Made by a program: the position numbers and the translations under genes. Positions 1-64,000 of a stretch of DNA of 64,000 nucleotides are shown piece by piece (position 1 is the stretch's first letter; the number at the start of each line of letters is the position of its first letter). The stretch is from positions 1 through 64,000 of the forward strand of contig NZ_AAEW02000013.1 of the NCBI RefSeq assembly GCF_000167355.1. The letters are read 5' to 3'. The notes beneath the pieces were generated by a model. It did no database searches and was not told the origin of the DNA. It saw only the letters and a program-made list of their open reading frames with translations. This stretch comes from Desulfuromonas acetoxidans DSM 684 (GTDB taxonomy: Bacteria > Desulfobacterota > Desulfuromonadia > Desulfuromonadales > Desulfuromonadaceae).

Positions 1-15
1 CGCTTTTTTTTTGAC

Positions 16-288
16 TTAATTTACAGCGTCTTTCAGGGCTTTTCCAGCTTTGAATTTGGGTACTTTTGCGGCAGGAATTTTGATCTCAGCACCGGTTTGA
101 GGATTTTTGCCAACACGGGCAGCACGGTCACCTACGCTAAATGTGCCAAAGCCAACCAGAGCGATTTTATCACCACCCTTGAGTGCCTCGGTTACGGTGT
201 CAACAAAAGCTTTCAGGGCTTTTTCAGAATCAGACTTACTCAGTTCAGCTTTTTCGGCAATTGCAGTTACGAGCTCAGTTTTTGTCAC
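16..288 (-). CDS. hup: HU family DNA-binding protein
   Basis: A 90-residue nucleoid protein that bends and compacts DNA as a dimer. The N terminus [17 protein letters not shown] and the core [21 protein letters not shown] (the DNA-contacting beta arm) are typical of HU. The start is a GTG preceded by AGGAGG at six bases distance; a longer reading frame reaching 363 has no family similarity upstream of this GTG. It lies downstream of lon, on the same strand, separated by about 110 bases, so it probably has its own promoter. HU beside lon is a common arrangement in proteobacteria. Length matches the family. Confidence 0.95.
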
Positions 289-401
289 GGCTAACCTCCT
301 AGTTTTCAATGAGTTTTGCGTTGCTGAAACGCGCCAGTTATAACAGAGAATGGTAGAGAGCACAAGGCCTAAAAAGGCCCTCTCGCCAGCAAAATGAATA
401 A

Positions 402-2783
402 TTATTTATCTGCTTTCTCCCCATGGCCATCGCAGGGTTGTTCTAGCAACGCACGTGCCAAAACTTGATCCATATGGCCGACGCAGCAGATATCCAACCC
501 CTTCTTCAGACTCTCCGGAATCTCTTTGAGATCCTTTTCATTCTCTTGTGGTACCAATACCATTTCCAATCCAGCTCGTTTTGCAGCCAGAAGTTTCTCT
601 TTCAACCCGCCAATGGCAAGGACCTCTCCACGCAGGTTAATTTCTCCGGTCATGCCCAGGTTGCAGTCCACCGGACGGCGAGTCAATGCTGAAGAAATTG
701 CAGTGGCCATGGTGATGCCAGCCGAGGGTCCATCTTTAGGGATAGCACCCTCAGGTACGTGAATATGCACGTCTATTTGGCGATAGAAGTCTTTTTCAAG
801 ACCCAATTCCTGCCAGCGGGAACGGACATAGGCCATGGCCGCCTGAGCCGATTCCTGCATCACATCACCGAGCTTTCCGGTGATGGTCAGCTTACCCTGA
901 CCGGGCAATTCCAGGACTTCAATCATGAGAATCTCTCCCCCGGATTGAGTCCATGCCAGACCGGTTGCAACACCAGATTGCGACGACTGATCTTTACGGC
1001 CAAAGCGATACGATGGCACACCTAAAAATTTATTGACCTGTGGCACACCAATGGAAATTTTTTCTTTTCCAGCGCTATCATCAACCATTTGTCGAGCAAT
1101 TTTACGGCAAATGGCGGCAATACGGCGCTCCAAATCACGGACTCCAGACTCTCGAGTATAACGGCGAACGATCTCCCGGAGTGCTGCAGCACTAAAGCGG
1201 ACACCGCGACCATCAAGACCATGCTCCTTCACCTGTTTGTTGATCAGGTGTTCGCAGGCAATCTGCAGTTTTTCCTCTTCTGTATAGCCATCAAGCTGAA
1301 CAATCTCCATACGGTCCAGCAACGGCGCAGGAATACCCTGCAGAGAATTTGCCGTGGTAATAAACATGACATGGGACAGATCGTAATCCATGTCAAGAAA
1401 ATGATCGCCAAAGGTTTTGTTCTGTTCCGGATCTAGCACTTCGAGCAGCGCCGATGACGGATCTCCACGAAAATCCATGGACATCTTATCGATCTCATCA
1501 AGCAGAAACACCGGATTACGGACGCCGGCCTTTTTCATGCTCTGAATCACCTTACCGGGCATGGCACCAATGTAGGTGCGGCGATGGCCACGAATCTCTG
1601 CTTCATCACGCACTCCACCAAGCGAGATGCGGATAAACTTGCGATTGATGGCACGGGCAATAGACCGCCCCAGTGATGTTTTACCCACTCCCGGTGGGCC
1701 AACCAGGCACAGAATTGGACCTTTGATTTTTTTGACCAGTGTCTGTACGGCCAGATGCTCAAGGATTCTTTCTTTAACCTTGTCGAGGCCATAATGGTCC
1801 TCATCAAGAATGGCCTTGGCGCGCTCGAGATCAGTACTGTCGCGCGTGCTTTTCTGCCACGGCATGGACAGCAGCCAGTCAATGTAATTGCGCACCACGG
1901 TTGCCTCAGCAGACATGGGCGACATCATTTTGAGTTTTCGCAGTTCAGCCGTGGCTTTTTCTGTCGCTTCTCGCGACATTTTACGCTTTTCGATCTGCTC
2001 TTCCAGCTCGATCAGCTCCTGCTTAAACTCATCTTTATCGCCAAGCTCTTTCTGAATGGCCCGCATCTGTTCATTGAGGTAATACTCTTTTTGCGTGCGC
2101 TCCATCTGGTTTTTGACACGCTTGCGGATCTTCTTCTCTATCTTGAGAATCTCGACCTCGCGCTCCATCAACTCAAGCAACAGTTCAAGGCGGTCACAGA
2201 CATCAATCTGCTCGAGAACTTCCTGCTTCTCGTCCACGCGCAAGTTCAGATGAGCCGTGATAATGTCGGCCAGGTTGCCGGCACTCGTGACATTCTCAAC
2301 CGCAGTCACCACTTCAGCCGGAACTTTACTGCTGAAAGACACATAGGCATCAAACAGCTCCTTGGCGCTGCGCACCAAGGCCTGAGTTTCCAAAGAACCG
2401 CAACTGCCCTCCTGGATCTCTTCACAGCAAGCCAGGGTGCAGGCTTCCTCATCAATCAGTTCCAGCAGCTCCGCCCGTACCATACCTTCAACAAGAAGCT
2501 TCATGGTACCATCAGGCAATTTGAGCAATTGGGAGATTTTGGCCACGGTACCGATGGAGAACAGGTCGTCACGACCCGGTTCATCGATTTCGGCATCGTT
2601 CTGAGCGACCAAAAAAATCAGGCGTTGACCGTCCATGGCTTTTTCGAGAGCCGCGATGGAACGCGGGCGACCGACGAAAAGTGGAGTAACCATTTCAGGA
2701 AAAATTACAATATCGCGCAAAGGGAGCAGGGGGATAGCCCCTGCTCCCTCAAAACGTTCAGGAGTGTCAGAAATTTCTGTCAT
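402..2783 (-). CDS. lon: ATP-dependent protease Lon
   Basis: Cytoplasmic ATP-dependent serine protease that degrades damaged and regulatory proteins. Order of parts: N-terminal substrate-recognition domain ([23 protein letters not shown], about residues 18-40), central AAA+ module with Walker [10 protein letters not shown] and Walker [11 protein letters not shown], and C-terminal protease domain with the catalytic serine in [13 protein letters not shown] and the lysine further on in [14 protein letters not shown]. About 793 residues, the usual size. An ATG at 2783 is preferred over an adjacent TTG three bases upstream. It follows clpX by 23 bases and is probably the last gene of a tig-clpP-clpX-lon operon. 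Confidence 0.97.
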
Positions 2784-2806
2784 CAATTATCCAAAAAGTT
2801 ATGAAA

Positions 2807-4051
2807 TCAGGCAGATTCGGCGCAGTCATAGACAATCAGCGGTGCCGATTTTTTTACGACAACATCCTCGCTGATAACAACTTCCTTGACGTGATCCTGC
2901 GATGGGATGTCATACATGATATCCAGCATGACCTCTTCAAGGATGGAGCGCAAACCACGTGCTCCGGTTTTGCGTCGTGCCGCTTCCTTGGCAACGGCCA
3001 CCAAGGCACCGTCAGTAAATTTAAGCGCCACATCTTCGAGATCAAGCAGCTTCTGATACTGGCGAACCAGAGCGTTTTTCGGCTCCTTGAGAATTAACAC
3101 CAGAGCCTCTTCATCCAACTCTTCAAGCGTGGCAATAACAGGAAGGCGGCCGATAAATTCAGGGATCAAACCATATTTAAGTAAGTCACCCGGCTCGATA
3201 TCCTTAAGCAGCTTTCCTAAAGTGGTTTCGCTGGGCATGCGCACATTGGCACCAAAACCAATACTCTTCTTGCCGATACGTTGAGAGATAACATCTTCCA
3301 ACCCGGAAAAAGCACCGCCACAAATAAACAAAATGTTGGCCGTATCGACTTTGATAAATTCCTGCTGTGGGTGCTTGCGCCCCCCTTTGGGTGGAATACT
3401 CGCCGTCGTTCCTTCGATAATTTTCAACAAAGCTTGCTGCACCCCTTCACCGGAAACATCGCGGGTAATTGAGGGGGATTCACTCTTGCGAGCAATCTTG
3501 TCGATCTCATCAATATAGATGATACCACGCTGAGCTTTTTCAATATCGTAATCAGCAGCCTGAACCAGGCTCAGAACAATGTTCTCGACGTCCTCACCAA
3601 CATAACCAGCCTCAGTCAAATTAGTCGCGTCAGCCATAGCAAAAGGAACATTGAGGACCCGTGCAAGGGTTTGTGCCAACAACGTTTTACCACTGCCGGT
3701 GGGGCCGAGAAGCAGAATATTACTCTTCTGGATCTCGACATCATCATTTTTAGCCGCGTACCGAATCCGCTTGTAATGATTATAGACAGCTACGGACAGC
3801 ACTTTCTTTGCCCAGTTCTGACCAACAACATAATCATCGAGGGTTGCCCGTATCTCGGCTGGTGCCGGCAGCTTTTCCGCTTCCGTCACCTCTTGGGCGC
3901 CGAGTTCTTCGGTAATAATCTCTTGGCACAGATCGATACACTCATCACAGATATAAACTGACGGTCCGGCAATGAGCTTTTTGACATCATCCTGCGATTT
4001 GCCGCAGAACGAACAGGTCAAATCTCCGGTGTGATCATCATTGTGCTCCAT
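2807..4051 (-). CDS. clpX: ATP-dependent Clp protease ATP-binding subunit ClpX
   Basis: AAA+ unfoldase that recognises substrates and feeds them to ClpP. The N-terminal C4 zinc-binding domain is complete (CSFCGK, then CDECIDLC, residues about 18-46). Walker A GPTGSGKT, Walker [14 protein letters not shown] and the sensor regions are intact, as is the [14 protein letters not shown]-type region ([14 protein letters not shown] here). 414 residues, normal length. It starts 15 bases after clpP and is followed closely by lon, so the three are very likely co-transcribed. Confidence 0.98.
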
Positions 4052-4066
4052 AACGTCCCTCCGTTC

Positions 4067-4657
4067 TTATCCGACCTCAGCCCGCATGACAATCTTGTCG
4101 ATGAGGCCGTATTTTTGTGCATCTTCGGCCCCCATGAAAAAATCACGTTCCGTGTCACGGGCAATAGTCTCAATATCCTGGCTGCAGTGGTGAGCCAGAA
4201 TGCGATTCAGATCTTCTCGCAGACGAAGTATTTCCTGAGCGTGAATACTAATATCACTCGCCTGTCCCTGAAAGCCACCCAACGGCTGATGAATCATAAT
4301 GCGTGAATTCGGCAGGGTAAACCGCTTTCCTTCCGCACCCGCCGCCAGCAACACAGCTCCCATACTTGCCGCCTGCCCGACACAAATCGTCGATACCGGC
4401 GCTTTGATATACTGCATGGTATCATAAATGGCCATGCCAGCGGTAACGACACCGCCAGGGGAGTTGATATACAGGTGGATATCCTTCTCGGGATCTTCCG
4501 ACTCTAAAAACAACAATTGAGCGATAACCAGATTGGAAATCTGGTCATCAATCCCACCACCGAGAAAAATGATCCGATCCTTAAGCAGACGCGAATAGAT
4601 GTCGTAAGAACGTTCTCCACGTCCGGTTTGCTCGACAACGATCGGGACAAGACTCAT
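4067..4657 (-). CDS. clpP: ATP-dependent Clp protease proteolytic subunit ClpP
   Basis: Serine peptidase that forms the tetradecameric chamber of ClpXP. The catalytic serine is in GQAASMGA (Ser98) and the histidine in [10 protein letters not shown] (His123); the aspartate lies in the C-terminal [11 protein letters not shown] segment. 196 residues, typical, with the usual N terminus [19 protein letters not shown]. It begins four bases after the trigger-factor stop codon and precedes clpX by 15 bases, the standard tig-clpP-clpX order. Confidence 0.98.
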
Positions 4658-4661
4658 AGAA

Positions 4662-5987
4662 TTACTCCTGTTCTTCGTCAGCAGGCTTCTCTGCCAACGC
4701 TTCTTTGGTCACTTCCTCGATTTTTGATTGACCCAGCAAATAGGTAATCACTTTTTCCTCTTCAATCTGAGCCAGCAGACCTTTGCGCGCCTCGTCAGAA
4801 GAGTAATATTTCTTCACTTCGTCGAGAGGAGCATTGGCCATCTCTGCGATCTCTTCAAGACGGCTGTCAACTTCATCGTCATCTACAGAGATATTCTCCT
4901 GACGACCAATCGCCTCAAGCAACAAGCTACCCTGCACTTGCTTGACGGCAGTTTCACGATACATGACGCGGAACGCTTCTTCGTTCATCCCCATCATCTC
5001 CATGGTCATGCCTTGAGACTGCAAACGGTTGGAGATATTTTTATGCATGAAGTCAAGCTGACGTTCAATCATAGCTTCAGGGACTTCCACCTCATTGCGC
5101 TCAACCAGAACTGTGATGAGGCGTTCCTTAAGGTCATCATCAATGCGGGAGGTTTCCTGTTTTTTATAGCCATCACGGATCTTTTCGCGCAGATCATCGG
5201 CACTTTCAGCACCATAACCTTTTGCAAACTCATCATCAAGCTCAGGCATCTGTTTTACTTTAATCTCTTTCAGGGCAATCTTGAAAGTAGATTCTTTACC
5301 GGCTAGGTCTTTATTTCCATACTCTTCGGGGAATGTCACGGAAATTTCTTTCTCTTCTCCCCGCTTCAACCCAACCAACTGCTCTTCAAACCCGGGGATA
5401 AAGCTGCCGGAACCAAGCTCCAGCTCATGATCCTGGGCGGCACCACCTTCAAACGCTTCGCCATCGACAAAGCCTTCAAAATCGATGGTCACGAAATCAC
5501 CATTTTGAGCCTCATCACGCTCGGCCACTTCCATGGTGGAACGGGAGCTGAGCATTTCATTAAGGCGCTCATCGACGATCTTCTCATCAAAATCAAAGAT
5601 CTCTTTTTTCAGCTCAATGTCAGTATAGTCCTTCGCCGAAACTTCCGGCTTCACTTCAACATGTGCTTCATAGGTAAACGGCTTATCCTTCTCCAGATCA
5701 CTGCTCTCTTCAATAGAAGGTTCAGAGATTGCGGCAACTTCATTATCAACCAGAGCCTGATAGTAGGTTTCGTTGATCAGTCGACCAACAACATCCTGTT
5801 TCATCTGATCAACATAATAGCTCTCAACCACCGACATGGGAACCTTGCCGTCACGAAACCCCTTAACCTTGGCCGACTTGGCAATTTTCTTATACGTTTT
5901 AGCGATCTCTTCACTGACGCGGTCAGCGCTGATTTCAACAGAAATTTTCTTTTTTACGGAGCTTACATTTTCGACCTGAACATTCAT
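4662..5987 (-). CDS. tig: Trigger factor, ribosome-associated chaperone
   Basis: Ribosome-bound folding chaperone with peptidyl-prolyl isomerase activity. The N-terminal ribosome-binding signature is present as [16 protein letters not shown] (residues about 41-56), followed by an FKBP-like domain ([20 protein letters not shown], around 163-182) and a helical C-terminal domain ending in an acidic tail. 441 residues. A ribosome binding site GAGG lies upstream of the ATG. First gene of the tig-clpP-clpX-lon unit; just upstream is a terminator that separates it from tRNA-Leu. Confidence 0.97.
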
Positions 5988-6045
5988 GCGGATAACCTCA
6001 CTTGATTAAAATATCGATAACCTGACAAACCGGAAAATCTCAGAC

Positions 6046-6069
6046 AAAACAGGGGCACTATGGCCCCTG
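6046..6069 (-). terminator. Terminator after tRNA-Leu
   Basis: The stem CAGGGGC (6050-6056) pairs with GCCCCTG (6063-6069) around a six-base loop. Read on the minus strand it is followed by TTTTG, just downstream of the tRNA-Leu CCA end, and separates the tRNA from tig. Confidence 0.7.
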
Positions 6070-6077
6070 ATTTTTTT

Positions 6078-6160
6078 TGGTGCGAGAGGGGAGACTCGAA
6101 CTCCCACGGTTGCCCGCTGGATCCTAAATCCAGTGCGTCTGCCAATTCCGCCACTCTCGC
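6078..6160 (-). tRNA. tRNA-Leu (anticodon TAG)
   Basis: Read on the minus strand the acceptor arm GCGAGAG pairs with CTCTCGC, followed by A and an encoded CCA. The anticodon arm CTGGA-TTTAGGA-TCCAG gives anticodon TAG, leucine. A variable arm longer than in the three neighbouring tRNAs and the T-loop TTCGAGT support a class II leucine tRNA. 83 bases including CCA. Confidence 0.96.
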
Positions 6161-6250
6161 GCAACAGCTGTATCCCACGATAATTCGCGGGTTGAAGGCT
6201 TCATCGGTTAAGAGTGATAGATTATCATCTCGTTGTTGGAAGCCAAAAAT

Positions 6251-6314
6251 CAAAAAAGACTCGACTATCGCTACTCTCGCCGGGAGTCCGACAAGAACAT
6301 CGACGATCGAGTCT
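6251..6314 (-). terminator. Probable terminator after tRNA-His
   Basis: AGACTCGA (6257-6264) and TCGAGTCT (6307-6314) are perfect inverted arms with a smaller inner hairpin between them. On the minus strand the structure starts about 13 bases after the tRNA-His CCA and is followed by TTTTTTGATTTTT. It would end the Pro-Arg-His tRNA transcript. The large loop is unusual for a simple terminator. Confidence 0.5.
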
Positions 6315-6326
6315 ATCATGGTTAAA

Positions 6327-6403
6327 TGGGGTGAGTGAAGGGATTTGAACCCTCGACAACTGGAGTCACAATCCAGCGCTCTACCAACTGAGCTACACCC
6401 ACC
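6327..6403 (-). tRNA. tRNA-His (anticodon GTG)
   Basis: Acceptor strand GTGGGTG pairs with CACTCAC, and the extra 5' G typical of histidine tRNA faces the C discriminator. Anticodon arm CTGGA-TTGTGAC-TCCAG gives GTG. CCA is encoded. 77 bases. Confidence 0.97.
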
Positions 6404-6468
6404 ACAAACAAGGTGGCCAATACTACTTATCGGCCTATCTATTGTCAACAAAAAACAGGGTTGTTGAG

Positions 6469-6545
6469 TGGCGCGCCAGGAAGGACTCGAACCCTCGACC
6501 CTGTGATTAGAAGTCACATGCTCTATCCAGCTGAGCTACTGGCGC
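6469..6545 (-). tRNA. tRNA-Arg (anticodon TCT)
   Basis: Acceptor GCGCCAG pairs with CTGGCGC, discriminator G, CCA encoded. Anticodon arm TGTGA-CTTCTAA-TCACA gives TCT, arginine. D-arm TAGCTCAGCTGGATAGAGC and T-loop GGTTCGAGTCC are canonical. 77 bases. Confidence 0.97.
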
Positions 6546-6553
6546 TTGTATTA

Positions 6554-6631
<78 letters not shown>

Positions 6632-6715
6632 ACATACAAGACGCTGTTGTTTATCATTCTGAATTTAAAAATGCAACTTTTTTTTGTCCGACGGTCAAAC
6701 TCATCACACAGACAG

Positions 6716-7246
6716 CTACCTGCTGGTATAATCAACGTCTATAATATCATCAGAAGAGGGCGATTCAGAACGCGCCGGAATCCCCGTCAGCACATCTTTC
6801 TTGAGCAGCTCAAACTCTTCTTTGCTGATCAAGCCCTTATCATACATATTCGCCAGACGGTCAAGACTACGCAATCGCGACGTGTCAGGATCTTCCAGTT
6901 GCAATGGGGCGCCATCAACCTGCCGCACACCAGAAGAAACGCCAACCCGCACCGATGCCAACCCACCCAGAAGACTGATCTCCATAGGCCGATCATTCGG
7001 CACATGGCCATCAAACGTCTCCTTGAGTGTTTTCTTGCTGCGTTTGAGATGCCGGTAAAACAGATAGCCGGACAGCGCCAACAGCGCTAGTCCACCACCG
7101 AGAATCCACGGCATATATTCGACCAGGCCCCGAAAGAACACTACAAACAGGCCCAGCAGAACCAGCAGAACCACATGGAGAATCAGGACAAAATAGCCGA
7201 CAAAAATATTTTTAGCGATACCGGTATCACCGGAGTCTTGTGCCAT
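6716..7246 (-). CDS. Membrane protein with C-terminal SHOCT domain
   Basis: 176 residues, function unknown. Two hydrophobic segments (about residues 14-35, GYFVLILHVVLLVLLGLFVV, and 45-60) predict an inner-membrane protein with a cytoplasmic tail. Near the C terminus LDRLANMYDKGLISKEEFELL fits the SHOCT (short C-terminal) domain, a helical oligomerisation motif usually found at protein ends. The ATG at 7246 is chosen because the reading frame upstream has no membrane-protein character; the ribosome binding site is weak. It sits upstream of the tRNA cluster and may be its first gene or independent. Confidence 0.75.
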   Translation of the reverse strand: MAQDSGDTGIAKNIFVGYFVLILHVVLLVLLGLFVVFFRGLVEYMPWILGGGLALLALSGYLFYRHLKRSKKTLKETFDGHVPNDRPMEISLLGGLASVRVGVSSGVRQVDGAPLQLEDPDTSRLRSLDRLANMYDKGLISKEEFELLKKDVLTGIPARSESPSSDDIIDVDYTSR

Positions 7247-7504
7247 AACAACAACATTCCACAATGACGCACATTGAACAGTTGAACCCTCTCCACCACG
7301 ACGAGAGCCCCTCAAACTGCGGCGCCCACTATAACAGGAAACATCAGGGGGGCAAACCATTAATGGCGAAAGCGCTGCCGCAATGCAGAAAAATTGAACC
7401 CGTTCACGCTCTGTGATAGAGTCCGCCCCAATATAGCGCAAGCCATTCAAAACGAAGAATCAAAGCGAAAAGCCCTGAATTGAAACACATCAAGGAGAAT
7501 CTCT

Positions 7505-8017
7505 ATGGAAACCAGCCCCAAAGTCTCTCTGGAGACGACTCAAGGCACCATTGTTCTGGAACTCGATGCCGAAAAGGCCCCTATCACGGTCGAAAACTTT
7601 CTGAACTATGTGAGAAATAATTTCTACCAAGACACGATTTTTCATCGGGTGATTCCCGGCTTCATGATCCAGGGTGGCGGAATGAACGCCGCCATGGAGG
7701 AAGAGCATGGAAAAACACCGATCAAGAACGAAGCGGACAATGGGTTAAAAAATCTCTGCGGCACCATTGCCATGGCACGTACCCAAGTGGTGGACAGTGC
7801 CACCTCCCAGTTCTTCATCAACGTCAACGACAACGACTTCCTCAACCATCGCGATCCACGCCCTGAAGCGTTCGGCTATGCGGTGTTCGGTAAGGTTGTC
7901 GAAGGCATGGACGTGGTTCGCACTATTGAAAAGGTGCCCACCGGCAACAAAGGCCACCATCAGGATGTGCCTTTGGAACCGATCACCATCGTCAAAGCCA
8001 GTGTCATCGAAGACTAA
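7505..8017 (+). CDS. Cyclophilin-type peptidyl-prolyl cis-trans isomerase
   Basis: 170-residue prolyl isomerase without a signal peptide, so cytoplasmic. The cyclophilin core is clear: [15 protein letters not shown] (with the catalytic Arg in FHRVIP), GTIAMART and [15 protein letters not shown]. The residue after the second motif region, [16 protein letters not shown], is also standard. AAGGAG lies seven bases upstream of the ATG. Monocistronic: a strong terminator follows directly. PpiB type by length and lack of export signal. Confidence 0.95.
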
Positions 8018-8022
8018 CAGAC

Positions 8023-8051
8023 AAAGGGAGCTGCGCCACGCAGCTCCCTTT
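8023..8051 (+). terminator. Terminator of the cyclophilin gene
   Basis: Perfect 13-base-pair stem AAAGGGAGCTGCG / CGCAGCTCCCTTT around a CCA loop, five bases after the stop codon, ending in TTTC. Confidence 0.9.
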
Positions 8052-8151
8052 CAATTTCTCCCCACCGTTACCTCCCTGTCCCGGCAAAGGCTCAGCCCCC
8101 CTACACCTGCAGAGTCGCGCCCTACATAAGAGCTTAAACAACACCCTGTTT

Positions 8152-8982
8152 TCAGGATGTCACCATAACCGACGTCGTGCGACGAAACGGGTTGACCCGC
8201 ACCTGTAGCGAATAAAGGTAGGGATAATCCTGTTGCAAATGTTCCAAATAATCAAACCACTGTGGCAGCAACAGCCGATAAACCCTCACAGCATCATTGC
8301 TTAAATGGTTCAGATCACTTTCAGGTAGCTCTGTATGGTTTTCGCGAAAGCCCAGTTCCTGTTCAAAGTGAAACAACGCCAGCAGCAATTCCGAAAAAGC
8401 ACTATGCTCCAACACCGCCGGATTCTCAAGCAAGCGGATCAACAACGGCTTGACAGCAGGGAGCACCTCCCAGCTGGACGCCACCAACTGCTCCGGCCGT
8501 TCGAACTCCAATGGCAAGGCAGTGGAGAACTTGTCCAAAGCGCGAAAATCACGCCGGTTCCACTGCGCAGTAAACTCAAAGCGACACCGATCATCCTTTG
8601 CCAAGGGCAAATGTTCTACCAGTTGCGTCAACAGGGTATGACCGATTTCGTCAAAAAACACCCCTACCAACATATGAAGCTTTCTGCGCTTACTTTCCTC
8701 TTCCCGCCGATTCAGCATCAGCTCCGTCGCCCGGCCGACAAAACTCAAAAAAGTGACAGCACCAAGAACAATAAACACCATAGCGAACAGGCGACCCAGC
8801 GTCGTTTGCGGCAGGATGTCACCATATCCAACGCTGGACATAGTGACAATACTGAAATAAAGCGCCTCACTAAAGCTCAGATGCTCTGTGAGCATAAAGC
8901 AGCCGGTGCTCAGGCAAATCACAGCAATAACAAGAAAGAGATAGATGCGTAGCTGACGAATAGCGGAGTTGTTTGTTTTCAT
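8152..8982 (-). CDS. Two-transmembrane potassium channel with unknown C-terminal domain
   Basis: 276 residues. Two membrane segments (about 12-32, YLFLVIAVICLSTGCFML, and 68-88, LFAMVFIVLGAVTFLSFVG) flank a pore loop with the potassium selectivity filter TMSSVGYGD (around residues 49-57). The remaining about 190 residues contain no recognisable RCK/TrkA-N nucleotide-binding motif (no GxGxxG), unlike most bacterial channels of this type, and I cannot assign them. The ATG at 8982 has AGG upstream; a GTG at 9087 would add a hydrophobic stretch and is less likely. It converges on the cyclophilin gene. Confidence 0.8.
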   Translation of the reverse strand: MKTNNSAIRQLRIYLFLVIAVICLSTGCFMLTEHLSFSEALYFSIVTMSSVGYGDILPQTTLGRLFAMVFIVLGAVTFLSFVGRATELMLNRREEESKRRKLHMLVGVFFDEIGHTLLTQLVEHLPLAKDDRCRFEFTAQWNRRDFRALDKFSTALPLEFERPEQLVASSWEVLPAVKPLLIRLLENPAVLEHSAFSELLLALFHFEQELGFRENHTELPESDLNHLSNDAVRVYRLLLPQWFDYLEHLQQDYPYLYSLQVRVNPFRRTTSVMVTS

Positions 8983-9189
8983 ATAAACCTGTGCAAAATC
9001 GAACAAAGAAAAAAACGTGGATCGAATCAAAGATTTGAAGGTTACTAAAAAACAGGCGGTAAAACCAGTCAATCGGGAGATTAACACATCGGTTCAACAG
9101 CCTGTCAGGTAAGCTAGTCGCAAAAACGCCCAGAGTGGAATAGAATAGACGCCTGAGACTACACAAGACCGCGTCAGGAGGTATCAAGT

Positions 9190-9906
9190 ATGGACAAGTC
9201 GAAGGAGATAAACGGGGCAGCAGACCGGGGACAGGAGCTCCTCGCCATCCACGTCAAAAATGCCCACACAAGACTGTCCGATTTTCTCGATCAATACGGC
9301 ACCGGGCTGGACGTACTGGGAAAGGCCATGGGTGCCTTCACCAAGGCTGTCTACGATCTTCCCGAGTCAGCGGCCTGCGCTTCGGGATGTGCCTGGTGCT
9401 GCCACCTGCGGGTAGAGACATCGATTCCCGAGCTTCTGGTGATTTACCGGGAACTCCTGACGGGGAGCACACCAGAGGGCATCGCCTCCTTGAAAAAGTG
9501 GACCAGAGAGGCAGCCAGCCTTGGCGATCTTCGGGATGAAGATCTCTGGTATCAGCATAAGCTCCCCTGCCCTTTTCTTGATAATAACAAAGTTTGTCTG
9601 ATTTATCCGGTGCGGCCATTTGCCTGCAGAGCCCACCATTCCATGGACGCAGCGCTCTGCCAAAAAGGCTATGAGGAAGGACGGCGCCTGATGATTCCGT
9701 CTCTCCCCCTCTACAGAGCAAGCACCGATATCTATTCCACGATCTTTATCAAAGTGATGGCAGTGAGAGGGTTTGCGTCATTTCCGGTGGGGTTCATCAA
9801 GGGGCTGGCTATGCTGTTGGAAGAGCCAACACTGACAGAGGCCTGGCTTAACGGCAAAGATGTTTTTTCCCCGGCCAGAATCATCAAAGGAGATAGCAGG
9901 GAGTAA
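9190..9906 (+). CDS. YkgJ family cysteine cluster protein
   Basis: 238 residues, cytoplasmic. The conserved cysteine pattern of the YkgJ (CxxCxxxCC) family is visible: CASGCAWCCHLRVETSIPE (residues about 62-80), then LPCPFLDNNKVCLIYPVRPFACR and a final cysteine in DAALCQ. These cysteines are thought to bind zinc or an iron-sulfur centre; no reaction is established. Strong ribosome binding site AGGAGG. It stands alone between divergent and convergent neighbours. Confidence 0.85.
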   Translation: MDKSKEINGAADRGQELLAIHVKNAHTRLSDFLDQYGTGLDVLGKAMGAFTKAVYDLPESAACASGCAWCCHLRVETSIPELLVIYRELLTGSTPEGIASLKKWTREAASLGDLRDEDLWYQHKLPCPFLDNNKVCLIYPVRPFACRAHHSMDAALCQKGYEEGRRLMIPSLPLYRASTDIYSTIFIKVMAVRGFASFPVGFIKGLAMLLEEPTLTEAWLNGKDVFSPARIIKGDSRE

Positions 9907-10067
9907 GCAGGGAGGGGGGGGGGACAAAGCCCCGGACATATCCATGGATAATGGTCTTAACATGAAAACAGCTCAGTATCAGACATGATCTAACTGCCCC
10001 CTGAACTCGTTGTTTAAGTTTCTAAAAAGAACTTTTTCTTCCCAAGTGATAAGAGTTGAGAGTTTTT

Positions 10068-11075
10068 TCAAACTTTAAAAGAATATTTGCCTTCCAAAAC
10101 TTCAGCCTCAAATGTTGCGTCAAAAGCTCTCTCATACTTGGGGAATTCAGTCTTAACCCTATCTATAATTCCAAGATAGTTTTGCATGACATACACTTTT
10201 TCTGCACTCTCTTTTAAAAGATATTTCTCTTCCCCGATAAAAGTTAAAACGGTATCTCCCCTTTGGATAGGATGACTCTTTTCAACATCTTTTGTTATTT
10301 CAATGCAGTTATAGTTTATCTCTCTTGCTGAAAGCTTTTCTAACTCATCATCATCCACTTCCAGTATCTTACCATCAATTGTAGAATTCTCGTTTTTTGT
10401 GATATTCAAGAATAAAACATCTATCTTTTTTTGTAGCCTATCCGAAAAAACAGGTATCATGATATCCCATGACCGTTCATAGCCATGCAAAGTTACATCA
10501 TACAAAGAATATTTATTACTCTGTCTTTGTAATGTATTGTGAATACTCTCTGGAAGCATCAATGATCCGTAACCAAAAACGTAAGTTTTATTTTTCCCAC
10601 GATCTCTTCTTTTAAACTTTCTCACATCATTGACCATCAATTCAAAACGCTTATAAATGCTAAAATCGTTGTTAGCAGCTCTTACTGAATAAATAAAATT
10701 TGCAAATTTATCCCAGTTTGAAAGAATTAAATAATCAAAGTTCCTGAAAAAAATATGTTTATCGATCATCCCTTTTTCGTAGGCTACGGCAAGTTCCTGA
10801 AAAATATTAAGAAATGTTCTTATTTTGATAGAAACTTCAATATCATCTGCACGTTCGGAGCTTAAAACATCTATCATTGTTTGTGGGTCTTTATGCAAAA
10901 CAAGCCATTGATCGATTGCAATTCGAAGCTCCATAAACTCTTGAGAGTTAAATCTTTCGATATAAGAAAATGCTTTAGAGCGAATAAAATGTGCATAGGT
11001 TTGTCTACCGACAAACACGACACCAGTCAGCGTAACAACAACGCCAAATCCCCCTACAAAATCAATTAATTGCAT
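10068..11075 (-). CDS. Membrane-anchored gamma-glutamylcyclotransferase-like fusion protein (AT-rich)
   Basis: 335 residues. An N-terminal membrane helix (FVGGFGVVVTLTGVVFVG, residues about 5-22) leads into a helical region to about residue 165 that resembles DUF4760-type proteins. The C-terminal half carries a gamma-glutamylcyclotransferase fold: YVFGYGSLM (about 170-178, the substrate-binding loop) and DDDELEKLSAREINYN, where the Glu of ARE aligns with the family's catalytic acid. The gene is much richer in A and T than everything around it, suggesting recent acquisition. Role unknown; cleavage or modification of a gamma-glutamyl compound is the family expectation. Confidence 0.7.
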   Translation of the reverse strand: MQLIDFVGGFGVVVTLTGVVFVGRQTYAHFIRSKAFSYIERFNSQEFMELRIAIDQWLVLHKDPQTMIDVLSSERADDIEVSIKIRTFLNIFQELAVAYEKGMIDKHIFFRNFDYLILSNWDKFANFIYSVRAANNDFSIYKRFELMVNDVRKFKRRDRGKNKTYVFGYGSLMLPESIHNTLQRQSNKYSLYDVTLHGYERSWDIMIPVFSDRLQKKIDVLFLNITKNENSTIDGKILEVDDDELEKLSAREINYNCIEITKDVEKSHPIQRGDTVLTFIGEEKYLLKESAEKVYVMQNYLGIIDRVKTEFPKYERAFDATFEAEVLEGKYSFKV

Positions 11076-11303
11076 CCATTTCCCAATCTATTTTCAGTGC
11101 AAATAGAGCAAAGCAAAACTTTTAACAGGATGTTGAAAACGAGAGTATCCACAACCAAGCCAGGGCTTTATCGGTAAGCGATTCAAACCGACAGGGTTAC
11201 CCCTGGACCGTCTGAAGGTGATTAGCTGGGTCATTTCACTTGACCAATTGTGCAGCCAATGTCCTCTTGTACAATTTTCGCCGCCAAGAACACCTGGAAT
11301 GCA

Positions 11304-12512
11304 TCAGCCTTTCACCGCCATGACATACTTCAGATAGCGTCCTTCGGGAAAAGTTACCGGATAGGGGAAATCTTCGGCCTGACCAGCGGTTTTAAGCACC
11401 GTCAAGTCGCTGCCCGCCTCCAGAGCTCCTCGGCGCAATTCTTTAAGGTAATCGGCCAGATCAACTTTCTGATGATTGGAAGACGTAATCAGTAATCCGC
11501 CATCTTCCAGCAGTGCCATGGCCTGGGCCACCAGCTTGGCGGTACCGCCCTGGGTGGTGAAGCGATTTTTAGTGGTGGTGGAAAAGCTCGGCGGATCCAT
11601 GATCACAATGTCAAAACGCTCGCCCTGCGCCAACAGATCAGGCAAGACATCAAAACAGTCTCCGCAGATAAAAGCATGGCGCTTGGCGTTGATGCGATTG
11701 AGGCCGAAATTCTCCCGTGCCTGGTCGAGGTAATGGGGCGAAGCATCGACACTGGTCACCCGTGTCGCGCCAGAAGCAGCAGCCGCTACGGAAAAAGCTC
11801 CGGTATAGCAGAACAGGTTCAACACCCGCTTGCCCTGGCAGCGCTCGGCGAGATCACGGCGGTTGGCACGTTGATCCATAAACAGTCCGGTATTCAAACC
11901 CTCTTCGAGACTGACGCGATAGGTAAGATGATTCTCCTCGACCGTGTAGCGATCAGGGACAGCGCTACCAGCCAACAGACGACTGAACCGTTTCGAGCCT
12001 TTTTTCTCCAGCTCACGGGTTTTCTGCGGGCGGAATTTTTCGTAAATACCGTCCGGCTGAAACTCCTGCTGTAAAGCTTGCACCAACATGTTGAGATGCG
12101 GCTCCCAGCTGCGCGAGTACAACTGGATCATCAGATACCCGTCATATCGCTCGACGGTGAGGCCCGGCAAGCCATCGCCTTCACCATTGATCACGCGGTA
12201 AGCGTTGGTGCCGTCAAGTCCGGCATGATCGCGACGGCGCTGTTCGGCCCGGTGAATTTTCTGGCGGAACCACTCGCCGTTCAACATCATCCCGGCGTCG
12301 CCAAGAACGCGGGCAACAATCCGCTGTCCGGGATCAACCAGTGCTATCGCCAGCGCCTTGCCCTGCTCCGAGGTCAAGGTCACCAGTTCACCACACTTCA
12401 AAGTGGGCCATTTCCGGGTAAAGCGATCTTCGATCACCCAGGGATGCCCCAGCTTGAGCATCTGTTCTGTCTGCGGGCCGATAACACATGATTTTCGTTG
12501 TTGGCGTTTCAT
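11304..12512 (-). CDS. Class I rRNA methyltransferase, RlmI-like
   Basis: 402 residues: an N-terminal PUA RNA-binding domain (LKLGHPWVIEDRFTRKWP, GELVTLTSEQGKALAIALVDP) followed by a Rossmann SAM-binding domain (VLNLFCYTGAFSVAAAASGATRVTSVD, about 225-251) and the catalytic-loop motif IVIMDPPSFS. This order is that of RlmI, which methylates C1962 of 23S rRNA at C5. The RBS GGAAAG precedes the ATG. Other COG1092 members with different RNA targets are possible. No operon partner. Confidence 0.85.
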   Translation of the reverse strand: MKRQQRKSCVIGPQTEQMLKLGHPWVIEDRFTRKWPTLKCGELVTLTSEQGKALAIALVDPGQRIVARVLGDAGMMLNGEWFRQKIHRAEQRRRDHAGLDGTNAYRVINGEGDGLPGLTVERYDGYLMIQLYSRSWEPHLNMLVQALQQEFQPDGIYEKFRPQKTRELEKKGSKRFSRLLAGSAVPDRYTVEENHLTYRVSLEEGLNTGLFMDQRANRRDLAERCQGKRVLNLFCYTGAFSVAAAASGATRVTSVDASPHYLDQARENFGLNRINAKRHAFICGDCFDVLPDLLAQGERFDIVIMDPPSFSTTTKNRFTTQGGTAKLVAQAMALLEDGGLLITSSNHQKVDLADYLKELRRGALEAGSDLTVLKTAGQAEDFPYPVTFPEGRYLKYVMAVKG

Positions 12513-12706
12513 TGTCTTTCCATTTAGGCTGTGCTGTCAGAATCTTCCACAACAGCAATTTCGGAAAAAAGGCTGTCCCTGTTTTACGGTATCCTCAATG
12601 TCGAAGCCAGCACAAAATGATCCGCCACTTCCCCTAAGCATCATGGCTACCATCAAACACAGGGCTGTGTTAGAGTCAGAAAAAAATTTCAGGAGCATGA
12701 ACCATT

Positions 12707-13360
12707 ATGGACACAGCCGCACCAACCCGCGCGGAACAACAGATAGAGCAATTACTGGAACAACTGGAGCCCGGCAGTGACCGCTATACGGTGCTCAGTT
12801 CGGCGAAAAATTTCAAGTCGTCCTGGGTGGATCTGGGACGCCTGCTCAAGCAGGTTCGCGGTAGTCGTCTCTACAGCGACTGGGGCTACGACAGCTTTGA
12901 GGATTACTGTAGCCGTGAGATCCGCATCCGTCGTCAGACGGCGGACAAACTGACCATGGCGTTTCACTATCTGGAGAAGAAACAGCCGACTCTGATGGAG
13001 GACAAGCTGCGCCCCCTGCCGGACTACCGTTCCATTGACCTGCTGCAACAGGCTGAAGCCGACACCAACTTTACCAGCGAACAACAACAGGAGTTGGAAC
13101 AAGCTGTATTTGAAGGCAAGATCAGTCATCCGACCATCGCCAAACGTTTTCGGGAGATGGCCATGGATCATGCCACCATGGAACAACGTCAACTCTCAGA
13201 ATACAAAAGCGCCCTGAGCGCAGCACGACGTCTGCAAAGTGCACTGGGATTTCTTCCCGATGAATTTGAAGGACGGCAACTCGACCTGGCTCCATTGATC
13301 AGCAGCCTTGAACAAGCCGTTGAATTGTTGGACACCGAACAAGAGCTGATTGTCGAATAG
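12707..13360 (+). CDS. Conserved hypothetical protein, helical, cytoplasmic
   Basis: 217 residues, no signal peptide or membrane segment, not recognised. It is predicted almost entirely helical and rich in Gln, Glu and Arg. Residues about 38-85 (WVDLGRLLKQVRGSRLYSDWGYDSFEDYCSRE, split here only by description) look like a helical segment that recurs in phage/plasmid partition-type proteins, and RRQTADKLTMAFHYL could be a helix-turn-helix, but neither is certain. RBS AGGAG six bases before the ATG. It is followed after 28 bases by a Crp/Fnr regulator and then a protease, probably one operon. Confidence 0.65.
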   Translation: MDTAAPTRAEQQIEQLLEQLEPGSDRYTVLSSAKNFKSSWVDLGRLLKQVRGSRLYSDWGYDSFEDYCSREIRIRRQTADKLTMAFHYLEKKQPTLMEDKLRPLPDYRSIDLLQQAEADTNFTSEQQQELEQAVFEGKISHPTIAKRFREMAMDHATMEQRQLSEYKSALSAARRLQSALGFLPDEFEGRQLDLAPLISSLEQAVELLDTEQELIVE

Positions 13361-13388
13361 CACGTCCATTGCCCCTAAAAGGACCGTC

Positions 13389-14060
13389 ATGGAAAAAAAC
13401 AGCGCGGTAAAACTGTTTCTACAGACATTTTTTGGCAATAGCGACGACCCCCGCTTTACCTTCATTGAGCAGATCAGTCGTTTCACCACCCTGCAACGCA
13501 AGGAGATTCTGTTCCATGAAGGTGATGCCGGCAGCGAGTTTTATTTTCTCGCTTCCGGGCGGGTGAAACTATTTCGCTCCACGGCCGACGGCAAAGAAGC
13601 CGTGATCCGCTTCATTGAGCCGAGTGAATATTTTGCCGAGATCCTCCTGCAGCTTAAAGGACGTTATCCGGTCAGTGCCATCGCCATTGAGCCCTGTGAA
13701 CTGTTGGCCTTGGATGCGCAGAAGATTTTGTCGCATCTGGAGCAACACCCCGACATCGCCATGGTCTTCATCGGAGCACTTTCTCAACGCATCAAATACC
13801 TGTTGGGGATGATCGAACAACTGACCCTGGCCGATATCCGGCAGCGGTTTCTCAATTATCTTGGCGTATTACAGGACAAATCGCCCGCGGGCAGCATTGA
13901 GTTGCCGGCTGCAAAAGGTGAAATTGCCTTACTGCTAGGTACCACACCGGAAACCTTCTCGCGGTTACTGAAAAAACTCTCCACAGAAAAGATCATCCGT
14001 GTCAGCGGACGCTCCATCACCGTACTTGACCCAACAGCCCTTGACGAGGTCGCGCCGTGA
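13389..14060 (+). CDS. Crp/Fnr family transcriptional regulator
   Basis: 223 residues. The N-terminal cyclic-nucleotide-binding-like beta roll (EILFHEGDAGSEFYFLASGRVKLFR, residues about 38-62) is followed by a C-terminal winged helix (KGEIALLLGTTPETFSRLLKKL, about 178-199). There is no N-terminal cysteine cluster, so it is not an oxygen-sensing FNR, and the arginine-containing phosphate cassette (LKGRYPVSAIA) differs from the RxS/T of cAMP-binding Crp, so the effector is unknown; a haem- or NO-sensing DNR/HcpR-like role is possible. The ATG at 13389 has AAAGGA upstream. Its stop overlaps the next start (GTGA). Confidence 0.9.
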   Translation: MEKNSAVKLFLQTFFGNSDDPRFTFIEQISRFTTLQRKEILFHEGDAGSEFYFLASGRVKLFRSTADGKEAVIRFIEPSEYFAEILLQLKGRYPVSAIAIEPCELLALDAQKILSHLEQHPDIAMVFIGALSQRIKYLLGMIEQLTLADIRQRFLNYLGVLQDKSPAGSIELPAAKGEIALLLGTTPETFSRLLKKLSTEKIIRVSGRSITVLDPTALDEVAP

Positions 14061-14683
14061 AATTATTTGTGACACTACTGATCATCGGTCTGAGCGCTCT
14101 ACCTCTGTCCGCAGCAGAGATTTACCATTATCGCAATGCCGAGGGCAAACTGATCGTGGTCGACGACCCAGAACTCATTCCACCTCAATACACAGGACAA
14201 AAAGTTGGCGCCCCAACCAGCCAGGGCATCACCAGTCCACAGTGGTCCAAGTCTCCATCCTTTGACATTGCTGAGCCGGATCAGAAGCAGAACACCACCA
14301 TCCAGGAAACTCCGGTAAAAATCTACGGTAACCAGGTAGTGGTTCCGGTGACGTTACATCATCGCAACAAAGACATCACCATCCATCTGGTTCTTGACAC
14401 TGGCGCAACCATCACCCTGCTCGACCGCGATGCCGTGGATAAACTGCGACTAACAAAATGGCGTTCCAGCACCGGCCATCTGGCAAATGGCGCAAAGGTG
14501 GAGATTGAATTGGCCCGACTCGACCAACTCAACATCGGACCGCTGCAGATCGAAAAACTGAAAGTTGCGTTGATTGAACGGGAAAAAAGAAACCGCTTTG
14601 CTGATGGCCTGTTGGGTATGGATGTTTTAAAACACCGCGCTTACCACATCGACTACCACAACAAACGCTTGATCTGGCAATAG
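14057..14683 (+). CDS. Periplasmic retropepsin-like aspartic protease
   Basis: 208 residues. A signal peptide (MKLFVTLLIIGLSALPLSAA) is followed by a short DUF4124-like stretch (EIYHYRNAEGKLIVVDDPE) and a clan AA protease domain with catalytic aspartate in LVLDTGATITLLD (Asp114) and the partner motif DGLLGMDVL (around 189-197). Such single-domain enzymes act as dimers; Caulobacter PerP is a studied periplasmic example. The GTG start overlaps the stop of the Crp/Fnr gene by four bases, implying translational coupling, so the regulator may control this protease. A terminator follows. Confidence 0.85.
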   Translation: MKLFVTLLIIGLSALPLSAAEIYHYRNAEGKLIVVDDPELIPPQYTGQKVGAPTSQGITSPQWSKSPSFDIAEPDQKQNTTIQETPVKIYGNQVVVPVTLHHRNKDITIHLVLDTGATITLLDRDAVDKLRLTKWRSSTGHLANGAKVEIELARLDQLNIGPLQIEKLKVALIEREKRNRFADGLLGMDVLKHRAYHIDYHNKRLIWQ

Positions 14684-14709
14684 GTTGCGACAACACAACT
14701 GAGAATAAC

Positions 14710-14744
14710 AACGCGCCCGCCGGGGATGTCCCGACGGGCGCGTT
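14710..14744. terminator. Bidirectional terminator
   Basis: AACGCGCCCG (14710-14719) pairs with CGGGCGCGTT (14735-14744), with a further inner CGGG/CCCG. It lies between two convergent genes and has T-rich flanks on the plus side. Confidence 0.85.
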
Positions 14745-14778
14745 TATAATTTTTGCAGGTTGTTTTCCCAACAAGCTT

Positions 14779-15264
14779 TTAAACGGGAAACAGACGGTAG
14801 GTATTCCCCTCTTTTTCCCGACGCAGCACATTCTCTTTATCCAACTGCAACAGTGTCGCCTGCAGATGTTTGCGGTTTTCCTTGGGAAACAGACCGTAAA
14901 TCTCCGTTTGCATAATCCCCGGCTGTTCCATCACCCGCTGCAACACCCGCCACGTCAAAGCGTCGTACGTTTCTTCCGATGGAACCTTTGACTCATCCTG
15001 AACATCCACAGATTCTTTCTCTGGGGCTGCTTCCTCAACGACAGACTCTTCAGGCTTCGGCTCAGACACGACGTCTGCACTCTCAACTTTTAGCGTCTGC
15101 GATTCGTCAACCTCTTCAACAGGCTGAGAAGTGGTCTCCCCTGAAGTACAAGGCGCTACATCAGATTTTTCAGCCGCTCTCTGTGCTTGTTTTTCCTGAC
15201 TTTGCCGATAAAAGAACACGCCAAGTCCGCCAAGAACCAATACTACAAAGACAAAGTCACCCAT
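14779..15264 (-). CDS. Membrane-anchored protein with C-terminal winged-helix-like domain
   Basis: 161 residues, not a recognised family. A single N-terminal membrane helix (DFVFVVLVLGGLGVFFY) is followed by a long acidic, low-complexity linker rich in Glu, Val and Ser (about residues 25-100) and a compact basic domain, LTWRVLQRVMEQPGIMQTE through EGNTYRLFPV, that reads as a winged helix of the kind used for MarR-like or oligomerisation roles. The orientation (short N-out helix) would place the domain in the cytoplasm. Function unknown. Confidence 0.7.
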   Translation of the reverse strand: MGDFVFVVLVLGGLGVFFYRQSQEKQAQRAAEKSDVAPCTSGETTSQPVEEVDESQTLKVESADVVSEPKPEESVVEEAAPEKESVDVQDESKVPSEETYDALTWRVLQRVMEQPGIMQTEIYGLFPKENRKHLQATLLQLDKENVLRREKEGNTYRLFPV

Positions 15265-15455
15265 CCTTCCTCCTCTTCGCTTTAATCACAATCAACAAAA
15301 AACAATACCATCATTAATAAGGGAATATCCTTACATATGTACGTGAATACAGCGAGCGGGTCAAGGAAAAGCCCTGACCCGCCGCTTGAAACACCGCGAT
15401 ACAACAGGGGAAAAAGAGGTCCCCAAGGATGTAAGTCGCCTTTTTTATCATAAAA

Positions 15456-15761
15456 TCAACCCTGGTTTTCTCCAGCGTGGAACCAGTTGTCAAACCAGGT
15501 ACGATGATCCTTTTCAGCCAATATTTTCAAATCGTTGGGGCCCAGCCAAATACCGCCGCAAGAGGGGCACTGATCCAGAGGCACACCGCGAAAGGTGCTA
15601 GCCTGAATCTCTTCACCACATTTGGGGCATCGATTTTTACACAATTCACGTATCTGCCCTTCGTGCATTTTTTCTTTCATCGCTTCGATCTGCTTGCGCT
15701 CTACATCACGAAAATATTGATTTTCAAAAGCTTTTTCTCGCTCATCCCACACATCTTTCAT
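15456..15761 (-). CDS. TFIIB-type zinc-ribbon protein
   Basis: 101 residues. A charged helical N-terminal part is followed by a zinc ribbon with CPKCGEEI and CPSCGGIWLGPNDL, matching the zf-TFIIB family of small bacterial proteins of unknown function. The ATG at 15761 is preferred because GGAGG lies six bases upstream. It follows the Cas6-like gene by 56 bases on the same strand. Confidence 0.85.
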   Translation of the reverse strand: MKDVWDEREKAFENQYFRDVERKQIEAMKEKMHEGQIRELCKNRCPKCGEEIQASTFRGVPLDQCPSCGGIWLGPNDLKILAEKDHRTWFDNWFHAGENQG

Positions 15762-15817
15762 AACCACCTCCGCAATCCTCAGTCGAGAGTGATAACCGGT
15801 ATATGAAGTATACAAAA

Positions 15818-16798
15818 TTAATGGGATTTTTCAAACGCCCCCCCCCCGCACATCTGCAATTGATAGCAGCCAGCCCCATATGCAGCATTCTTGCCTAGAT
15901 TCATCAAGGTGCCCAATTCCAGAACCGGCAACAGGTCAACCAGAGTCGTTCCCTGCAACCGCAACGTGCCCATCAGTCCGCCTAAAGGCTGCTGCATCTG
16001 CGGGTCGGGTCCCAGCTGTCGCCAATCTTGCCATTCGAGGTGATTTTCCAGCACAACAACCTGCTGAGCAAGTTCAATCATGCGAGCCGGGTCATCCACC
16101 AATTCCAAATGGCAATGGGCATAAAGCATGGAGCTCACCCGACGCAGAATAAATGGAAACAGATCGGAAAAATCGGCTCGAAACAGCGGTCGATTGCGCT
16201 GCATCAAACGCGCCGGCGTAATAAACTTCAACGTCAGCTCATTCACCGCAACCGGCAGGGTCGACAACCACCAGTCAGCATCGCGTAGCGGGCTTTGTAC
16301 CTGAGCCAGATCCTCCCCAGCACGCCACAGATTGGCATAACGTCCCGAAGAGTCCTGACCGGCAATCTCCAGCAATTCAAAGCGACCGGCATCATGACGC
16401 AATCCATTTTTGCCCAACGCCTGAAACACTTGGGCCAGCTGGACAATCTGCTCCTGGCGTCCACCCCACAACACCACCGGAAAAGTCAACAGCTCATCCC
16501 GTTGATAGTGACGGCAACAGGCCGGGTCCGGTTGCAGTACAAATGCAGCAGCGCTTTGCTGGTAGCGCTGTCGGGCCACGGGGTCATCGGCAATCGGCGG
16601 AGAAAACAGCTGACTGAACGGATGCACACCGGCGTTGGTGCGACCATCAGCATGATAAAAGACATAACTTCCGGCAGCACGAAGGTTACGCCGCAGACGC
16701 AGCAGTGTGGCCAGGTCCACATCCAGGGGTTCCAACAGACGTACCCGGTAGCGTAATTTGACGAATTCAGCACGTTCCAACGTTCCCGTCAGAATCAT
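15818..16798 (-). CDS. Orphan Cas6-family RAMP protein
   Basis: 326 residues. The C terminus contains the glycine-rich RAMP signature of the CRISPR_Cas6 family: GGLMGTLRLQG, then LLPVLELGTLMNLGKNAAYG and AGCYQLQ (about residues 271-316), corresponding to the family's G-x-GK-x-x-x-YGLG loop. The N-terminal ferredoxin-like half is divergent (FYHADGRTNAGVHPFSQLF). Cas6 enzymes cut CRISPR precursor RNA, but I find no repeat array or other cas gene anywhere in the window, so this is a solitary member with an unknown, perhaps non-CRISPR, RNA role. The final residues are encoded by a run of ten G. Confidence 0.8.
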   Translation of the reverse strand: MILTGTLERAEFVKLRYRVRLLEPLDVDLATLLRLRRNLRAAGSYVFYHADGRTNAGVHPFSQLFSPPIADDPVARQRYQQSAAAFVLQPDPACCRHYQRDELLTFPVVLWGGRQEQIVQLAQVFQALGKNGLRHDAGRFELLEIAGQDSSGRYANLWRAGEDLAQVQSPLRDADWWLSTLPVAVNELTLKFITPARLMQRNRPLFRADFSDLFPFILRRVSSMLYAHCHLELVDDPARMIELAQQVVVLENHLEWQDWRQLGPDPQMQQPLGGLMGTLRLQGTTLVDLLPVLELGTLMNLGKNAAYGAGCYQLQMCGGGAFEKSH

Positions 16799-16935
16799 AA
16801 TGCCCTCCCCGAACCAGCGAGTACAATAGACTCCTGGCCCCGTTGAATTGCTTTATTGCATGGCTTTTGATACTGTGCTGAAAAACAGTCCACTTGGCAA
16901 CCTCTGGTTGTCGGGACACGCCCATTCCCTTTTGA

Positions 16936-18072
<1,137 letters not shown>

Positions 18073-18143
18073 AGACCAACCTGGCAGGGGAGTGAATACA
18101 CCCGGAGCGGTTTTTTTTCGCTCTCCTGCTAAGGAGTCCACGA

Positions 18144-18926
18144 ATGAGCACACCCTCAACGCAATCAACTTCTTTAGACGCCGACATGGTTCACCGCCTT
18201 AAACGGGCGTTGACCACGGATAGCGATGGTTTAAAAGAGATTCTCCAGGACCCATCCAGCGAGGTCCTGCACGCAGCCCTGAAAAATGTTGCCCTGAGCG
18301 AAGAGCATCTGTTGCAGGTGCTCAAGCGTCACGATCTGACCAGCACATTTCTCAATGCCGTTGGCCGTCACAAGCTGTCCGAAAAATCACGGATATGCAT
18401 GGCCACCCTCGCTCATCCGGCCGTCTCCCCCGCCCTGGTCAAAAAACTGCTGTCGCGACTCCATCTGTTTGAAGTACTCAATCTGTGTTATCTGCCCGGG
18501 CAATCGGCGGATCTGCGCATGGCCGCCGAACTGGCCATCATCCAGCGCTTGCCCATGGCCCCGCTCGGCAATCGAATCAGTCTGGCGCGTCGGGCCACGG
18601 CAACGGTTTTGCAAGCCCTGTTCAAAGAGGGCCATCCACAAGTGATCGAGGCCGGACTCAACAACCCAAAACTTCAAGAAGTCGCGCTGTATCAACACCT
18701 TAACGGTTCCAACGCCACGGCGGAAACCATCTCGCAGATTGCGCGTCATCCCCGCTGGAGCCAACGACCCAATTTACGCCGCGCCATTCTCAAAAACCGT
18801 CAGACACCGCGCGTGTGGTTTATTCAGTTTCTCCCCCGTCTGCCACGTACTGAAGCGCGCAACCTGTTGCACAGTCAAACGCTCAGCGCTCGCCAGAAAC
18901 AGTGGATTCGTGACGTCATCGAATAA
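18144..18926 (+). CDS. Hypothetical helical-repeat (HEAT-like) protein
   Basis: 260 residues, no export signal. The sequence is built of about 25-35-residue helical hairpins (for example DPSSEVLHAALKNVALSEEHLL, then HPAVSPALVKKLLSRLHLFEVL, and GHPQVIEAGLNNPKLQE), each opening with a short P/N-containing turn as in HEAT or DUF2336-like repeats. This suggests a protein-binding scaffold. RBS AAGGAG is placed well. It starts 71 bases after tgt and could be co-transcribed. Function unknown. Confidence 0.7.
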   Translation: MSTPSTQSTSLDADMVHRLKRALTTDSDGLKEILQDPSSEVLHAALKNVALSEEHLLQVLKRHDLTSTFLNAVGRHKLSEKSRICMATLAHPAVSPALVKKLLSRLHLFEVLNLCYLPGQSADLRMAAELAIIQRLPMAPLGNRISLARRATATVLQALFKEGHPQVIEAGLNNPKLQEVALYQHLNGSNATAETISQIARHPRWSQRPNLRRAILKNRQTPRVWFIQFLPRLPRTEARNLLHSQTLSARQKQWIRDVIE

Positions 18927-18966
18927 AAAACAGCGCGCTTCGTCATCACGAAACGCGCTGTTTTTT
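18925..18966. terminator. Bidirectional terminator
   Basis: AAAAAACAGCGCG (18925-18937) pairs with CGCGCTGTTTTTT (18954-18966); an inner TTCGT/ACGAA extends the stem. Lies between the convergent repeat-protein gene and rlpA. Confidence 0.93.
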
Positions 18967-18988
18967 ATAACTCAAGATGTTGCGACAA

Positions 18989-19750
18989 TCAGTCGATCGC
19001 GACAACAAAACCACGGCCCACTCCCTGCCTGGCCAGCTCCTCACGCCCCTGCTGCGCGGCCTCCAGCGAATCGTACTTGCCAGCCCGCACCCGATAAAAC
19101 AGCCGTCCGTCCACCCAAGCCTGCTGCACATCGGCATGACCGTATTGACGTTTGAGTTTTTCCGCCAACCGAGTCGCATTCGGCTGCTGAGTAAACGCCC
19201 CGACCTGAACAGTGAACGGCCCGGTTTGTACCGATTGCGGTAAAGTGTAATGCGGTTGTCCGCTGTTATCCCACTGCTGATAGCCCAGCGCGGTAATGCG
19301 TACCGGAGCGGTGCCCGGTCCAACCACGCCAAGGCGACTGGCGGCGGTGTAGGACAGATCGATAATCCGGCCGGCGACAAACGGGCCGCGATCATTGACA
19401 CGCACCACGACAGTTTTGCCGTTATTCAGATTATCCACCTGAACAAACACACCCAACGGCAAGGTTTTATGAGCCGCCGTCATGGCGTACATGTCGTAAA
19501 TCTCGCCGTTACTGGTTTTGCGTCCGTGGAATTTCTTGCCGTACCAGCTGGCAATCCCCTCTTCACTGAACCCTTGATGATCAAGCAGAGGGGTATAGGA
19601 CACCCCGTAGACCTCATAGGGTTTCTGCCAGCCTCTCAATGGCTTGCCTGTCGTCGGAGAGACCGCCGGTGATTGCGGAGTTGACGAAGAACACCCTGCC
19701 AACGCGATAAGAAACGCGATAAAGGGAAGGAAACACCAGCGCCGCACCAC
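18989..19750 (-). CDS. rlpA: Septal ring lytic transglycosylase, RlpA family lipoprotein
   Basis: 253 residues. A lipoprotein signal peptide with lipobox LAGC (Cys20) is followed by a double-psi beta-barrel (GIASWYGKKFHGRKTSNGE, about residues 64-82, with VVRVNDRGPFVAGRIIDLS) and a C-terminal SPOR domain (FTVQVGAFTQQPNATRLAEKL). RlpA cleaves denuded glycan strands at the septum; the SPOR domain targets it there. It begins three bases after accA ends, at the end of a maf-dnaE-accA-rlpA run. Confidence 0.93.
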   Translation of the reverse strand: MVRRWCFLPFIAFLIALAGCSSSTPQSPAVSPTTGKPLRGWQKPYEVYGVSYTPLLDHQGFSEEGIASWYGKKFHGRKTSNGEIYDMYAMTAAHKTLPLGVFVQVDNLNNGKTVVVRVNDRGPFVAGRIIDLSYTAASRLGVVGPGTAPVRITALGYQQWDNSGQPHYTLPQSVQTGPFTVQVGAFTQQPNATRLAEKLKRQYGHADVQQAWVDGRLFYRVRAGKYDSLEAAQQGREELARQGVGRGFVVAID

Positions 19751-19753
19751 GAA

Positions 19754-20722
19754 TTATTCCTCCACCGCCACTTCCTGCATGACGGTCATGGCGCGGAATT
19801 TTTCGTAACGCTGCTCAACCAGTTCTTCCGGCGAAAGCTGCTGCAGTTCATCAAGATGCTTCTTCAAGCATTGTTTGACGTTTTCGGTCGCCTGGGTCGT
19901 GTTGGTATGCGCGCCCCCCAGAGGCTCTTCGATCACATCATCGATAATACAGCCCAGCTCATTGATGTCGGCGGCGGTCAATTTGAGCGCTTCGGAAGCC
20001 TGAGGACCCTTAGTACCGTCACTCCACAGGATGGCAGCACAGCCCTCTGGAGAGATAACCGAATACACAGAGTATTCCATCATCAGTACACGGTTACCAA
20101 CGGCAACGGCCAGCGCACCACCGGAGCCCCCTTCACCGGTCACAGTGACAATAACGGGAACTTTCAGCGCCGCCATCTCGCGCAGATTGCGGGCAATGGC
20201 CTCGGCCTGACCACGTTCTTCAGCACCAATGCCGGGGTAAGCACCCGGAGTATCGACAAAGGTAAAAATCGGAAGACCGAACTGCTCAGCCATTTGCATG
20301 ATGCGCAGAGCCTTGCGATAACCTTCGGGGTTAGGCATGCCGAAGTTGCGGATCACCTTTTCTTTGGTGTCGCGCCCCTTCTGATGGCCAATCACCGCGC
20401 ACGGTTGGCCGTCAAAACGGGCAAAGCCGCACACCAGTGCCGGGTCATCGGCAAAATTGCGATCACCGTGCAATTCAAACCAGTCGGTAAAAATGTTTTG
20501 AATAAAATCGAGGGTAAAGGGCCGTCCCGGATGACGGGCCAGCTGGGTACGCTGCCAGCGAGTCAGTTTAGAGAAGATATCTTCACGAAGCTTTTCAGCT
20601 TTCTTCTCCAGCTTCTGCAACTCACTGCTAAAATCAACACTTTCCGTCGAATATTCACGAAGTTCGAGGATTTTTTGTTCGAGATCAACCAAAGGTTTCT
20701 CAAAATCCAGATATGCTTGCAT
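19754..20722 (-). CDS. accA: Acetyl-CoA carboxylase carboxyltransferase subunit alpha
   Basis: 322 residues. Makes malonyl-CoA together with AccD by transferring the carboxyl group from biotin. The family regions [40 protein letters not shown] and [15 protein letters not shown] are evident. The ATG giving [18 protein letters not shown] is selected because GGAGAG lies upstream; a start 33 bases earlier adds unrelated residues. Located after dnaE, a frequent order in proteobacteria. Confidence 0.97.
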
Positions 20723-20912
20723 GAGGCTCTCTCCATACTCCGCCCAACCAACCACGCTGTCGCGTCAGGCGTGTTTATTCGCAAATGACAGCCCCCTTGT
20801 CGCGCTGTCCTGCATGCTCAAAAACAAAAAATGATCGATACCGGTGTGTGCCTCCGTGGCGGCAACCGGCCTCCTCCAATCGATTCAGCTTAATCGGTAC
20901 ATGGTAGCCTAA

Positions 20913-23900
20913 TCATTCGAAGGTGACAACATTGTATCCGAACAATTTTTCCACAGCACTGACAAAGTCATCGCTGGCGGCAACACTGAGTTCTTTGGCC
21001 ACACGAATTTGTGTTTCACTGCGATTCGGTACCACCATGTGCAAAATCACCGCGCAGGAGCCCGAATAGCGCATCATGGTGTGCTTAAGAGTCTGCATCA
21101 TATCGTCGGTCAATCCCGGTGTAGTCAGGCGTAGGTGAATCTTTGACGTCTGCTTCTCTTTGACATCGTGGAGCAACAGGATTTCGTTGGCCAAGACCTT
21201 ACAACTGTCCTCTCCAGCATCAAGCGTGCCGTACACCATCAACGGATCATCACCGCCCAAATAATCAGCTGCGGCCTGAAAGGCTTCCGGAAACACCACC
21301 ACCTCCAGAGAACCGGTCAGATCCTCCAGGGTGATAAACGCCATGCGATCGCCTTTTTTGGTCACCAGTTCCTTTTTGCCACTGACAATGCCGCACACCC
21401 GCACCTCTTCCTTGTCGTTACGTTCGACCAGCCCGGAAAGATCGCAGGTGGCAAAGCGTTTGATATCTTCGGCGTAGCGCGATAGCGGATGGCCGGTAAT
21501 ATAAAACCCCAGGGCTTCTTTCTCATTGTTGAGGCGCAGCTTGTCATCCCACTCGGCAACATCGGGCAATTCACCATAGCTGCTGCCACTACGGGTCACC
21601 ATCTCCTCCATGCCGAACAGAGACTCTTGACCTTGTTGCTTTTCACGCTGCACCTGTTGGCCAATCTCCATAGCACTTTCCAGAGCGTCCATATATTGCG
21701 CACGTTTGCCGCCCAGCGAATCGAACGCGCCGCACTTGATCAGCGATTCAACCACCTTTTTGTTGACCTTGCCCAGATCGACCCGCTCACAAAAATCATT
21801 GAGAGAATCATAGGGGCCATCGACTTCGCGGACATGGATAATGGAATCCAGCGCGGCGGTACCAACCCCCTTGACCGCCCCCAAACCGAAACGCATGGCG
21901 TTTTCGTGAACGGTAAACGAGCGGATTGAGGCATTGATATCGGGAGGCAAGACCTCGATGCCCATGGAACGCACCTCGGCAATGTTTTTGATCACCTTGT
22001 CGGTGTTCTCCATATCCTCGGTAAGCAATGCGGCCATAAACTCGACGGGATAATGGGCCTTGAGGTAGGCGGTATGGTAGGCCACCAGAGCGTAAGCCGC
22101 CGAGTGAGATTTATTGAAACCATAGGCGGCAAACATGGCCATCAGATCGAAAACCGCCTCCGCTTTTTTGGGATCTAGATTGTTCTCCTTGGCGCCTTTA
22201 AGGAACAGCACTTTTTGCTTTTCCATCTCCTCGGGTTTCTTCTTACCCATGGCGCGGCGCAACAGGTCCGCACCACCGAGAGAGTAGTTGGCCAGGGTTT
22301 GGGCGATGAGCATAACCTGCTCCTGATAGACGATAACCCCATAGGTATCCTTGAGGATCGGCTCCAGTTGCGGAAAGTCGTAAACAATATCCTTCTGCCC
22401 ATGCTTACGCAGAATAAAGTCATCGACCATGCCCGAACCAAGCGGACCGGGACGATACAGAGCACAGGCGGCGATAATATCTTCAAAGCAGTTGGGCTTG
22501 AGTTTGACCAGTAGCTCTTTCATACCCGAGGATTCGAGCTGGAACACGCCGGTGGTATCACCATGACTGAGCAGTTCATAGGTGGCTTCATCATCATCGC
22601 CAATCACGTTGAGATCAAAGTCGGGATTTTTTGCCGAATGGATCAGGCGCAAGGCATTGTCGATGACGGTCAACGTTTTCAGACCGAGGAAGTCGAACTT
22701 AACCAGACCGATCTTTTCGACATAGCTCATGGGGAACTGGGTCACCTGACCGCCCGATTTCTGATCGGTGTACAGTGGCAGGTAATCGGTCAACGGATTG
22801 GGGGTGACCACCACACCGGCGGCATGGGTCGAGGCATGGCGGGTCAAGCCTTCCAGCGACAAAGCGACATTGAGCAGCTCTTTAACACGCACATCGGATT
22901 TGGCCATTTCCTGAATACGCGGTTCCTGCTGCAGGGCATCCTTGAGGGTGATATTCAGCACTGCCGGCACCAGCTTGGATAATTTATCCACCTCGCCATA
23001 CGGCATATTGAGCGCTCGGCCGACATCCTTGATCACTCCTTTGGCCCCCAGGGTACCGAAGGTGATGATCTGGGCGACATTCGGCGCGCCGTACTCCTCC
23101 TGCACGTACTGGATGACTTTTTCACGGCCATAGATGCAGAAGTCGACGTCGATATCCGGCATGGAGATCCGCTCCGGGTTGAGGAAACGTTCAAACAGCA
23201 GATCGTAGGGGATCGGATCAATGTCGGTGATACGGATGGCAAAGGCCACCAGGCTGCCTGCCGCACTACCACGGCCCGGCCCCACCGGGATATCGTGGTC
23301 CTTGGCCCAGTTGATAAAATCGGCAACGATAATAAAATAGCCGGGAAACCCCATATCGCGGATGGTCTTCAGCTCCCGCTCGAGACGATCCTGATACACC
23401 TGCTCCTCTTCAGCACTCAAATCGGGATTCAATGAGCGGATCATTTTCAGACGATCTTCAAGACCGTCACGGGCCATCTCCTCCAACACCTCATCAAGGG
23501 TCTTGTCTGCCGGTTTTTCGTACTGGGGAAAATGATAGGTATCGAAATCAAAGTCGAGGTTACAGCGCTGAGCAATCTCCACCGTGTTGTCAAGGGCTTG
23601 CGGAACATGGCTGAACAGCTCGCGCATTTCGTCCGGCGTGCGCACATAAAAGCCATCGTTGGCGAAACGCATGCGCTTCTCATCATCCATGGTCTTGCCG
23701 GTCTGAATGCACAGCAACACCTCATGGGCATAAGCATCTTCACGCCTCAGGTAATGGCAATCATTGGTGGCCACCAACGGCAGTCCCAGCTTGCCGCTGA
23801 TATCGATCAGACCGGTATTGGCCGTCGCCTGCTCAGGAATACCGTTTTCCTGCAGTTCCAGATAAAAACGGTCATCATCAAACACCTGAGCCATCTGTTC

Positions 23901-24389
23901 GGCACGAGCCAGGGCATCGTCGGGTCGCCCGAGGTTGATCAACGTGGGGATCTCGCCACCCAAGCAGGCGCTCATGGCGATCAGCCCCTCGTTGTACTCG
24001 GTAAGCAGGTCCCAGTCGATACGCGGCTTATAGTAAAAGCCCTCACGATAAGCGGTGGAAACCAGATAGCACAGATTGCGGTAGCCGATCTTGTTCTGGC
24101 ACAACAACACCAGGTGGTAGGACGCCTCCGATGAACCGCGGGCATTGCTCTTTTCCGTGCGACGCCCTGGAGCAACATACACCTCACAACCGATGATTGG
24201 CTTGACACCCGCAGCCGTGGCTTTGGTGTAAAACTCCATGGCTCCGAACATATTGCCGTGGTCAGTGATCGCCACGGCCGGCATCTTGTATTCTTTGACC
24301 CGCTCAATCAGGTTGGGAATTTTAATCGCACCATCGAGCAGGCTGTATTGGCTGTGCAGGTGGAGATGAACGAAATTGGCGTGTTCCAT
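20913..24389 (-). CDS. dnaE: DNA polymerase III subunit alpha
   Basis: 1158 residues, the DnaE1 type. Catalytic subunit of the replicative polymerase. The PHP domain opens with FVHLHLHSQYSLLDGAI and AITDHGNMFGAMEF; the polymerase active-site aspartates are in SMPDIDVDF (about residue 400); the C-terminal OB fold (RVCGIVSGKKELVTKKGDRMAF) and a short tail domain follow. No frameshift is seen. Lies upstream of accA after a 190-base gap, and 58 bases downstream of maf. Confidence 0.98.
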   Translation of the reverse strand: MEHANFVHLHLHSQYSLLDGAIKIPNLIERVKEYKMPAVAITDHGNMFGAMEFYTKATAAGVKPIIGCEVYVAPGRRTEKSNARGSSEASYHLVLLCQNKIGYRNLCYLVSTAYREGFYYKPRIDWDLLTEYNEGLIAMSACLGGEIPTLINLGRPDDALARAEQMAQVFDDDRFYLELQENGIPEQATANTGLIDISGKLGLPLVATNDCHYLRREDAYAHEVLLCIQTGKTMDDEKRMRFANDGFYVRTPDEMRELFSHVPQALDNTVEIAQRCNLDFDFDTYHFPQYEKPADKTLDEVLEEMARDGLEDRLKMIRSLNPDLSAEEEQVYQDRLERELKTIRDMGFPGYFIIVADFINWAKDHDIPVGPGRGSAAGSLVAFAIRITDIDPIPYDLLFERFLNPERISMPDIDVDFCIYGREKVIQYVQEEYGAPNVAQIITFGTLGAKGVIKDVGRALNMPYGEVDKLSKLVPAVLNITLKDALQQEPRIQEMAKSDVRVKELLNVALSLEGLTRHASTHAAGVVVTPNPLTDYLPLYTDQKSGGQVTQFPMSYVEKIGLVKFDFLGLKTLTVIDNALRLIHSAKNPDFDLNVIGDDDEATYELLSHGDTTGVFQLESSGMKELLVKLKPNCFEDIIAACALYRPGPLGSGMVDDFILRKHGQKDIVYDFPQLEPILKDTYGVIVYQEQVMLIAQTLANYSLGGADLLRRAMGKKKPEEMEKQKVLFLKGAKENNLDPKKAEAVFDLMAMFAAYGFNKSHSAAYALVAYHTAYLKAHYPVEFMAALLTEDMENTDKVIKNIAEVRSMGIEVLPPDINASIRSFTVHENAMRFGLGAVKGVGTAALDSIIHVREVDGPYDSLNDFCERVDLGKVNKKVVESLIKCGAFDSLGGKRAQYMDALESAMEIGQQVQREKQQGQESLFGMEEMVTRSGSSYGELPDVAEWDDKLRLNNEKEALGFYITGHPLSRYAEDIKRFATCDLSGLVERNDKEEVRVCGIVSGKKELVTKKGDRMAFITLEDLTGSLEVVVFPEAFQAAADYLGGDDPLMVYGTLDAGEDSCKVLANEILLLHDVKEKQTSKIHLRLTTPGLTDDMMQTLKHTMMRYSGSCAVILHMVVPNRSETQIRVAKELSVAASDDFVSAVEKLFGYNVVTFE

Positions 24390-24447
24390 AAGCTAATCAT
24401 CCGAATTGAGAAAATCGTTGTCCGGCTAAAGACAGCGTGAAAATTTG

Positions 24448-25056
24448 TCAACGACACACGTTGGGCTGCGGCGCCAGCACATCGACACCACACTCAGCCA
24501 GCATGGTGGTCAAACGGATCAGCGGCAAACCAATCAGGCTCGAGTAGTCATCGCCGGCCATCCGCTCCATCAGTGCGATCCCGAGCCCTTCAACCTTGAA
24601 CGAACCGGCACAATCCCACGGTTTCTCCTGCTCAACATAGTAGGCGATCTGTTCGGTTGTCAGCGGGCGCAGGGTTACGGAAAAGGTGACATAATCGACC
24701 AGCGTCTGAGAGGTACGGCAATCAACCAGCGCCAGCCCGGTGTAAAACGCATGGGTCTGCCCGGCCATCATTTTCAGTTGGCGACAGGCACCCGCAGCAT
24801 CACCGGGCTTTCCGAGAATCCGCCCTCGCGGATCAACAAACACCTGATCGGAGCCGATAATCAATGCATCATCAAAGCGCTCTCGGATGCTGTTGGCTTT
24901 TTGCAGGGCCAGATGTTTGACCAGCAGCTCGGGAGCCACCTGTTGATCAATCACCTCTTCTCCCTGCGGGGCAACAGCAGTAAAGGAAAGGTTCAACTGA
25001 CGCAGCAGTTGCTGACGGTAGGGACTGGTGGAAGCAAGAACAAGAGTGCGAGACAC
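24448..25056 (-). CDS. maf: Maf family nucleotide pyrophosphatase
   Basis: 202 residues from a GTG with AAAGG upstream; an ATG at 25128 would add an atypical extension. The family motif LVLASTSPYRQQLL is at the N terminus, with IIGSDQVFVDPRGRILGKPGD further on and a C-terminal DDYSSLIGLPLIRL. Maf enzymes hydrolyse non-canonical or selected nucleoside triphosphates and affect cell division. Downstream lies dnaE at 58 bases. Confidence 0.9.
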   Translation of the reverse strand: MSRTLVLASTSPYRQQLLRQLNLSFTAVAPQGEEVIDQQVAPELLVKHLALQKANSIRERFDDALIIGSDQVFVDPRGRILGKPGDAAGACRQLKMMAGQTHAFYTGLALVDCRTSQTLVDYVTFSVTLRPLTTEQIAYYVEQEKPWDCAGSFKVEGLGIALMERMAGDDYSSLIGLPLIRLTTMLAECGVDVLAPQPNVCR

Positions 25057-25237
25057 AGAAAAACCTTTAGAGCTAAAAGGGCGAACAAGACGAGTCAACG
25101 GCACCAACAGAGCATTTGGTGCCCGCAAAAAAATTGTGTTCTGATCATACCACGCACATCGACAAAACCGATCAGAATTTTCGATTAAAATTGAGTTTCC
25201 ATCCCGGCTCAGACGGGGCAGTGTATCAATAAAAACA

Positions 25238-25816
25238 TCACTTATTCAAAAGGTTAGACAAGATCAACGCCACGGCGGCGCTCAAATCATCACACACCGG
25301 CACCTGATCGGCCTCAATCTTATGACACTCGCTTTCACCATGACCGGTACGCACCAGAACCGGTCGACACCCGGCAGCCAGGCCAGCATCAACATCGGCC
25401 TTTTTATCCCCCACCATCCACGACCGCGACAGATCAATATCAAGCTCACGAGCAGCCTGCAACAACATACCCGGCTTTCCTTTACGACAATCGCACTCCT
25501 GAACATAGGGGGACTGGCCTGACTGCGGATGGTGGGGACAATAGTAATAACCATCGACATGAGCACCAATCTCAGCCAATTGCTGCGAAAGGTACTCATG
25601 GAGCCTCTCAACGTCTTTTTCGCCGTAATAACCGCGGGCAACTCCGGACTGGTTGGTCACAACAACAACCACAAAGCCGGCATCATTCAGTTGACGAATC
25701 GCCTTATCGGCCCCGTCAATAAAACAAAAGTCTTCAGTCCGGTACAAGTAGTCCCGTTCAACATTGATCGTGCCGTCACGGTCCAGAAACACAGCGGGAT
25801 ATTTTTTCTGCAACAT
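25238..25816 (-). CDS. gmhB: D-glycero-beta-D-manno-heptose-1,7-bisphosphate 7-phosphatase
   Basis: 192 residues, HAD superfamily. Removes the 7-phosphate during ADP-heptose synthesis for the lipopolysaccharide core. Catalytic motif FLDRDGTINVERDYLY at residues 10-25, TNQSGVARGYYG, and the zinc ligands in YYCPHHPQSG plus QECDCRKGKPGML identify GmhB. Other heptose genes are not in this window. Divergent from the ComEA-like gene. Confidence 0.93.
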   Translation of the reverse strand: MLQKKYPAVFLDRDGTINVERDYLYRTEDFCFIDGADKAIRQLNDAGFVVVVVTNQSGVARGYYGEKDVERLHEYLSQQLAEIGAHVDGYYYCPHHPQSGQSPYVQECDCRKGKPGMLLQAARELDIDLSRSWMVGDKKADVDAGLAAGCRPVLVRTGHGESECHKIEADQVPVCDDLSAAVALILSNLLNK

Positions 25817-25851
25817 TTAAATCCTAAAATTTAAAAAAAATAATAAAAAAA

Positions 25852-25880
25852 TTCACTTATCTTTTGTGGCCTGCTATATT
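25852..25880 (+). promoter_or_regulatory. Sigma70-type promoter of the ComEA-like gene
   Basis: TTCACT and TATATT are separated by 17 bases, with an A/T-rich stretch upstream, 49 bases before the ATG. Read by eye from consensus. Confidence 0.6.
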
Positions 25881-25929
25881 GCCACTGTCTAATATTCCTC
25901 TAATCTACTGAAAGAAAAGGAGAGTCTTT

Positions 25930-26199
25930 ATGCTTCACACGTTCAAAACCACCTTGTTGGCCATCGCCCTGTGTCTGATGTTGGTCGCTCCAGCCCTGGC
26001 CGGCACCGCCGTCAACATTAACACAGCCACGGTTGAACAGTTACAAAGCGTCAACGGCATTGGCCAGAAAACAGCCGAGAAGATTGTCGCCTACCGCACC
26101 AGCCACGGCACCTATTCCTCGGTAGACCAGCTCTGTAATATTAAAGGGATCGGCAAAGCCTCCCTGTCTAAAATGGGCGATCAGCTTTGCGTACAATAA
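25930..26199 (+). CDS. ComEA-like helix-hairpin-helix DNA-binding protein
   Basis: 89 residues. A cleavable signal peptide (residues 1-24, ending in APALAG) leads to a double helix-hairpin-helix domain: VNINTATVEQLQSVNGIGQ, then VDQLCNIKGIGKASLSKM. Export plus HhH is the mark of ComEA-type DNA receptors, used in natural uptake of DNA, though many short homologues have unproven roles. RBS AAGGAGAG is strong. Single-gene unit with its own promoter and terminator. Confidence 0.9.
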   Translation: MLHTFKTTLLAIALCLMLVAPALAGTAVNINTATVEQLQSVNGIGQKTAEKIVAYRTSHGTYSSVDQLCNIKGIGKASLSKMGDQLCVQ

Positions 26200-26224
26200 G
26201 CGGTGCCACCATCCTCAAGCAAAC

Positions 26225-26257
26225 AAAAAAAGGGAAGCCGTACGGCCTCCCTTTTTT
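26225..26257. terminator. Bidirectional terminator
   Basis: AAAAAAAGGGA and GCCG pair with CGGC and TCCCTTTTTT around a short loop, between the convergent ComEA-like gene and guaA. Confidence 0.92.
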
Positions 26258-26278
26258 AATATCACATGACAGGTCTGC

Positions 26279-27838
26279 CTATTCCCACTCAATCGTTGCC
26301 GGCGGCTTGCTGGAGATATCGTAAGTTACCCGATTGATCCCCTTGACCTCATTGATGATCCGGCTGCTGATGCGCGCCAGATCGGCATAGGGCATCGGAT
26401 ACCAACCGGCCGTCATAAAGTCCTTGGTTTCAACGGCCCGCAACGCGACGACATATTCGTAAGTGCGGCCATCGCCCATGACGCCAACACTTTTGACCGG
26501 CAGGAACACAGCAAAGGCCTGGCTGATCTTTTCGTAATGGCCGCTGCGGTACAGCTCTTCAATATAGATGGCATCCGCCTGGCGCAGGATATCGGCATAC
26601 TCCTTTTTGATTTCACCGAGAATCCGCACACCAAGGCCGGGACCGGGGAACGGATGGCGCCACACCATCTGATGCGGCAGACCCAGTTCTTCGCCAACGG
26701 TACGCACTTCGTCCTTAAACAGCTCACGCAATGGCTCAAGCAGTTGCAGCTTCATGTAATCGGGCAGACCGCCAACATTGTGATGGCTCTTGATATTGTG
26801 GGCCTTGCCGGTCTTAGCACCGGCGGATTCGATGACGTCGGGATAGATCGTCCCCTGCGCCAGCCACTTGGCATCGGTGAGCTTGTTGGATTCCTCTTCG
26901 AAAATATCGACAAACAGACCACCGATAATCTTGCGCTTTTTCTCCGGGTCGGTCTCACCGGCCAGGGCGGTAAGAAAACGATCCTCAGCATCAACGCGGA
27001 TCACTTTGACGCCGAGATTTTGAGCAAAGGTACTCATCACCTGATCGCCCTCATTGAGGCGCAGCAGGCCGTTATCGACAAACACGCAGGTGAGCTGATC
27101 GCCAATGGCGCGATGAATCAGGGCTGCCGCCACCGAGGAGTCGACACCACCGGACAGACCAAGAATCACCTTGTCGGTGCCCACCTGTTCACGAATGCGG
27201 GCCACGGCATCTTCAATAATCTGCCCCGGCGTCCATTGACCACTGCAACCGCAGATTTTACGAACAAAGGTGTCGATCAGCACCTCGCCACGCGGCGTAT
27301 GATTGACTTCAGGGTGAAACTGCACCCCATAGAGGTTGCGCTCAACATTCTGGATACCACACACCGGCGCGTTATCCGTCGCCGCAATAATATCAAAACC
27401 GTCAGCGACCTGCTCAACATGGTCACCATGACTCATCCATACCGGACTTTTGCCGTCAACAAAAAAACCGTCAAACAACGGGCCGGGCTGCCCCTGACTG
27501 AGCAGATCGGCATGGCCGTATTCACGTTTACCGGCTGGCACGACATGACCACCAAAGTGACGGTTAAGCAATTGCATGCCGTAGCAGATGCCCAACACCG
27601 GAACCCCGAGTTCAAACAGCGCCTCTTCCACAGCCGGTGCACCTTCGTCGTACACGGATTTCGGCCCACCGGACAGAATGATGCCGTTGGGTTGAAAAGC
27701 ACGTATCGCTTCGAGATCCATATCATAGGGATGGAGTTCACAATAGACATGAGCTTCGCGCACACGGCGAGCGATGAGTTGAGTGTATTGGGAACCAAAA
27801 TCGAGAATAAGAATTTTTTCGCTATGCAGGTCGGCCAT
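26279..27838 (-). CDS. guaA: GMP synthase (glutamine-hydrolysing)
   Basis: 519 residues. Converts XMP to GMP. The class I glutamine amidotransferase domain has its nucleophile in GICYGMQLL and the histidine-glutamate pair in [11 protein letters not shown]; the ATP pyrophosphatase loop is [11 protein letters not shown] and the C-terminal dimerisation domain ends TIEWE. The ATG at 27838 (GGAGAA upstream) replaces a longer reading frame to 27910. It follows guaB with a terminator-like hairpin between. Confidence 0.97.
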
Positions 27839-27901
27839 CAGTGAGTTCTCCAGCGAGAGTAAATCGCGTGCAACGACCGGAGGTGCCGGTCGATCAGATC
27901 G

Positions 27902-27938
27902 TAAAAACACGGAAGCCCGTAAGAGCTACGGGCTTCCG
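27902..27938 (-). terminator. Terminator between guaB and guaA
   Basis: Twelve-base perfect arms CGGAAGCCCGTA (27910-27921) and TACGGGCTTCCG (27927-27938), followed on the minus strand by TGTTTTT. It would end or attenuate guaB transcription before guaA. Confidence 0.8.
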
Positions 27939-27960
27939 GCATATCGTATGGATGCCGCCG

Positions 27961-29466
<1,506 letters not shown>

Positions 29467-29538
29467 TTAAAGACGAAATTTTATAGCTGTTCCGGGTCAG
29501 CGTCAAGCGCTGCCAGCCCGTGTTTATATAAATTTAAC

Positions 29539-29556
29539 GCGGCTGAAAACAGCCGC
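29539..29556 (-). terminator. Possible terminator after the M42 peptidase gene
   Basis: GCGGCTG and CAGCCGC around a four-base loop; on the minus strand followed by GTTAAATTTATATAAA, a broken T tract. Confidence 0.5.
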
Positions 29557-29567
29557 TGTAACACTTT

Positions 29568-30638
29568 TTATTGCGGAATAAACATGCCGGCGTTATCAAT
29601 TTTGTAGATCACAGCGGCAAGCAAGGCGATGGTGGCTTCCAGATCAGCCAGAGACAGCACCTCCACCGGAGAGTGCATATAGCGTAGCGGCACACTGACC
29701 AGGGCGGCGGCAACACCACCACGACTCAGTTGCATTACATTCGCGTCAGTACCCGTGGCACGCGGCATACCCACCACCTGATAAGGGATACTCTCCTCTT
29801 GAGCCGTGGCAACTAGCAAATCAAACAACACCGGGTTGATATTGGCACCACGGGCGATGATTGGGCCCTGGCCAACACGTAGATCACCGAGCTCGGTTTT
29901 ATTGAGCCCAGGAAAGTCACTGGAAAAACCGACATCTACGGCAATCCCAACATCAGGATTGACTCCGTAGACACTGGCGGAAGCTCCACGTAGGCCGATC
30001 TCCTCCTGAACCGTCGTCACACTGTAAAGATCTGCCGGCGCCGGACCGCGCTGTTTCACTTCCTGTAACACCCGGGTGACGATAAAGGCGCCCATCTTAT
30101 CATCAAAGGCTCGCGACGTGACCAGTTCCCCCTGCAGCCGTTCCATGCTGGGAACAAAGGTCATCGGGTCACCCATGGCGACCAGCTCCAGAGCCTCGTC
30201 GCGGCTAGCGCAACCGATATCGATAAATTGATCTTTAAATTTAACCACGGTCTCGCGGTCTTTTGGTTCCATGAGGTGGATCGGTTTTTTCCCAACCACA
30301 CCGAGAATCGGGCCATTGGCGCTATGGACATGCACCCGCTGCCCCGGCACCAGATGGGCATCCACGCCACCAATGGGGGCAAAATAGATGAAACCTTCCT
30401 CGTCAATGTACTTGATCATGAAACCGATCTCGTCACAATGACCGGCCAGCATCACTTTGGGACGGCTGTTGCCTTGACCATCGAGGCGGGAGATCACGTT
30501 GCCCATCACATCGGTGCGCACCTCATCGGCCAAACCGGTCTGCACGCGCCGTACAACTCTCTGGATCGGTTGCTCAAACCCCGAAGGACTTGGAGTTTGC
30601 GACATTTCCTTGAGTAAATCGTAATGGTGCTGTTCCAT
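29568..30638 (-). CDS. M42 family metallopeptidase (glutamyl aminopeptidase / cellulase M)
   Basis: 356 residues. A cobalt- or zinc-dependent aminopeptidase forming large tetrahedral assemblies. Metal and catalytic residues: LAGHCDEIGFMI (His and general region), SRAFDDKMGAFI (bridging Asp), TTVQEEIGLRGA (catalytic Glu pair) and AVDVGFSSDFPG (Asp). The ATG at 30638 has AGGGG upstream; upstream codons in frame overlap the miaB end and are not family-like. It follows miaB by 16 bases. Confidence 0.93.
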   Translation of the reverse strand: MEQHHYDLLKEMSQTPSPSGFEQPIQRVVRRVQTGLADEVRTDVMGNVISRLDGQGNSRPKVMLAGHCDEIGFMIKYIDEEGFIYFAPIGGVDAHLVPGQRVHVHSANGPILGVVGKKPIHLMEPKDRETVVKFKDQFIDIGCASRDEALELVAMGDPMTFVPSMERLQGELVTSRAFDDKMGAFIVTRVLQEVKQRGPAPADLYSVTTVQEEIGLRGASASVYGVNPDVGIAVDVGFSSDFPGLNKTELGDLRVGQGPIIARGANINPVLFDLLVATAQEESIPYQVVGMPRATGTDANVMQLSRGGVAAALVSVPLRYMHSPVEVLSLADLEATIALLAAVIYKIDNAGMFIPQ

Positions 30639-30654
30639 ATTGTGATCCCCTGTT

Positions 30655-31989
30655 TTAAAATGATAGAGACTCTGCCAAAACTCCACGATGTGAATTACGC
30701 AAACTATCTTCAATGCGTACGGCCACCTGCTGACCGATCAGGGATTCCGGCCCGTCAAAATTGACGATACGGTTCCACTGGTTGCGACCGAACACTTGGC
30801 CCTGTCCATGGCGACTGACACCTTCGACCAGGACCGGTTGAACCGTCCCGCAATCCTGCTGCCAGATCTCTGCGCTGATCGTCTCCTGGAGCTTGAGCAT
30901 CCGCTCAAACCAGCGCTGTTTCTCATCGGCTGGAACCGGGTCCTCCATCTCCAGCGCTTTGGTTTGAGGACGACGTGAATAGAGAAACGAGAAAGCATCG
31001 GCGAAGCGTACCTGCTCAAGCATATCGAGGGTCTGTTCAAAATCCGCTTGCTGCTCACCGGGAAAACCGACAATCAGATCCGTGGTCATACGGATTTCGG
31101 GACATGCCTGCTTGAGACGTGTCACCCGCTCCAGGTACTGTTCACGACTGTAGCCGCGATTCATCAACTCAAGAACACGGTTGGAGCCACTCTGCAGCGC
31201 CAGATGCATGTGTTTGCACAACTTATCCAACGACGTAAAACAGGCGATGAGGTCATCACTGAGATCTTTGGGATGAGACGAGGTAAAACGGAGTCGCTGC
31301 AGGCCATCAATATCATGCACCCGCTGGAGCAGCTCCGGAAAACTCATGTCTCCGCTGCCCTTCTGACCGTAGGAGTTGACATTCTGACCCAGCAGAGTCA
31401 CCTCACGCACCCCCTGATCGACCAGACTGCGAACTTCGTCAAGGATGTCACCACTGGCCCGACTTACCTCACGACCGCGCACATAGGGCACGACACAGTA
31501 GGAGCAGAAGTTATCACAGCCCTGCATGACCGTCACAAACCGGCAGATCGCGTTTTCATCTGCGCGTTGGGGAAATTGATCGAGGCGCTTCGCTCCTTCA
31601 TAGTGCGTCGTTTCACATTGGCGCCCCCGTCCCTGTTCCACTGCAAAAATCAGTTCCGGAAGCTTATGTACATTATGCGTTCCGAACACAATATCGAGGT
31701 AAGGAACTTTTTTAAGAAGCTGCTGCCCCTCCTGCTGGGCGACACACCCTCCCACAGCAAGAATCAGATCAGGACGTTGATCTTTAAGCGGCTTGAAATG
31801 GCTCAGATGGCCATACACCTTGCGCTCCGCCTTGTCACGAACTGAGCAGGTGTTGAGGAGGATCAGATCCGCTTGTTGTGGGGTTTCCACCGGGTGGTAA
31901 TCGATCTGACCAAGCAGGTTGACAATCCACTCGGAATCGACAACGTTCATCTGACAGCCAAAGGTTTCTAAGTAGAATGATTTTGACAT
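30655..31989 (-). CDS. miaB: tRNA-2-methylthio-N6-dimethylallyladenosine synthase MiaB
   Basis: 444 residues, radical-SAM methylthiotransferase acting on A37 of tRNAs. The N-terminal UPF0004 domain holds one iron-sulfur cluster (ETFGCQMN, LLNTCSVRDKAE, AVGGCVAQQEG); the radical SAM cluster is CDNFCSYCVVPYVRGRE; the C-terminal TRAM domain ends VAVRIEDSLRNSHRGVL. All six cysteines are present. Co-directional with the M42 peptidase downstream. Confidence 0.96.
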   Translation of the reverse strand: MSKSFYLETFGCQMNVVDSEWIVNLLGQIDYHPVETPQQADLILLNTCSVRDKAERKVYGHLSHFKPLKDQRPDLILAVGGCVAQQEGQQLLKKVPYLDIVFGTHNVHKLPELIFAVEQGRGRQCETTHYEGAKRLDQFPQRADENAICRFVTVMQGCDNFCSYCVVPYVRGREVSRASGDILDEVRSLVDQGVREVTLLGQNVNSYGQKGSGDMSFPELLQRVHDIDGLQRLRFTSSHPKDLSDDLIACFTSLDKLCKHMHLALQSGSNRVLELMNRGYSREQYLERVTRLKQACPEIRMTTDLIVGFPGEQQADFEQTLDMLEQVRFADAFSFLYSRRPQTKALEMEDPVPADEKQRWFERMLKLQETISAEIWQQDCGTVQPVLVEGVSRHGQGQVFGRNQWNRIVNFDGPESLIGQQVAVRIEDSLRNSHRGVLAESLSF

Positions 31990-32089
31990 CGTTTAGCGTT
32001 TGAACCTGCAATGAGGGGTGGTGGTACGAAAAATTGTCCGATACAACCAGATGCGCCAATAAAAGTCAACACTAAAAGGGCCACCCTGT

Positions 32090-32626
32090 CTATTTTTCGT
32101 CTGCCAGCGCACTGGTTTGTTCGCTCGCCTGCTGATTGGCAGCAATCTGAGTTTCAACCAGACGGTACAGCGTGTCGGGATGTTCAAGACAGGACAGGGT
32201 CAAACATCGCTCTGCCGCTTCAACATAGAGGTGACCAAGTTGAGCCCCCAGCATCGTCAGCCGTGCATAGCTCAACTGTTCGCTGGGCAGGGCAATCAGT
32301 CGGGCACGCCCCACGCCACATTGCACCAGCAACCGTTGGTCCGTAAGAGCATAAAACACCTGTTCCCATTCACGTCGGGCCGCCACCAGGCGGCCAAAGG
32401 ACAACCACAGCCCAATCAGGACAAACGGTAACGGAACCACAGACCAGGCCCACTGCTGCTGTTCCTCCATCAAGCCGACACCGGCCCATTGCCACCACAG
32501 CGCCACAATAAGAACGACAAAGCCAAACAGGGATTTTTGCCAATGGCGAAAAGTAAAGCAACGCGGTGCCGGACGGCCCTGCCATTGCACGGTTTCATGC
32601 TCGTTTAACCAGATATCCCAATTCAT
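32090..32626 (-). CDS. Membrane protein with bacterial PH-like domain
   Basis: 178 residues. Begins MNWDIWLNEHETVQWQGRP, then two membrane helices (about 31-50 and 60-80), followed by EQVFYALTDQRLLVQCGV and a beta-rich region to about residue 150; this resembles the membrane-anchored bPH_2/YdbS-type proteins, where YALTDQRLL is a typical phrase. Function unknown. It lies 32 bases after the M48-like gene and is likely co-transcribed with it. Confidence 0.65.
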   Translation of the reverse strand: MNWDIWLNEHETVQWQGRPAPRCFTFRHWQKSLFGFVVLIVALWWQWAGVGLMEEQQQWAWSVVPLPFVLIGLWLSFGRLVAARREWEQVFYALTDQRLLVQCGVGRARLIALPSEQLSYARLTMLGAQLGHLYVEAAERCLTLSCLEHPDTLYRLVETQIAANQQASEQTSALADEK

Positions 32627-32658
32627 GTTCTCTCCATATTAGCGATGCGCTAATCGCC

Positions 32659-33849
32659 TTATTGACGCTGCTGCAAGGCCCGACGTGCGGCCTTGCCCAA
32701 TCGGCCATGGGGATCGCCATCGACAACTTGTTGAAACAGCGGTTCAGCTTGTTGCCAATCGCCCTGGCGTTGATACAGTTCCGCCAACAGATAACTGCCC
32801 TGCACGGTCGGCAAAAGCGCCTGGCTTGCACGCAACTCTTTTTCAGCCAGCCCAAACTGCTCAAGTTGCAGTGCAACATACCCCAACCCCAGACGACTGC
32901 GGTAATAGCCCCCATCCAGGCGCACAGCGCGCTGCAAATGATGTTTGGCGCTGTTCAGCTCACCAACTTTAAGATAGGCCAACCCCAATCCAGTGAGAAT
33001 CTGACTCTGATCCGGAGACTGGGTCGCTGCCTGCAGATACAGGCCTATGGCCTGGGGAAAATGATCCAGACGTTCCTGTTCCACCCCCTGCTCAAAGACG
33101 ACATAACCCGGCACCAGCGCCATGAGCACATTGTGCATGTCATCAAAGGAAACAGCAGACAATGGCTCTGGCGGGGGAGGCAAAACCGGCAACACGGTAG
33201 CACTGCCATTGGGGTGGCGCTCTATCCAGCCGTCACGGCAAAGTGCGGCACTTAAAACAGCAGCCTGTCCCATTGGGCCAACCTGCTGCTGCCAGAGAGC
33301 CTGCGCCTGTGTCTCCTCTTCGAATGAATAATGGTGCTGTAACATATAATCCGCCAGTTGCTGACCACGAATCACCGTGCTGTCGTTACCAGCCGTGGTT
33401 GTGATCGGCTGCTCAAAAGCCTCTTCAGTGGCGCTACGCGCCAGATGGTCGAGAGCAAGATGTGCCATTGCATGCCCCAGCGCAGCGGCCAGTTCTTGCT
33501 CTGAGTCTACCGCAGCAAGAAAACCACGGTAGACCAACACGGTCTGCCCCGGAACCGCCAGCAGGTCACAGGCTGGATCATTGACCACCAGCACCTGCCA
33601 GTCCTGGTTCCGGTAGCCCTCATAGGTCGCCAGACGACGAACCAAACTGTCGAGATAATTTTGAATCGTTTCATCGTTTAACCGGCCACCATGCTTCTGA
33701 ACCAGATAGCGTGCCGCATCCGCCCCGGCACGTTTGACCTGCACCACTGTTGTGACGTTTTTTTTCTGCCAGGGATGTGGCAGGGTTTGGGGAAGACACG
33801 CTGTTACAGTAAACATGACGAACATCCACACAACGAAACGTTTAACCAT
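32659..33849 (-). CDS. M48-like pseudoprotease lipoprotein with TPR repeats
   Basis: 396 residues. Lipoprotein signal with lipobox VTAC (Cys18). The region DPACDLLAVPGQTVLVYRGFLAAVDSEQEL leads (here quoted in two parts: VPGQTVLVYRGFL, DSEQELAAALGH) into the expected M48 zinc motif, but this reads HAMAH (126-130) instead of HExxH: the catalytic glutamate is alanine. A following EEET (177-180) may be the former third-ligand region. From about 250 a series of TPR-like helical pairs follows (AIGLYLQAATQSPDQSQIL, AKHHLQRAVRLDGGYYRSR). Probably a non-enzymatic envelope scaffold derived from BepA/YfgC-type proteases. RBS GAGGA. Confidence 0.8.
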   Translation of the reverse strand: MVKRFVVWMFVMFTVTACLPQTLPHPWQKKNVTTVVQVKRAGADAARYLVQKHGGRLNDETIQNYLDSLVRRLATYEGYRNQDWQVLVVNDPACDLLAVPGQTVLVYRGFLAAVDSEQELAAALGHAMAHLALDHLARSATEEAFEQPITTTAGNDSTVIRGQQLADYMLQHHYSFEEETQAQALWQQQVGPMGQAAVLSAALCRDGWIERHPNGSATVLPVLPPPPEPLSAVSFDDMHNVLMALVPGYVVFEQGVEQERLDHFPQAIGLYLQAATQSPDQSQILTGLGLAYLKVGELNSAKHHLQRAVRLDGGYYRSRLGLGYVALQLEQFGLAEKELRASQALLPTVQGSYLLAELYQRQGDWQQAEPLFQQVVDGDPHGRLGKAARRALQQRQ

Positions 33850-34024
33850 AGGGTCCTCACAAGGTATTGAGTTTTATCGGTGAACGGGTAGTTTAATGTG
33901 CTGATCGGGCCCCTGCAACCGCCAATCTTACACGGTTGAAACCATTTTTTAATGGTATTGCAGCTATGCTTGGTGTATTGTGGCGCGGTTTTGCCTATTT
34001 ACGCCGTTTAAGGAGATACACCGC

Positions 34025-35833
34025 ATGAGCGCCGAGATCAGAAACATCGCTATTATTGCCCACGTCGACCACGGAAAAACAACCCTGGTCGATGCCATGC
34101 TTCATCAATCGGGAGTCTTTCGCTCCAATCAGGTCATTACCGAAAGGATCATGGACAGCAACGATCTTGAAAAAGAGCGTGGCATCACCATTCTTTCAAA
34201 AAACCTGTGTATTGAACATAACGGCGTCAAAATCAATGTCGTCGACACCCCGGGCCACGCCGACTTCGGCGGCGAAGTAGAGCGGGTGTTAAAGATGGTC
34301 GACTCGGTTCTGCTACTGGTCGATGCGTTTGACGGCCCCATGCCGCAAACCCGTTTTGTTCTGAAAAAATCACTCGACCTCGGCCTCAAGCCGATCGTCG
34401 TTATCAACAAGATCGACCGTCCTGGTGCCCGCCCGGAAGAGGTGGTGGATATGGTATTCGATCTGTTCTGCGAACTCGACGCCAATGAAGAACAACTGGA
34501 GTTCCCCATTGTTTATGCCAGCGCCAAAAGCGGTTATGCCCGTTTTGAGCCGGGTGATGACAATATGGATCTGGAGCCGTTGTTTGACACCATCAAGCAA
34601 AACGTTCCCGCCCCGGAAGGCAACCCGGATGCGCCGTTCCAGTTTCTGGTCACCAGCATCGACTACAATGATTATATCGGCCGCATTGCCACCGGTAAAA
34701 TTTTCAACGGCAGCATCAAGGAGGGCGATACGGTCGCTCGCATTGACAAAGACGGCAACATCAAGCGGGGCCGAATTTCGAAGCTGATCGGCTACCAGGG
34801 TCTGCAACAGGTCAGCATCGAGCAAGCCAGCGCCGGTGACATTGTCACCATCGCCGGGTTTGAAGAGATCAGCATCAGCGAATCTCTGGCCTGTGTCGAC
34901 GATCCGCAGCCCCTGCCTTACGTCAACATCGATGAGCCGACTCTGTCGATGAACTTTATCGTCAACAGCTCCCCCTTTGCCGGCAACGAGGGCAAGTACG
35001 TGACCTCGCGCAATATCTTCGAGCGTTTGCAGAAAGAGCTGCGCACTAACGTCTCTCTGCGCGTCGAAGAAACCGACAATACCGATACCTTCAAGGTTTC
35101 CGGTCGTGGTGAACTGCACCTGTCAATTCTGATTGAAAACATGCGTCGTGAAGGCTTTGAACTGGCCGTGTCCAAACCTGAAGTTATCTTCAAAGAGGAG
35201 AACGGCCAACGTCTCGAACCTATCGAGTACCTGTGCATTGACGTCCCCGAGGAATTTCAGGGAACGGTCATTGAAAAACTCGGTCGCCGCAAGGCTGAGT
35301 TGGCCTCTATGAAGCAGATGGACGGCACCAACCGCCTCGAATTCAACATCCCGGCTCGCGGTCTGATCGGTTTCCGTACTGAATTTATGACCGATACCCG
35401 CGGCACTGGCACCATGTCTCACAGCTTTGTCGAATACGCTCCCTACAAAGGGGAGATCGACAGCCGCAAAAACGGTGTCCTGATTGCCATGGATGCAGGT
35501 GAAACAGTCGCCTACTCTCTGTTCAATCTGCAGGATCGCGGTATTTTGTTTGTTGCCCCGGGAACCAAGGTGTATGAGGGCATGATCATCGGCCAACACG
35601 CCAAGGAAAACGACCTGGTGGTCAATGCCAATAAAGGTAAGAAGCTCACCAATGTCCGGGCATCAGGCAGTGACGACGCCATTCGTCTGACACCGCCGAA
35701 TATTCTCAGTCTGGAGCAGGCACTGGAATACATTGCCGACGATGAGTTGGTGGAAGTCACGCCGGAATCGATCCGACTGAGAAAGAAAATCCTCGACGCT
35801 AACGAGCGGAAAAAGTCCGAAAAAAAGAAATAA
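34025..35833 (+). CDS. typA: Translational GTPase TypA/BipA
   Basis: 602 residues. Ribosome-binding GTPase of the EF-G group, needed in stress or low temperature and in 50S assembly. G1 [11 protein letters not shown]2 ERGITI, G3 [11 protein letters not shown]4 NKIDRPGA and the C-terminal BipA-specific domain with basic tail are all visible. AAGGAG precedes the ATG at 34025; an earlier start adds 15 unrelated residues. Monocistronic with a strong terminator. Confidence 0.97.
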
Positions 35834-35837
35834 ACAC

Positions 35838-35873
35838 AACAACGGGCAGCTTTTCACGAAGCTGCCCGTTGTT
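35838..35873. terminator. Bidirectional terminator after typA
   Basis: Fifteen-base perfect stem, AACAACGGGCAGCTT / AAGCTGCCCGTTGTT, between convergent typA and the histidine kinase gene, with T tract on the plus side. Confidence 0.93.
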
Positions 35874-35899
35874 TTATGCGGCCTTTATTTCGTCACACT

Positions 35900-37939
35900 C
35901 TACGAACACCCTATCGCGCCAATTGGCTCAATAGGCAGACGCACCGTGATACACGTTCCCTGCCCCGGCACACTCTGAACCTCAATCGTCCCGCTGTGGG
36001 CCTCGACAATATTCTTGACGATCGACATCCCCAGCCCCAAGCCACCAGGCGCGGTATCTGAGGAATCCACCCGATAAAATTTATCAAAAACCCGTTCCAC
36101 CTGCTTCGGCGTCATGCCGATGCCATGGTCCTCAACCTCGATGACATAGACATCATCGTCACGGTGACCACGAACAAAAACCTGGCACGACTCCGATGAA
36201 AACTTCACGGCATTGCTGAGCAGATTATCCATCACCTGCTCAAGTTTTTTTTCATCCGCCCACAGCACAACCTCCTCGCTGTCGAGTTCGAGGGCCACGG
36301 TAAAATCCTGACGGTATTGATAGCCCCCCACGGCACGGCACAACAGGCTGTTAATATCACACGAGGCCCGTGACAACGCAATTAAACACCCGGAGTGAAC
36401 ACGGCTTAAATCAAGCAGATCAGCAACAATCCCTTCGAGGCGACAGGCTTTTTCATAAATGGTTGTCAACACCCGATTCTGTTCTTTGGGTTCAATCACA
36501 TTGAATTCTTCCGGATGGAGCAACAACTCGGTGTAGCCCATCACTGCGGTCAACGGTGTACGCAACTCATGGGCTGCAGTGCTGATAAATTCATTTTTCA
36601 TCCGGTCAAGCTCTCGCTCGCGGGTGACATCGCGAACAATGGTGATGGTACGGCTGCGGTTGCCGTGCTGAGCTTGCACCACAGCAGTCCGCGCCTGAAT
36701 GGTACGCCCCTGTTGTTCGCCAACCCCTTCCACCACCCATTCCACAGCGCCGCAATCATCCCCCTGCTCAAAAACCCGCGACAGATAGCGACTCGATTCC
36801 GGAGACGCCAGCACCGTATCGATGGCCTGCAGATAGGATTGATCAAGGCTGGTTCCCAATAACTGTTCCGCGGCGCGATTCATCAAAATGACCCGATTAT
36901 CCCGATTGGCGACGATCAGGCCGTCAGCCACGGACTTGAGAATGGCATCCACATTGTCGCGGCTGATCTCGGCTTCAAACAGAGCACGTTGCAATTGGGC
37001 GGTGCGCTGCTGGACCTGGCGTTTGAGCAGGCGGTTCCAGGCAAACACCCAGACCATAACAACCAGTGCGCCGATCACCAGAGCGGCCAGAATCAACCAC
37101 ATCCGGCGGCTGATCGGGTGCTGCTGGGGCAGTGGCTGAACCCAGGAGCGGATCAAGGACTGGCGCTGCTGCGCATCAATCGTATCAAGAGCTTTTTGCA
37201 GGATGGAGCGCAATTGCGGCCAGTCTTTACGCACAGCAAAAGCCCACCGGTAAATTTCTCCGGTTTCGCCGACCACATGCAGGTTGGTAATGCCCTCTCT
37301 CTCCAAGGCATAGGCTGCCGTTCCGAGATTGCCGACAAACACATCAACTCGCCCAAAAGCGACTTTTCGCAAGCCGGTGGCCGTATCCGGCACCACATCA
37401 AGCATAATCTCGGGATAATCGCGCGACAGCAGTTCATGTCCAGTATAGCCCTCGACCAGTGCAACGGTTTTGCCGCGCAGATCAGCCAGAGTATAGGTTT
37501 GTGTCACGGATTTATGGGCGACAATGACCCCAGGAAACTGCAGAAAGGGCTCGGTAAAGTGCAGATATTCGTTGCGCTGCGGCGTCTGTACCACAGCACC
37601 GAGCATATCCAATTGCTGGTTGCGAATACCGTCAAGAATCTGCGGCCAGTTGTCCTTCTGCACCCGCTGGAAATGAATCCCCAATCGCCGCTCAAGCACC
37701 GCTATAAAATCAGCTGCGATACCACGATAAACACCCTGACGGTCAAAAAATTCCACCGGAGCAAAATCGGGATCCGGTGCGAGAAGGATTGTCGGATGTT
37801 CGGCCAGCCAGGCTTTTTCCTCATCGGTCAAAGGTGTCATTAAGGAGTCCACCGCCGTTGCCGCGGCTGCGGTAGACGTAGCAACGGACACAACCAGAAC
37901 ACACCATCCTGCAATGATCCACACCAACCATCGTTTCAT
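35900..37939 (-). CDS. Hybrid-type sensor histidine kinase with periplasmic solute-binding domain
   Basis: 679 residues. Signal peptide or first membrane helix (about 1-28), then a periplasmic SBP_bac_3 ligand-binding domain (DFAPVEFFDRQGVYRGIAAD through IYRWAFAVRKDWPQL, about 40-265), a membrane helix (MWLILAALVIGALVVMVWVF), a PAS domain (SVADGLIVANRDNRVILMN), HisKA with phosphoacceptor His in STAAHELRTPLTAVMGY, and HATPase motifs NLLSNAVKFSS, DHGIGM, GLGLGMSIV. No receiver domain and no response regulator gene nearby. It starts 30 bases after the copper oxidase gene, so the two are likely co-expressed; ligand unknown. Confidence 0.92.
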   Translation of the reverse strand: MKRWLVWIIAGWCVLVVSVATSTAAAATAVDSLMTPLTDEEKAWLAEHPTILLAPDPDFAPVEFFDRQGVYRGIAADFIAVLERRLGIHFQRVQKDNWPQILDGIRNQQLDMLGAVVQTPQRNEYLHFTEPFLQFPGVIVAHKSVTQTYTLADLRGKTVALVEGYTGHELLSRDYPEIMLDVVPDTATGLRKVAFGRVDVFVGNLGTAAYALEREGITNLHVVGETGEIYRWAFAVRKDWPQLRSILQKALDTIDAQQRQSLIRSWVQPLPQQHPISRRMWLILAALVIGALVVMVWVFAWNRLLKRQVQQRTAQLQRALFEAEISRDNVDAILKSVADGLIVANRDNRVILMNRAAEQLLGTSLDQSYLQAIDTVLASPESSRYLSRVFEQGDDCGAVEWVVEGVGEQQGRTIQARTAVVQAQHGNRSRTITIVRDVTRERELDRMKNEFISTAAHELRTPLTAVMGYTELLLHPEEFNVIEPKEQNRVLTTIYEKACRLEGIVADLLDLSRVHSGCLIALSRASCDINSLLCRAVGGYQYRQDFTVALELDSEEVVLWADEKKLEQVMDNLLSNAVKFSSESCQVFVRGHRDDDVYVIEVEDHGIGMTPKQVERVFDKFYRVDSSDTAPGGLGLGMSIVKNIVEAHSGTIEVQSVPGQGTCITVRLPIEPIGAIGCS

Positions 37940-37969
37940 GAATTCTCCAACCCGACGAAGAGGCCCCCG

Positions 37970-40318
37970 TTAAAACCGCATCTGCACACCACCGCCCCAA
38001 CCGTGGTCCGAATGCCATTGCACCTTCGCGGACAGTGCTTTGGTCACAAGATAGCTCAATCCTGTTTGACCGCTCCATTTCTCGCGGCTGTCATATTCCG
38101 CTTCACCGAACGCCGAAAGGCGTGGCGTTAATTCCAGCTCTTTGTCGAACAGCACCCGGCCACCACCATCACTGTCCAGCCACAGCCGGGTTGTCAAATT
38201 CATCGGCAGCAGATATTCGGCTCCGGCAACACCGCGCGTCTTATCCAGAGTATCATTATAGCCGGAAAGATTGGCTCCAGCCAGTAGCGACAAGAAGCGA
38301 TTGATGTAACGCCGATAAAGCACCTCCCCCTCCCATTCCGTCTCTCCCACCTTGCCCCAACCCACTTCCCAATCTGCCGTCAGGGTATTGAAGGTATTGG
38401 TCAGCGTCAGGTTCCCTTCAGTCATCTGGCTGAGAACATCGACATCGGCCCAAGCATACCATGGGTCATGATAAAGACGTTGTCGCAGCCCCTGAAGGTT
38501 TTCCGGCAACGCAAAGTTTTCATAATGGACCATGCGCGCCATGCCGCTCTCCATGTGGTAGAGCAGGTGACAATGGAAAAACCAGTCGCCAACCTCATTG
38601 GCATCAAATTCGATCACCGTCGTACTCATCGGTTCGACAATCACCGTATGCTTGAGCGGTGAGCGGTCCCCTTGGCCATTGATGACGCGAAAAAAATGGC
38701 CGTGCAGGTGCATGGGATGGTACATCATGGTGCGATTGACCATCATGAAACGCACCACTTCACCCTGACGGATACGGATATCATCACCGGCGGACAACGG
38801 CCGGTTATTGAGCAACCACACGTAGCGTTGCATATCACCATCCAGAGTCAGGCGAATATCGCGATGAGGACGATCGATGGCAAACGCGGTCGATTGCGGG
38901 GCCTGAAGTTTTTTATAGGGCGGCGCCGGGCGTTGCGCCGATATGCCGTCCACAGCCAGAGTCGCAGCCGATGAAACATCAGCTGCCATGGGGTAATAAT
39001 TGCCAGCAAAACGGTTGCCAATCCGCCCTGCTGCCGATGCGGGTTGAGCATGGTCCTTCGTGGCTGACAGCATGGCCATGGCCGGCATCTCCATAGGACC
39101 TTTTTTCATTTCGTTCGCTGACATCGTGGCGTCTGCGTCCATGCCAGTCCTATTCTGTGACATCCCCATAGCCGGCATAGTGTCCATTTCGCCCATCCCG
39201 GCCATTCCGGCCATCCCGGGCGCATCAAACGCACCACGCAAAACAGCACGGTCCGGCATGCCCATGCTTCCGGATGGGGTCCAGGCAAAAATCTTGGCAA
39301 AAGACAACCCGCCCATGGCACGGTAGACATCCGGGTCAGCCACCGCGGCAGCCGCATGATGTTCACCTCGCCCAAGCCAAACTGAGGCATAGGCTGAGCC
39401 GTCATGTGCCGTCGCCCGCAACTCATAAGCCCCCAACTGCGGCACATCGACCAGCACATCGTATGTCTCAGCCACACCGATCAACAGACGGGCCACGGAA
39501 ACCGGCTGGACATCCTGGCCATCCGCAGCAACAATCGTCATGGTTCCGGTTGCGGATTCCACATAAAAAAACGATGTCGCCGAACCGTTCACCAACCGCA
39601 AACGATACCGATGCCCTGCCGCTTCAGGAATCAGAGTCGCCGGTTGACCATTGGCCAAAAAGCGATCATAGGCGACATCGGCAATATCCATCGGCGGCAT
39701 GCGCTGCAGTTCGCGCGTGAAAAAATCGCCCAGGCGACCAACGCGAGCGGCACCAAATAAGCTCTGTCCCTTGCCCTTGGCAACGGCATACCATTCACTG
39801 CCACGCTTCAGGGTTCGTAGAACGGCATGTGGGTCTTCATGAGTCCAGTCGGAGAACAGCACCACGGATTCATACCGGTGCTGCTGTTGGCGTGGATGGA
39901 TCACAATCGCACCATAGACGCCCCGCTGCTCCTGCAATGCACTGTGTGAGTGATACCAGTAGGTACCCTTTTGACGGATATCAAACTCATAGGTAAATGT
40001 CGTTCCCGGAGCAATGGCCGGAAAACTGATGTTGGGAACCCCATCCATTCCCGGCGGCAATAAGATCCCATGCCAATGGATTGAGGTCGGCACAGACATC
40101 TCATTACGGACATGAATGCGAGCATGATCGCCTTCGTTAAAGGTCAGAACCGGTCCGGGAATCCCCCCATTGACGGTCATCGCATCAGCAGTCACGCCAT
40201 CGAGAGTCACGGCTTGGCGTGAAATCGTCAAGGAATATTCTACCGTAGCACCACGAGCCGGAGCCACGACGAGAGGCCCGAACATCGCCGCCAGAATCAG
40301 AGCTATCCCTAGGCGCAT
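37970..40318 (-). CDS. Multicopper oxidase (CopA-like) fused to a CopB-like outer-membrane barrel
   Basis: 782 residues. Signal peptide to about residue 25. Three cupredoxin domains with copper ligands SIHWHGI, YWYHSHSALQ, HPMHLHGHFF and FFHCHLLYHMESGM (type 1 copper Cys/His/Met intact). Between domains 2 and 3 lies a Met-rich stretch (MAGMAGMGEMDTMPAMGM and more, about 365-425) able to bind copper. After the oxidase ends (about residue 600) about 180 residues of alternating aromatic beta strands (EWEGEVLYRRYINRFLSLL and on) end in VQMRF, typical of outer-membrane barrels and similar to CopB. RBS AAGGAG; ATG preferred over the adjacent TTG. A copper tolerance or Cu(I) oxidation role is expected. 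Confidence 0.85.
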   Translation of the reverse strand: MRLGIALILAAMFGPLVVAPARGATVEYSLTISRQAVTLDGVTADAMTVNGGIPGPVLTFNEGDHARIHVRNEMSVPTSIHWHGILLPPGMDGVPNISFPAIAPGTTFTYEFDIRQKGTYWYHSHSALQEQRGVYGAIVIHPRQQQHRYESVVLFSDWTHEDPHAVLRTLKRGSEWYAVAKGKGQSLFGAARVGRLGDFFTRELQRMPPMDIADVAYDRFLANGQPATLIPEAAGHRYRLRLVNGSATSFFYVESATGTMTIVAADGQDVQPVSVARLLIGVAETYDVLVDVPQLGAYELRATAHDGSAYASVWLGRGEHHAAAAVADPDVYRAMGGLSFAKIFAWTPSGSMGMPDRAVLRGAFDAPGMAGMAGMGEMDTMPAMGMSQNRTGMDADATMSANEMKKGPMEMPAMAMLSATKDHAQPASAAGRIGNRFAGNYYPMAADVSSAATLAVDGISAQRPAPPYKKLQAPQSTAFAIDRPHRDIRLTLDGDMQRYVWLLNNRPLSAGDDIRIRQGEVVRFMMVNRTMMYHPMHLHGHFFRVINGQGDRSPLKHTVIVEPMSTTVIEFDANEVGDWFFHCHLLYHMESGMARMVHYENFALPENLQGLRQRLYHDPWYAWADVDVLSQMTEGNLTLTNTFNTLTADWEVGWGKVGETEWEGEVLYRRYINRFLSLLAGANLSGYNDTLDKTRGVAGAEYLLPMNLTTRLWLDSDGGGRVLFDKELELTPRLSAFGEAEYDSREKWSGQTGLSYLVTKALSAKVQWHSDHGWGGGVQMRF

Positions 40319-40578
40319 CAAATTCTCCTTTCTGGTTTGGAAACAATAACTTTCATTTCACATTAACAGCTTTAGACACTTTCACAACCATCCCTGCAGC
40401 AAACACTCGAACCACAAAACAGTCCTCGCAAAATGGGGCGATACGATACTGGACGCCAAGTAGCATTTTTGATACTATCCCGGCAAGTTATCGGTAAAAC
40501 CAAGGGGCATGCAGTCAACATATTCTTTGACTCGCCGATCAAGCAATCGGTCGACGCTGGTCAGACACAGGGGGAGGC

Positions 40579-41133
40579 GTGGAAGAGTTACTCAGCACCA
40601 AGGAGCAGGCGATTCTTCTTGATATCGCTCGAACAGCCATCGTCAGCCATGTGCGCCATTCGGAGGTCTGTGTCGTGCCACGGGAAGAACGACGCCTGAA
40701 CATCAAGCGCGGCTGCTTTGTCACCATCAAACAGGACGGCAACCTACGCGGTTGCATCGGCAATTTCCAATCGGAAATTCCGCTCTTCAAAGAAGTTTCA
40801 CAAATGGCCGTTGCCTCATCGAGTAACGACCCGCGTTTTTACCCCATGAAAGAGGAGGATCTGGACAATTTCTCACTGCAGATTTCAGTCCTGTCTCCAC
40901 TGGTAAAAATCGCCACCCCGGACGACATTGAGGTGGGTAAGCACGGCATTTACATGGAAAAAAGTCATTACCGCGGAGTCCTGTTGCCACAGGTGGCGAC
41001 GGAAAACCGCTGGGATCGCACCACCTTTCTCAGCCAGACCTGCCTCAAAGCCGGTCTGCCGCCGGAGGCCTGGCAGGATGGCGATACCGACATCTACATC
41101 TTCAGCGCCCAGATTTTTGGCGAAGAGCACTAA
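40579..41133 (+). CDS. AMMECR1 / AmmeMemoRadiSam system protein A
   Basis: 184 residues. The conserved family core is present: FVTIKQDGNLRGCIGNFQS (about 49-67), EVSQMAVASSSNDPRFYPM and VLLPQVATENRWDRTTFLSQTC. Such proteins belong to the AmmeMemoRadiSam set (A, Memo-like B, radical SAM C), whose function is not fixed. Only A is found here. The start is a GTG with GGGGAGG very close upstream, so initiation may be inefficient. It diverges from the copper oxidase gene. Confidence 0.88.
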   Translation: MEELLSTKEQAILLDIARTAIVSHVRHSEVCVVPREERRLNIKRGCFVTIKQDGNLRGCIGNFQSEIPLFKEVSQMAVASSSNDPRFYPMKEEDLDNFSLQISVLSPLVKIATPDDIEVGKHGIYMEKSHYRGVLLPQVATENRWDRTTFLSQTCLKAGLPPEAWQDGDTDIYIFSAQIFGEEH

Positions 41134-41164
41134 TCGCCAGGGACTGCTGACCGGATTCAAAACA

Positions 41165-41197
41165 AAAAAGGGAAAACCGCCACGGTTTTCCCTTTTT
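41165..41197. terminator. Bidirectional terminator
   Basis: Fifteen-base perfect stem AAAAAGGGAAAACCG / CGGTTTTCCCTTTTT around CCA, between the convergent AMMECR1 gene and the YgbA-like gene. Confidence 0.95.
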
Positions 41198-41203
41198 CAT
41201 TGA

Positions 41204-41533
41204 TCAGAAGAAGTCGTGCCACAACCAATCCAGCCGTCCCCGTTTGACAAAGTGGATGCCACTGAATTTCATCACCTGGCGGATGCGCTCTCGCATTTGC
41301 GGACGATAGCAATGGACCGGGCAGTCCTTGCAGGCCGGTTTCGGATTGAGCGGACACCGCTGCAAGCGTTGCAACGCATAATCCAGCAACTCAGCACATT
41401 CAGTGCAATAGTGCCGGCCCTGATCTTCGCGTGCAACAGAGACACCTGCGTTGAGATGATTCTGTCGGCAAAACGTGGCAATGAAGACACGCAGCACTTT
41501 TTCATCTTTGGCAAGCCGCTTCGCAGAAGTCAT
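41204..41533 (-). CDS. YgbA-like nitrous oxide-stimulated promoter family protein
   Basis: 109 residues. Matches the family represented by E. coli YgbA: FIATFCRQNHL, YCTECAELLDYALQRLQRCP, PACKDCPVHCYRPQMRERI and VMKFSGIHF. The cysteines (CxxC, C, CxxCxxxC) suggest metal or thiol chemistry. E. coli ygbA is under NO-responsive control and protects against nitrosative stress. The ATG at 41533 is seven bases after the preceding stop, RBS GGAG close by. Last gene of a five-gene operon; terminator follows. Its company is the main link of this operon to NO. Confidence 0.85.
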   Translation of the reverse strand: MTSAKRLAKDEKVLRVFIATFCRQNHLNAGVSVAREDQGRHYCTECAELLDYALQRLQRCPLNPKPACKDCPVHCYRPQMRERIRQVMKFSGIHFVKRGRLDWLWHDFF

Positions 41534-41540
41534 CTCCGCA

Positions 41541-41783
41541 TTACACCTCGATTCCCGCCGCCTGAATAGCGCTGGGATCATGGGCATGACAGGGAGTGAC
41601 CGCATAAACCATCCCGCACTGCGAGCACTTGCCTTCAAAGGTGGTCATCTCAAAAGGCGTCTGACACTCCTGACAGGTCAGCGTCACGGCTGTGGGCATG
41701 GCCTGAGGGCTGAAGCCCATGGCGCGCACTTTGTTCAAGACATCCATTCCGCTGTTAAAATGTGCACTACATCCATCATGCAT
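41541..41783 (-). CDS. Small zinc-ribbon protein of unknown function
   Basis: 80 residues. A CQEC ... CSQC pair (residues about 37-59, inside TCQECQTPFEMTTFEGKCSQ) forms a probable zinc ribbon, followed by VTPCHAHDP with further possible ligands. N terminus MHDGCSAHFNSGMDVLN. Not recognised as a named family. RBS GGAG upstream. Sits 24 bases after the ABC ATPase gene and seven bases before the YgbA-like gene. Confidence 0.75.
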   Translation of the reverse strand: MHDGCSAHFNSGMDVLNKVRAMGFSPQAMPTAVTLTCQECQTPFEMTTFEGKCSQCGMVYAVTPCHAHDPSAIQAAGIEV

Positions 41784-41807
41784 GATGTTATCTCCTTGGT
41801 TAATTTT

Positions 41808-42806
41808 TTAAAGAACGTCCAGGGTATCCCCCTGGCGAATCCGATGACGTAACGCCATCAGTTGTTGATCCAGTTGTTCGAGTTGCTTGAGATTGGCCCG
41901 TTCGGCATCGCTGGTGTCAATGATCCGCGCCACGCCGCCATGACGGATCACCAGCCGCCGCTGCCCCATCAGGGCCAGGATCGGGTCATGGGTTGCCATC
42001 AGGACAATCTTCTCCTCACGCACCAGCAACGCCAGGGCTTTTTTACGATCAATCCCGGCATTTTCGATCTCGTCGATCAGCACAATGGGAGACTGGCTGA
42101 GAATCGCCGTGTCGGCGATCATCAGTGCCCGCGACTGTCCGCCGCTGAGCGAGGTGATCGGCGTGTCGCCGTCAAAAGGTTCCCCGGCCAGTTCATTGGC
42201 CTGGGCAATAATCTTCTTCACCTTGGTCGCGCTGTCCGGAACAAAGCGGCTCTCAGCATGGATGCGGATAAACTCTTCAACGCTCAGGTCCATGACAAAG
42301 TTCATGTTCTGCGACAACTGGGCAACCAGTTTATGCTCGGTGGAAAAGCGCCACGTGGGATCAGGAACGGCTCCATTGATCAAGATCTGGCGCCCGGTCG
42401 GTGTGTCGCCCTGCGCCACCCATTCAATATCAGCCAGCAGACGACTTTTACCAGAACCGGTCGGACCGACAATGCACACCACTTGGCCGGGTTTCAACTC
42501 CAGTTCAAAGTTTTCCGCGTCACCCTGTTTGTTGAAGCCCCCTTTGATGGTCAGCGACTGCACCTGCTCCTGAGTCGAGGACAAACCTTCCATCCCTTCA
42601 ACGTAGCTGACCAGCGCCTGGCAAAAAGCCTCGCGATCCAGGCCGAGATCTTCGAGCTGTTCGCTGGCCAATGCCGCAATATAGTCGGCAAGGCTCTGCT
42701 CCGTTGCGGGCAGAGTCAGGGCAAAAGAATCAAAAAAGTCACGGAGGTACGCGGCCTGTGCCAGCACTTCGGCAAAGGGGCGATGAAGCAGTTGATCGCG
42801 GGTCAT
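41808..42806 (-). CDS. Soluble ABC-type ATPase of the NO-linked module
   Basis: 332 residues. About 100 helical N-terminal residues of no known type precede one ABC ATPase domain: Walker A GPTGSGKSRLL (about 114-124), Q-loop QLSQNMNFV, signature SLSGGQSRALM, Walker B PIVLIDEIENAGID and switch histidine ATHDP. There is no membrane permease gene in the operon, so it is unlikely to be an importer in the usual sense; it may instead power assembly or repair of a protein complex. The ATG overlaps the stop of the GTPase gene by four bases (ATGA). Confidence 0.85.
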   Translation of the reverse strand: MTRDQLLHRPFAEVLAQAAYLRDFFDSFALTLPATEQSLADYIAALASEQLEDLGLDREAFCQALVSYVEGMEGLSSTQEQVQSLTIKGGFNKQGDAENFELELKPGQVVCIVGPTGSGKSRLLADIEWVAQGDTPTGRQILINGAVPDPTWRFSTEHKLVAQLSQNMNFVMDLSVEEFIRIHAESRFVPDSATKVKKIIAQANELAGEPFDGDTPITSLSGGQSRALMIADTAILSQSPIVLIDEIENAGIDRKKALALLVREEKIVLMATHDPILALMGQRRLVIRHGGVARIIDTSDAERANLKQLEQLDQQLMALRHRIRQGDTLDVL

Positions 42807-43498
42807 GCGTCACCTCCCAGATCCATTTTGCGCACATTGCCCATCTGGTGTTGTTCACCGATGCGTGTCTCGCCCAGACAATAGGAGCACAGGGCCGACG
42901 GCATGGAAAAGCGCAGCTTCTTACCGGTCAACGTGGCATGGTCTTCGCCATTGACCAGCAGAGTCGACAGCTCAAATGCGCCCTGGCCGGTGATGCCATT
43001 GACATGCAGGATGGTCGCCTTGGGGTTCACCTGACGCACCCGCGAGGCAAACACTTCGCGTTCGGCCTGAGAAACAATATCGCCCTTGGTGATCACCACG
43101 ATATCCGCGGCTTTGAGCATGGGGCCGATTTTTTTCGGCGTGCCGATACCACTGAGATTGTCAATGACACACACGGCCGTCACCCCCTGAATATGCGGGG
43201 CGCAGCGGTTGCACAAACCAGCGCTTTCACTGATCAGCAGATCGAGCCCCTGCTCCTGGCCCCAGCTCATGCAGGCTTCGACATTACTGACAAAATAATG
43301 ATCCGGGCATAACGCGCCGGAAATCCCTTTGCGCACGGCAATACCGCGTCGCGCATAGAGCTGATCATCCTCGGTGACCAGGCAATCGAACTTGACCACA
43401 CCGATGGTGTGACCGCGCTGTTTCAACGCATCGATGGCCTGGAGGATCACCGCTGTTTTGCCCGATGAGGGCGGTCCGGAAACCGTGAGAAATTTCAT
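42803..43498 (-). CDS. HypB/UreG-like GTPase with extra cysteine motifs
   Basis: 231 residues. A SIMIBI-class G domain: Walker A GPPSSGKTAVI (residues 8-18), ISESAGLCNRCAPH where HypB and UreG have the (V/E)N-G-x-x-x-C region, and the base-recognition motif TKGD. Two Cys pairs (LCNRC and CSYCLGE) could bind a metal or cluster. Relatives deliver nickel, cobalt or zinc to enzymes. Overlaps both neighbours by ATGA, so it is tightly coupled to the ABC ATPase and the SBP-like gene. Confidence 0.85.
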   Translation of the reverse strand: MKFLTVSGPPSSGKTAVILQAIDALKQRGHTIGVVKFDCLVTEDDQLYARRGIAVRKGISGALCPDHYFVSNVEACMSWGQEQGLDLLISESAGLCNRCAPHIQGVTAVCVIDNLSGIGTPKKIGPMLKAADIVVITKGDIVSQAEREVFASRVRQVNPKATILHVNGITGQGAFELSTLLVNGEDHATLTGKKLRFSMPSALCSYCLGETRIGEQHQMGNVRKMDLGGDA

Positions 43499-44724
43499 GC
43501 GTCACCTCCGCCCACCGCCCGATTGAATACCGCCTCAGCATGGCGGATCAGCCCGGCGATATCCTGTTCATAGATATAATCCCAGCCCAGCCATTTCCAT
43601 GGCACAACCTCGGGCAGGCTGTTTTTGACGTGCGGGTGCAGCGATGGGAACAATCCTTTCTGCGCAAGAATCGTCCCCACTTCTTCGCCAGCGAGCAGAT
43701 CAGCCAAGGGGCGAAGTTCATCAAGGCGCTCACTTTTAGCCAGCATGAAGATCGGGCTGATAATCGCACCATCCTCGGGCCAAACAATCTCGACCGATGG
43801 CACGTGCGTGGCCATGCGGGTAAAGAAGTAGGGCAAAATCGTCACCAGCGGCTTGTCGTCCTGCTGGCGCGATGCCGTTTTGACCATCTGCGCCGGATGC
43901 AGGGAGCTGAGCATGGAACGACCCAGCCGCTCAATACCTTCGTCGCCAAACTCCTTGTGAAGGGTCAGCAGGATGGCATTGAACAGATCAAAATCACCCA
44001 CCGGCAAAGAGATCTTCCCGGCATAGATCGGGTCAAGAATATCCGCCCAGGTGCGTGGCACCGGCAGATCGCCCAACTGTTGTTTATCGACCATGAAGAC
44101 GGCCGGAACCACCGAAATCATTGAATAGGCGTGCCGAGGATCGGCCAGGGTCAAGCCGTCAAAGTCCGCATTGACCGCTGGATACTCCAGCGCGGTGAAC
44201 AGCCCATCACGGCAATAGCCGCCAATTCCCTGCGGGTCGAAGAACACATCAAAACCGGCGGAAACAAACAGGTCAGGCAATTCGGCAACGCTTTTAGCCT
44301 GAAGGATATGCTCTTCCATCCAGTCGGCGCCAACGGACGCCGCCTCAAGGCGGCTGCGCACCCGCAGGCCGGTTTGCGCTTCAAAGGCCTCGACCTCGCG
44401 GGTCACCAGTTCGAGTAACGGCATACGGACCGGGCACGGCAACAGACCGGCCAGATCAATATCGTAGTGGTCGCGTTGGCGCTCCACCAGGGTGATATCC
44501 GCCTGCTGGTCGGCTGCGTCAATACGTTCCTGCAACAGTGCGATAAACGCCGCACAATCGTAGCCTTTTTGGCTCAGGGCCGACTCCAGCTTGAGAAAGC
44601 GACCGACACGATCGATCATCTCTGGTTGAGCAAATTGCTCAAAGCCGTTGGCGGTAAACACATCCAGTGTCTGCGGCCAAGTGTCAATAATCTGTTTGAT
44701 GGTCATCTGTGGTTGAATCAACAT
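43495..44724 (-). CDS. Cytoplasmic substrate-binding-like protein with DUF1858-like N terminus
   Basis: 409 residues. The first about 65 residues (MTIKQIIDTWPQTLDVFTANGF and on to YDCAAFIALLQ; longer run not quoted) resemble DUF1858, a small domain often tied to hybrid cluster proteins, but its CxxC is missing. The rest is a type 2 periplasmic-binding fold (LPDLFVSAGFDVFFDP, VPAVFMVDKQQLGDLPVP, TWADILDPIYAGKISLP). There is no signal peptide, so the protein is cytoplasmic, which is unusual for this fold. ATG at 44724 chosen for GGAGGG. First gene of the module, behind an FNR-type box. Confidence 0.8.
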   Translation of the reverse strand: MLIQPQMTIKQIIDTWPQTLDVFTANGFEQFAQPEMIDRVGRFLKLESALSQKGYDCAAFIALLQERIDAADQQADITLVERQRDHYDIDLAGLLPCPVRMPLLELVTREVEAFEAQTGLRVRSRLEAASVGADWMEEHILQAKSVAELPDLFVSAGFDVFFDPQGIGGYCRDGLFTALEYPAVNADFDGLTLADPRHAYSMISVVPAVFMVDKQQLGDLPVPRTWADILDPIYAGKISLPVGDFDLFNAILLTLHKEFGDEGIERLGRSMLSSLHPAQMVKTASRQQDDKPLVTILPYFFTRMATHVPSVEIVWPEDGAIISPIFMLAKSERLDELRPLADLLAGEEVGTILAQKGLFPSLHPHVKNSLPEVVPWKWLGWDYIYEQDIAGLIRHAEAVFNRAVGGGDA

Positions 44725-44747
44725 TGTTCCCTCCTGTTGTTTCAGCA

Positions 44748-44753
44748 ATAATG
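44748..44753 (-). promoter_or_regulatory. Probable -10 element of the NO-linked operon
   Basis: CATTAT on the minus strand, four of six matches to TATAAT, placed so that the FNR-type box is centred at -41.5 and the start site would be an A at about 44741, giving a 17-base leader containing GGAGGG. Confidence 0.55.
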
Positions 44754-44775
44754 CCTTAACTTGCTGCAGTGGGAA

Positions 44776-44789
44776 TTGATAGAAATCAA
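44776..44789 (-). promoter_or_regulatory. FNR/DNR-type operator upstream of the NO-linked operon
   Basis: TTGATAGAAATCAA is a perfect TTGAT-N4-ATCAA palindrome, extended to AATTGATAGAAATCAATT (44774-44791). It lies 52 bases upstream of the first gene and matches the consensus of FNR, DNR and related Crp/Fnr activators. Confidence 0.8.
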
Positions 44790-44893
44790 TTATAGATGAC
44801 TTTAACGGTTTTTTATTGCGGCGTCAAAAAGGGAGGTAATCCAGCATTACAACAGGAAAACGAGGGCTGAATAAACAGATCAGGCAGAGACAA

Positions 44894-44924
44894 CCGCCCT
44901 GCCTGCACGAGGCAAACAGGGCGG
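44894..44924 (-). terminator. Possible terminator of nrfA
   Basis: CCGCCCTG and CAGGGCGG enclose a second small GCCT/AGGC hairpin, 20 bases after the nrfA stop. The following T tract (TTGTCT) is weak. Confidence 0.6.
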
Positions 44925-44944
44925 CGCTGTTCTTCCGGCGTTCT

Positions 44945-46447
44945 TTACTTACTGTAGGATGTTTTGAATTCCATATCGCGAGTTTTCGGGTCAAAAATCC
45001 CCTTAGTCGCCGCCTCCTTGTTCCACTCTTCACGCAGAGTGCCAAGGAACTTCTTCTTATCACTTACCAGTTTTTCCATTGGCAGGCCGATCAACTCCTG
45101 GGCCTGTTCCTTGCTGGTAATGGCGGGTGCCTGATAATCTGCAGCACTATATTTCGCCAAAATGATCCGCAGCTTCAAACGTGCATCATGTGCTTTATTG
45201 ATGGCACTACCAAGAATACGCAGAGTTTCCTCCGGTGCGTGGAAGAAGCCACCATGAGCAGCGACTGCAAAATCCCACCGCCATTGACCATGACGAATAT
45301 CGGTCAAAGCTGGTTTCATCTCAGCTTCAGTAGCACCCAGCTCCCATGCCTTGGCTGCCTCAAGATGGGCCTTGGCCAAAATATCCGTCGCGGTATGGGC
45401 CAACTCGTTTTTGCGCTCCAGCTTACGAGCAATAATGTCCTTGAGTTCCTGCTCACTTTCACCATGACAATTGAGGCAGGTGTTCTGCATATCATCCAGG
45501 GGACTACCAATCTTATGACTGGAGTACTTCACGCCACCCTCACGAACATACGGCATATGGCAATCCGCACAGGCCAGATTGTTCTTGCCATGAATCCCGG
45601 TTTTAAAGGTTTCGTATCCAGGGTGCTGTGCTTTGAGCATCGGCGTCTTACTCAGTTTATGGGTCCAGTCGACGAACTCACGCTCATCGTAATACTGCTC
45701 AATGTCCTCGGCGGAAAGACCGTTATCCCACGGGAAGGTGACAACACCAGCAGTATGTTCTTCACCTGCCGGGTCTGTCCACGGAGTCTTCTTGAAGTAA
45801 TACTCGGAATGGCACTGCACACACACCAGGGTACGCATATCCTGATGCTTAGCCTCAGCAAACGGCTCACTCCCTTCAGCATCAAGCGCACGCTTGAGAA
45901 AGTCACGCGTCACGGTGAGTTTCATAGTTTCATTGTCATGGCAGTCTGCGCAGCCAATCGGGTTTACGATCTCACTACCCCAACGAGCCCACTTGCCCGT
46001 AAAGAAGTCAAGCTCACCCTTCTCTTCGATCAGACGCGGAACATCCGGTGACTTACAGGTCCAACAGGCTGTTGGCATTGGCCCACTCTTTTGATCGATG
46101 GGGGCACCCGTACGCAAGGTGTTGATATTGTCTTCCAAAATGTAGTAATGACCACGCGGCGCATTATAGTCCTTCGAAAAGCCGTAACCGGCCCACAGCA
46201 CGACCAGATTGGGGTCCTGCTTCAACACATCCTTGATTTCATCGCTCTTGCGCGTCTCCAGATAGGAGTCATACTGGCGTGGGTAATACTTGCCCCACTC
46301 GGCACTTTTTGGTTCCAATTTCTTGATTTCAGGCACAGCATTGATCGCTTGCTGCTCAGCTTTATTCTCCTTGATGGAGATCACAAGCAACAGCATCGGG
46401 ACCATGATCACCACAGAAGCAATTGTCACGAATGTTGATCTCTTCAT
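44945..46447 (-). CDS. nrfA: Ammonia-forming cytochrome c nitrite reductase NrfA
   Basis: 500 residues. Reduces nitrite (and NO, hydroxylamine) to ammonia in the periplasm. N-terminal signal/anchor (TFVTIASVVIMVPMLLLVIS). Five haem sites: the catalytic CWTCK with lysine as ligand, then CADCH, CVQCH, CADCH and CLNCH. The active-site region with Tyr, His and Arg (near QHPGYETFKTGIHGK) is present. Length is typical. It follows nrfH by 24 bases. Confidence 0.97.
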   Translation of the reverse strand: MKRSTFVTIASVVIMVPMLLLVISIKENKAEQQAINAVPEIKKLEPKSAEWGKYYPRQYDSYLETRKSDEIKDVLKQDPNLVVLWAGYGFSKDYNAPRGHYYILEDNINTLRTGAPIDQKSGPMPTACWTCKSPDVPRLIEEKGELDFFTGKWARWGSEIVNPIGCADCHDNETMKLTVTRDFLKRALDAEGSEPFAEAKHQDMRTLVCVQCHSEYYFKKTPWTDPAGEEHTAGVVTFPWDNGLSAEDIEQYYDEREFVDWTHKLSKTPMLKAQHPGYETFKTGIHGKNNLACADCHMPYVREGGVKYSSHKIGSPLDDMQNTCLNCHGESEQELKDIIARKLERKNELAHTATDILAKAHLEAAKAWELGATEAEMKPALTDIRHGQWRWDFAVAAHGGFFHAPEETLRILGSAINKAHDARLKLRIILAKYSAADYQAPAITSKEQAQELIGLPMEKLVSDKKKFLGTLREEWNKEAATKGIFDPKTRDMEFKTSYSK

Positions 46448-46471
46448 AAGTTCATCTCCTAGTTGAGTTTT

Positions 46472-46999
46472 CTAAAGTTCTTTCACACCTAAATTGTGCT
46501 GGGTTGTTGTCAGGTTTCGAGTACGTCCATGGGGGACCATACGATGGCAGTCCCAACAGCGCCGGCCCATGGGGACACCTTCTTCAAACTGACTGTACAA
46601 CTGACTGTTTTCCATCATCTGTGATACAGCTTCACTGTGGCACGATATACAGTTGTTCTGTATCCTCTCGGCGGCATCATCCGTGATCCGCAAGTTGTAG
46701 CCATAAGTGCGCAAAGTCATCGCCATAGAATGATTGAAACCATCTTTAGCTTTTGCCAGCATCTTGTTGGCAAAGGAATCACGCGGCAGGTGGCAGTCGA
46801 TGCAACTGGCCTGCTCACGATGAGAGCTGTGCTGCCAAGTCGCATAATGGGTGTTCATAGTGTGGCAGTTGATGCAGACCTTTGGATCTCCCGAAAGGTA
46901 GGACAGCATCTTGGATTCAAAGACGATATACAAAAACAGTCCGATCACTGCCACAACACAACAGGTTGCTACATATCTCATAACGTTACTATTTTTCAT
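46472..46999 (-). CDS. nrfH: NrfH, tetrahaem quinol dehydrogenase of nitrite reductase
   Basis: 175 residues. Membrane-anchored NapC/NirT-family cytochrome that passes electrons from menaquinol to NrfA. One N-terminal helix (YVATCCVVAVIGLFLYIVF) and four haem motifs CINCH, CIDCH, CISCH and CWDCH. The ATG at 46999 has AAAGG upstream; upstream in-frame residues are not family-like. Next gene is nrfA. Confidence 0.95.
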   Translation of the reverse strand: MKNSNVMRYVATCCVVAVIGLFLYIVFESKMLSYLSGDPKVCINCHTMNTHYATWQHSSHREQASCIDCHLPRDSFANKMLAKAKDGFNHSMAMTLRTYGYNLRITDDAAERIQNNCISCHSEAVSQMMENSQLYSQFEEGVPMGRRCWDCHRMVPHGRTRNLTTTQHNLGVKEL

Positions 47000-47203
47000 A
47001 AGCAGCCTTTTTGGTCGTGGGACGTTTCTGTTTCCCAAGCTTAAAATCGTGATTCGGTTCAACAGGTGGCCAATGCTTCATCCGTCTCATCCTTTCTGCT
47101 GTGGCGGCAGCGTTATCCACAGTTCCCGAATCGATCATTACGCCATCGGCTCCTATCCGAGCAGGACCACTACGTCACTGAAGTGGCGCAGTGGCCAGAT
47201 CAG

Positions 47204-48442
47204 CTAGAAAGAATATTCCAGGCGAGCAGTCAAGATTTCCGTATCCACGGCCGGATTGGCAAAGCCGTTACCTTCGTCTTCGTCCTGCATGAAGTTAGCG
47301 TATTTCACCAGTAATTTCAGGTTGTCGCTGATCGACTTGACTACGACGACATCTACTTCATCGCCGTAGGTGCCGTCAAAGTGATCGTCTTCATAGCTAT
47401 CGAAGTAATGATAGATAACACTAAGCTTTACGCCGAAAAATGATGTGCCAATTCTGGCGTAGTAATCCTGCAGACCTGGCGTCAAACCGCCACCGTTGGT
47501 GGACAGAAACAGATCGGCAAAACCGTTGAATTTATGGGCGGTGCTATAGAGGGTATCGAAAGGACGGTCATCGCCATCCTGCCCGGAGATGTAGGAGTAA
47601 CCAACGCCGAAATCGACGGGTGCGACAGTGGCACCGACATACAGATTCAGCATGTCGGCATCGTGATCCTCACCATCGGCAAAGTCTGTCTGCAGCGTAT
47701 AATCGACCGCATAGTTCACAATGCACGGTTTCCCGACAATGCGTACACCATAGGTGGCACTGTCCCGCGCGGAATCAGCCTTGCTTTCCGTATCCAGCAG
47801 ATAGCCATACACAGAAACGTGATGGTTCTTGATACCGGCATAGTTGGCATTGATCAGATAGAAATGATCCAGATCGACATGCGTCAATGCAATGGTATTG
47901 ACCTGATTGACATAACCGGCAAACAAGGTCAGATCAGTGATACTTTTATTGGTTACAGTCACGGCATCAAACGACTGACCGTTGAGACGCCAGCCGATAT
48001 TCCCCAGTAACCGGGCATCATCAAGGATGATCTCCTGACGGCCCAGGCGGACAGTCGTCTGTGGCAGTGCGCTATAATCAAAGTAGGCTTTATAAAGACG
48101 GTTGCCATCGGGATCGGCAATCAAATCGCGGTCAGAGTCACCCCCATCCGCATGGCGAAATTCTTCCCAGGCATTGGTCAGGTTATGAAATTGTGCATAA
48201 AGTCTGACGTGATGAAACTCTCCGGTCTGATAACCGATCCGCGTGCGAATACTGAGTTGTTTGGCAGGGCTGGTGGCATCATCGCGATTTTTGTACTCGA
48301 AGCTGGTCAGTACACCGACATCGGCTTTGCCCGCTTTCAGTGCAGCCGTTAAATCGTCGAGCACGGCGGCGGCAGACCAGCCTGCTGTCATGAAACACAG
48401 CAGCATCGCGCCGACAACGCCTTGAATCAACATCCTCTTCAT
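47204..48442 (-). CDS. Outer-membrane porin of the alginate-export type, nrf-linked
   Basis: 412 residues. Signal peptide to about residue 25 (AGWSAAA). Then repeated amphipathic beta strands and the phrase VRLGRQEIILDDARLLGNIGW (quoted core RLGRQEIILDDARLLGN) found in the alginate_exp-like family, ending in ARLEYSF with a terminal aromatic, as expected of barrels inserted by BamA. Directly upstream of nrfHA on the same strand, so it probably admits nitrite or another anion. RBS AAGGAG; leader contains a small hairpin. Confidence 0.82.
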   Translation of the reverse strand: MKRMLIQGVVGAMLLCFMTAGWSAAAVLDDLTAALKAGKADVGVLTSFEYKNRDDATSPAKQLSIRTRIGYQTGEFHHVRLYAQFHNLTNAWEEFRHADGGDSDRDLIADPDGNRLYKAYFDYSALPQTTVRLGRQEIILDDARLLGNIGWRLNGQSFDAVTVTNKSITDLTLFAGYVNQVNTIALTHVDLDHFYLINANYAGIKNHHVSVYGYLLDTESKADSARDSATYGVRIVGKPCIVNYAVDYTLQTDFADGEDHDADMLNLYVGATVAPVDFGVGYSYISGQDGDDRPFDTLYSTAHKFNGFADLFLSTNGGGLTPGLQDYYARIGTSFFGVKLSVIYHYFDSYEDDHFDGTYGDEVDVVVVKSISDNLKLLVKYANFMQDEDEGNGFANPAVDTEILTARLEYSF

Positions 48443-48524
48443 AGTTTCTCCTTTTCACACAAACATGTTGCTCTTGTTATCAGCGTCGCGTAACGCACAT
48501 GACGCTGGCCTCGTGTTGGTGTAG

Positions 48525-48541
48525 TACAACGACTATGCCAA
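48525..48541 (-). promoter_or_regulatory. Sigma54-type -24/-12 promoter of the porin-nrfHA operon
   Basis: Minus-strand TTGGCATAGTCGTTGTA matches TGGCAc-N5-TTGCa with GT in place of the -12 GC and the correct GG-N10 spacing. The predicted start is near 48514, giving a leader of about 70 bases. A sigma54 activator gene lies directly upstream. Confidence 0.6.
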
Positions 48542-48635
48542 GGCACGAAAAAGGGCGTATCTATCTGTTTACAAAGGAGTTTTCAATGCACGGTCTTATA
48601 GAAGGGGGGACAAACGAAGGGGTTCAGTGAGGAAG

Positions 48636-48653
48636 CGTTACCCGCAAGTAACG
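48636..48653. repeat. Palindrome 1, probable activator binding site
   Basis: CGTTAC-N6-GTAACG. It is centred 33 bases from palindrome 2, three helical turns, and about 130 bases upstream of the predicted sigma54 start. Confidence 0.7.
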
Positions 48654-48660
48654 ATATAGC

Positions 48661-48694
48661 GATGCCAGCGTTACCGTTAAGTAACGCTGGCATC
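48661..48694. repeat. Palindrome 2, probable activator binding site
   Basis: GATGCCAGCGTTAC and GTAACGCTGGCATC are perfect 14-base arms around CGTTAA. It contains the same CGTTAC-N6-GTAACG core as palindrome 1 and straddles the stop codon of the activator gene. No T tract follows on the minus strand, so a terminator is less likely. Confidence 0.7.
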
Positions 48695-50044
48695 CGTCAA
48701 ATTGTAGCGCTGAATCTTTTCCCATAAACTTTTACGGGAGATGCCTAAATGCTCTGCGGTTTTCGATTTCTTATAGTCACATTGTTTCAAGGCGGCTGCG
48801 ATATAGTCCCGTTCAAAAAAATCAACGGCCTCTTTAAGCGCCAATCCCCCTTGAATAGTGTGCTGCGCAGTGGTCACCACCGAAGCGCTCAGCAGGTCCT
48901 GCGGCAGATCATCGGGAAGAATCAGTTCACCACTACTCAGGGCCACAGCACGTTCCATGGCATGTTCCAGTTGACGGATATTCCCTGGGAAGTGATGATG
49001 AAGCAGAATATTCAACGCCTCTGTAGACAGATGGCGGACCGGTTTATTCATCTGCGTGGAAAACTTGTCGAGAAACATTTCAGCCAGAGGCTCAATGTCT
49101 TCGCGGCGCTCACGTAACGGTGGTACGTCAATATGGATCACGTTGAGACGATAAAACAGGTCTTCGCGAAACTTGCCACCGGCAACATCGTCACTGAGAA
49201 TATGATTGGTTGCGGCGACAATACGCACATCAATCAGAACTTCTGATTTTCCACCAAGGGGTTGCACCTTGCGCTCTTGCAACACCCGTAACAACTTCGC
49301 TTGAGATGCCAGCGGAAGATCTCCGACCTCATCAAGGAACAACGTACCGCCATTGGCCAGCTCAAACTTCCCTTTACGGTTTTCCGTCGCGCCAGTGAAC
49401 GCTCCTTTAACAAAACCGAACAGTTCTGACTCAATCAGGTTGTCAGGCAAAGCGGCACAGTTCACTTTCACCAGTGGACCGTTGCGTCGCGGACTGTTCT
49501 GATGGAGCAATTCCACCACGCATTCTTTGCCGGTGCCGTTCTCGCCGGTCACAAGAACCGTAGAATCGATTTGCCCAAGGGAAACCGCCATATCCATGAC
49601 GCGCAGAGCAGCATCGCTGTGAACCACCAGGCATTTCATTTTTTCATCAGACTGGCGGGATCTGAGAGATTCGTTTTCTTCACGCAAACGTTTCTCTTCG
49701 GTAACATCACGGCTAATCAACAGCGTCCCAAGATAAGTGCCGTCCGGGGCTTTGATCGCGGTATAAGAATTGGAGAAAAAGCGCTTTTGTGCGTGAATAA
49801 TGCGGCTACCAGAGGAGATACGGCCTGACTTAAGGCTTTCGATCAACTGGCGGATACGGTCGTGCATCCGTCCAGGATGCAGTGAATAAATGCTACGTCC
49901 GATAATCCGCTCCGCCTTAACCCGCCGTATCCTTTCGGCTGCGGGATTGCAAATACAGATGACATCGTCTGCATCGAGGAAAACAACACCCTCTGTCATC
50001 TCTTCAACAATCGATTGATAGATCGACGTCACTTCTTTAGCCAT
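48677..50044 (-). CDS. PAS-containing sigma54-dependent activator (probable nrf regulator)
   Basis: 455 residues. N-terminal PAS domain ([24 protein letters not shown] region, core [20 protein letters not shown]), with [20 protein letters not shown]+ domain with Walker [12 protein letters not shown], the sigma54-contacting loop GAFTGAT, Walker [12 protein letters not shown]; and a Fis-type helix-turn-helix ([20 protein letters not shown]). No receiver domain, so it senses a signal itself through PAS. The ATG at 50044 has GGAGG upstream. Two palindromes and a -24/-12 site follow, leading into porin-nrfHA. Confidence 0.9.
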
Positions 50045-50110
50045 ACGCCCTCCTGCAATGTTCCCATTTGGTAACAACATAGCCTAGTGGAGCGGACAAA
50101 ATCAACGCAT

Positions 50111-50138
50111 AAAAAAGGGGTGCCCAGTTGGGCACCCC
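50111..50138 (-). terminator. Terminator of gltA
   Basis: GGGGTGCCCA (50117-50126) pairs with TGGGCACCCC (50129-50138); on the minus strand TTTTTT follows. Confidence 0.93.
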
Positions 50139-50178
50139 ATAATCATAATCAATAAATGGATTAATTTTTTTAGCGCAA

Positions 50179-51492
50179 TTACTTGATGCCAGCGGCATCT
50201 TCGAGCATTGCAGTGGTAACGGACTTGGGACGCTCGATAGCGTAACCCAGAGCACGGTCCCAAGTGATGTTGGCCAAGCAGCCCAGTGCACGACCCACAC
50301 CGAACAGAACAGTGTAGAAGTCGTACTCAGTAAGGCCGTAGTACCACTGGATAACACCAGACTGAGCGTCAACGTTAGGCCAGGGGTTCTTCGCTTTACC
50401 ATGCTCGAGCAGTACGTCCGGAGCTACTTCGTAGATCATAGCAACCAGCTGGAACAGAGGATCTTCCTTCAGACCCGGAGTGTTCAAGCAGAACTCGCGC
50501 TGAGAAGTGTAACGGGGGTCAGTCTTACGCAGAACAGCGTGACCGTAACCCGGGATAACTTGACCGCTGTTGAGCGTATCCCACAGAGCAGCTTTGAGCT
50601 CGTCTTTGGTCGGAACCTTGCCGCCCAGTTTCTCCATGAAGTTTTGAGTCCATGCGAGAACTTCCTGGTTAGCCAGACCATGCAGAGGACCAGCCAGACC
50701 GTTGATACCAGCAGCATAGGAGTAGTAAGCGTCAGACAGAGCCGAAGCAACCAAGTGAGTGGTATGAGCGGAAACGTTACCAGACTCATGGTCAGAGTGC
50801 AGGATGAAGTACATACGAGCAACGTCTTTGTACTCGTCGCACTGACCGATCAGGTGAGCGAACTGACCGCCCATATCCAGCTCAGGATCAGGAGCGATAT
50901 GAGTGTCGCCTTTGTACTTCATGCGGTAGATGTATGCTGCGATGGGACCCAGTTTAGCCATCAGGTCGTTGGAGTCTTCCAGCATATCTTCCCAGCAAGT
51001 CATTTTGTTGAACTTACCGGCAGCATAGTTAGATGCGAATACGGAATCACGTTGCATAGCAACGATCGCTGCGGAGAACATAGCCATCGGGTGAGAATCG
51101 CGAGGCATAGCGCGCAGAACGTCGATGACGTATTCGGGAACTTGGGAACGTTGCTTCCAGTCTTCTACAACTTCCAGAGTTTGCTCCATGGTCGGAACAT
51201 CGCCGGTCAGCAGCAGGTACCAGAAACCCTCAACATAAGGATAGTCACTACCCGGAACTTTGGGCAGAGCCGCGAAAGTCTCAGGAATTGTCATACCACG
51301 GAAGCGGATACCTTCCATCGGGTCGAGGTAAGAGATATCGGTAACCAGGCACTTAATGCCACGGGCACCGCCAATAGCTTGAGCGATAGTTACTTCGCCC
51401 AGAGTCGTATCACCACACTCTTTGACCAGACGGGTGGTACGAGGACGGTGAGCATCGATCTTTTGCTTCAATACTTCCTTCAGTGTTGACAT
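50179..51492 (-). CDS. gltA: Citrate synthase, eukaryote-like type
   Basis: 437 residues. Condenses acetyl-CoA and oxaloacetate. Active-site histidines in FILHSDHESGNVSAHT and GLAGPLHGLANQEVL, with an aspartate further on. The sequence resembles mitochondrial-type citrate synthases rather than the hexameric E. coli form, as reported for Geobacteraceae, where the enzyme supports acetate oxidation. RBS GGAGAG. It has its own promoter and terminator. Confidence 0.95.
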   Translation of the reverse strand: MSTLKEVLKQKIDAHRPRTTRLVKECGDTTLGEVTIAQAIGGARGIKCLVTDISYLDPMEGIRFRGMTIPETFAALPKVPGSDYPYVEGFWYLLLTGDVPTMEQTLEVVEDWKQRSQVPEYVIDVLRAMPRDSHPMAMFSAAIVAMQRDSVFASNYAAGKFNKMTCWEDMLEDSNDLMAKLGPIAAYIYRMKYKGDTHIAPDPELDMGGQFAHLIGQCDEYKDVARMYFILHSDHESGNVSAHTTHLVASALSDAYYSYAAGINGLAGPLHGLANQEVLAWTQNFMEKLGGKVPTKDELKAALWDTLNSGQVIPGYGHAVLRKTDPRYTSQREFCLNTPGLKEDPLFQLVAMIYEVAPDVLLEHGKAKNPWPNVDAQSGVIQWYYGLTEYDFYTVLFGVGRALGCLANITWDRALGYAIERPKSVTTAMLEDAAGIK

Positions 51493-51618
51493 GTTTCTCT
51501 CCTTATAAAATGAATAGAAAACAGGGTGATATTTCTACCACCAACCGACTACATAACCTCAAGAAGGAGTCCCCCGACAACCCGCTTGAGGAGTAAAACT
51601 CAATGAAAAAGGCACAGC

Positions 51619-51632
51619 TTGATCTGCGTCAA
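51619..51632. promoter_or_regulatory. FNR-like palindrome in the gltA leader
   Basis: TTGATCTGCGTCAA (TTGAt-N4-gTCAA type) lies just downstream of the predicted gltA start site (about +13), where a Crp/Fnr-family protein would repress. Confidence 0.5.
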
Positions 51633-51644
51633 TTTCGTCTAGAA

Positions 51645-51673
51645 GTTTTAGCAAACTCAATATATAGCGTCAA
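51645..51673 (-). promoter_or_regulatory. Promoter of gltA
   Basis: Minus-strand TTGACG and TAAAAC are 17 bases apart, about 150 bases upstream of the ATG. Five of six and four of six consensus matches. Confidence 0.6.
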
Positions 51674-51680
51674 GGAGTTT

Positions 51681-51695
51681 TTGTATACAGTATTC
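51681..51695. promoter_or_regulatory. GntR-like operator next to the gltA promoter
   Basis: TTGTATACAGTATTC contains the TTGTATACA core used by several GntR-family regulators; it is centred near -50 of gltA. Confidence 0.4.
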
Positions 51696-51757
51696 TACTG
51701 AGAGCGGTGACATTTTTGTTCCCTTCCGATTTTAGCACATGATACAATGCCTAAATA

Positions 51758-52735
51758 ATGAGCATTACGACACTTAAAATCGGCGCGGTAACCCTGAAAA
51801 ACAATTTGATTCTTGCCCCGATGGCAGGGATCACTAACTCCCCTTACCGCCAAATCGTCATGGAATCAGGAGCTGCGTTAACCTATTCAGAAATGATCAG
51901 CGGCAATGGACTGATCCGCGACGGCTTGCGAACCCTCGAACTGCTGAAACGGACTCTGGTTGAAACCCCTTTTGCCGTACAATTATTCGGCGACGATCCT
52001 GAGGTACTGGCTGAAGCAGCTCACATTGCCAGCCGTTATGGGGAACTTATTGATCTTAATATGGGGTGCCCGGTTAAAAAAGTGGTCCGTTCCGGGGCGG
52101 GCAGCGCCCTGATGCAAGAGCCGCAGAAAGTGGCTAAAATCATATGTGCCATGCGTCAGGCCACGAGCTTGCCGCTGACGGTTAAAATCCGCTCCGGCTG
52201 GACTGTTGCTGACATCAACTTTCAACTCATCGGTCAGATCTGCCAAGACGAAGGTGCCGATGCGGTGATCCTCCATCCGCGTACCCGCTGTCAGGGGTTC
52301 GGTGGCCACTCGAACTGGCAGCACATTCGGCAACTGAAACAGCATCTGACCATCCCGGTTATCGGCAGTGGCGATATCATAACAGCCGACGACGCTTTTG
52401 CCATGCTGGAGCAAACCGGTTGTGATGGGATCATGATCGGTCGCGGCAGCTATGGTAACCCCTGGCTGTTCAACGCGATCGTACAACGGGCGGCAGGCGA
52501 AGAGGTTACGCCACCCAGTCGGCAACAACGCCTTGAAACAGCCCTGCGTCATCTCAATTTGTATGCGGGCTACTACGGCGAGAGAAAAACCCTGCTTGAT
52601 ATGCGCAAACATCTATGCTGGTACTCACGCGGACTTAACGGGGCCTCAGAATTCAGGGCCGCAATCAACCGCTGTACCACACTGACCGAGGTTAAAGAAC
52701 AAAGCATCTCTTTTTTCAACCAAGAAAGTAACTGA
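51758..52735 (+). CDS. dusB: tRNA-dihydrouridine synthase (DusB/NifR3 family)
   Basis: 325 residues, FMN-dependent. Reduces uridines in tRNA D-loops. N-terminal ILAPMAGITNSPYR, substrate region DLNMGCPVKKVVRSGAGSAL (Cys general acid), HPRTRCQGF and GSGDIITADDAF with GIMIGRGSYGNPW all fit. Next comes ntrB two bases after the stop: the nifR3-ntrB-ntrC order described in alphaproteobacteria. Confidence 0.93.
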   Translation: MSITTLKIGAVTLKNNLILAPMAGITNSPYRQIVMESGAALTYSEMISGNGLIRDGLRTLELLKRTLVETPFAVQLFGDDPEVLAEAAHIASRYGELIDLNMGCPVKKVVRSGAGSALMQEPQKVAKIICAMRQATSLPLTVKIRSGWTVADINFQLIGQICQDEGADAVILHPRTRCQGFGGHSNWQHIRQLKQHLTIPVIGSGDIITADDAFAMLEQTGCDGIMIGRGSYGNPWLFNAIVQRAAGEEVTPPSRQQRLETALRHLNLYAGYYGERKTLLDMRKHLCWYSRGLNGASEFRAAINRCTTLTEVKEQSISFFNQESN

Positions 52736-52737
52736 GC

Positions 52738-53853
52738 GTGTCATTAACCACATCACCAGACCAACTGGCGCAAAACGTTCTGGCCAGCACGACCGAAGCG
52801 ATCATTGTCATCGACATTGATTACAAGATCGTCCTGCTCAACCCGGCGGCTCAAAACCTCACCGGCATGTCCGCCCGACAAGCCACAGGGCAACACATTG
52901 AAGCGCTGTTCAAGGACCAGGAGGGTTTGCTCTATCTGGTCAACACCTCCATGCAGGAAGGCCGCTCAATTTCCGACCGGGAAACCATTCAACTCAGTCG
53001 ACCGACAGCACCCGACTTGCCGGTCAGTGCCACGGTTTGCCCTCTGTTCACCGAGAGCGGAAAGCAGGAAGGCGTTATCCTGTCACTTCATGATGCATCC
53101 CACGTCCGCCAACTGGAACAAGACGTTCAACGTGCCGATCGCCTGGTGATGCTCGGCACACTGGCAGCGGGCCTGGCCCATGAAATCAAAAATCCGCTGG
53201 GCGGCATCAAAGGCGCTGCGCAATTATTAACGATGGAACTGGCGAAGCGCGACGATTTGCTCGAATACATGCAGGTGATGATCAAGGAAACCGACCGGAT
53301 CAACGAGATCATTGAAGAGCTGATGAATCTGACCACCCCGCGCTCTCAGGTGCTCAGTGAAGTCAATCTGGCCAAGATCATCCGCGAGATCGTTCTTTTA
53401 CAACAGCAATCAGAAGCTGCGGAAGACAAAACGTTTGACTTGCAACTCGATCCGACGATTCCGCCAATTACCGGTGATCAGACCCTGCTGACGCGCTTGC
53501 TTCTAAACATCATTAAAAACGCTGTTGAAGCAACGGTTCCCGGCGGTACCATTACCATTTCCACCCGCATCGATACTCAACACCACCTGACTAGGCCAGG
53601 CCAACCGCCGGTGCCGTTTGTGGTGGTCAAAGTGACGGATAACGGGTGCGGCATCAGTAAAGAGCTACTGAAAAAGATCTTTACCCCATTTTACACCACA
53701 AAAAGTACCGGAAGCGGCCTCGGCCTGGCAATCAGCCAGAAGATCGTCTCAGACCATGACGGCTTGCTTCATTTTGACAGCATTGAGGGAGAAGGAACCT
53801 GCTGCAGGATCTACCTCCCCTTCAAACGAGACTACAACACCTCATTGAGTTGA
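52738..53853 (+). CDS. ntrB: PAS-type nitrogen-regulatory histidine kinase, NtrB-like
   Basis: 371 residues, no membrane segment. PAS domain (TTEAIIVIDIDYKIVLLNPA, about 15-35), HisKA phosphoacceptor in AAGLAHEIKNPLGGIKGA (His about 147), HATPase with NIIKNAVEA, DNGCGIS and GSGLGLAIS. This is the soluble layout of NtrB/GlnL, which phosphorylates NtrC under nitrogen shortage. The GTG start follows dus directly, and ntrC begins 18 bases later. A different sensory role is possible. Confidence 0.85.
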   Translation: MSLTTSPDQLAQNVLASTTEAIIVIDIDYKIVLLNPAAQNLTGMSARQATGQHIEALFKDQEGLLYLVNTSMQEGRSISDRETIQLSRPTAPDLPVSATVCPLFTESGKQEGVILSLHDASHVRQLEQDVQRADRLVMLGTLAAGLAHEIKNPLGGIKGAAQLLTMELAKRDDLLEYMQVMIKETDRINEIIEELMNLTTPRSQVLSEVNLAKIIREIVLLQQQSEAAEDKTFDLQLDPTIPPITGDQTLLTRLLLNIIKNAVEATVPGGTITISTRIDTQHHLTRPGQPPVPFVVVKVTDNGCGISKELLKKIFTPFYTTKSTGSGLGLAISQKIVSDHDGLLHFDSIEGEGTCCRIYLPFKRDYNTSLS

Positions 53854-53871
53854 TCTTTACGGAGTAAAACC

Positions 53872-55311
53872 ATGGCACTAGAACGTGTTCTTGTCGTCGA
53901 CGACGAAGAAAGCATCCGCTGGGTCCTTTCCAAAGCTCTTACCCGCCAGGGGCTCAAAGTTGACCTGGCCGATTGCGGAGCCAATGCCCGCAAACTGCTG
54001 GAGGAAAATGACTACGACCTGGCCCTTATCGACATTAAAATGCCGGATGTCTCGGGCCTGGACCTGCTGGACGAACTGCATGAAAACTTCCCGCGTCTCT
54101 CCGTGATTATGATGACGGCTGAATCGTCGATGAAAAATGCCGTAGAAGCCATGAAGCGCGGCGCTTACGACTACATCACCAAGCCGTTTGACCTTGATGC
54201 ACTGGACGGCATCATTCTCAAGGCACAAAAGATCGCCAATACCCAGGCTGAAGTTCTGCGCCTGAAAAGCGCCATCAAAAACCAGAATCAGTCCGAACGC
54301 AGCATTATAGGCAACAGTAAGCCGATGCAGGAGGTCTACAAGCTTCTCGGCAAAGTATCCGCATCCGACATCACCGTTTTGATCACCGGTGAGTCCGGAA
54401 CCGGAAAGGAACTCATTGCCCGGGCTGTTCACTTTAACAGCAAACGGGTTGGCCAACCCTTTGTCGCCCTGAACTGCGCCGCAATCCCTCACGAACTGCT
54501 CGAAAGTGAATTATTCGGCTTTGAAAAAGGCGCCTTCACCGGAGCAACGGAACGCAAAATCGGCAAGTTTGAACAGGCGAACGGCGGCACAATCTTCCTT
54601 GATGAAATCGGCGACATGCCTCTGGAGCTTCAAGCCAAGCTGTTGCGAGTGATTCAGGAAAAAGAGATCACCCGAACCGGCGGCAATCAGGCTATTGACA
54701 TTGATGTGCGGATCGTTGCCGCAACTAATCAAGATCTGGAAAAGTGCGTTGAGAAAAAAATCTTCCGTGAAGATCTCTACTACCGTCTCAATGTTCTGCC
54801 GATCAGCCTGCCGCCTCTGCGCGAACGTGCGGAAGACATCCCGCTACTGGTCGATTTCTTCATCCGCAAATCCAACGATGAATTTGGTTCTGTGGTCAGC
54901 AGCTGCAGCGAAAAAGCTATGGAACAACTGGTTCGTTACCCGTGGCCGGGCAACATTCGCGAACTGGAAAACACCATCCAACGCGCCTGCCTGCTGAGCC
55001 AAGGTCAGGTTTTGCGTGCCAGCGATTTTCCTCAACAATCTACAGATATTCCGGCCCAGGAAGAGAACGACTCCCTTGAGTCATTAATTGAGACCAAGCT
55101 GCGCACCTCGCTGGCCAAGAAAGACATCGTCGAAATCAACGACCTGTATGAGATGGTTCTCCACCAGATGGAGCGCCCTCTGATCCGCATTATTCTCGAC
55201 AAAACACGCGGAAATCAAGTCCGCGCTGCCGAGATCCTCGGTATCAATCGCAACACGCTGCGTAAGAAAATCCAAACATTGGGGATTATTCCGGAAAAAG
55301 GCGGCGAATAA
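53872..55311 (+). CDS. ntrC: Sigma54-dependent response regulator, NtrC-like
   Basis: 479 residues. Receiver domain with acidic pocket LVVDDEE and phospho-acceptor in [13 protein letters not shown] (about Asp54), AAA+ domain (Walker [19 protein letters not shown] loop, [11 protein letters not shown]) and a Fis-type C-terminal helix-turn-helix ([17 protein letters not shown]). Length and order match NtrC. RBS GGAG. Co-transcribed with dus and ntrB. In this bacterial group NtrC-like GnfM proteins control nitrogen genes, an inferred parallel only. Confidence 0.87.
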
Positions 55312-55400
55312 GCTATCCGATCAGGGCACGAAGAGCGAAAAGGGAAGACAGCAAACGCTCTCACGCCCAAACCATCAACACGATACCACCCAAAAACAAA

Positions 55401-55427
55401 AACGCCCTGTCCTCAGGACAGGGCGTT
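55401..55427. terminator. Bidirectional terminator between ntrC and dnaB
   Basis: AACGCCCTGTCCT and AGGACAGGGCGTT form a 13-base stem (loop closing at the centre). On the minus strand it is followed by TTTTGTTTTT. It overlaps the dnaB stop codon. Confidence 0.93.
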
Positions 55428-56802
55428 AAAATTCTTCGCGCTTAGCTTGGTTTTCAAACCGGGTAAACTGACCTCGGAACGTCAGATGGACGGTACCGAT
55501 CGGACCATTACGCTGCTTACCAATAATAATTTCGGCATCCTGTTCATGCCCCTTATCGCAACTGCCATCGCGTCGTCGGCACGCTTCGCAATACACCGAT
55601 TCACGATAGACAAACATAATAACGTCGGCATCCTGCTCAATCGCTCCGGATTCCCGCAGGTCAGCCATGATCGGCCGTTTGTCCGTACGATTTTCCAGAG
55701 ATCGATTCAGCTGAGACAACGCAATCACCGGCACATTGAGTTCTTTGGCCAGCGCTTTAAGGGAGCGGGAGATCTCTGAAATCTCCTGCTGACGGCTCTC
55801 CGGATTACTCCCCTGCATCAACTGCAGGTAGTCAATCACAATGATTCCCAGATCATGTTCCGCCTTAAGTCGCCGCGCCTTGGAACGTAACTCAAGAACC
55901 GAAATTGCCGGGGTATCGTCAATGAAGATTTTCGCTTCGGAAAGCAGCCCGGCACCATTGGTCAACTTGGGCCAATCCGTCTCACCAAGATGGCCGGTAC
56001 GCAGACGACTGGCATCGACACGGGCCACCGAGCACAACATCCGTTGCACCAACTGCTCCTTGCCCATCTCCAGCGAAAAAACCAGGGCAGCACTCGGATT
56101 ATTCGAATGCATGGCGGCATATTCGACAACGTTGAGACAAAAAGCGGTTTTACCCATGGAGGGACGACCCGCTACAATCACCAGGTCACCCGGCTGCAAA
56201 CCAGCCGTCATGGTATCCAAATCAGTGTAGCCCGTCGGCACCCCGGTCACTAGCTCTTTACGCTCATAGAGCTTTTCGATCGCTTTGAACGTATCCTTCA
56301 TAATCTCTTTGGTCGAGAAATAGGAAGGACGTGTTTTCATACTGGAGATTTCAAAAATCGACTTTTCAGCCCAGTCGAGGGTTTTATCCATCTCCTGCCC
56401 CTCGTAACCACGCGATGCAATTTCAGTCGCGACATTGATCATGTGGCGCGCAACCGCCTTTTCCTTCATCAACTTGGCGTAATAGGTGATATTGGCAGCT
56501 GTCGGCACATAATCGACCAACGATGCCAGATAACTGCTGCCACCAACAGCATTCAATTGATCGTTTTGTTTGAGTTCAGCCGTCAAAGTAACCAAGTCGG
56601 CGGGCTCGTTGCGTTCGGAAAGAGCAATCAGGGCAAGAAAAATCTGGCGATGACTTTCGCGATAAAAATCATCAGGGATGAGCAACTCCAGCGCCTTATT
56701 CAGCGCATCGTTCTCAAGTAGGATTCCGCCGAGCACAGACATCTCAGCTTCGAGATTCTGCGGCGGTAAGCGGTGAGCTGGTATCTCAGTCATAAAAGGC
56801 AT
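55426..56802 (-). CDS. dnaB: Replicative DNA helicase DnaB
   Basis: 458 residues. N-terminal DnaB domain (RLPPQNLEAEMSVLGGILL), then RecA-like ATPase with Walker A AGRPSMGKTAF, Walker B IVIDYLQLM and the DRKRPIMADLRESGAIEQ-type arginine-finger region (present as DKRPIMADLRESGAIEQDAD). No intein. Start uncertain among GTG 56805, ATG 56802 and ATG 56793; none has a strong ribosome binding site. It is the last gene of the ribosomal-protein block. Confidence 0.96.
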   Translation of the reverse strand: MPFMTEIPAHRLPPQNLEAEMSVLGGILLENDALNKALELLIPDDFYRESHRQIFLALIALSERNEPADLVTLTAELKQNDQLNAVGGSSYLASLVDYVPTAANITYYAKLMKEKAVARHMINVATEIASRGYEGQEMDKTLDWAEKSIFEISSMKTRPSYFSTKEIMKDTFKAIEKLYERKELVTGVPTGYTDLDTMTAGLQPGDLVIVAGRPSMGKTAFCLNVVEYAAMHSNNPSAALVFSLEMGKEQLVQRMLCSVARVDASRLRTGHLGETDWPKLTNGAGLLSEAKIFIDDTPAISVLELRSKARRLKAEHDLGIIVIDYLQLMQGSNPESRQQEISEISRSLKALAKELNVPVIALSQLNRSLENRTDKRPIMADLRESGAIEQDADVIMFVYRESVYCEACRRRDGSCDKGHEQDAEIIIGKQRNGPIGTVHLTFRGQFTRFENQAKREEF

Positions 56803-56847
56803 CACCGTCGGCAGCAGCCATAAATGACTGCTGCCGACACGTGAAAA

Positions 56848-57297
56848 TTACTCAGCCGCAGCAACAACAGTAACTTTAATTTCTGCAACGACATTGCCGG
56901 GCAGCTTGACATTAACCGTCTGCTCACCCAGTGCTTTAATCGCTTCATCCAGTTGGATTTTTTTACGATCAATTTCAACATCGGCTTCAGCCAGCTTCGC
57001 AGCGATATCGGCGCTGGTCACTGAACCGAACAGCTTACCCTCTTCACTGGCACGCAGTTCAAATTCGCAGGCAGCTGCCTCAATTTTAGCCTTGAGCGCT
57101 TCAGATGTCTTAGCAATTTTCAGAGCCTTACGCTCGAGCTGACGCTTCTGATGCTCAACTTCCTTAACATTGCCCTGATCCGCAACAACAGCGAAACCTT
57201 TAGGCAACAGATAATTACGGGCATAGCCCGGCTTTACATTTACGATTTCGCCGATTTCACCCAGCCCATCGATACTTTCAGTCAAAATGATTTCCAT
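56848..57297 (-). CDS. rplI: 50S ribosomal protein L9
   Basis: 149 residues. Binds 23S rRNA at the base of the L1 stalk. Family signature GEIGEIVNVKPGYARNYLLPKGFA near the N terminus (core VNVKPGYARNYLLPKG), long connecting helix, C-terminal domain. The ATG at 57297 has GGAGGAG; a start 60 bases upstream is not family-like. Between DUF2232 and dnaB. Confidence 0.97.
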   Translation of the reverse strand: MEIILTESIDGLGEIGEIVNVKPGYARNYLLPKGFAVVADQGNVKEVEHQKRQLERKALKIAKTSEALKAKIEAAACEFELRASEEGKLFGSVTSADIAAKLAEADVEIDRKKIQLDEAIKALGEQTVNVKLPGNVVAEIKVTVVAAAE

Positions 57298-57317
57298 CGT
57301 TCTCCTCCACAAAGGAT

Positions 57318-58241
57318 CTACGTTGTCTTTACGCGTGGCTTTCGAAAGTCGAACCACATATCAAACACCCCTATGGCTGTCACCAAAAGAGGCAAAGGAT
57401 TCACCACAAGAATCAGCAGATAGCCGAAAACTCGTGACAAGGTCGAAAACGCTTTTTTCCTGAAGAAAAAAGTGATAATGGCGATGCCCTGCAGGAAATA
57501 CAGGGGTAATATCACCGTCAAACAATTCAGGGCGAGTTGTTGAACCACCGGCTGTTTGATCAGCAGGGAGAACCCTGCAGCGATCAGTACCCAAACCAGG
57601 TACTCAGACAGCTTAAGGTGATGAAACATACACCCGGGTACCGCATAAGTACGTTGTGGGGCAACTTTAAGCAACCCCACGGTCATCAGCGACAACAGCA
57701 TGAAAGCTGTTGTTGCCAAGCCCCAAAAAGCCTGACGAAAAAAATCGGCTGTTGAATCAAGGACCAGATAAAGATTATCCAGTTGATCCTTGGGCAACTC
57801 AGCCTGGTCGTAAATCGTTCGCGCTGAAGCGACCTCTTTATCAATGTATTGATTGACCATTTCGGTCACGGTCATCTCCTGGCGTGCGGCATACCCCCCA
57901 GCAAATCCTCCTGCCAGTACCGCCGTACACAGCGTACATATCAGAACACTGCGCAACCAGGATATTCCCACCTTCAGCAACCAGGGCAAGCCGATGGTTG
58001 CCATGGAAAATTGAAGGAGATACAGACCGCCAGAGTAAAATCCGGCCACGGCATATTGAATTGCCGCAGTCAATGTCACTCCAACTAATGCACTGCCGAC
58101 ACCGTAACGCATCCCAACATAGGCCAATGGCATGGCCATAAACATGTTGAGGAATGCTGAAACAGGGCCTAGCGTTGACGCACTCAATAGCAAGCTATTG
58201 GTGACGACACTTCCAAGTAGGATCGCCAGAAGGCGATTCAT
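57318..58241 (-). CDS. DUF2232 (YybS-like) membrane protein
   Basis: 307 residues, about eight hydrophobic segments. YybS-family proteins of unknown function are commonly encoded between rpsR and rplI, as here. The ATG at 58241 giving MNRLLAILLGSVVTNSLLL is chosen; a TTG at 58280 immediately after the rpsR stop is a possible alternative adding 13 residues. Close packing suggests operon expression with the ribosomal genes. Confidence 0.82.
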   Translation of the reverse strand: MNRLLAILLGSVVTNSLLLSASTLGPVSAFLNMFMAMPLAYVGMRYGVGSALVGVTLTAAIQYAVAGFYSGGLYLLQFSMATIGLPWLLKVGISWLRSVLICTLCTAVLAGGFAGGYAARQEMTVTEMVNQYIDKEVASARTIYDQAELPKDQLDNLYLVLDSTADFFRQAFWGLATTAFMLLSLMTVGLLKVAPQRTYAVPGCMFHHLKLSEYLVWVLIAAGFSLLIKQPVVQQLALNCLTVILPLYFLQGIAIITFFFRKKAFSTLSRVFGYLLILVVNPLPLLVTAIGVFDMWFDFRKPRVKTT

Positions 58242-58280
58242 CCGACCCGGAGTTTCCTGCACAGCAAAATTGATCGCCAA

Positions 58281-58538
58281 TTAATCGACCGTCCGGTTTG
58301 AAGTAAAGGACAACAGAGCAATGTTACGTGCACGTTTGATTGCTTCAGTTACTTTACGCTGATGTGTTGCGCAGTTCCCGGAAATACGGCGAGGAACAAT
58401 CTTGCCGCGCTCAGAAATGAAATAGCGCAGAGTACGAACCTCTTTGTAATCAATTTTCAGTGAACTGTCTGCGCAGAAACGGCAACCTTTACGACGGCCA
58501 AAACGACGACGGGGTGCCCCTTTTTTTGCAAATGCCAT
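58281..58538 (-). CDS. rpsR: 30S ribosomal protein S18
   Basis: 85 residues. Typical motif [23 protein letters not shown] (core [18 protein letters not shown]) and C-terminal [10 protein letters not shown]. An N-terminal CRFC pair is retained. Follows rpsF by 34 bases; no ssb gene intervenes. Confidence 0.98.
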
Positions 58539-58572
58539 AATTTATATCCTCCAGAATATTGTCGGTTAAACG

Positions 58573-58938
58573 TTATTCGTCCGCTTTTTCCTCGGTGGCG
58601 CCTTCTTCAGCTTCTTCAACGCTTTCCTCGGCTTCAGCAACCTCTTCAAGACCGTTTTCAAGAATCAAGGTCTGAAACTTGATCACAGCATCATCGAGAC
58701 GCATACGGCGCTCGAATTCCTTGATGACAACATTCTCGGCATTGAAGTTGATCAGAACATAGGTGCCCTGCTCACATTTCTTAACCGGATAAGCCAGGCG
58801 CTTGGTGCCCCACTCGTCCACTTTAAGAATCTCAGCATTCTGGTCCGTCAACACGCCTTTGAATTTTTCAATCACGGCCGTGTATTCGTCACCCACAATC
58901 TGAGGATTGACAATTAATACAGTTTCATAGGTACGCAT
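58573..58938 (-). CDS. rpsF: 30S ribosomal protein S6
   Basis: 121 residues. RTYETVLIVNPQIVGDE and LAYPVKKCEQGTYVLINF are family signatures. The C terminus carries an extended acidic tail (EEVAEAEESVEEAEEGATEE), longer than in E. coli before processing. RBS GAGG. Partner of S18 in the small subunit platform. Confidence 0.98.
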   Translation of the reverse strand: MRTYETVLIVNPQIVGDEYTAVIEKFKGVLTDQNAEILKVDEWGTKRLAYPVKKCEQGTYVLINFNAENVVIKEFERRMRLDDAVIKFQTLILENGLEEVAEAEESVEEAEEGATEEKADE

Positions 58939-59080
58939 GCGTAAACCTCCTCATGGATATTAGCCCCGGTCTTCCCCGGAACAAGGAGCGAGCACTTACC
59001 TTAAATGCCCGACTTGCAGAACTGTGATATCTAACACAGCAGGTGTCAGATGTCCAACGTTTTATCGTGCCATCAGGGAA

Positions 59081-60175
59081 CTAAACGTTAAAGCGAAAAT
59101 GCATGACGTCACCATCTTTGACGAGATACTCTTTGCCTTCAACGCGCAACAGCCCTTTTTCTTTTGCACCGGCCTCACCTTTTGCGGCGATGAAATCATC
59201 ATAAGCAATAACTTCGGCACGAATGAAACCTTTTTCAAAATCGGTATGAATCACCCCGGCCGCCTGGGGAGCCAAAGCATTTTCAGGAACCGTCCAGGCC
59301 CTGACTTCCTTAACACCAGCGGTAAAATAGGTAATCAGGCCGAGCAGCCGATAACCGGCCTGAATCATCTGGTCGAGTCCTGACTGGTCCAAGCCCATTT
59401 CCTGGAGAAAATCACTTTTCTCTTCGGGATCAAGTTCAGCAATTTCCGATTCAATTTTGCCGCAGATAATCACAACTTCAGCGCCCTGTTCAGCAGCATA
59501 GTCGCGAACCTTCTGCACATGGGGATGCTCACCAGCCAGATCATCTTCAGCAACATTAGCCACATAAAGGACCGGCTTAATGGTGATAAGATGGAGATCC
59601 TGGACCATTGCGCGCTGCTCATCACTCAACGCAGCAACACGGGCAGGCTGGCCATCATTCAAGCACTGCTCAAGAGCCTCCAGCGCAACCAGTTCGGCCT
59701 GACTGGCCTTATCACCACTTTTAGCCAACTTCTGAATTCTGGTTTTACGCTTTTCAACGCTCTCCAGGTCGGCCAGGTTCAACTCTGTCTGAATCACATC
59801 AATATCACGCAACGGATCGACAGAGCCGTCAACATGCACCACATTGTCATCTTCGAAACAACGAATAATATTGGCAATGGCGTCTACCTGGCGAATGTGT
59901 CCAAGAAACTGGTTGCCCAGCCCCTCGCCCTTGCTGGCCCCTTTAACCAAACCGGCAATGTCGACAAATTCCATGGTGGTCGGCAACACCCGTTGCGGGT
60001 TGACGATTTCAGCCAGCGCATCAAGTCGCTTATCCGGAACGGCGACAATACCGACATTGGGCTCGATGGTACAAAACGGATAGTTTGCCGACTCAGCACC
60101 AGCAGACGTAATGGCGTTAAAAATTGTCGACTTACCAACGTTCGGCAGACCAACAATGCCACACTTAAATCCCAT
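59081..60175 (-). CDS. ychF: Redox-regulated ATPase/GTPase YchF
   Basis: 364 residues. Obg-related P-loop protein that prefers ATP. G1 [12 protein letters not shown]3 [14 protein letters not shown], then a coiled coil and a C-terminal TGS domain ending MHFRFNV. Binds ribosomes and is inhibitory to some stress responses in E. coli. RBS GGAG. Between rpsF and hppA. Confidence 0.97.
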
Positions 60176-60193
60176 AACGGTTCTCCAAACAAC

Positions 60194-60221
60194 GATAGCC
60201 GGAGCAGATGCCCCGGCTATC
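60194..60221 (-). terminator. Probable terminator of hppA
   Basis: GATAGCCGG (60194-60202) pairs with CCGGCTATC (60213-60221); the following minus-strand sequence GTTGTTT is only mildly T-rich. Confidence 0.55.
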
Positions 60222-60246
60222 CATTATCGACATGCGTCGTTTTCTA

Positions 60247-62253
60247 CTAGGCTAACAGCGGTGCGATAACCAGAGAAACAACACTCATCAGCTTGATAAG
60301 GATGTTCATGGCCGGGCCAGAAGTATCCTTGAACGGGTCGCCGACGGTGTCGCCGATAACCGCAGCAGAATGAGCTTCGCCACCTTTTTTCTCACCTTCA
60401 AGCTTACCGGATTCGATATACTTCTTGGCGTTATCCCAAGCACCGCCACCGTTGGACATCATCAGAGCGAGCAGGACACCAGCCAAAGTGGCACCGGCGA
60501 GCATACCACCAAGAGCTTCTTTACCCAGAACAAAGCCGATCAGTACCGGAGCAACAACAGCCACAACACCAGGCAGAACCATCTCTCTCAAAGCAGCTTG
60601 AGCAGAGATATCGATGCACTTCTCAGGCTCCGGCTTAACGCCTTCCTTACCTTCAAGCAGGCCGGGAATTTCACGGAACTGGCGTCGAATTTCGTCAACC
60701 ATTTGACCGGCAGCCCGACCAACACTGGTCATAGTCAGAGCACCAATGAAAAACGGAAGTGCGCCACCAATCAGCAAACCAACAACCGTACGAGGCTGAA
60801 TCAGGTTAATGGCCTCCAAACCAACCGTCGTTGCATAAGCGGAGAACAGTGCCAAGGCCGTCAGAGCAGCAGAACCAATGGCAAAACCTTTACCAACGGC
60901 AGCGGTCGTATTACCAATCGCATCCAGACCGTCGGTGATTTCACGAACATCAGGACCGAGACCGGCCATTTCCGAAATACCACCGGCGTTATCCGCGATG
61001 GGGCCGTACGCATCAACCGTCATGGTAACACCGACAGTTGCCAGCATACCAACGGCTGCGATACCGATGCCGTAGAGACCGGCAAAGTAATTCGCAACCA
61101 AGATGCCTGCACAAATAATCAGGATCGGAGCAGCGCAGCTTTCCAGACCAACTGCCAGACCGGCAATGATGTTGGTTGCCGGACCGGTCTTACTGGCTTC
61201 GGCAATACGACGAACCGGCGCTTCCGCAGTATAGTATTCGGTGATCAGACCAATGGCGATACCAGCCAAAGAACCACCAACCAGTGCCAGGAACACACCA
61301 AAGCTCAAGCCCATGATCAAAATAATGAACATGGAAGCGGCCAGGAACAACCCGGCAGCAACAAAGGTGGTCAAACGCAGAGCATCAGCAGGATCTTTCT
61401 CAGCAAAGCGCTTCATGGAGTAGATGCCAGCGGCAGAGAAGATCAGGCCAAAGGAGGCCAGCAGCAGAGGCAGCGCCATAGCGGCAGACTGAACATCAGG
61501 ACCACCGAGTTTTTCAAGCAGTGCAGGGCTGGCAGCAGCGGCAATGGCGATGGTTGCAATGATGGAGCCGACATAAGATTCAAAAATGTCCGCACCCATA
61601 CCAGCCGTATCACCAACGCAGTCACCAACGTTGTCGGCGATAACACCGGGGTTACGAGGATCGTCCTCGGGGATACCGGCTTCAACCTTACCTACCAGGT
61701 CAGCACCGACGTCAGCGGCCTTGGTGTAGATACCACCACCAACACGGGCAAACAGTGCAATGGATGAAGCACCCATGGCAAAACCGTTAATATAACGGGC
61801 ACTCTCCGGATCGCCGCCGAAGAAACCATAGACAATGCCAACGCCAACCAAGCCAAGAGACGCGACAGACAGTCCCATAACAGCACCACCGTTATAGGAA
61901 ACTTCCAACGCCTTAGCCTGACCATGCAGTCGGGCCGCTTCCGTGGTACGAACATTGGCGCGCGTTGCGGCCTTCATACCGATGAAGCCACAAGTCATAG
62001 AGCACAGGGCGCCACCGAGAAATGCCATGGCGGTCTGAATGCCCATACCCGCCAAAATTAGCAGAAAAACTGCGGCAATGAATATCGCCAGAACACGATA
62101 CTCACGACGCAAAAAAGCCATCGCACCATTATGGATAGAATCCGAAATGTCTGCCATGACTTCATTACCTACAGGTTCAGCTTTTACTTTGTTGTACAAC
62201 ATGATCGCAGCTCCAAAGCCGACGATCCCTAGAATTACGGCAAAATATGCCAT
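60247..62253 (-). CDS. hppA: Membrane-bound ion-translocating pyrophosphatase, K+-dependent type
   Basis: 668 residues with about 16 membrane helices. Couples hydrolysis of pyrophosphate to export of H+ and/or Na+. The substrate site is present in [24 protein letters not shown] (core [18 protein letters not shown]) and [19 protein letters not shown]. The motif [16 protein letters not shown] has alanine where K+-independent enzymes have lysine, so K+ stimulation is predicted. Whether it pumps Na+ or H+ cannot be read by eye. ATG at 62253 chosen for spacing from GGGGGAG. Unusual inside the pth-ychF interval. Confidence 0.95.
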
Positions 62254-62285
62254 TGCCAATCTCCCCCTTACGTTGTGAATATTGT

Positions 62286-62861
62286 CTATGGGTTTAAAAC
62301 ATTGCGCCCATTGTAGTTACACATGGCCTTTTGAAGCCCCTGATCAATAATGGCTTCAACGATTTCAGCCGCATACATGAGCACCGTAGTTAACTGCTTC
62401 TTCTCACTTGCGGAAAAGGATTTCAGTACATAGGCTGCCACATCCGCACCAGCGGGTGGCCGATCCACACCGACACGCACCCGGATATAATCACGTGTCG
62501 ACAAGGCTTGATCAATGTGTCGTAAACCGTTATGTCCGCCGTGACCGCCGCCTTGTTTGATTCTGACTTCACCAAAAGGCAGATCGATCTCGTCGTGTAT
62601 CACGACCAAATCCCCCGATGTCACATCGAGGGATTTACATGCGGAGGCCACACTGGCACCGCTAAGGTTCATAAACGTCTGCGGTTGAAGCAGCATCACC
62701 TGCTGCCCACCGCACCGTCCAATACCATACAGGCCCTGATGACCTTTTTTCTTCAATGAGATCTGATGGCGTGCAGCAAGCTGATCAACCACCATAAACC
62801 CGACATTATGCCGAGTTACCGCATAACGTTCGCCCGGATTTCCCAGCCCGGCAATAACCAT
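62286..62861 (-). CDS. pth: Peptidyl-tRNA hydrolase
   Basis: 191 residues. Frees tRNA from drop-off peptides. [22 protein letters not shown] (core [18 protein letters not shown], catalytic His in RHNVG), PQTFMNLSG and [25 protein letters not shown] (core [11 protein letters not shown]) are intact. Starts five bases after rplY ends; coupled expression is likely. Confidence 0.97.
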
Positions 62862-62866
62862 CGGGA

Positions 62867-63490
62867 TTATTCTTCGCCCTCGGCGACCTCTTCAGTTTCT
62901 TCACCCTCTTCACCTTCAACGTCGTCAGACGGCTTATGACCGACAACAGTGATGACAGTAAAGTTAACATCGTGAGGCAGTTCAACACCTTCAGGAGCCG
63001 TGACATCATCAATATGGACAACATCGCCGATCTCAAGTGCTTCAACGTCAATATCAATGTGACCGGGAACGTTGGCAGGCAGACAAACAACCTCAAGCTC
63101 CTTACGAATCACCTGCAGGTTACCACCTGCTTTCTCACCGGCGGACTTGCCAACAGCATTGACAGGAACCATGAACGAAAGCATTTTATTGCTATCAATC
63201 GCTTGGAAGTCAACGTGCGTGGCATCACGACGGATCGCATCCACTTGAATATCTTTAACGACTGCCAGCACACCGTCAAAGGGGCCGTCACCTTTCAGAG
63301 TCAGCAGGGTGTTCCAACCGGCCTCACCACTGATCGCCTCTTGCAGAGCCTTCGGCTCAACGTTAACGGTGCAGGGTTCGATACCCGGGCCATATACAAC
63401 GCCGGGAACCAGGCCGTTACGGCGGGCACTACGTGCGCCCCCTTTGCCTACCCGCTCACGCAGGGCAACATTTAATTCTGCTTGTGCCAT
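62867..63490 (-). CDS. rplY: 50S ribosomal protein L25 (Ctc type)
   Basis: 207 residues, the long general-stress (TL5/Ctc) form: an N-terminal 5S rRNA-binding L25 domain (ELNVALRERVGKGGARSARR) followed by a beta-rich C-terminal domain and an acidic tail (GEEGEETEEVAEGEE). RBS GGAGG. Order prs-rplY-pth is standard. Confidence 0.96.
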   Translation of the reverse strand: MAQAELNVALRERVGKGGARSARRNGLVPGVVYGPGIEPCTVNVEPKALQEAISGEAGWNTLLTLKGDGPFDGVLAVVKDIQVDAIRRDATHVDFQAIDSNKMLSFMVPVNAVGKSAGEKAGGNLQVIRKELEVVCLPANVPGHIDIDVEALEIGDVVHIDDVTAPEGVELPHDVNFTVITVVGHKPSDDVEGEEGEETEEVAEGEE

Positions 63491-63554
63491 GATTTTACTT
63501 CCTCCATATAAACAGCGTCGGCTTTGAGCCGTTCACGCCTTATTAATTGAACGT

Positions 63555-64000
63555 TTAAACAAACAACGAACTAACCGAATCATCTGAATGAATTCGGCGG
63601 ATCGCTTCTGCGAGCAATTTGGACACGGGCAACTGACGAAGATTGGAACATGTTTCGACCTTATCAGCACATGGGATGGTGTCGGATACAACAACCTCTT
63701 CAAGGCAACTGTTGCTGATTCGCTCCAGAGCGGGCCCCGACAGAACCGGATGGGTCGCATAGGCATAAACCTGACGAGCCCCTTCCGCCTTCAGAGCTTC
63801 GGCAGCATGGCACAAGGTGCCAGCGGTGTCGATCATATCATCGACAATAACGCAAACCTGATCCTTGACATCACCGATAATGTGCATGACCTCTGACACA
63901 TTGGGACCGCTACGACGTTTGTCGATAATGGCCAGACCAGCATCAAGACGTTTTGCAAAAGCACGCGCCCGCTCGGTCCCACCGGCATCAGGAGACACTA
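63555..64000 (-). CDS. prs: Ribose-phosphate pyrophosphokinase, C-terminal part (cut by window end)
   Basis: The visible 148 residues are the C-terminal half of PRPP synthetase: [29 protein letters not shown]-type segment ([14 protein letters not shown]), and the PRPP-binding loop [20 protein letters not shown]. The gene makes PRPP for purine, pyrimidine, histidine and NAD synthesis. Its start lies beyond base 64000. First gene of the rplY-pth block. Confidence 0.96.

Follow-up and report, generated by a model that had tools for sequence, protein, structure and literature searches.

FNR-dependent class II promoters of Escherichia coli have a box centred at -41.5 and no good -35 element. The sites described for the HcpR1 regulon (Desulfuromonas, Geobacter, Desulfotalea) are FNR-like palindromes with T at position 3 that precede hcp and frdX, and the HcpR1 regulators lack the FNR cysteines and have Pro or Ser at position 180 and Glu at position 181 (PMC1274295). 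The published consensus of these sites is TTGAC-N4-GTCAA, whereas the palindrome described below is TTGAT-N4-ATCAA. A motif like the latter is bound by DNR of Pseudomonas aeruginosa (PMC1274295). The targets of DNR are the nir, nor and nos denitrification genes, while those found here are hcp and a set of five genes. HcpR of Porphyromonas gingivalis, also of the Crp/Fnr family, is a haem-dependent, NO-responsive activator of hcp (PMC12750200), but it belongs to the HcpR2 branch and has another DNA motif (PMC1274295). In E. coli, ygbA is an NsrR-regulated, NO-responsive gene (PMC5320621).

The stretch of DNA analysed here, referred to as the window, comprises 64,000 nucleotides from Desulfuromonas acetoxidans DSM 684. 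Its initial annotation had claimed a perfect palindrome of the TTGAT-N4-ATCAA class upstream of the first gene of a module, together with a CATTAT -10 element, a predicted A start that puts the box centre at -41.5 and a 17-base leader with GGAGGG, and all of these are borne out. The Crp/Fnr-type palindrome, AATTGATAGAAATCAATT at 44774-44791, is an inverted repeat of AATTGAT and ATCAATT around the spacer AGAA; its 14-mer core occupies 44776-44789 and its centre lies at 44782.5. We assign it to this type from its sequence and from the conservation of the box before gene 1 orthologues. The other elements are on the minus strand. The -10 hexamer CATTAT (44748-44753) stands 22 bases past the core, and its pattern YAnnnT is kept in the boxed orthologue promoters. 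Relative to the predicted transcript start, an A at 44741 placed purely by geometry, the hexamer is at -12 to -7 and the 14-mer at -48 to -35, i.e. centred at -41.5. The leader, AACAACAGGAGGGAACA (17 nt, 44725-44741), contains the ribosome-binding sequence GGAGGG and is followed by an ATG at 44724-44722. With the start so predicted, the arrangement is that of a class II Crp/Fnr-dependent promoter (centre near -41.5, a -10 element, no -35 element needed), and the box is at the same time an HcpR1-type site, i.e. a TTGA(C/T)-N4-(G/A)TCAA palindrome with A/T flanks.

The conservation of this promoter was investigated in two collections. A search with gene 1 in 58 genomes gave 13 orthologues with at least 48% identity, from 12 genomes (two in G002), 12 of which have an exact upstream box; the exception, G010, has a box with one mismatch and no hexamer in place. 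A search with the ATPase gene in 277 genomes of the class was narrowed to 20 loci on contigs with room around the genes. Fifteen of these are orthologues with a promoter, all with exact boxes, four (L247-L250) are paralogues and have no box, and L231, whose promoter is cut by the contig end, was left out of the promoter count. Orthologues and paralogues were told apart by identity, gene content and neighbours, and if a divergent intergenic region has two boxes, the one closer to gene 1 was counted. In other words, of the 28 gene 1 orthologues with an available promoter, 27 are preceded by an exact TTGAY-N4-RTCAA box. YAnnnT lies exactly 22 bases past the 14-mer in 24 of the 27 boxed promoters and at 21 or 23 bases in the other three, and when offsets from 5 to 60 were scanned none outside 21-23 exceeded four promoters. 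In the first 12 promoters, offset 22 was already 4.4 standard deviations over the mean of 55 offsets. A second copy of gene 1 in G002 (L106, G002:C1:2170500-2178500) has its own box and is followed by a YgbA homologue, without genes 2-4.

The same promoter is found before hcp. There were 26 hcp matches across 16 genomes; of the 19 whose start could be placed, 16 carry an exact box 93-155 bp upstream. Over these 16 promoters the 22-base spacing stands out again (z 3.7 among 55 offsets). No box was seen within 450 bp upstream of hcp in L137 and L142, and the remaining unboxed gene among the 19 has just 99 bp of upstream sequence. In the source genome all three hcp genes with a locatable start are boxed, and the fourth match, close to the end of a contig, is an open frame of 88 aa. 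Three of the sites found here are identical to those listed for Desulfuromonas hcp4, hcp3 and galE in Table 10 of Rodionov 2004 (PMC545781), the last being the site of L100 before an epimerase-like gene. The class II activator geometry that had been proposed for the window is thus upheld by 27 of 28 gene 1 promoters, 24 of 27 with identical spacing, and by the 16 hcp promoters, which are alike. It had also been suggested that a genome scan for the palindrome might reveal it at hcp and nrf genes; hcp does share it (the three genes with a locatable start). nrfHA is given as an HcpR1 target in PMC1274295, but no exact box lies upstream of nrfHA in the window, so its control by way of this motif finds no support here.

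hcp adjoins the gene set in 12 of the 28 orthologue loci. In ten it is divergent (nine of L231-L246, and L113 of G049), and in L233 and L235 it follows directly after the set, on the same strand. In L239, L242 and L243 there is a single exact box within the 260 bp scanned, and this box may act on hcp too. A stretch of about 10 kb in G002 contains hcp, the gene set and a ferredoxin gene (L105, 5896-6090), taken for frdX, that has its own composite site (G002:C1:3426695); this ferredoxin result concerns the congener only. In the source genome, G007 and G008, hcp is far from the gene set. Two very similar hcp loci occur in one genome (L007, G000:C2:73300-76300, and L019, G000:C26:19200-22200), where each hcp is preceded by the same box and by a long ORF that is NrfA-like by eye.

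The window itself encodes a candidate binder of the box, a Crp/Fnr regulator of the HcpR1/DNR type at 13389-14060 on the plus strand. Profile searches with HTH_Crp_2, Crp and cNMP_binding gave it as the single HTH-bearing Crp/Fnr protein in the assembly; four other cNMP-domain proteins, whose frames were read, matched neither of the two HTH profiles. At 96.5% completeness, the assembly may lack a second Crp/Fnr gene. By sequence, the closest solved structure is DNR (PDB 3dkw, 2z69), which has the identical PETFSR recognition segment. The segment TTPETFSR of the regulator fits the HcpR1 rule (Pro/Ser 180, Glu 181, no FNR cysteines), with the numbering taken from a reading of the helix. Twelve further genomes supplied orthologues with 52-97% identity; among the 13 aligned proteins, 3 have Ala in place of Pro and no cysteine is invariant. 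The initial annotation had called the protein a non-cysteine one, which is correct in that it has no N-terminal cysteine cluster of the kind that holds the 4Fe-4S cluster of FNR, and incorrect in that it does have one cysteine, at residue 103.

The surroundings of the regulator were followed in a scan of named genomes, which gave 27 loci of regulator relatives in Desulfuromonadales and kin, Deferribacterales, Nitrospirae and two others. An exact box occurs in 11 of the 27 and in none of the other 16. In L189 and L197 the regulator relative is divergent to hcp with a box between them, and hcp was not found beside the other 25. In L190-L195 the relative lies near a homologue of gene 4 that is preceded by a box, with the hexamer 21 or 22 bases on (by eye). 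The latter loci are from Seleniivibrio, Denitrovibrio and Deferribacteraceae, and no other part of the gene set was found in their flanks. Neither hcp nor gene 4 was present in the flanks covered for 15 loci of Desulfuromonadales or kin (L174-L188), and in the source genome the regulator (C13) does not adjoin the hcp genes (C2, C26 and C19). Since the Desulfuromonadales relatives are not beside hcp, our confidence in the HcpR1/DNR reading is slightly lower. G005, which is 80% complete, has the box, but no PF13545 protein turned up there.

Taken together, the box is most probably, at a probability of about 0.86 given the sequence comparisons, the operator of a class II promoter activated by the HcpR1/DNR-kind regulator at 13389-14060, which would drive the gene set together with hcp. 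When the cell is exposed to nitric oxide derived from nitrite, the regulator would bind the box; by analogy with HcpR and DNR it would carry an NO-binding haem. From -41.5 it would contact RNA polymerase, make up for the missing -35 element and fire the CATTAT promoter, and activation would drive genes 1 to 5 together with the hcp genes that have the same promoter. We infer binding, activation and the haem. That NO is the signal is likewise suggested by the targets, namely hcp, which has nrf genes and YgbA for neighbours, by the haem and NO work on HcpR and by the NsrR-regulated ygbA of E. coli. The initial annotation had left the choice among low oxygen, nitrite and NO; the content of the regulon favours NO or nitrite, while low oxygen acting through an FNR-type sensor is disfavoured. 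The gene set seems to be under the same control as the NO-defence enzyme Hcp, so that the regulatory unit would consist of one candidate regulator, one promoter design and two kinds of targets, hcp and the gene set. This kind of promoter is already known; what is new is the gene set linked to Hcp. The set is absent from the Desulfuromonas rows of the excerpt of Table 10 in PMC545781 and from section 12 of PMC1274295, and it is not described in the titles and abstract openings of the literature covered.

The same palindrome could be read by an FNR with an Fe-S cluster that activates the gene set under anoxia, as TTGAT-N4-ATCAA is also the FNR consensus (PMC1274295) and the geometry is like that of the E. 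coli promoters. We consider this improbable, because the FNR cysteines are missing from the single HTH-bearing Crp/Fnr protein found, which has Cys103 alone and none near the N-terminus; no cysteine is invariant in the 13 regulators, and no sensor of the Fe-S type was found in the source genome. There is a small but genuine chance that the site is real and that its binder is another Crp/Fnr protein, either one missing from the assembly or an HcpR of the SETLSR type. Complete congeners have 3-5 PF13545 matches, and G040 and G049 combine the box with a regulator that is 33% identical and of the SETLSR type. Against this stand the profile searches, which give a single HTH-bearing protein, and the distribution of the window's own regulator, whose orthologues occur in the 12 further genomes and whose Deferribacterales relatives adjoin hcp or gene 4, again with the box.

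A protein on the box might also act as a repressor that blocks an upstream promoter, and a consensus scan does place a sigma-70-like pair, TTGACG-N17-TAAAGT (minus strand, 44827-44799), directly upstream of the box. However, the scan expects 0.6 such pairs by chance, by eye it occurs in just two of the 12 promoters viewed with upstream sequence, those of G000 and its close relative G007, and the distance from box to hexamer is constant within one base in 27 of 27, all of which makes a repressor operator very improbable. That the palindrome is a product of chance deserves consideration in that 9 of the 16 strict matches in the genome fall within predicted ORFs, and for this reason the box by itself is weak evidence. 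The window contains the strict core once, along with 9 one-mismatch matches (2.67 +/- 1.49 in shuffles) and 3 matches to TTGAY-N4-RTCAA (0.34 +/- 0.55). Genome-wide, the 16 strict sites compare with about 2.9 expected from base composition, and the reversed pattern, used as a control, has none. By itself the motif thus appears only moderately unusual, and it is the comparative conservation of the sequences that is decisive: 27 of 28 orthologues with a fixed spacing, as opposed to no exact box in 16 paralogue loci, refute a chance origin, which we regard as vanishingly unlikely.

Returning to the activator promoter, the members of its putative regulon in the source genome were sought with the composite pattern box-N22-YATNNT, which has five exact matches: three hcp genes, the gene set and one site within a predicted ORF. 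The last, C5:16023, was rejected as a regulon member; the predicted ORF around it has a modest coding score, and a similar stretch of G008 has a mismatch. ORFs and coding scores were obtained with a small codon model for which ten genes of the window served as training set. Further strict or TTGAY sites outside predicted ORFs, namely those of a VIT1-family gene (L010), L005, L017, L082, L100 and window position 51619, were also set aside because there is no YAnnnT at offset 22 on the strands read. The site at 51619-51632, TTGATCTGCGTCAA, is located midway between a citrate synthase-like gene and a divergent Dus-like gene, with no offset-22 hexamer on either strand.

The gene set, all on the minus strand, would be transcribed as one unit from the predicted promoter. 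Gene 1 (43495-44724) has an N-terminal DUF1858 domain and an SBP_bac_6 domain and no signal peptide evident by eye. Its predicted fold (mean pLDDT 85.8) is like that of ferric-binding proteins, which make up most of the best 50 fold matches, at a modest TM of 0.44-0.56 by query length and 10-16% identity. Gene 2 (42803-43498) encodes a GTPase of the CobW/HypB/UreG type and gene 3 (41808-42806) an ABC-type ATPase; there is no permease gene among genes 1-5. Gene 4 (41541-41783) encodes a protein of 80 aa that has two CxxC pairs and by eye resembles a Zn ribbon; its only Pfam match is below threshold. It is found in 27 of the 28 orthologue loci and is absent from the second set of G002 (G002b, L106). 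Gene 5 (41204-41638) belongs to the YgbA_NO family; its start codon is uncertain, and with several relatives the alignment begins only at about residue 33-40. This gene is present in 9 of 10 other loci from the same family of genomes and in 0 of 18 orthologue loci from other families, and since it is found in only one family we regard YgbA as a local addition, not as a constant part of the set.

The boxless paralogues, whose gene 1 is 30-35% identical, are found in different surroundings. Their loci are L115 (G016), L116 (G000:C14:14000-26000), L032-L038, L040, L042-L044, L046 and L247-L250. The stretches of 16 such loci were scanned in whole, with no exact box found; L034 offers only 81 bp upstream. 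The six sets that lie in longer stretches (L115, L116 and L247-L250) contain genes 1-3 and no gene 4 or 5. By tblastn, 13 of the 16 have neighbours that are nitrogenase-cofactor genes, NifB-like, molybdate-type permeases or DUF364 (the names NifB and molybdate-type are our own, given on Pfam matches), and L034, L247 and L250 have none of these. In the 28 orthologue loci the same search gave one weak ABC match (L245) and nothing in the rest. As the orthologues are boxed and the paralogues are boxless with other neighbours, the box tracks the Hcp-linked branch. The paralogue neighbourhoods suggest that the gene 1-3 family as a whole has a role connected with a cofactor or metal.

The gene set would presumably help Hcp, or survival under nitrosative stress. 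We tentatively consider, as a possible though rather doubtful model, that it is an NO-induced metal-cluster machine for Hcp, and that the boxless paralogue, which has NifB-like and Nitro_FeMo-Co genes beside it, is its analogue for the nitrogenase/molybdenum cofactor. Here, the cytoplasmic ferric-binding-like protein, the CobW-type GTPase and the ABC ATPase would load or repair the hybrid Fe-S-O cluster, and gene 4, with YgbA in the family of the source genome, would be NO-specific additions. Because its promoter is common with hcp, the two often adjoin and the paralogue lies among nitrogenase/molybdenum genes, the set offers candidates for the building or upkeep of the hybrid cluster of Hcp under nitrosative stress.

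On the other side of the box, the neighbouring nrfA (44945-46447) and nrfH (46472-47062), both on the minus strand, are outside the unit driven by the box. The terminator considered between nrfA and the box is weak and was dismissed, and a hemerythrin search added nothing. A sigma-54-like site, TGGCATAGTCGTTGT (48526-48540, minus strand), before porin-nrfH-nrfA was likewise rejected, being at chance level in the window. The gene of a sigma-54 regulator (48677-50080) adjoins this site.
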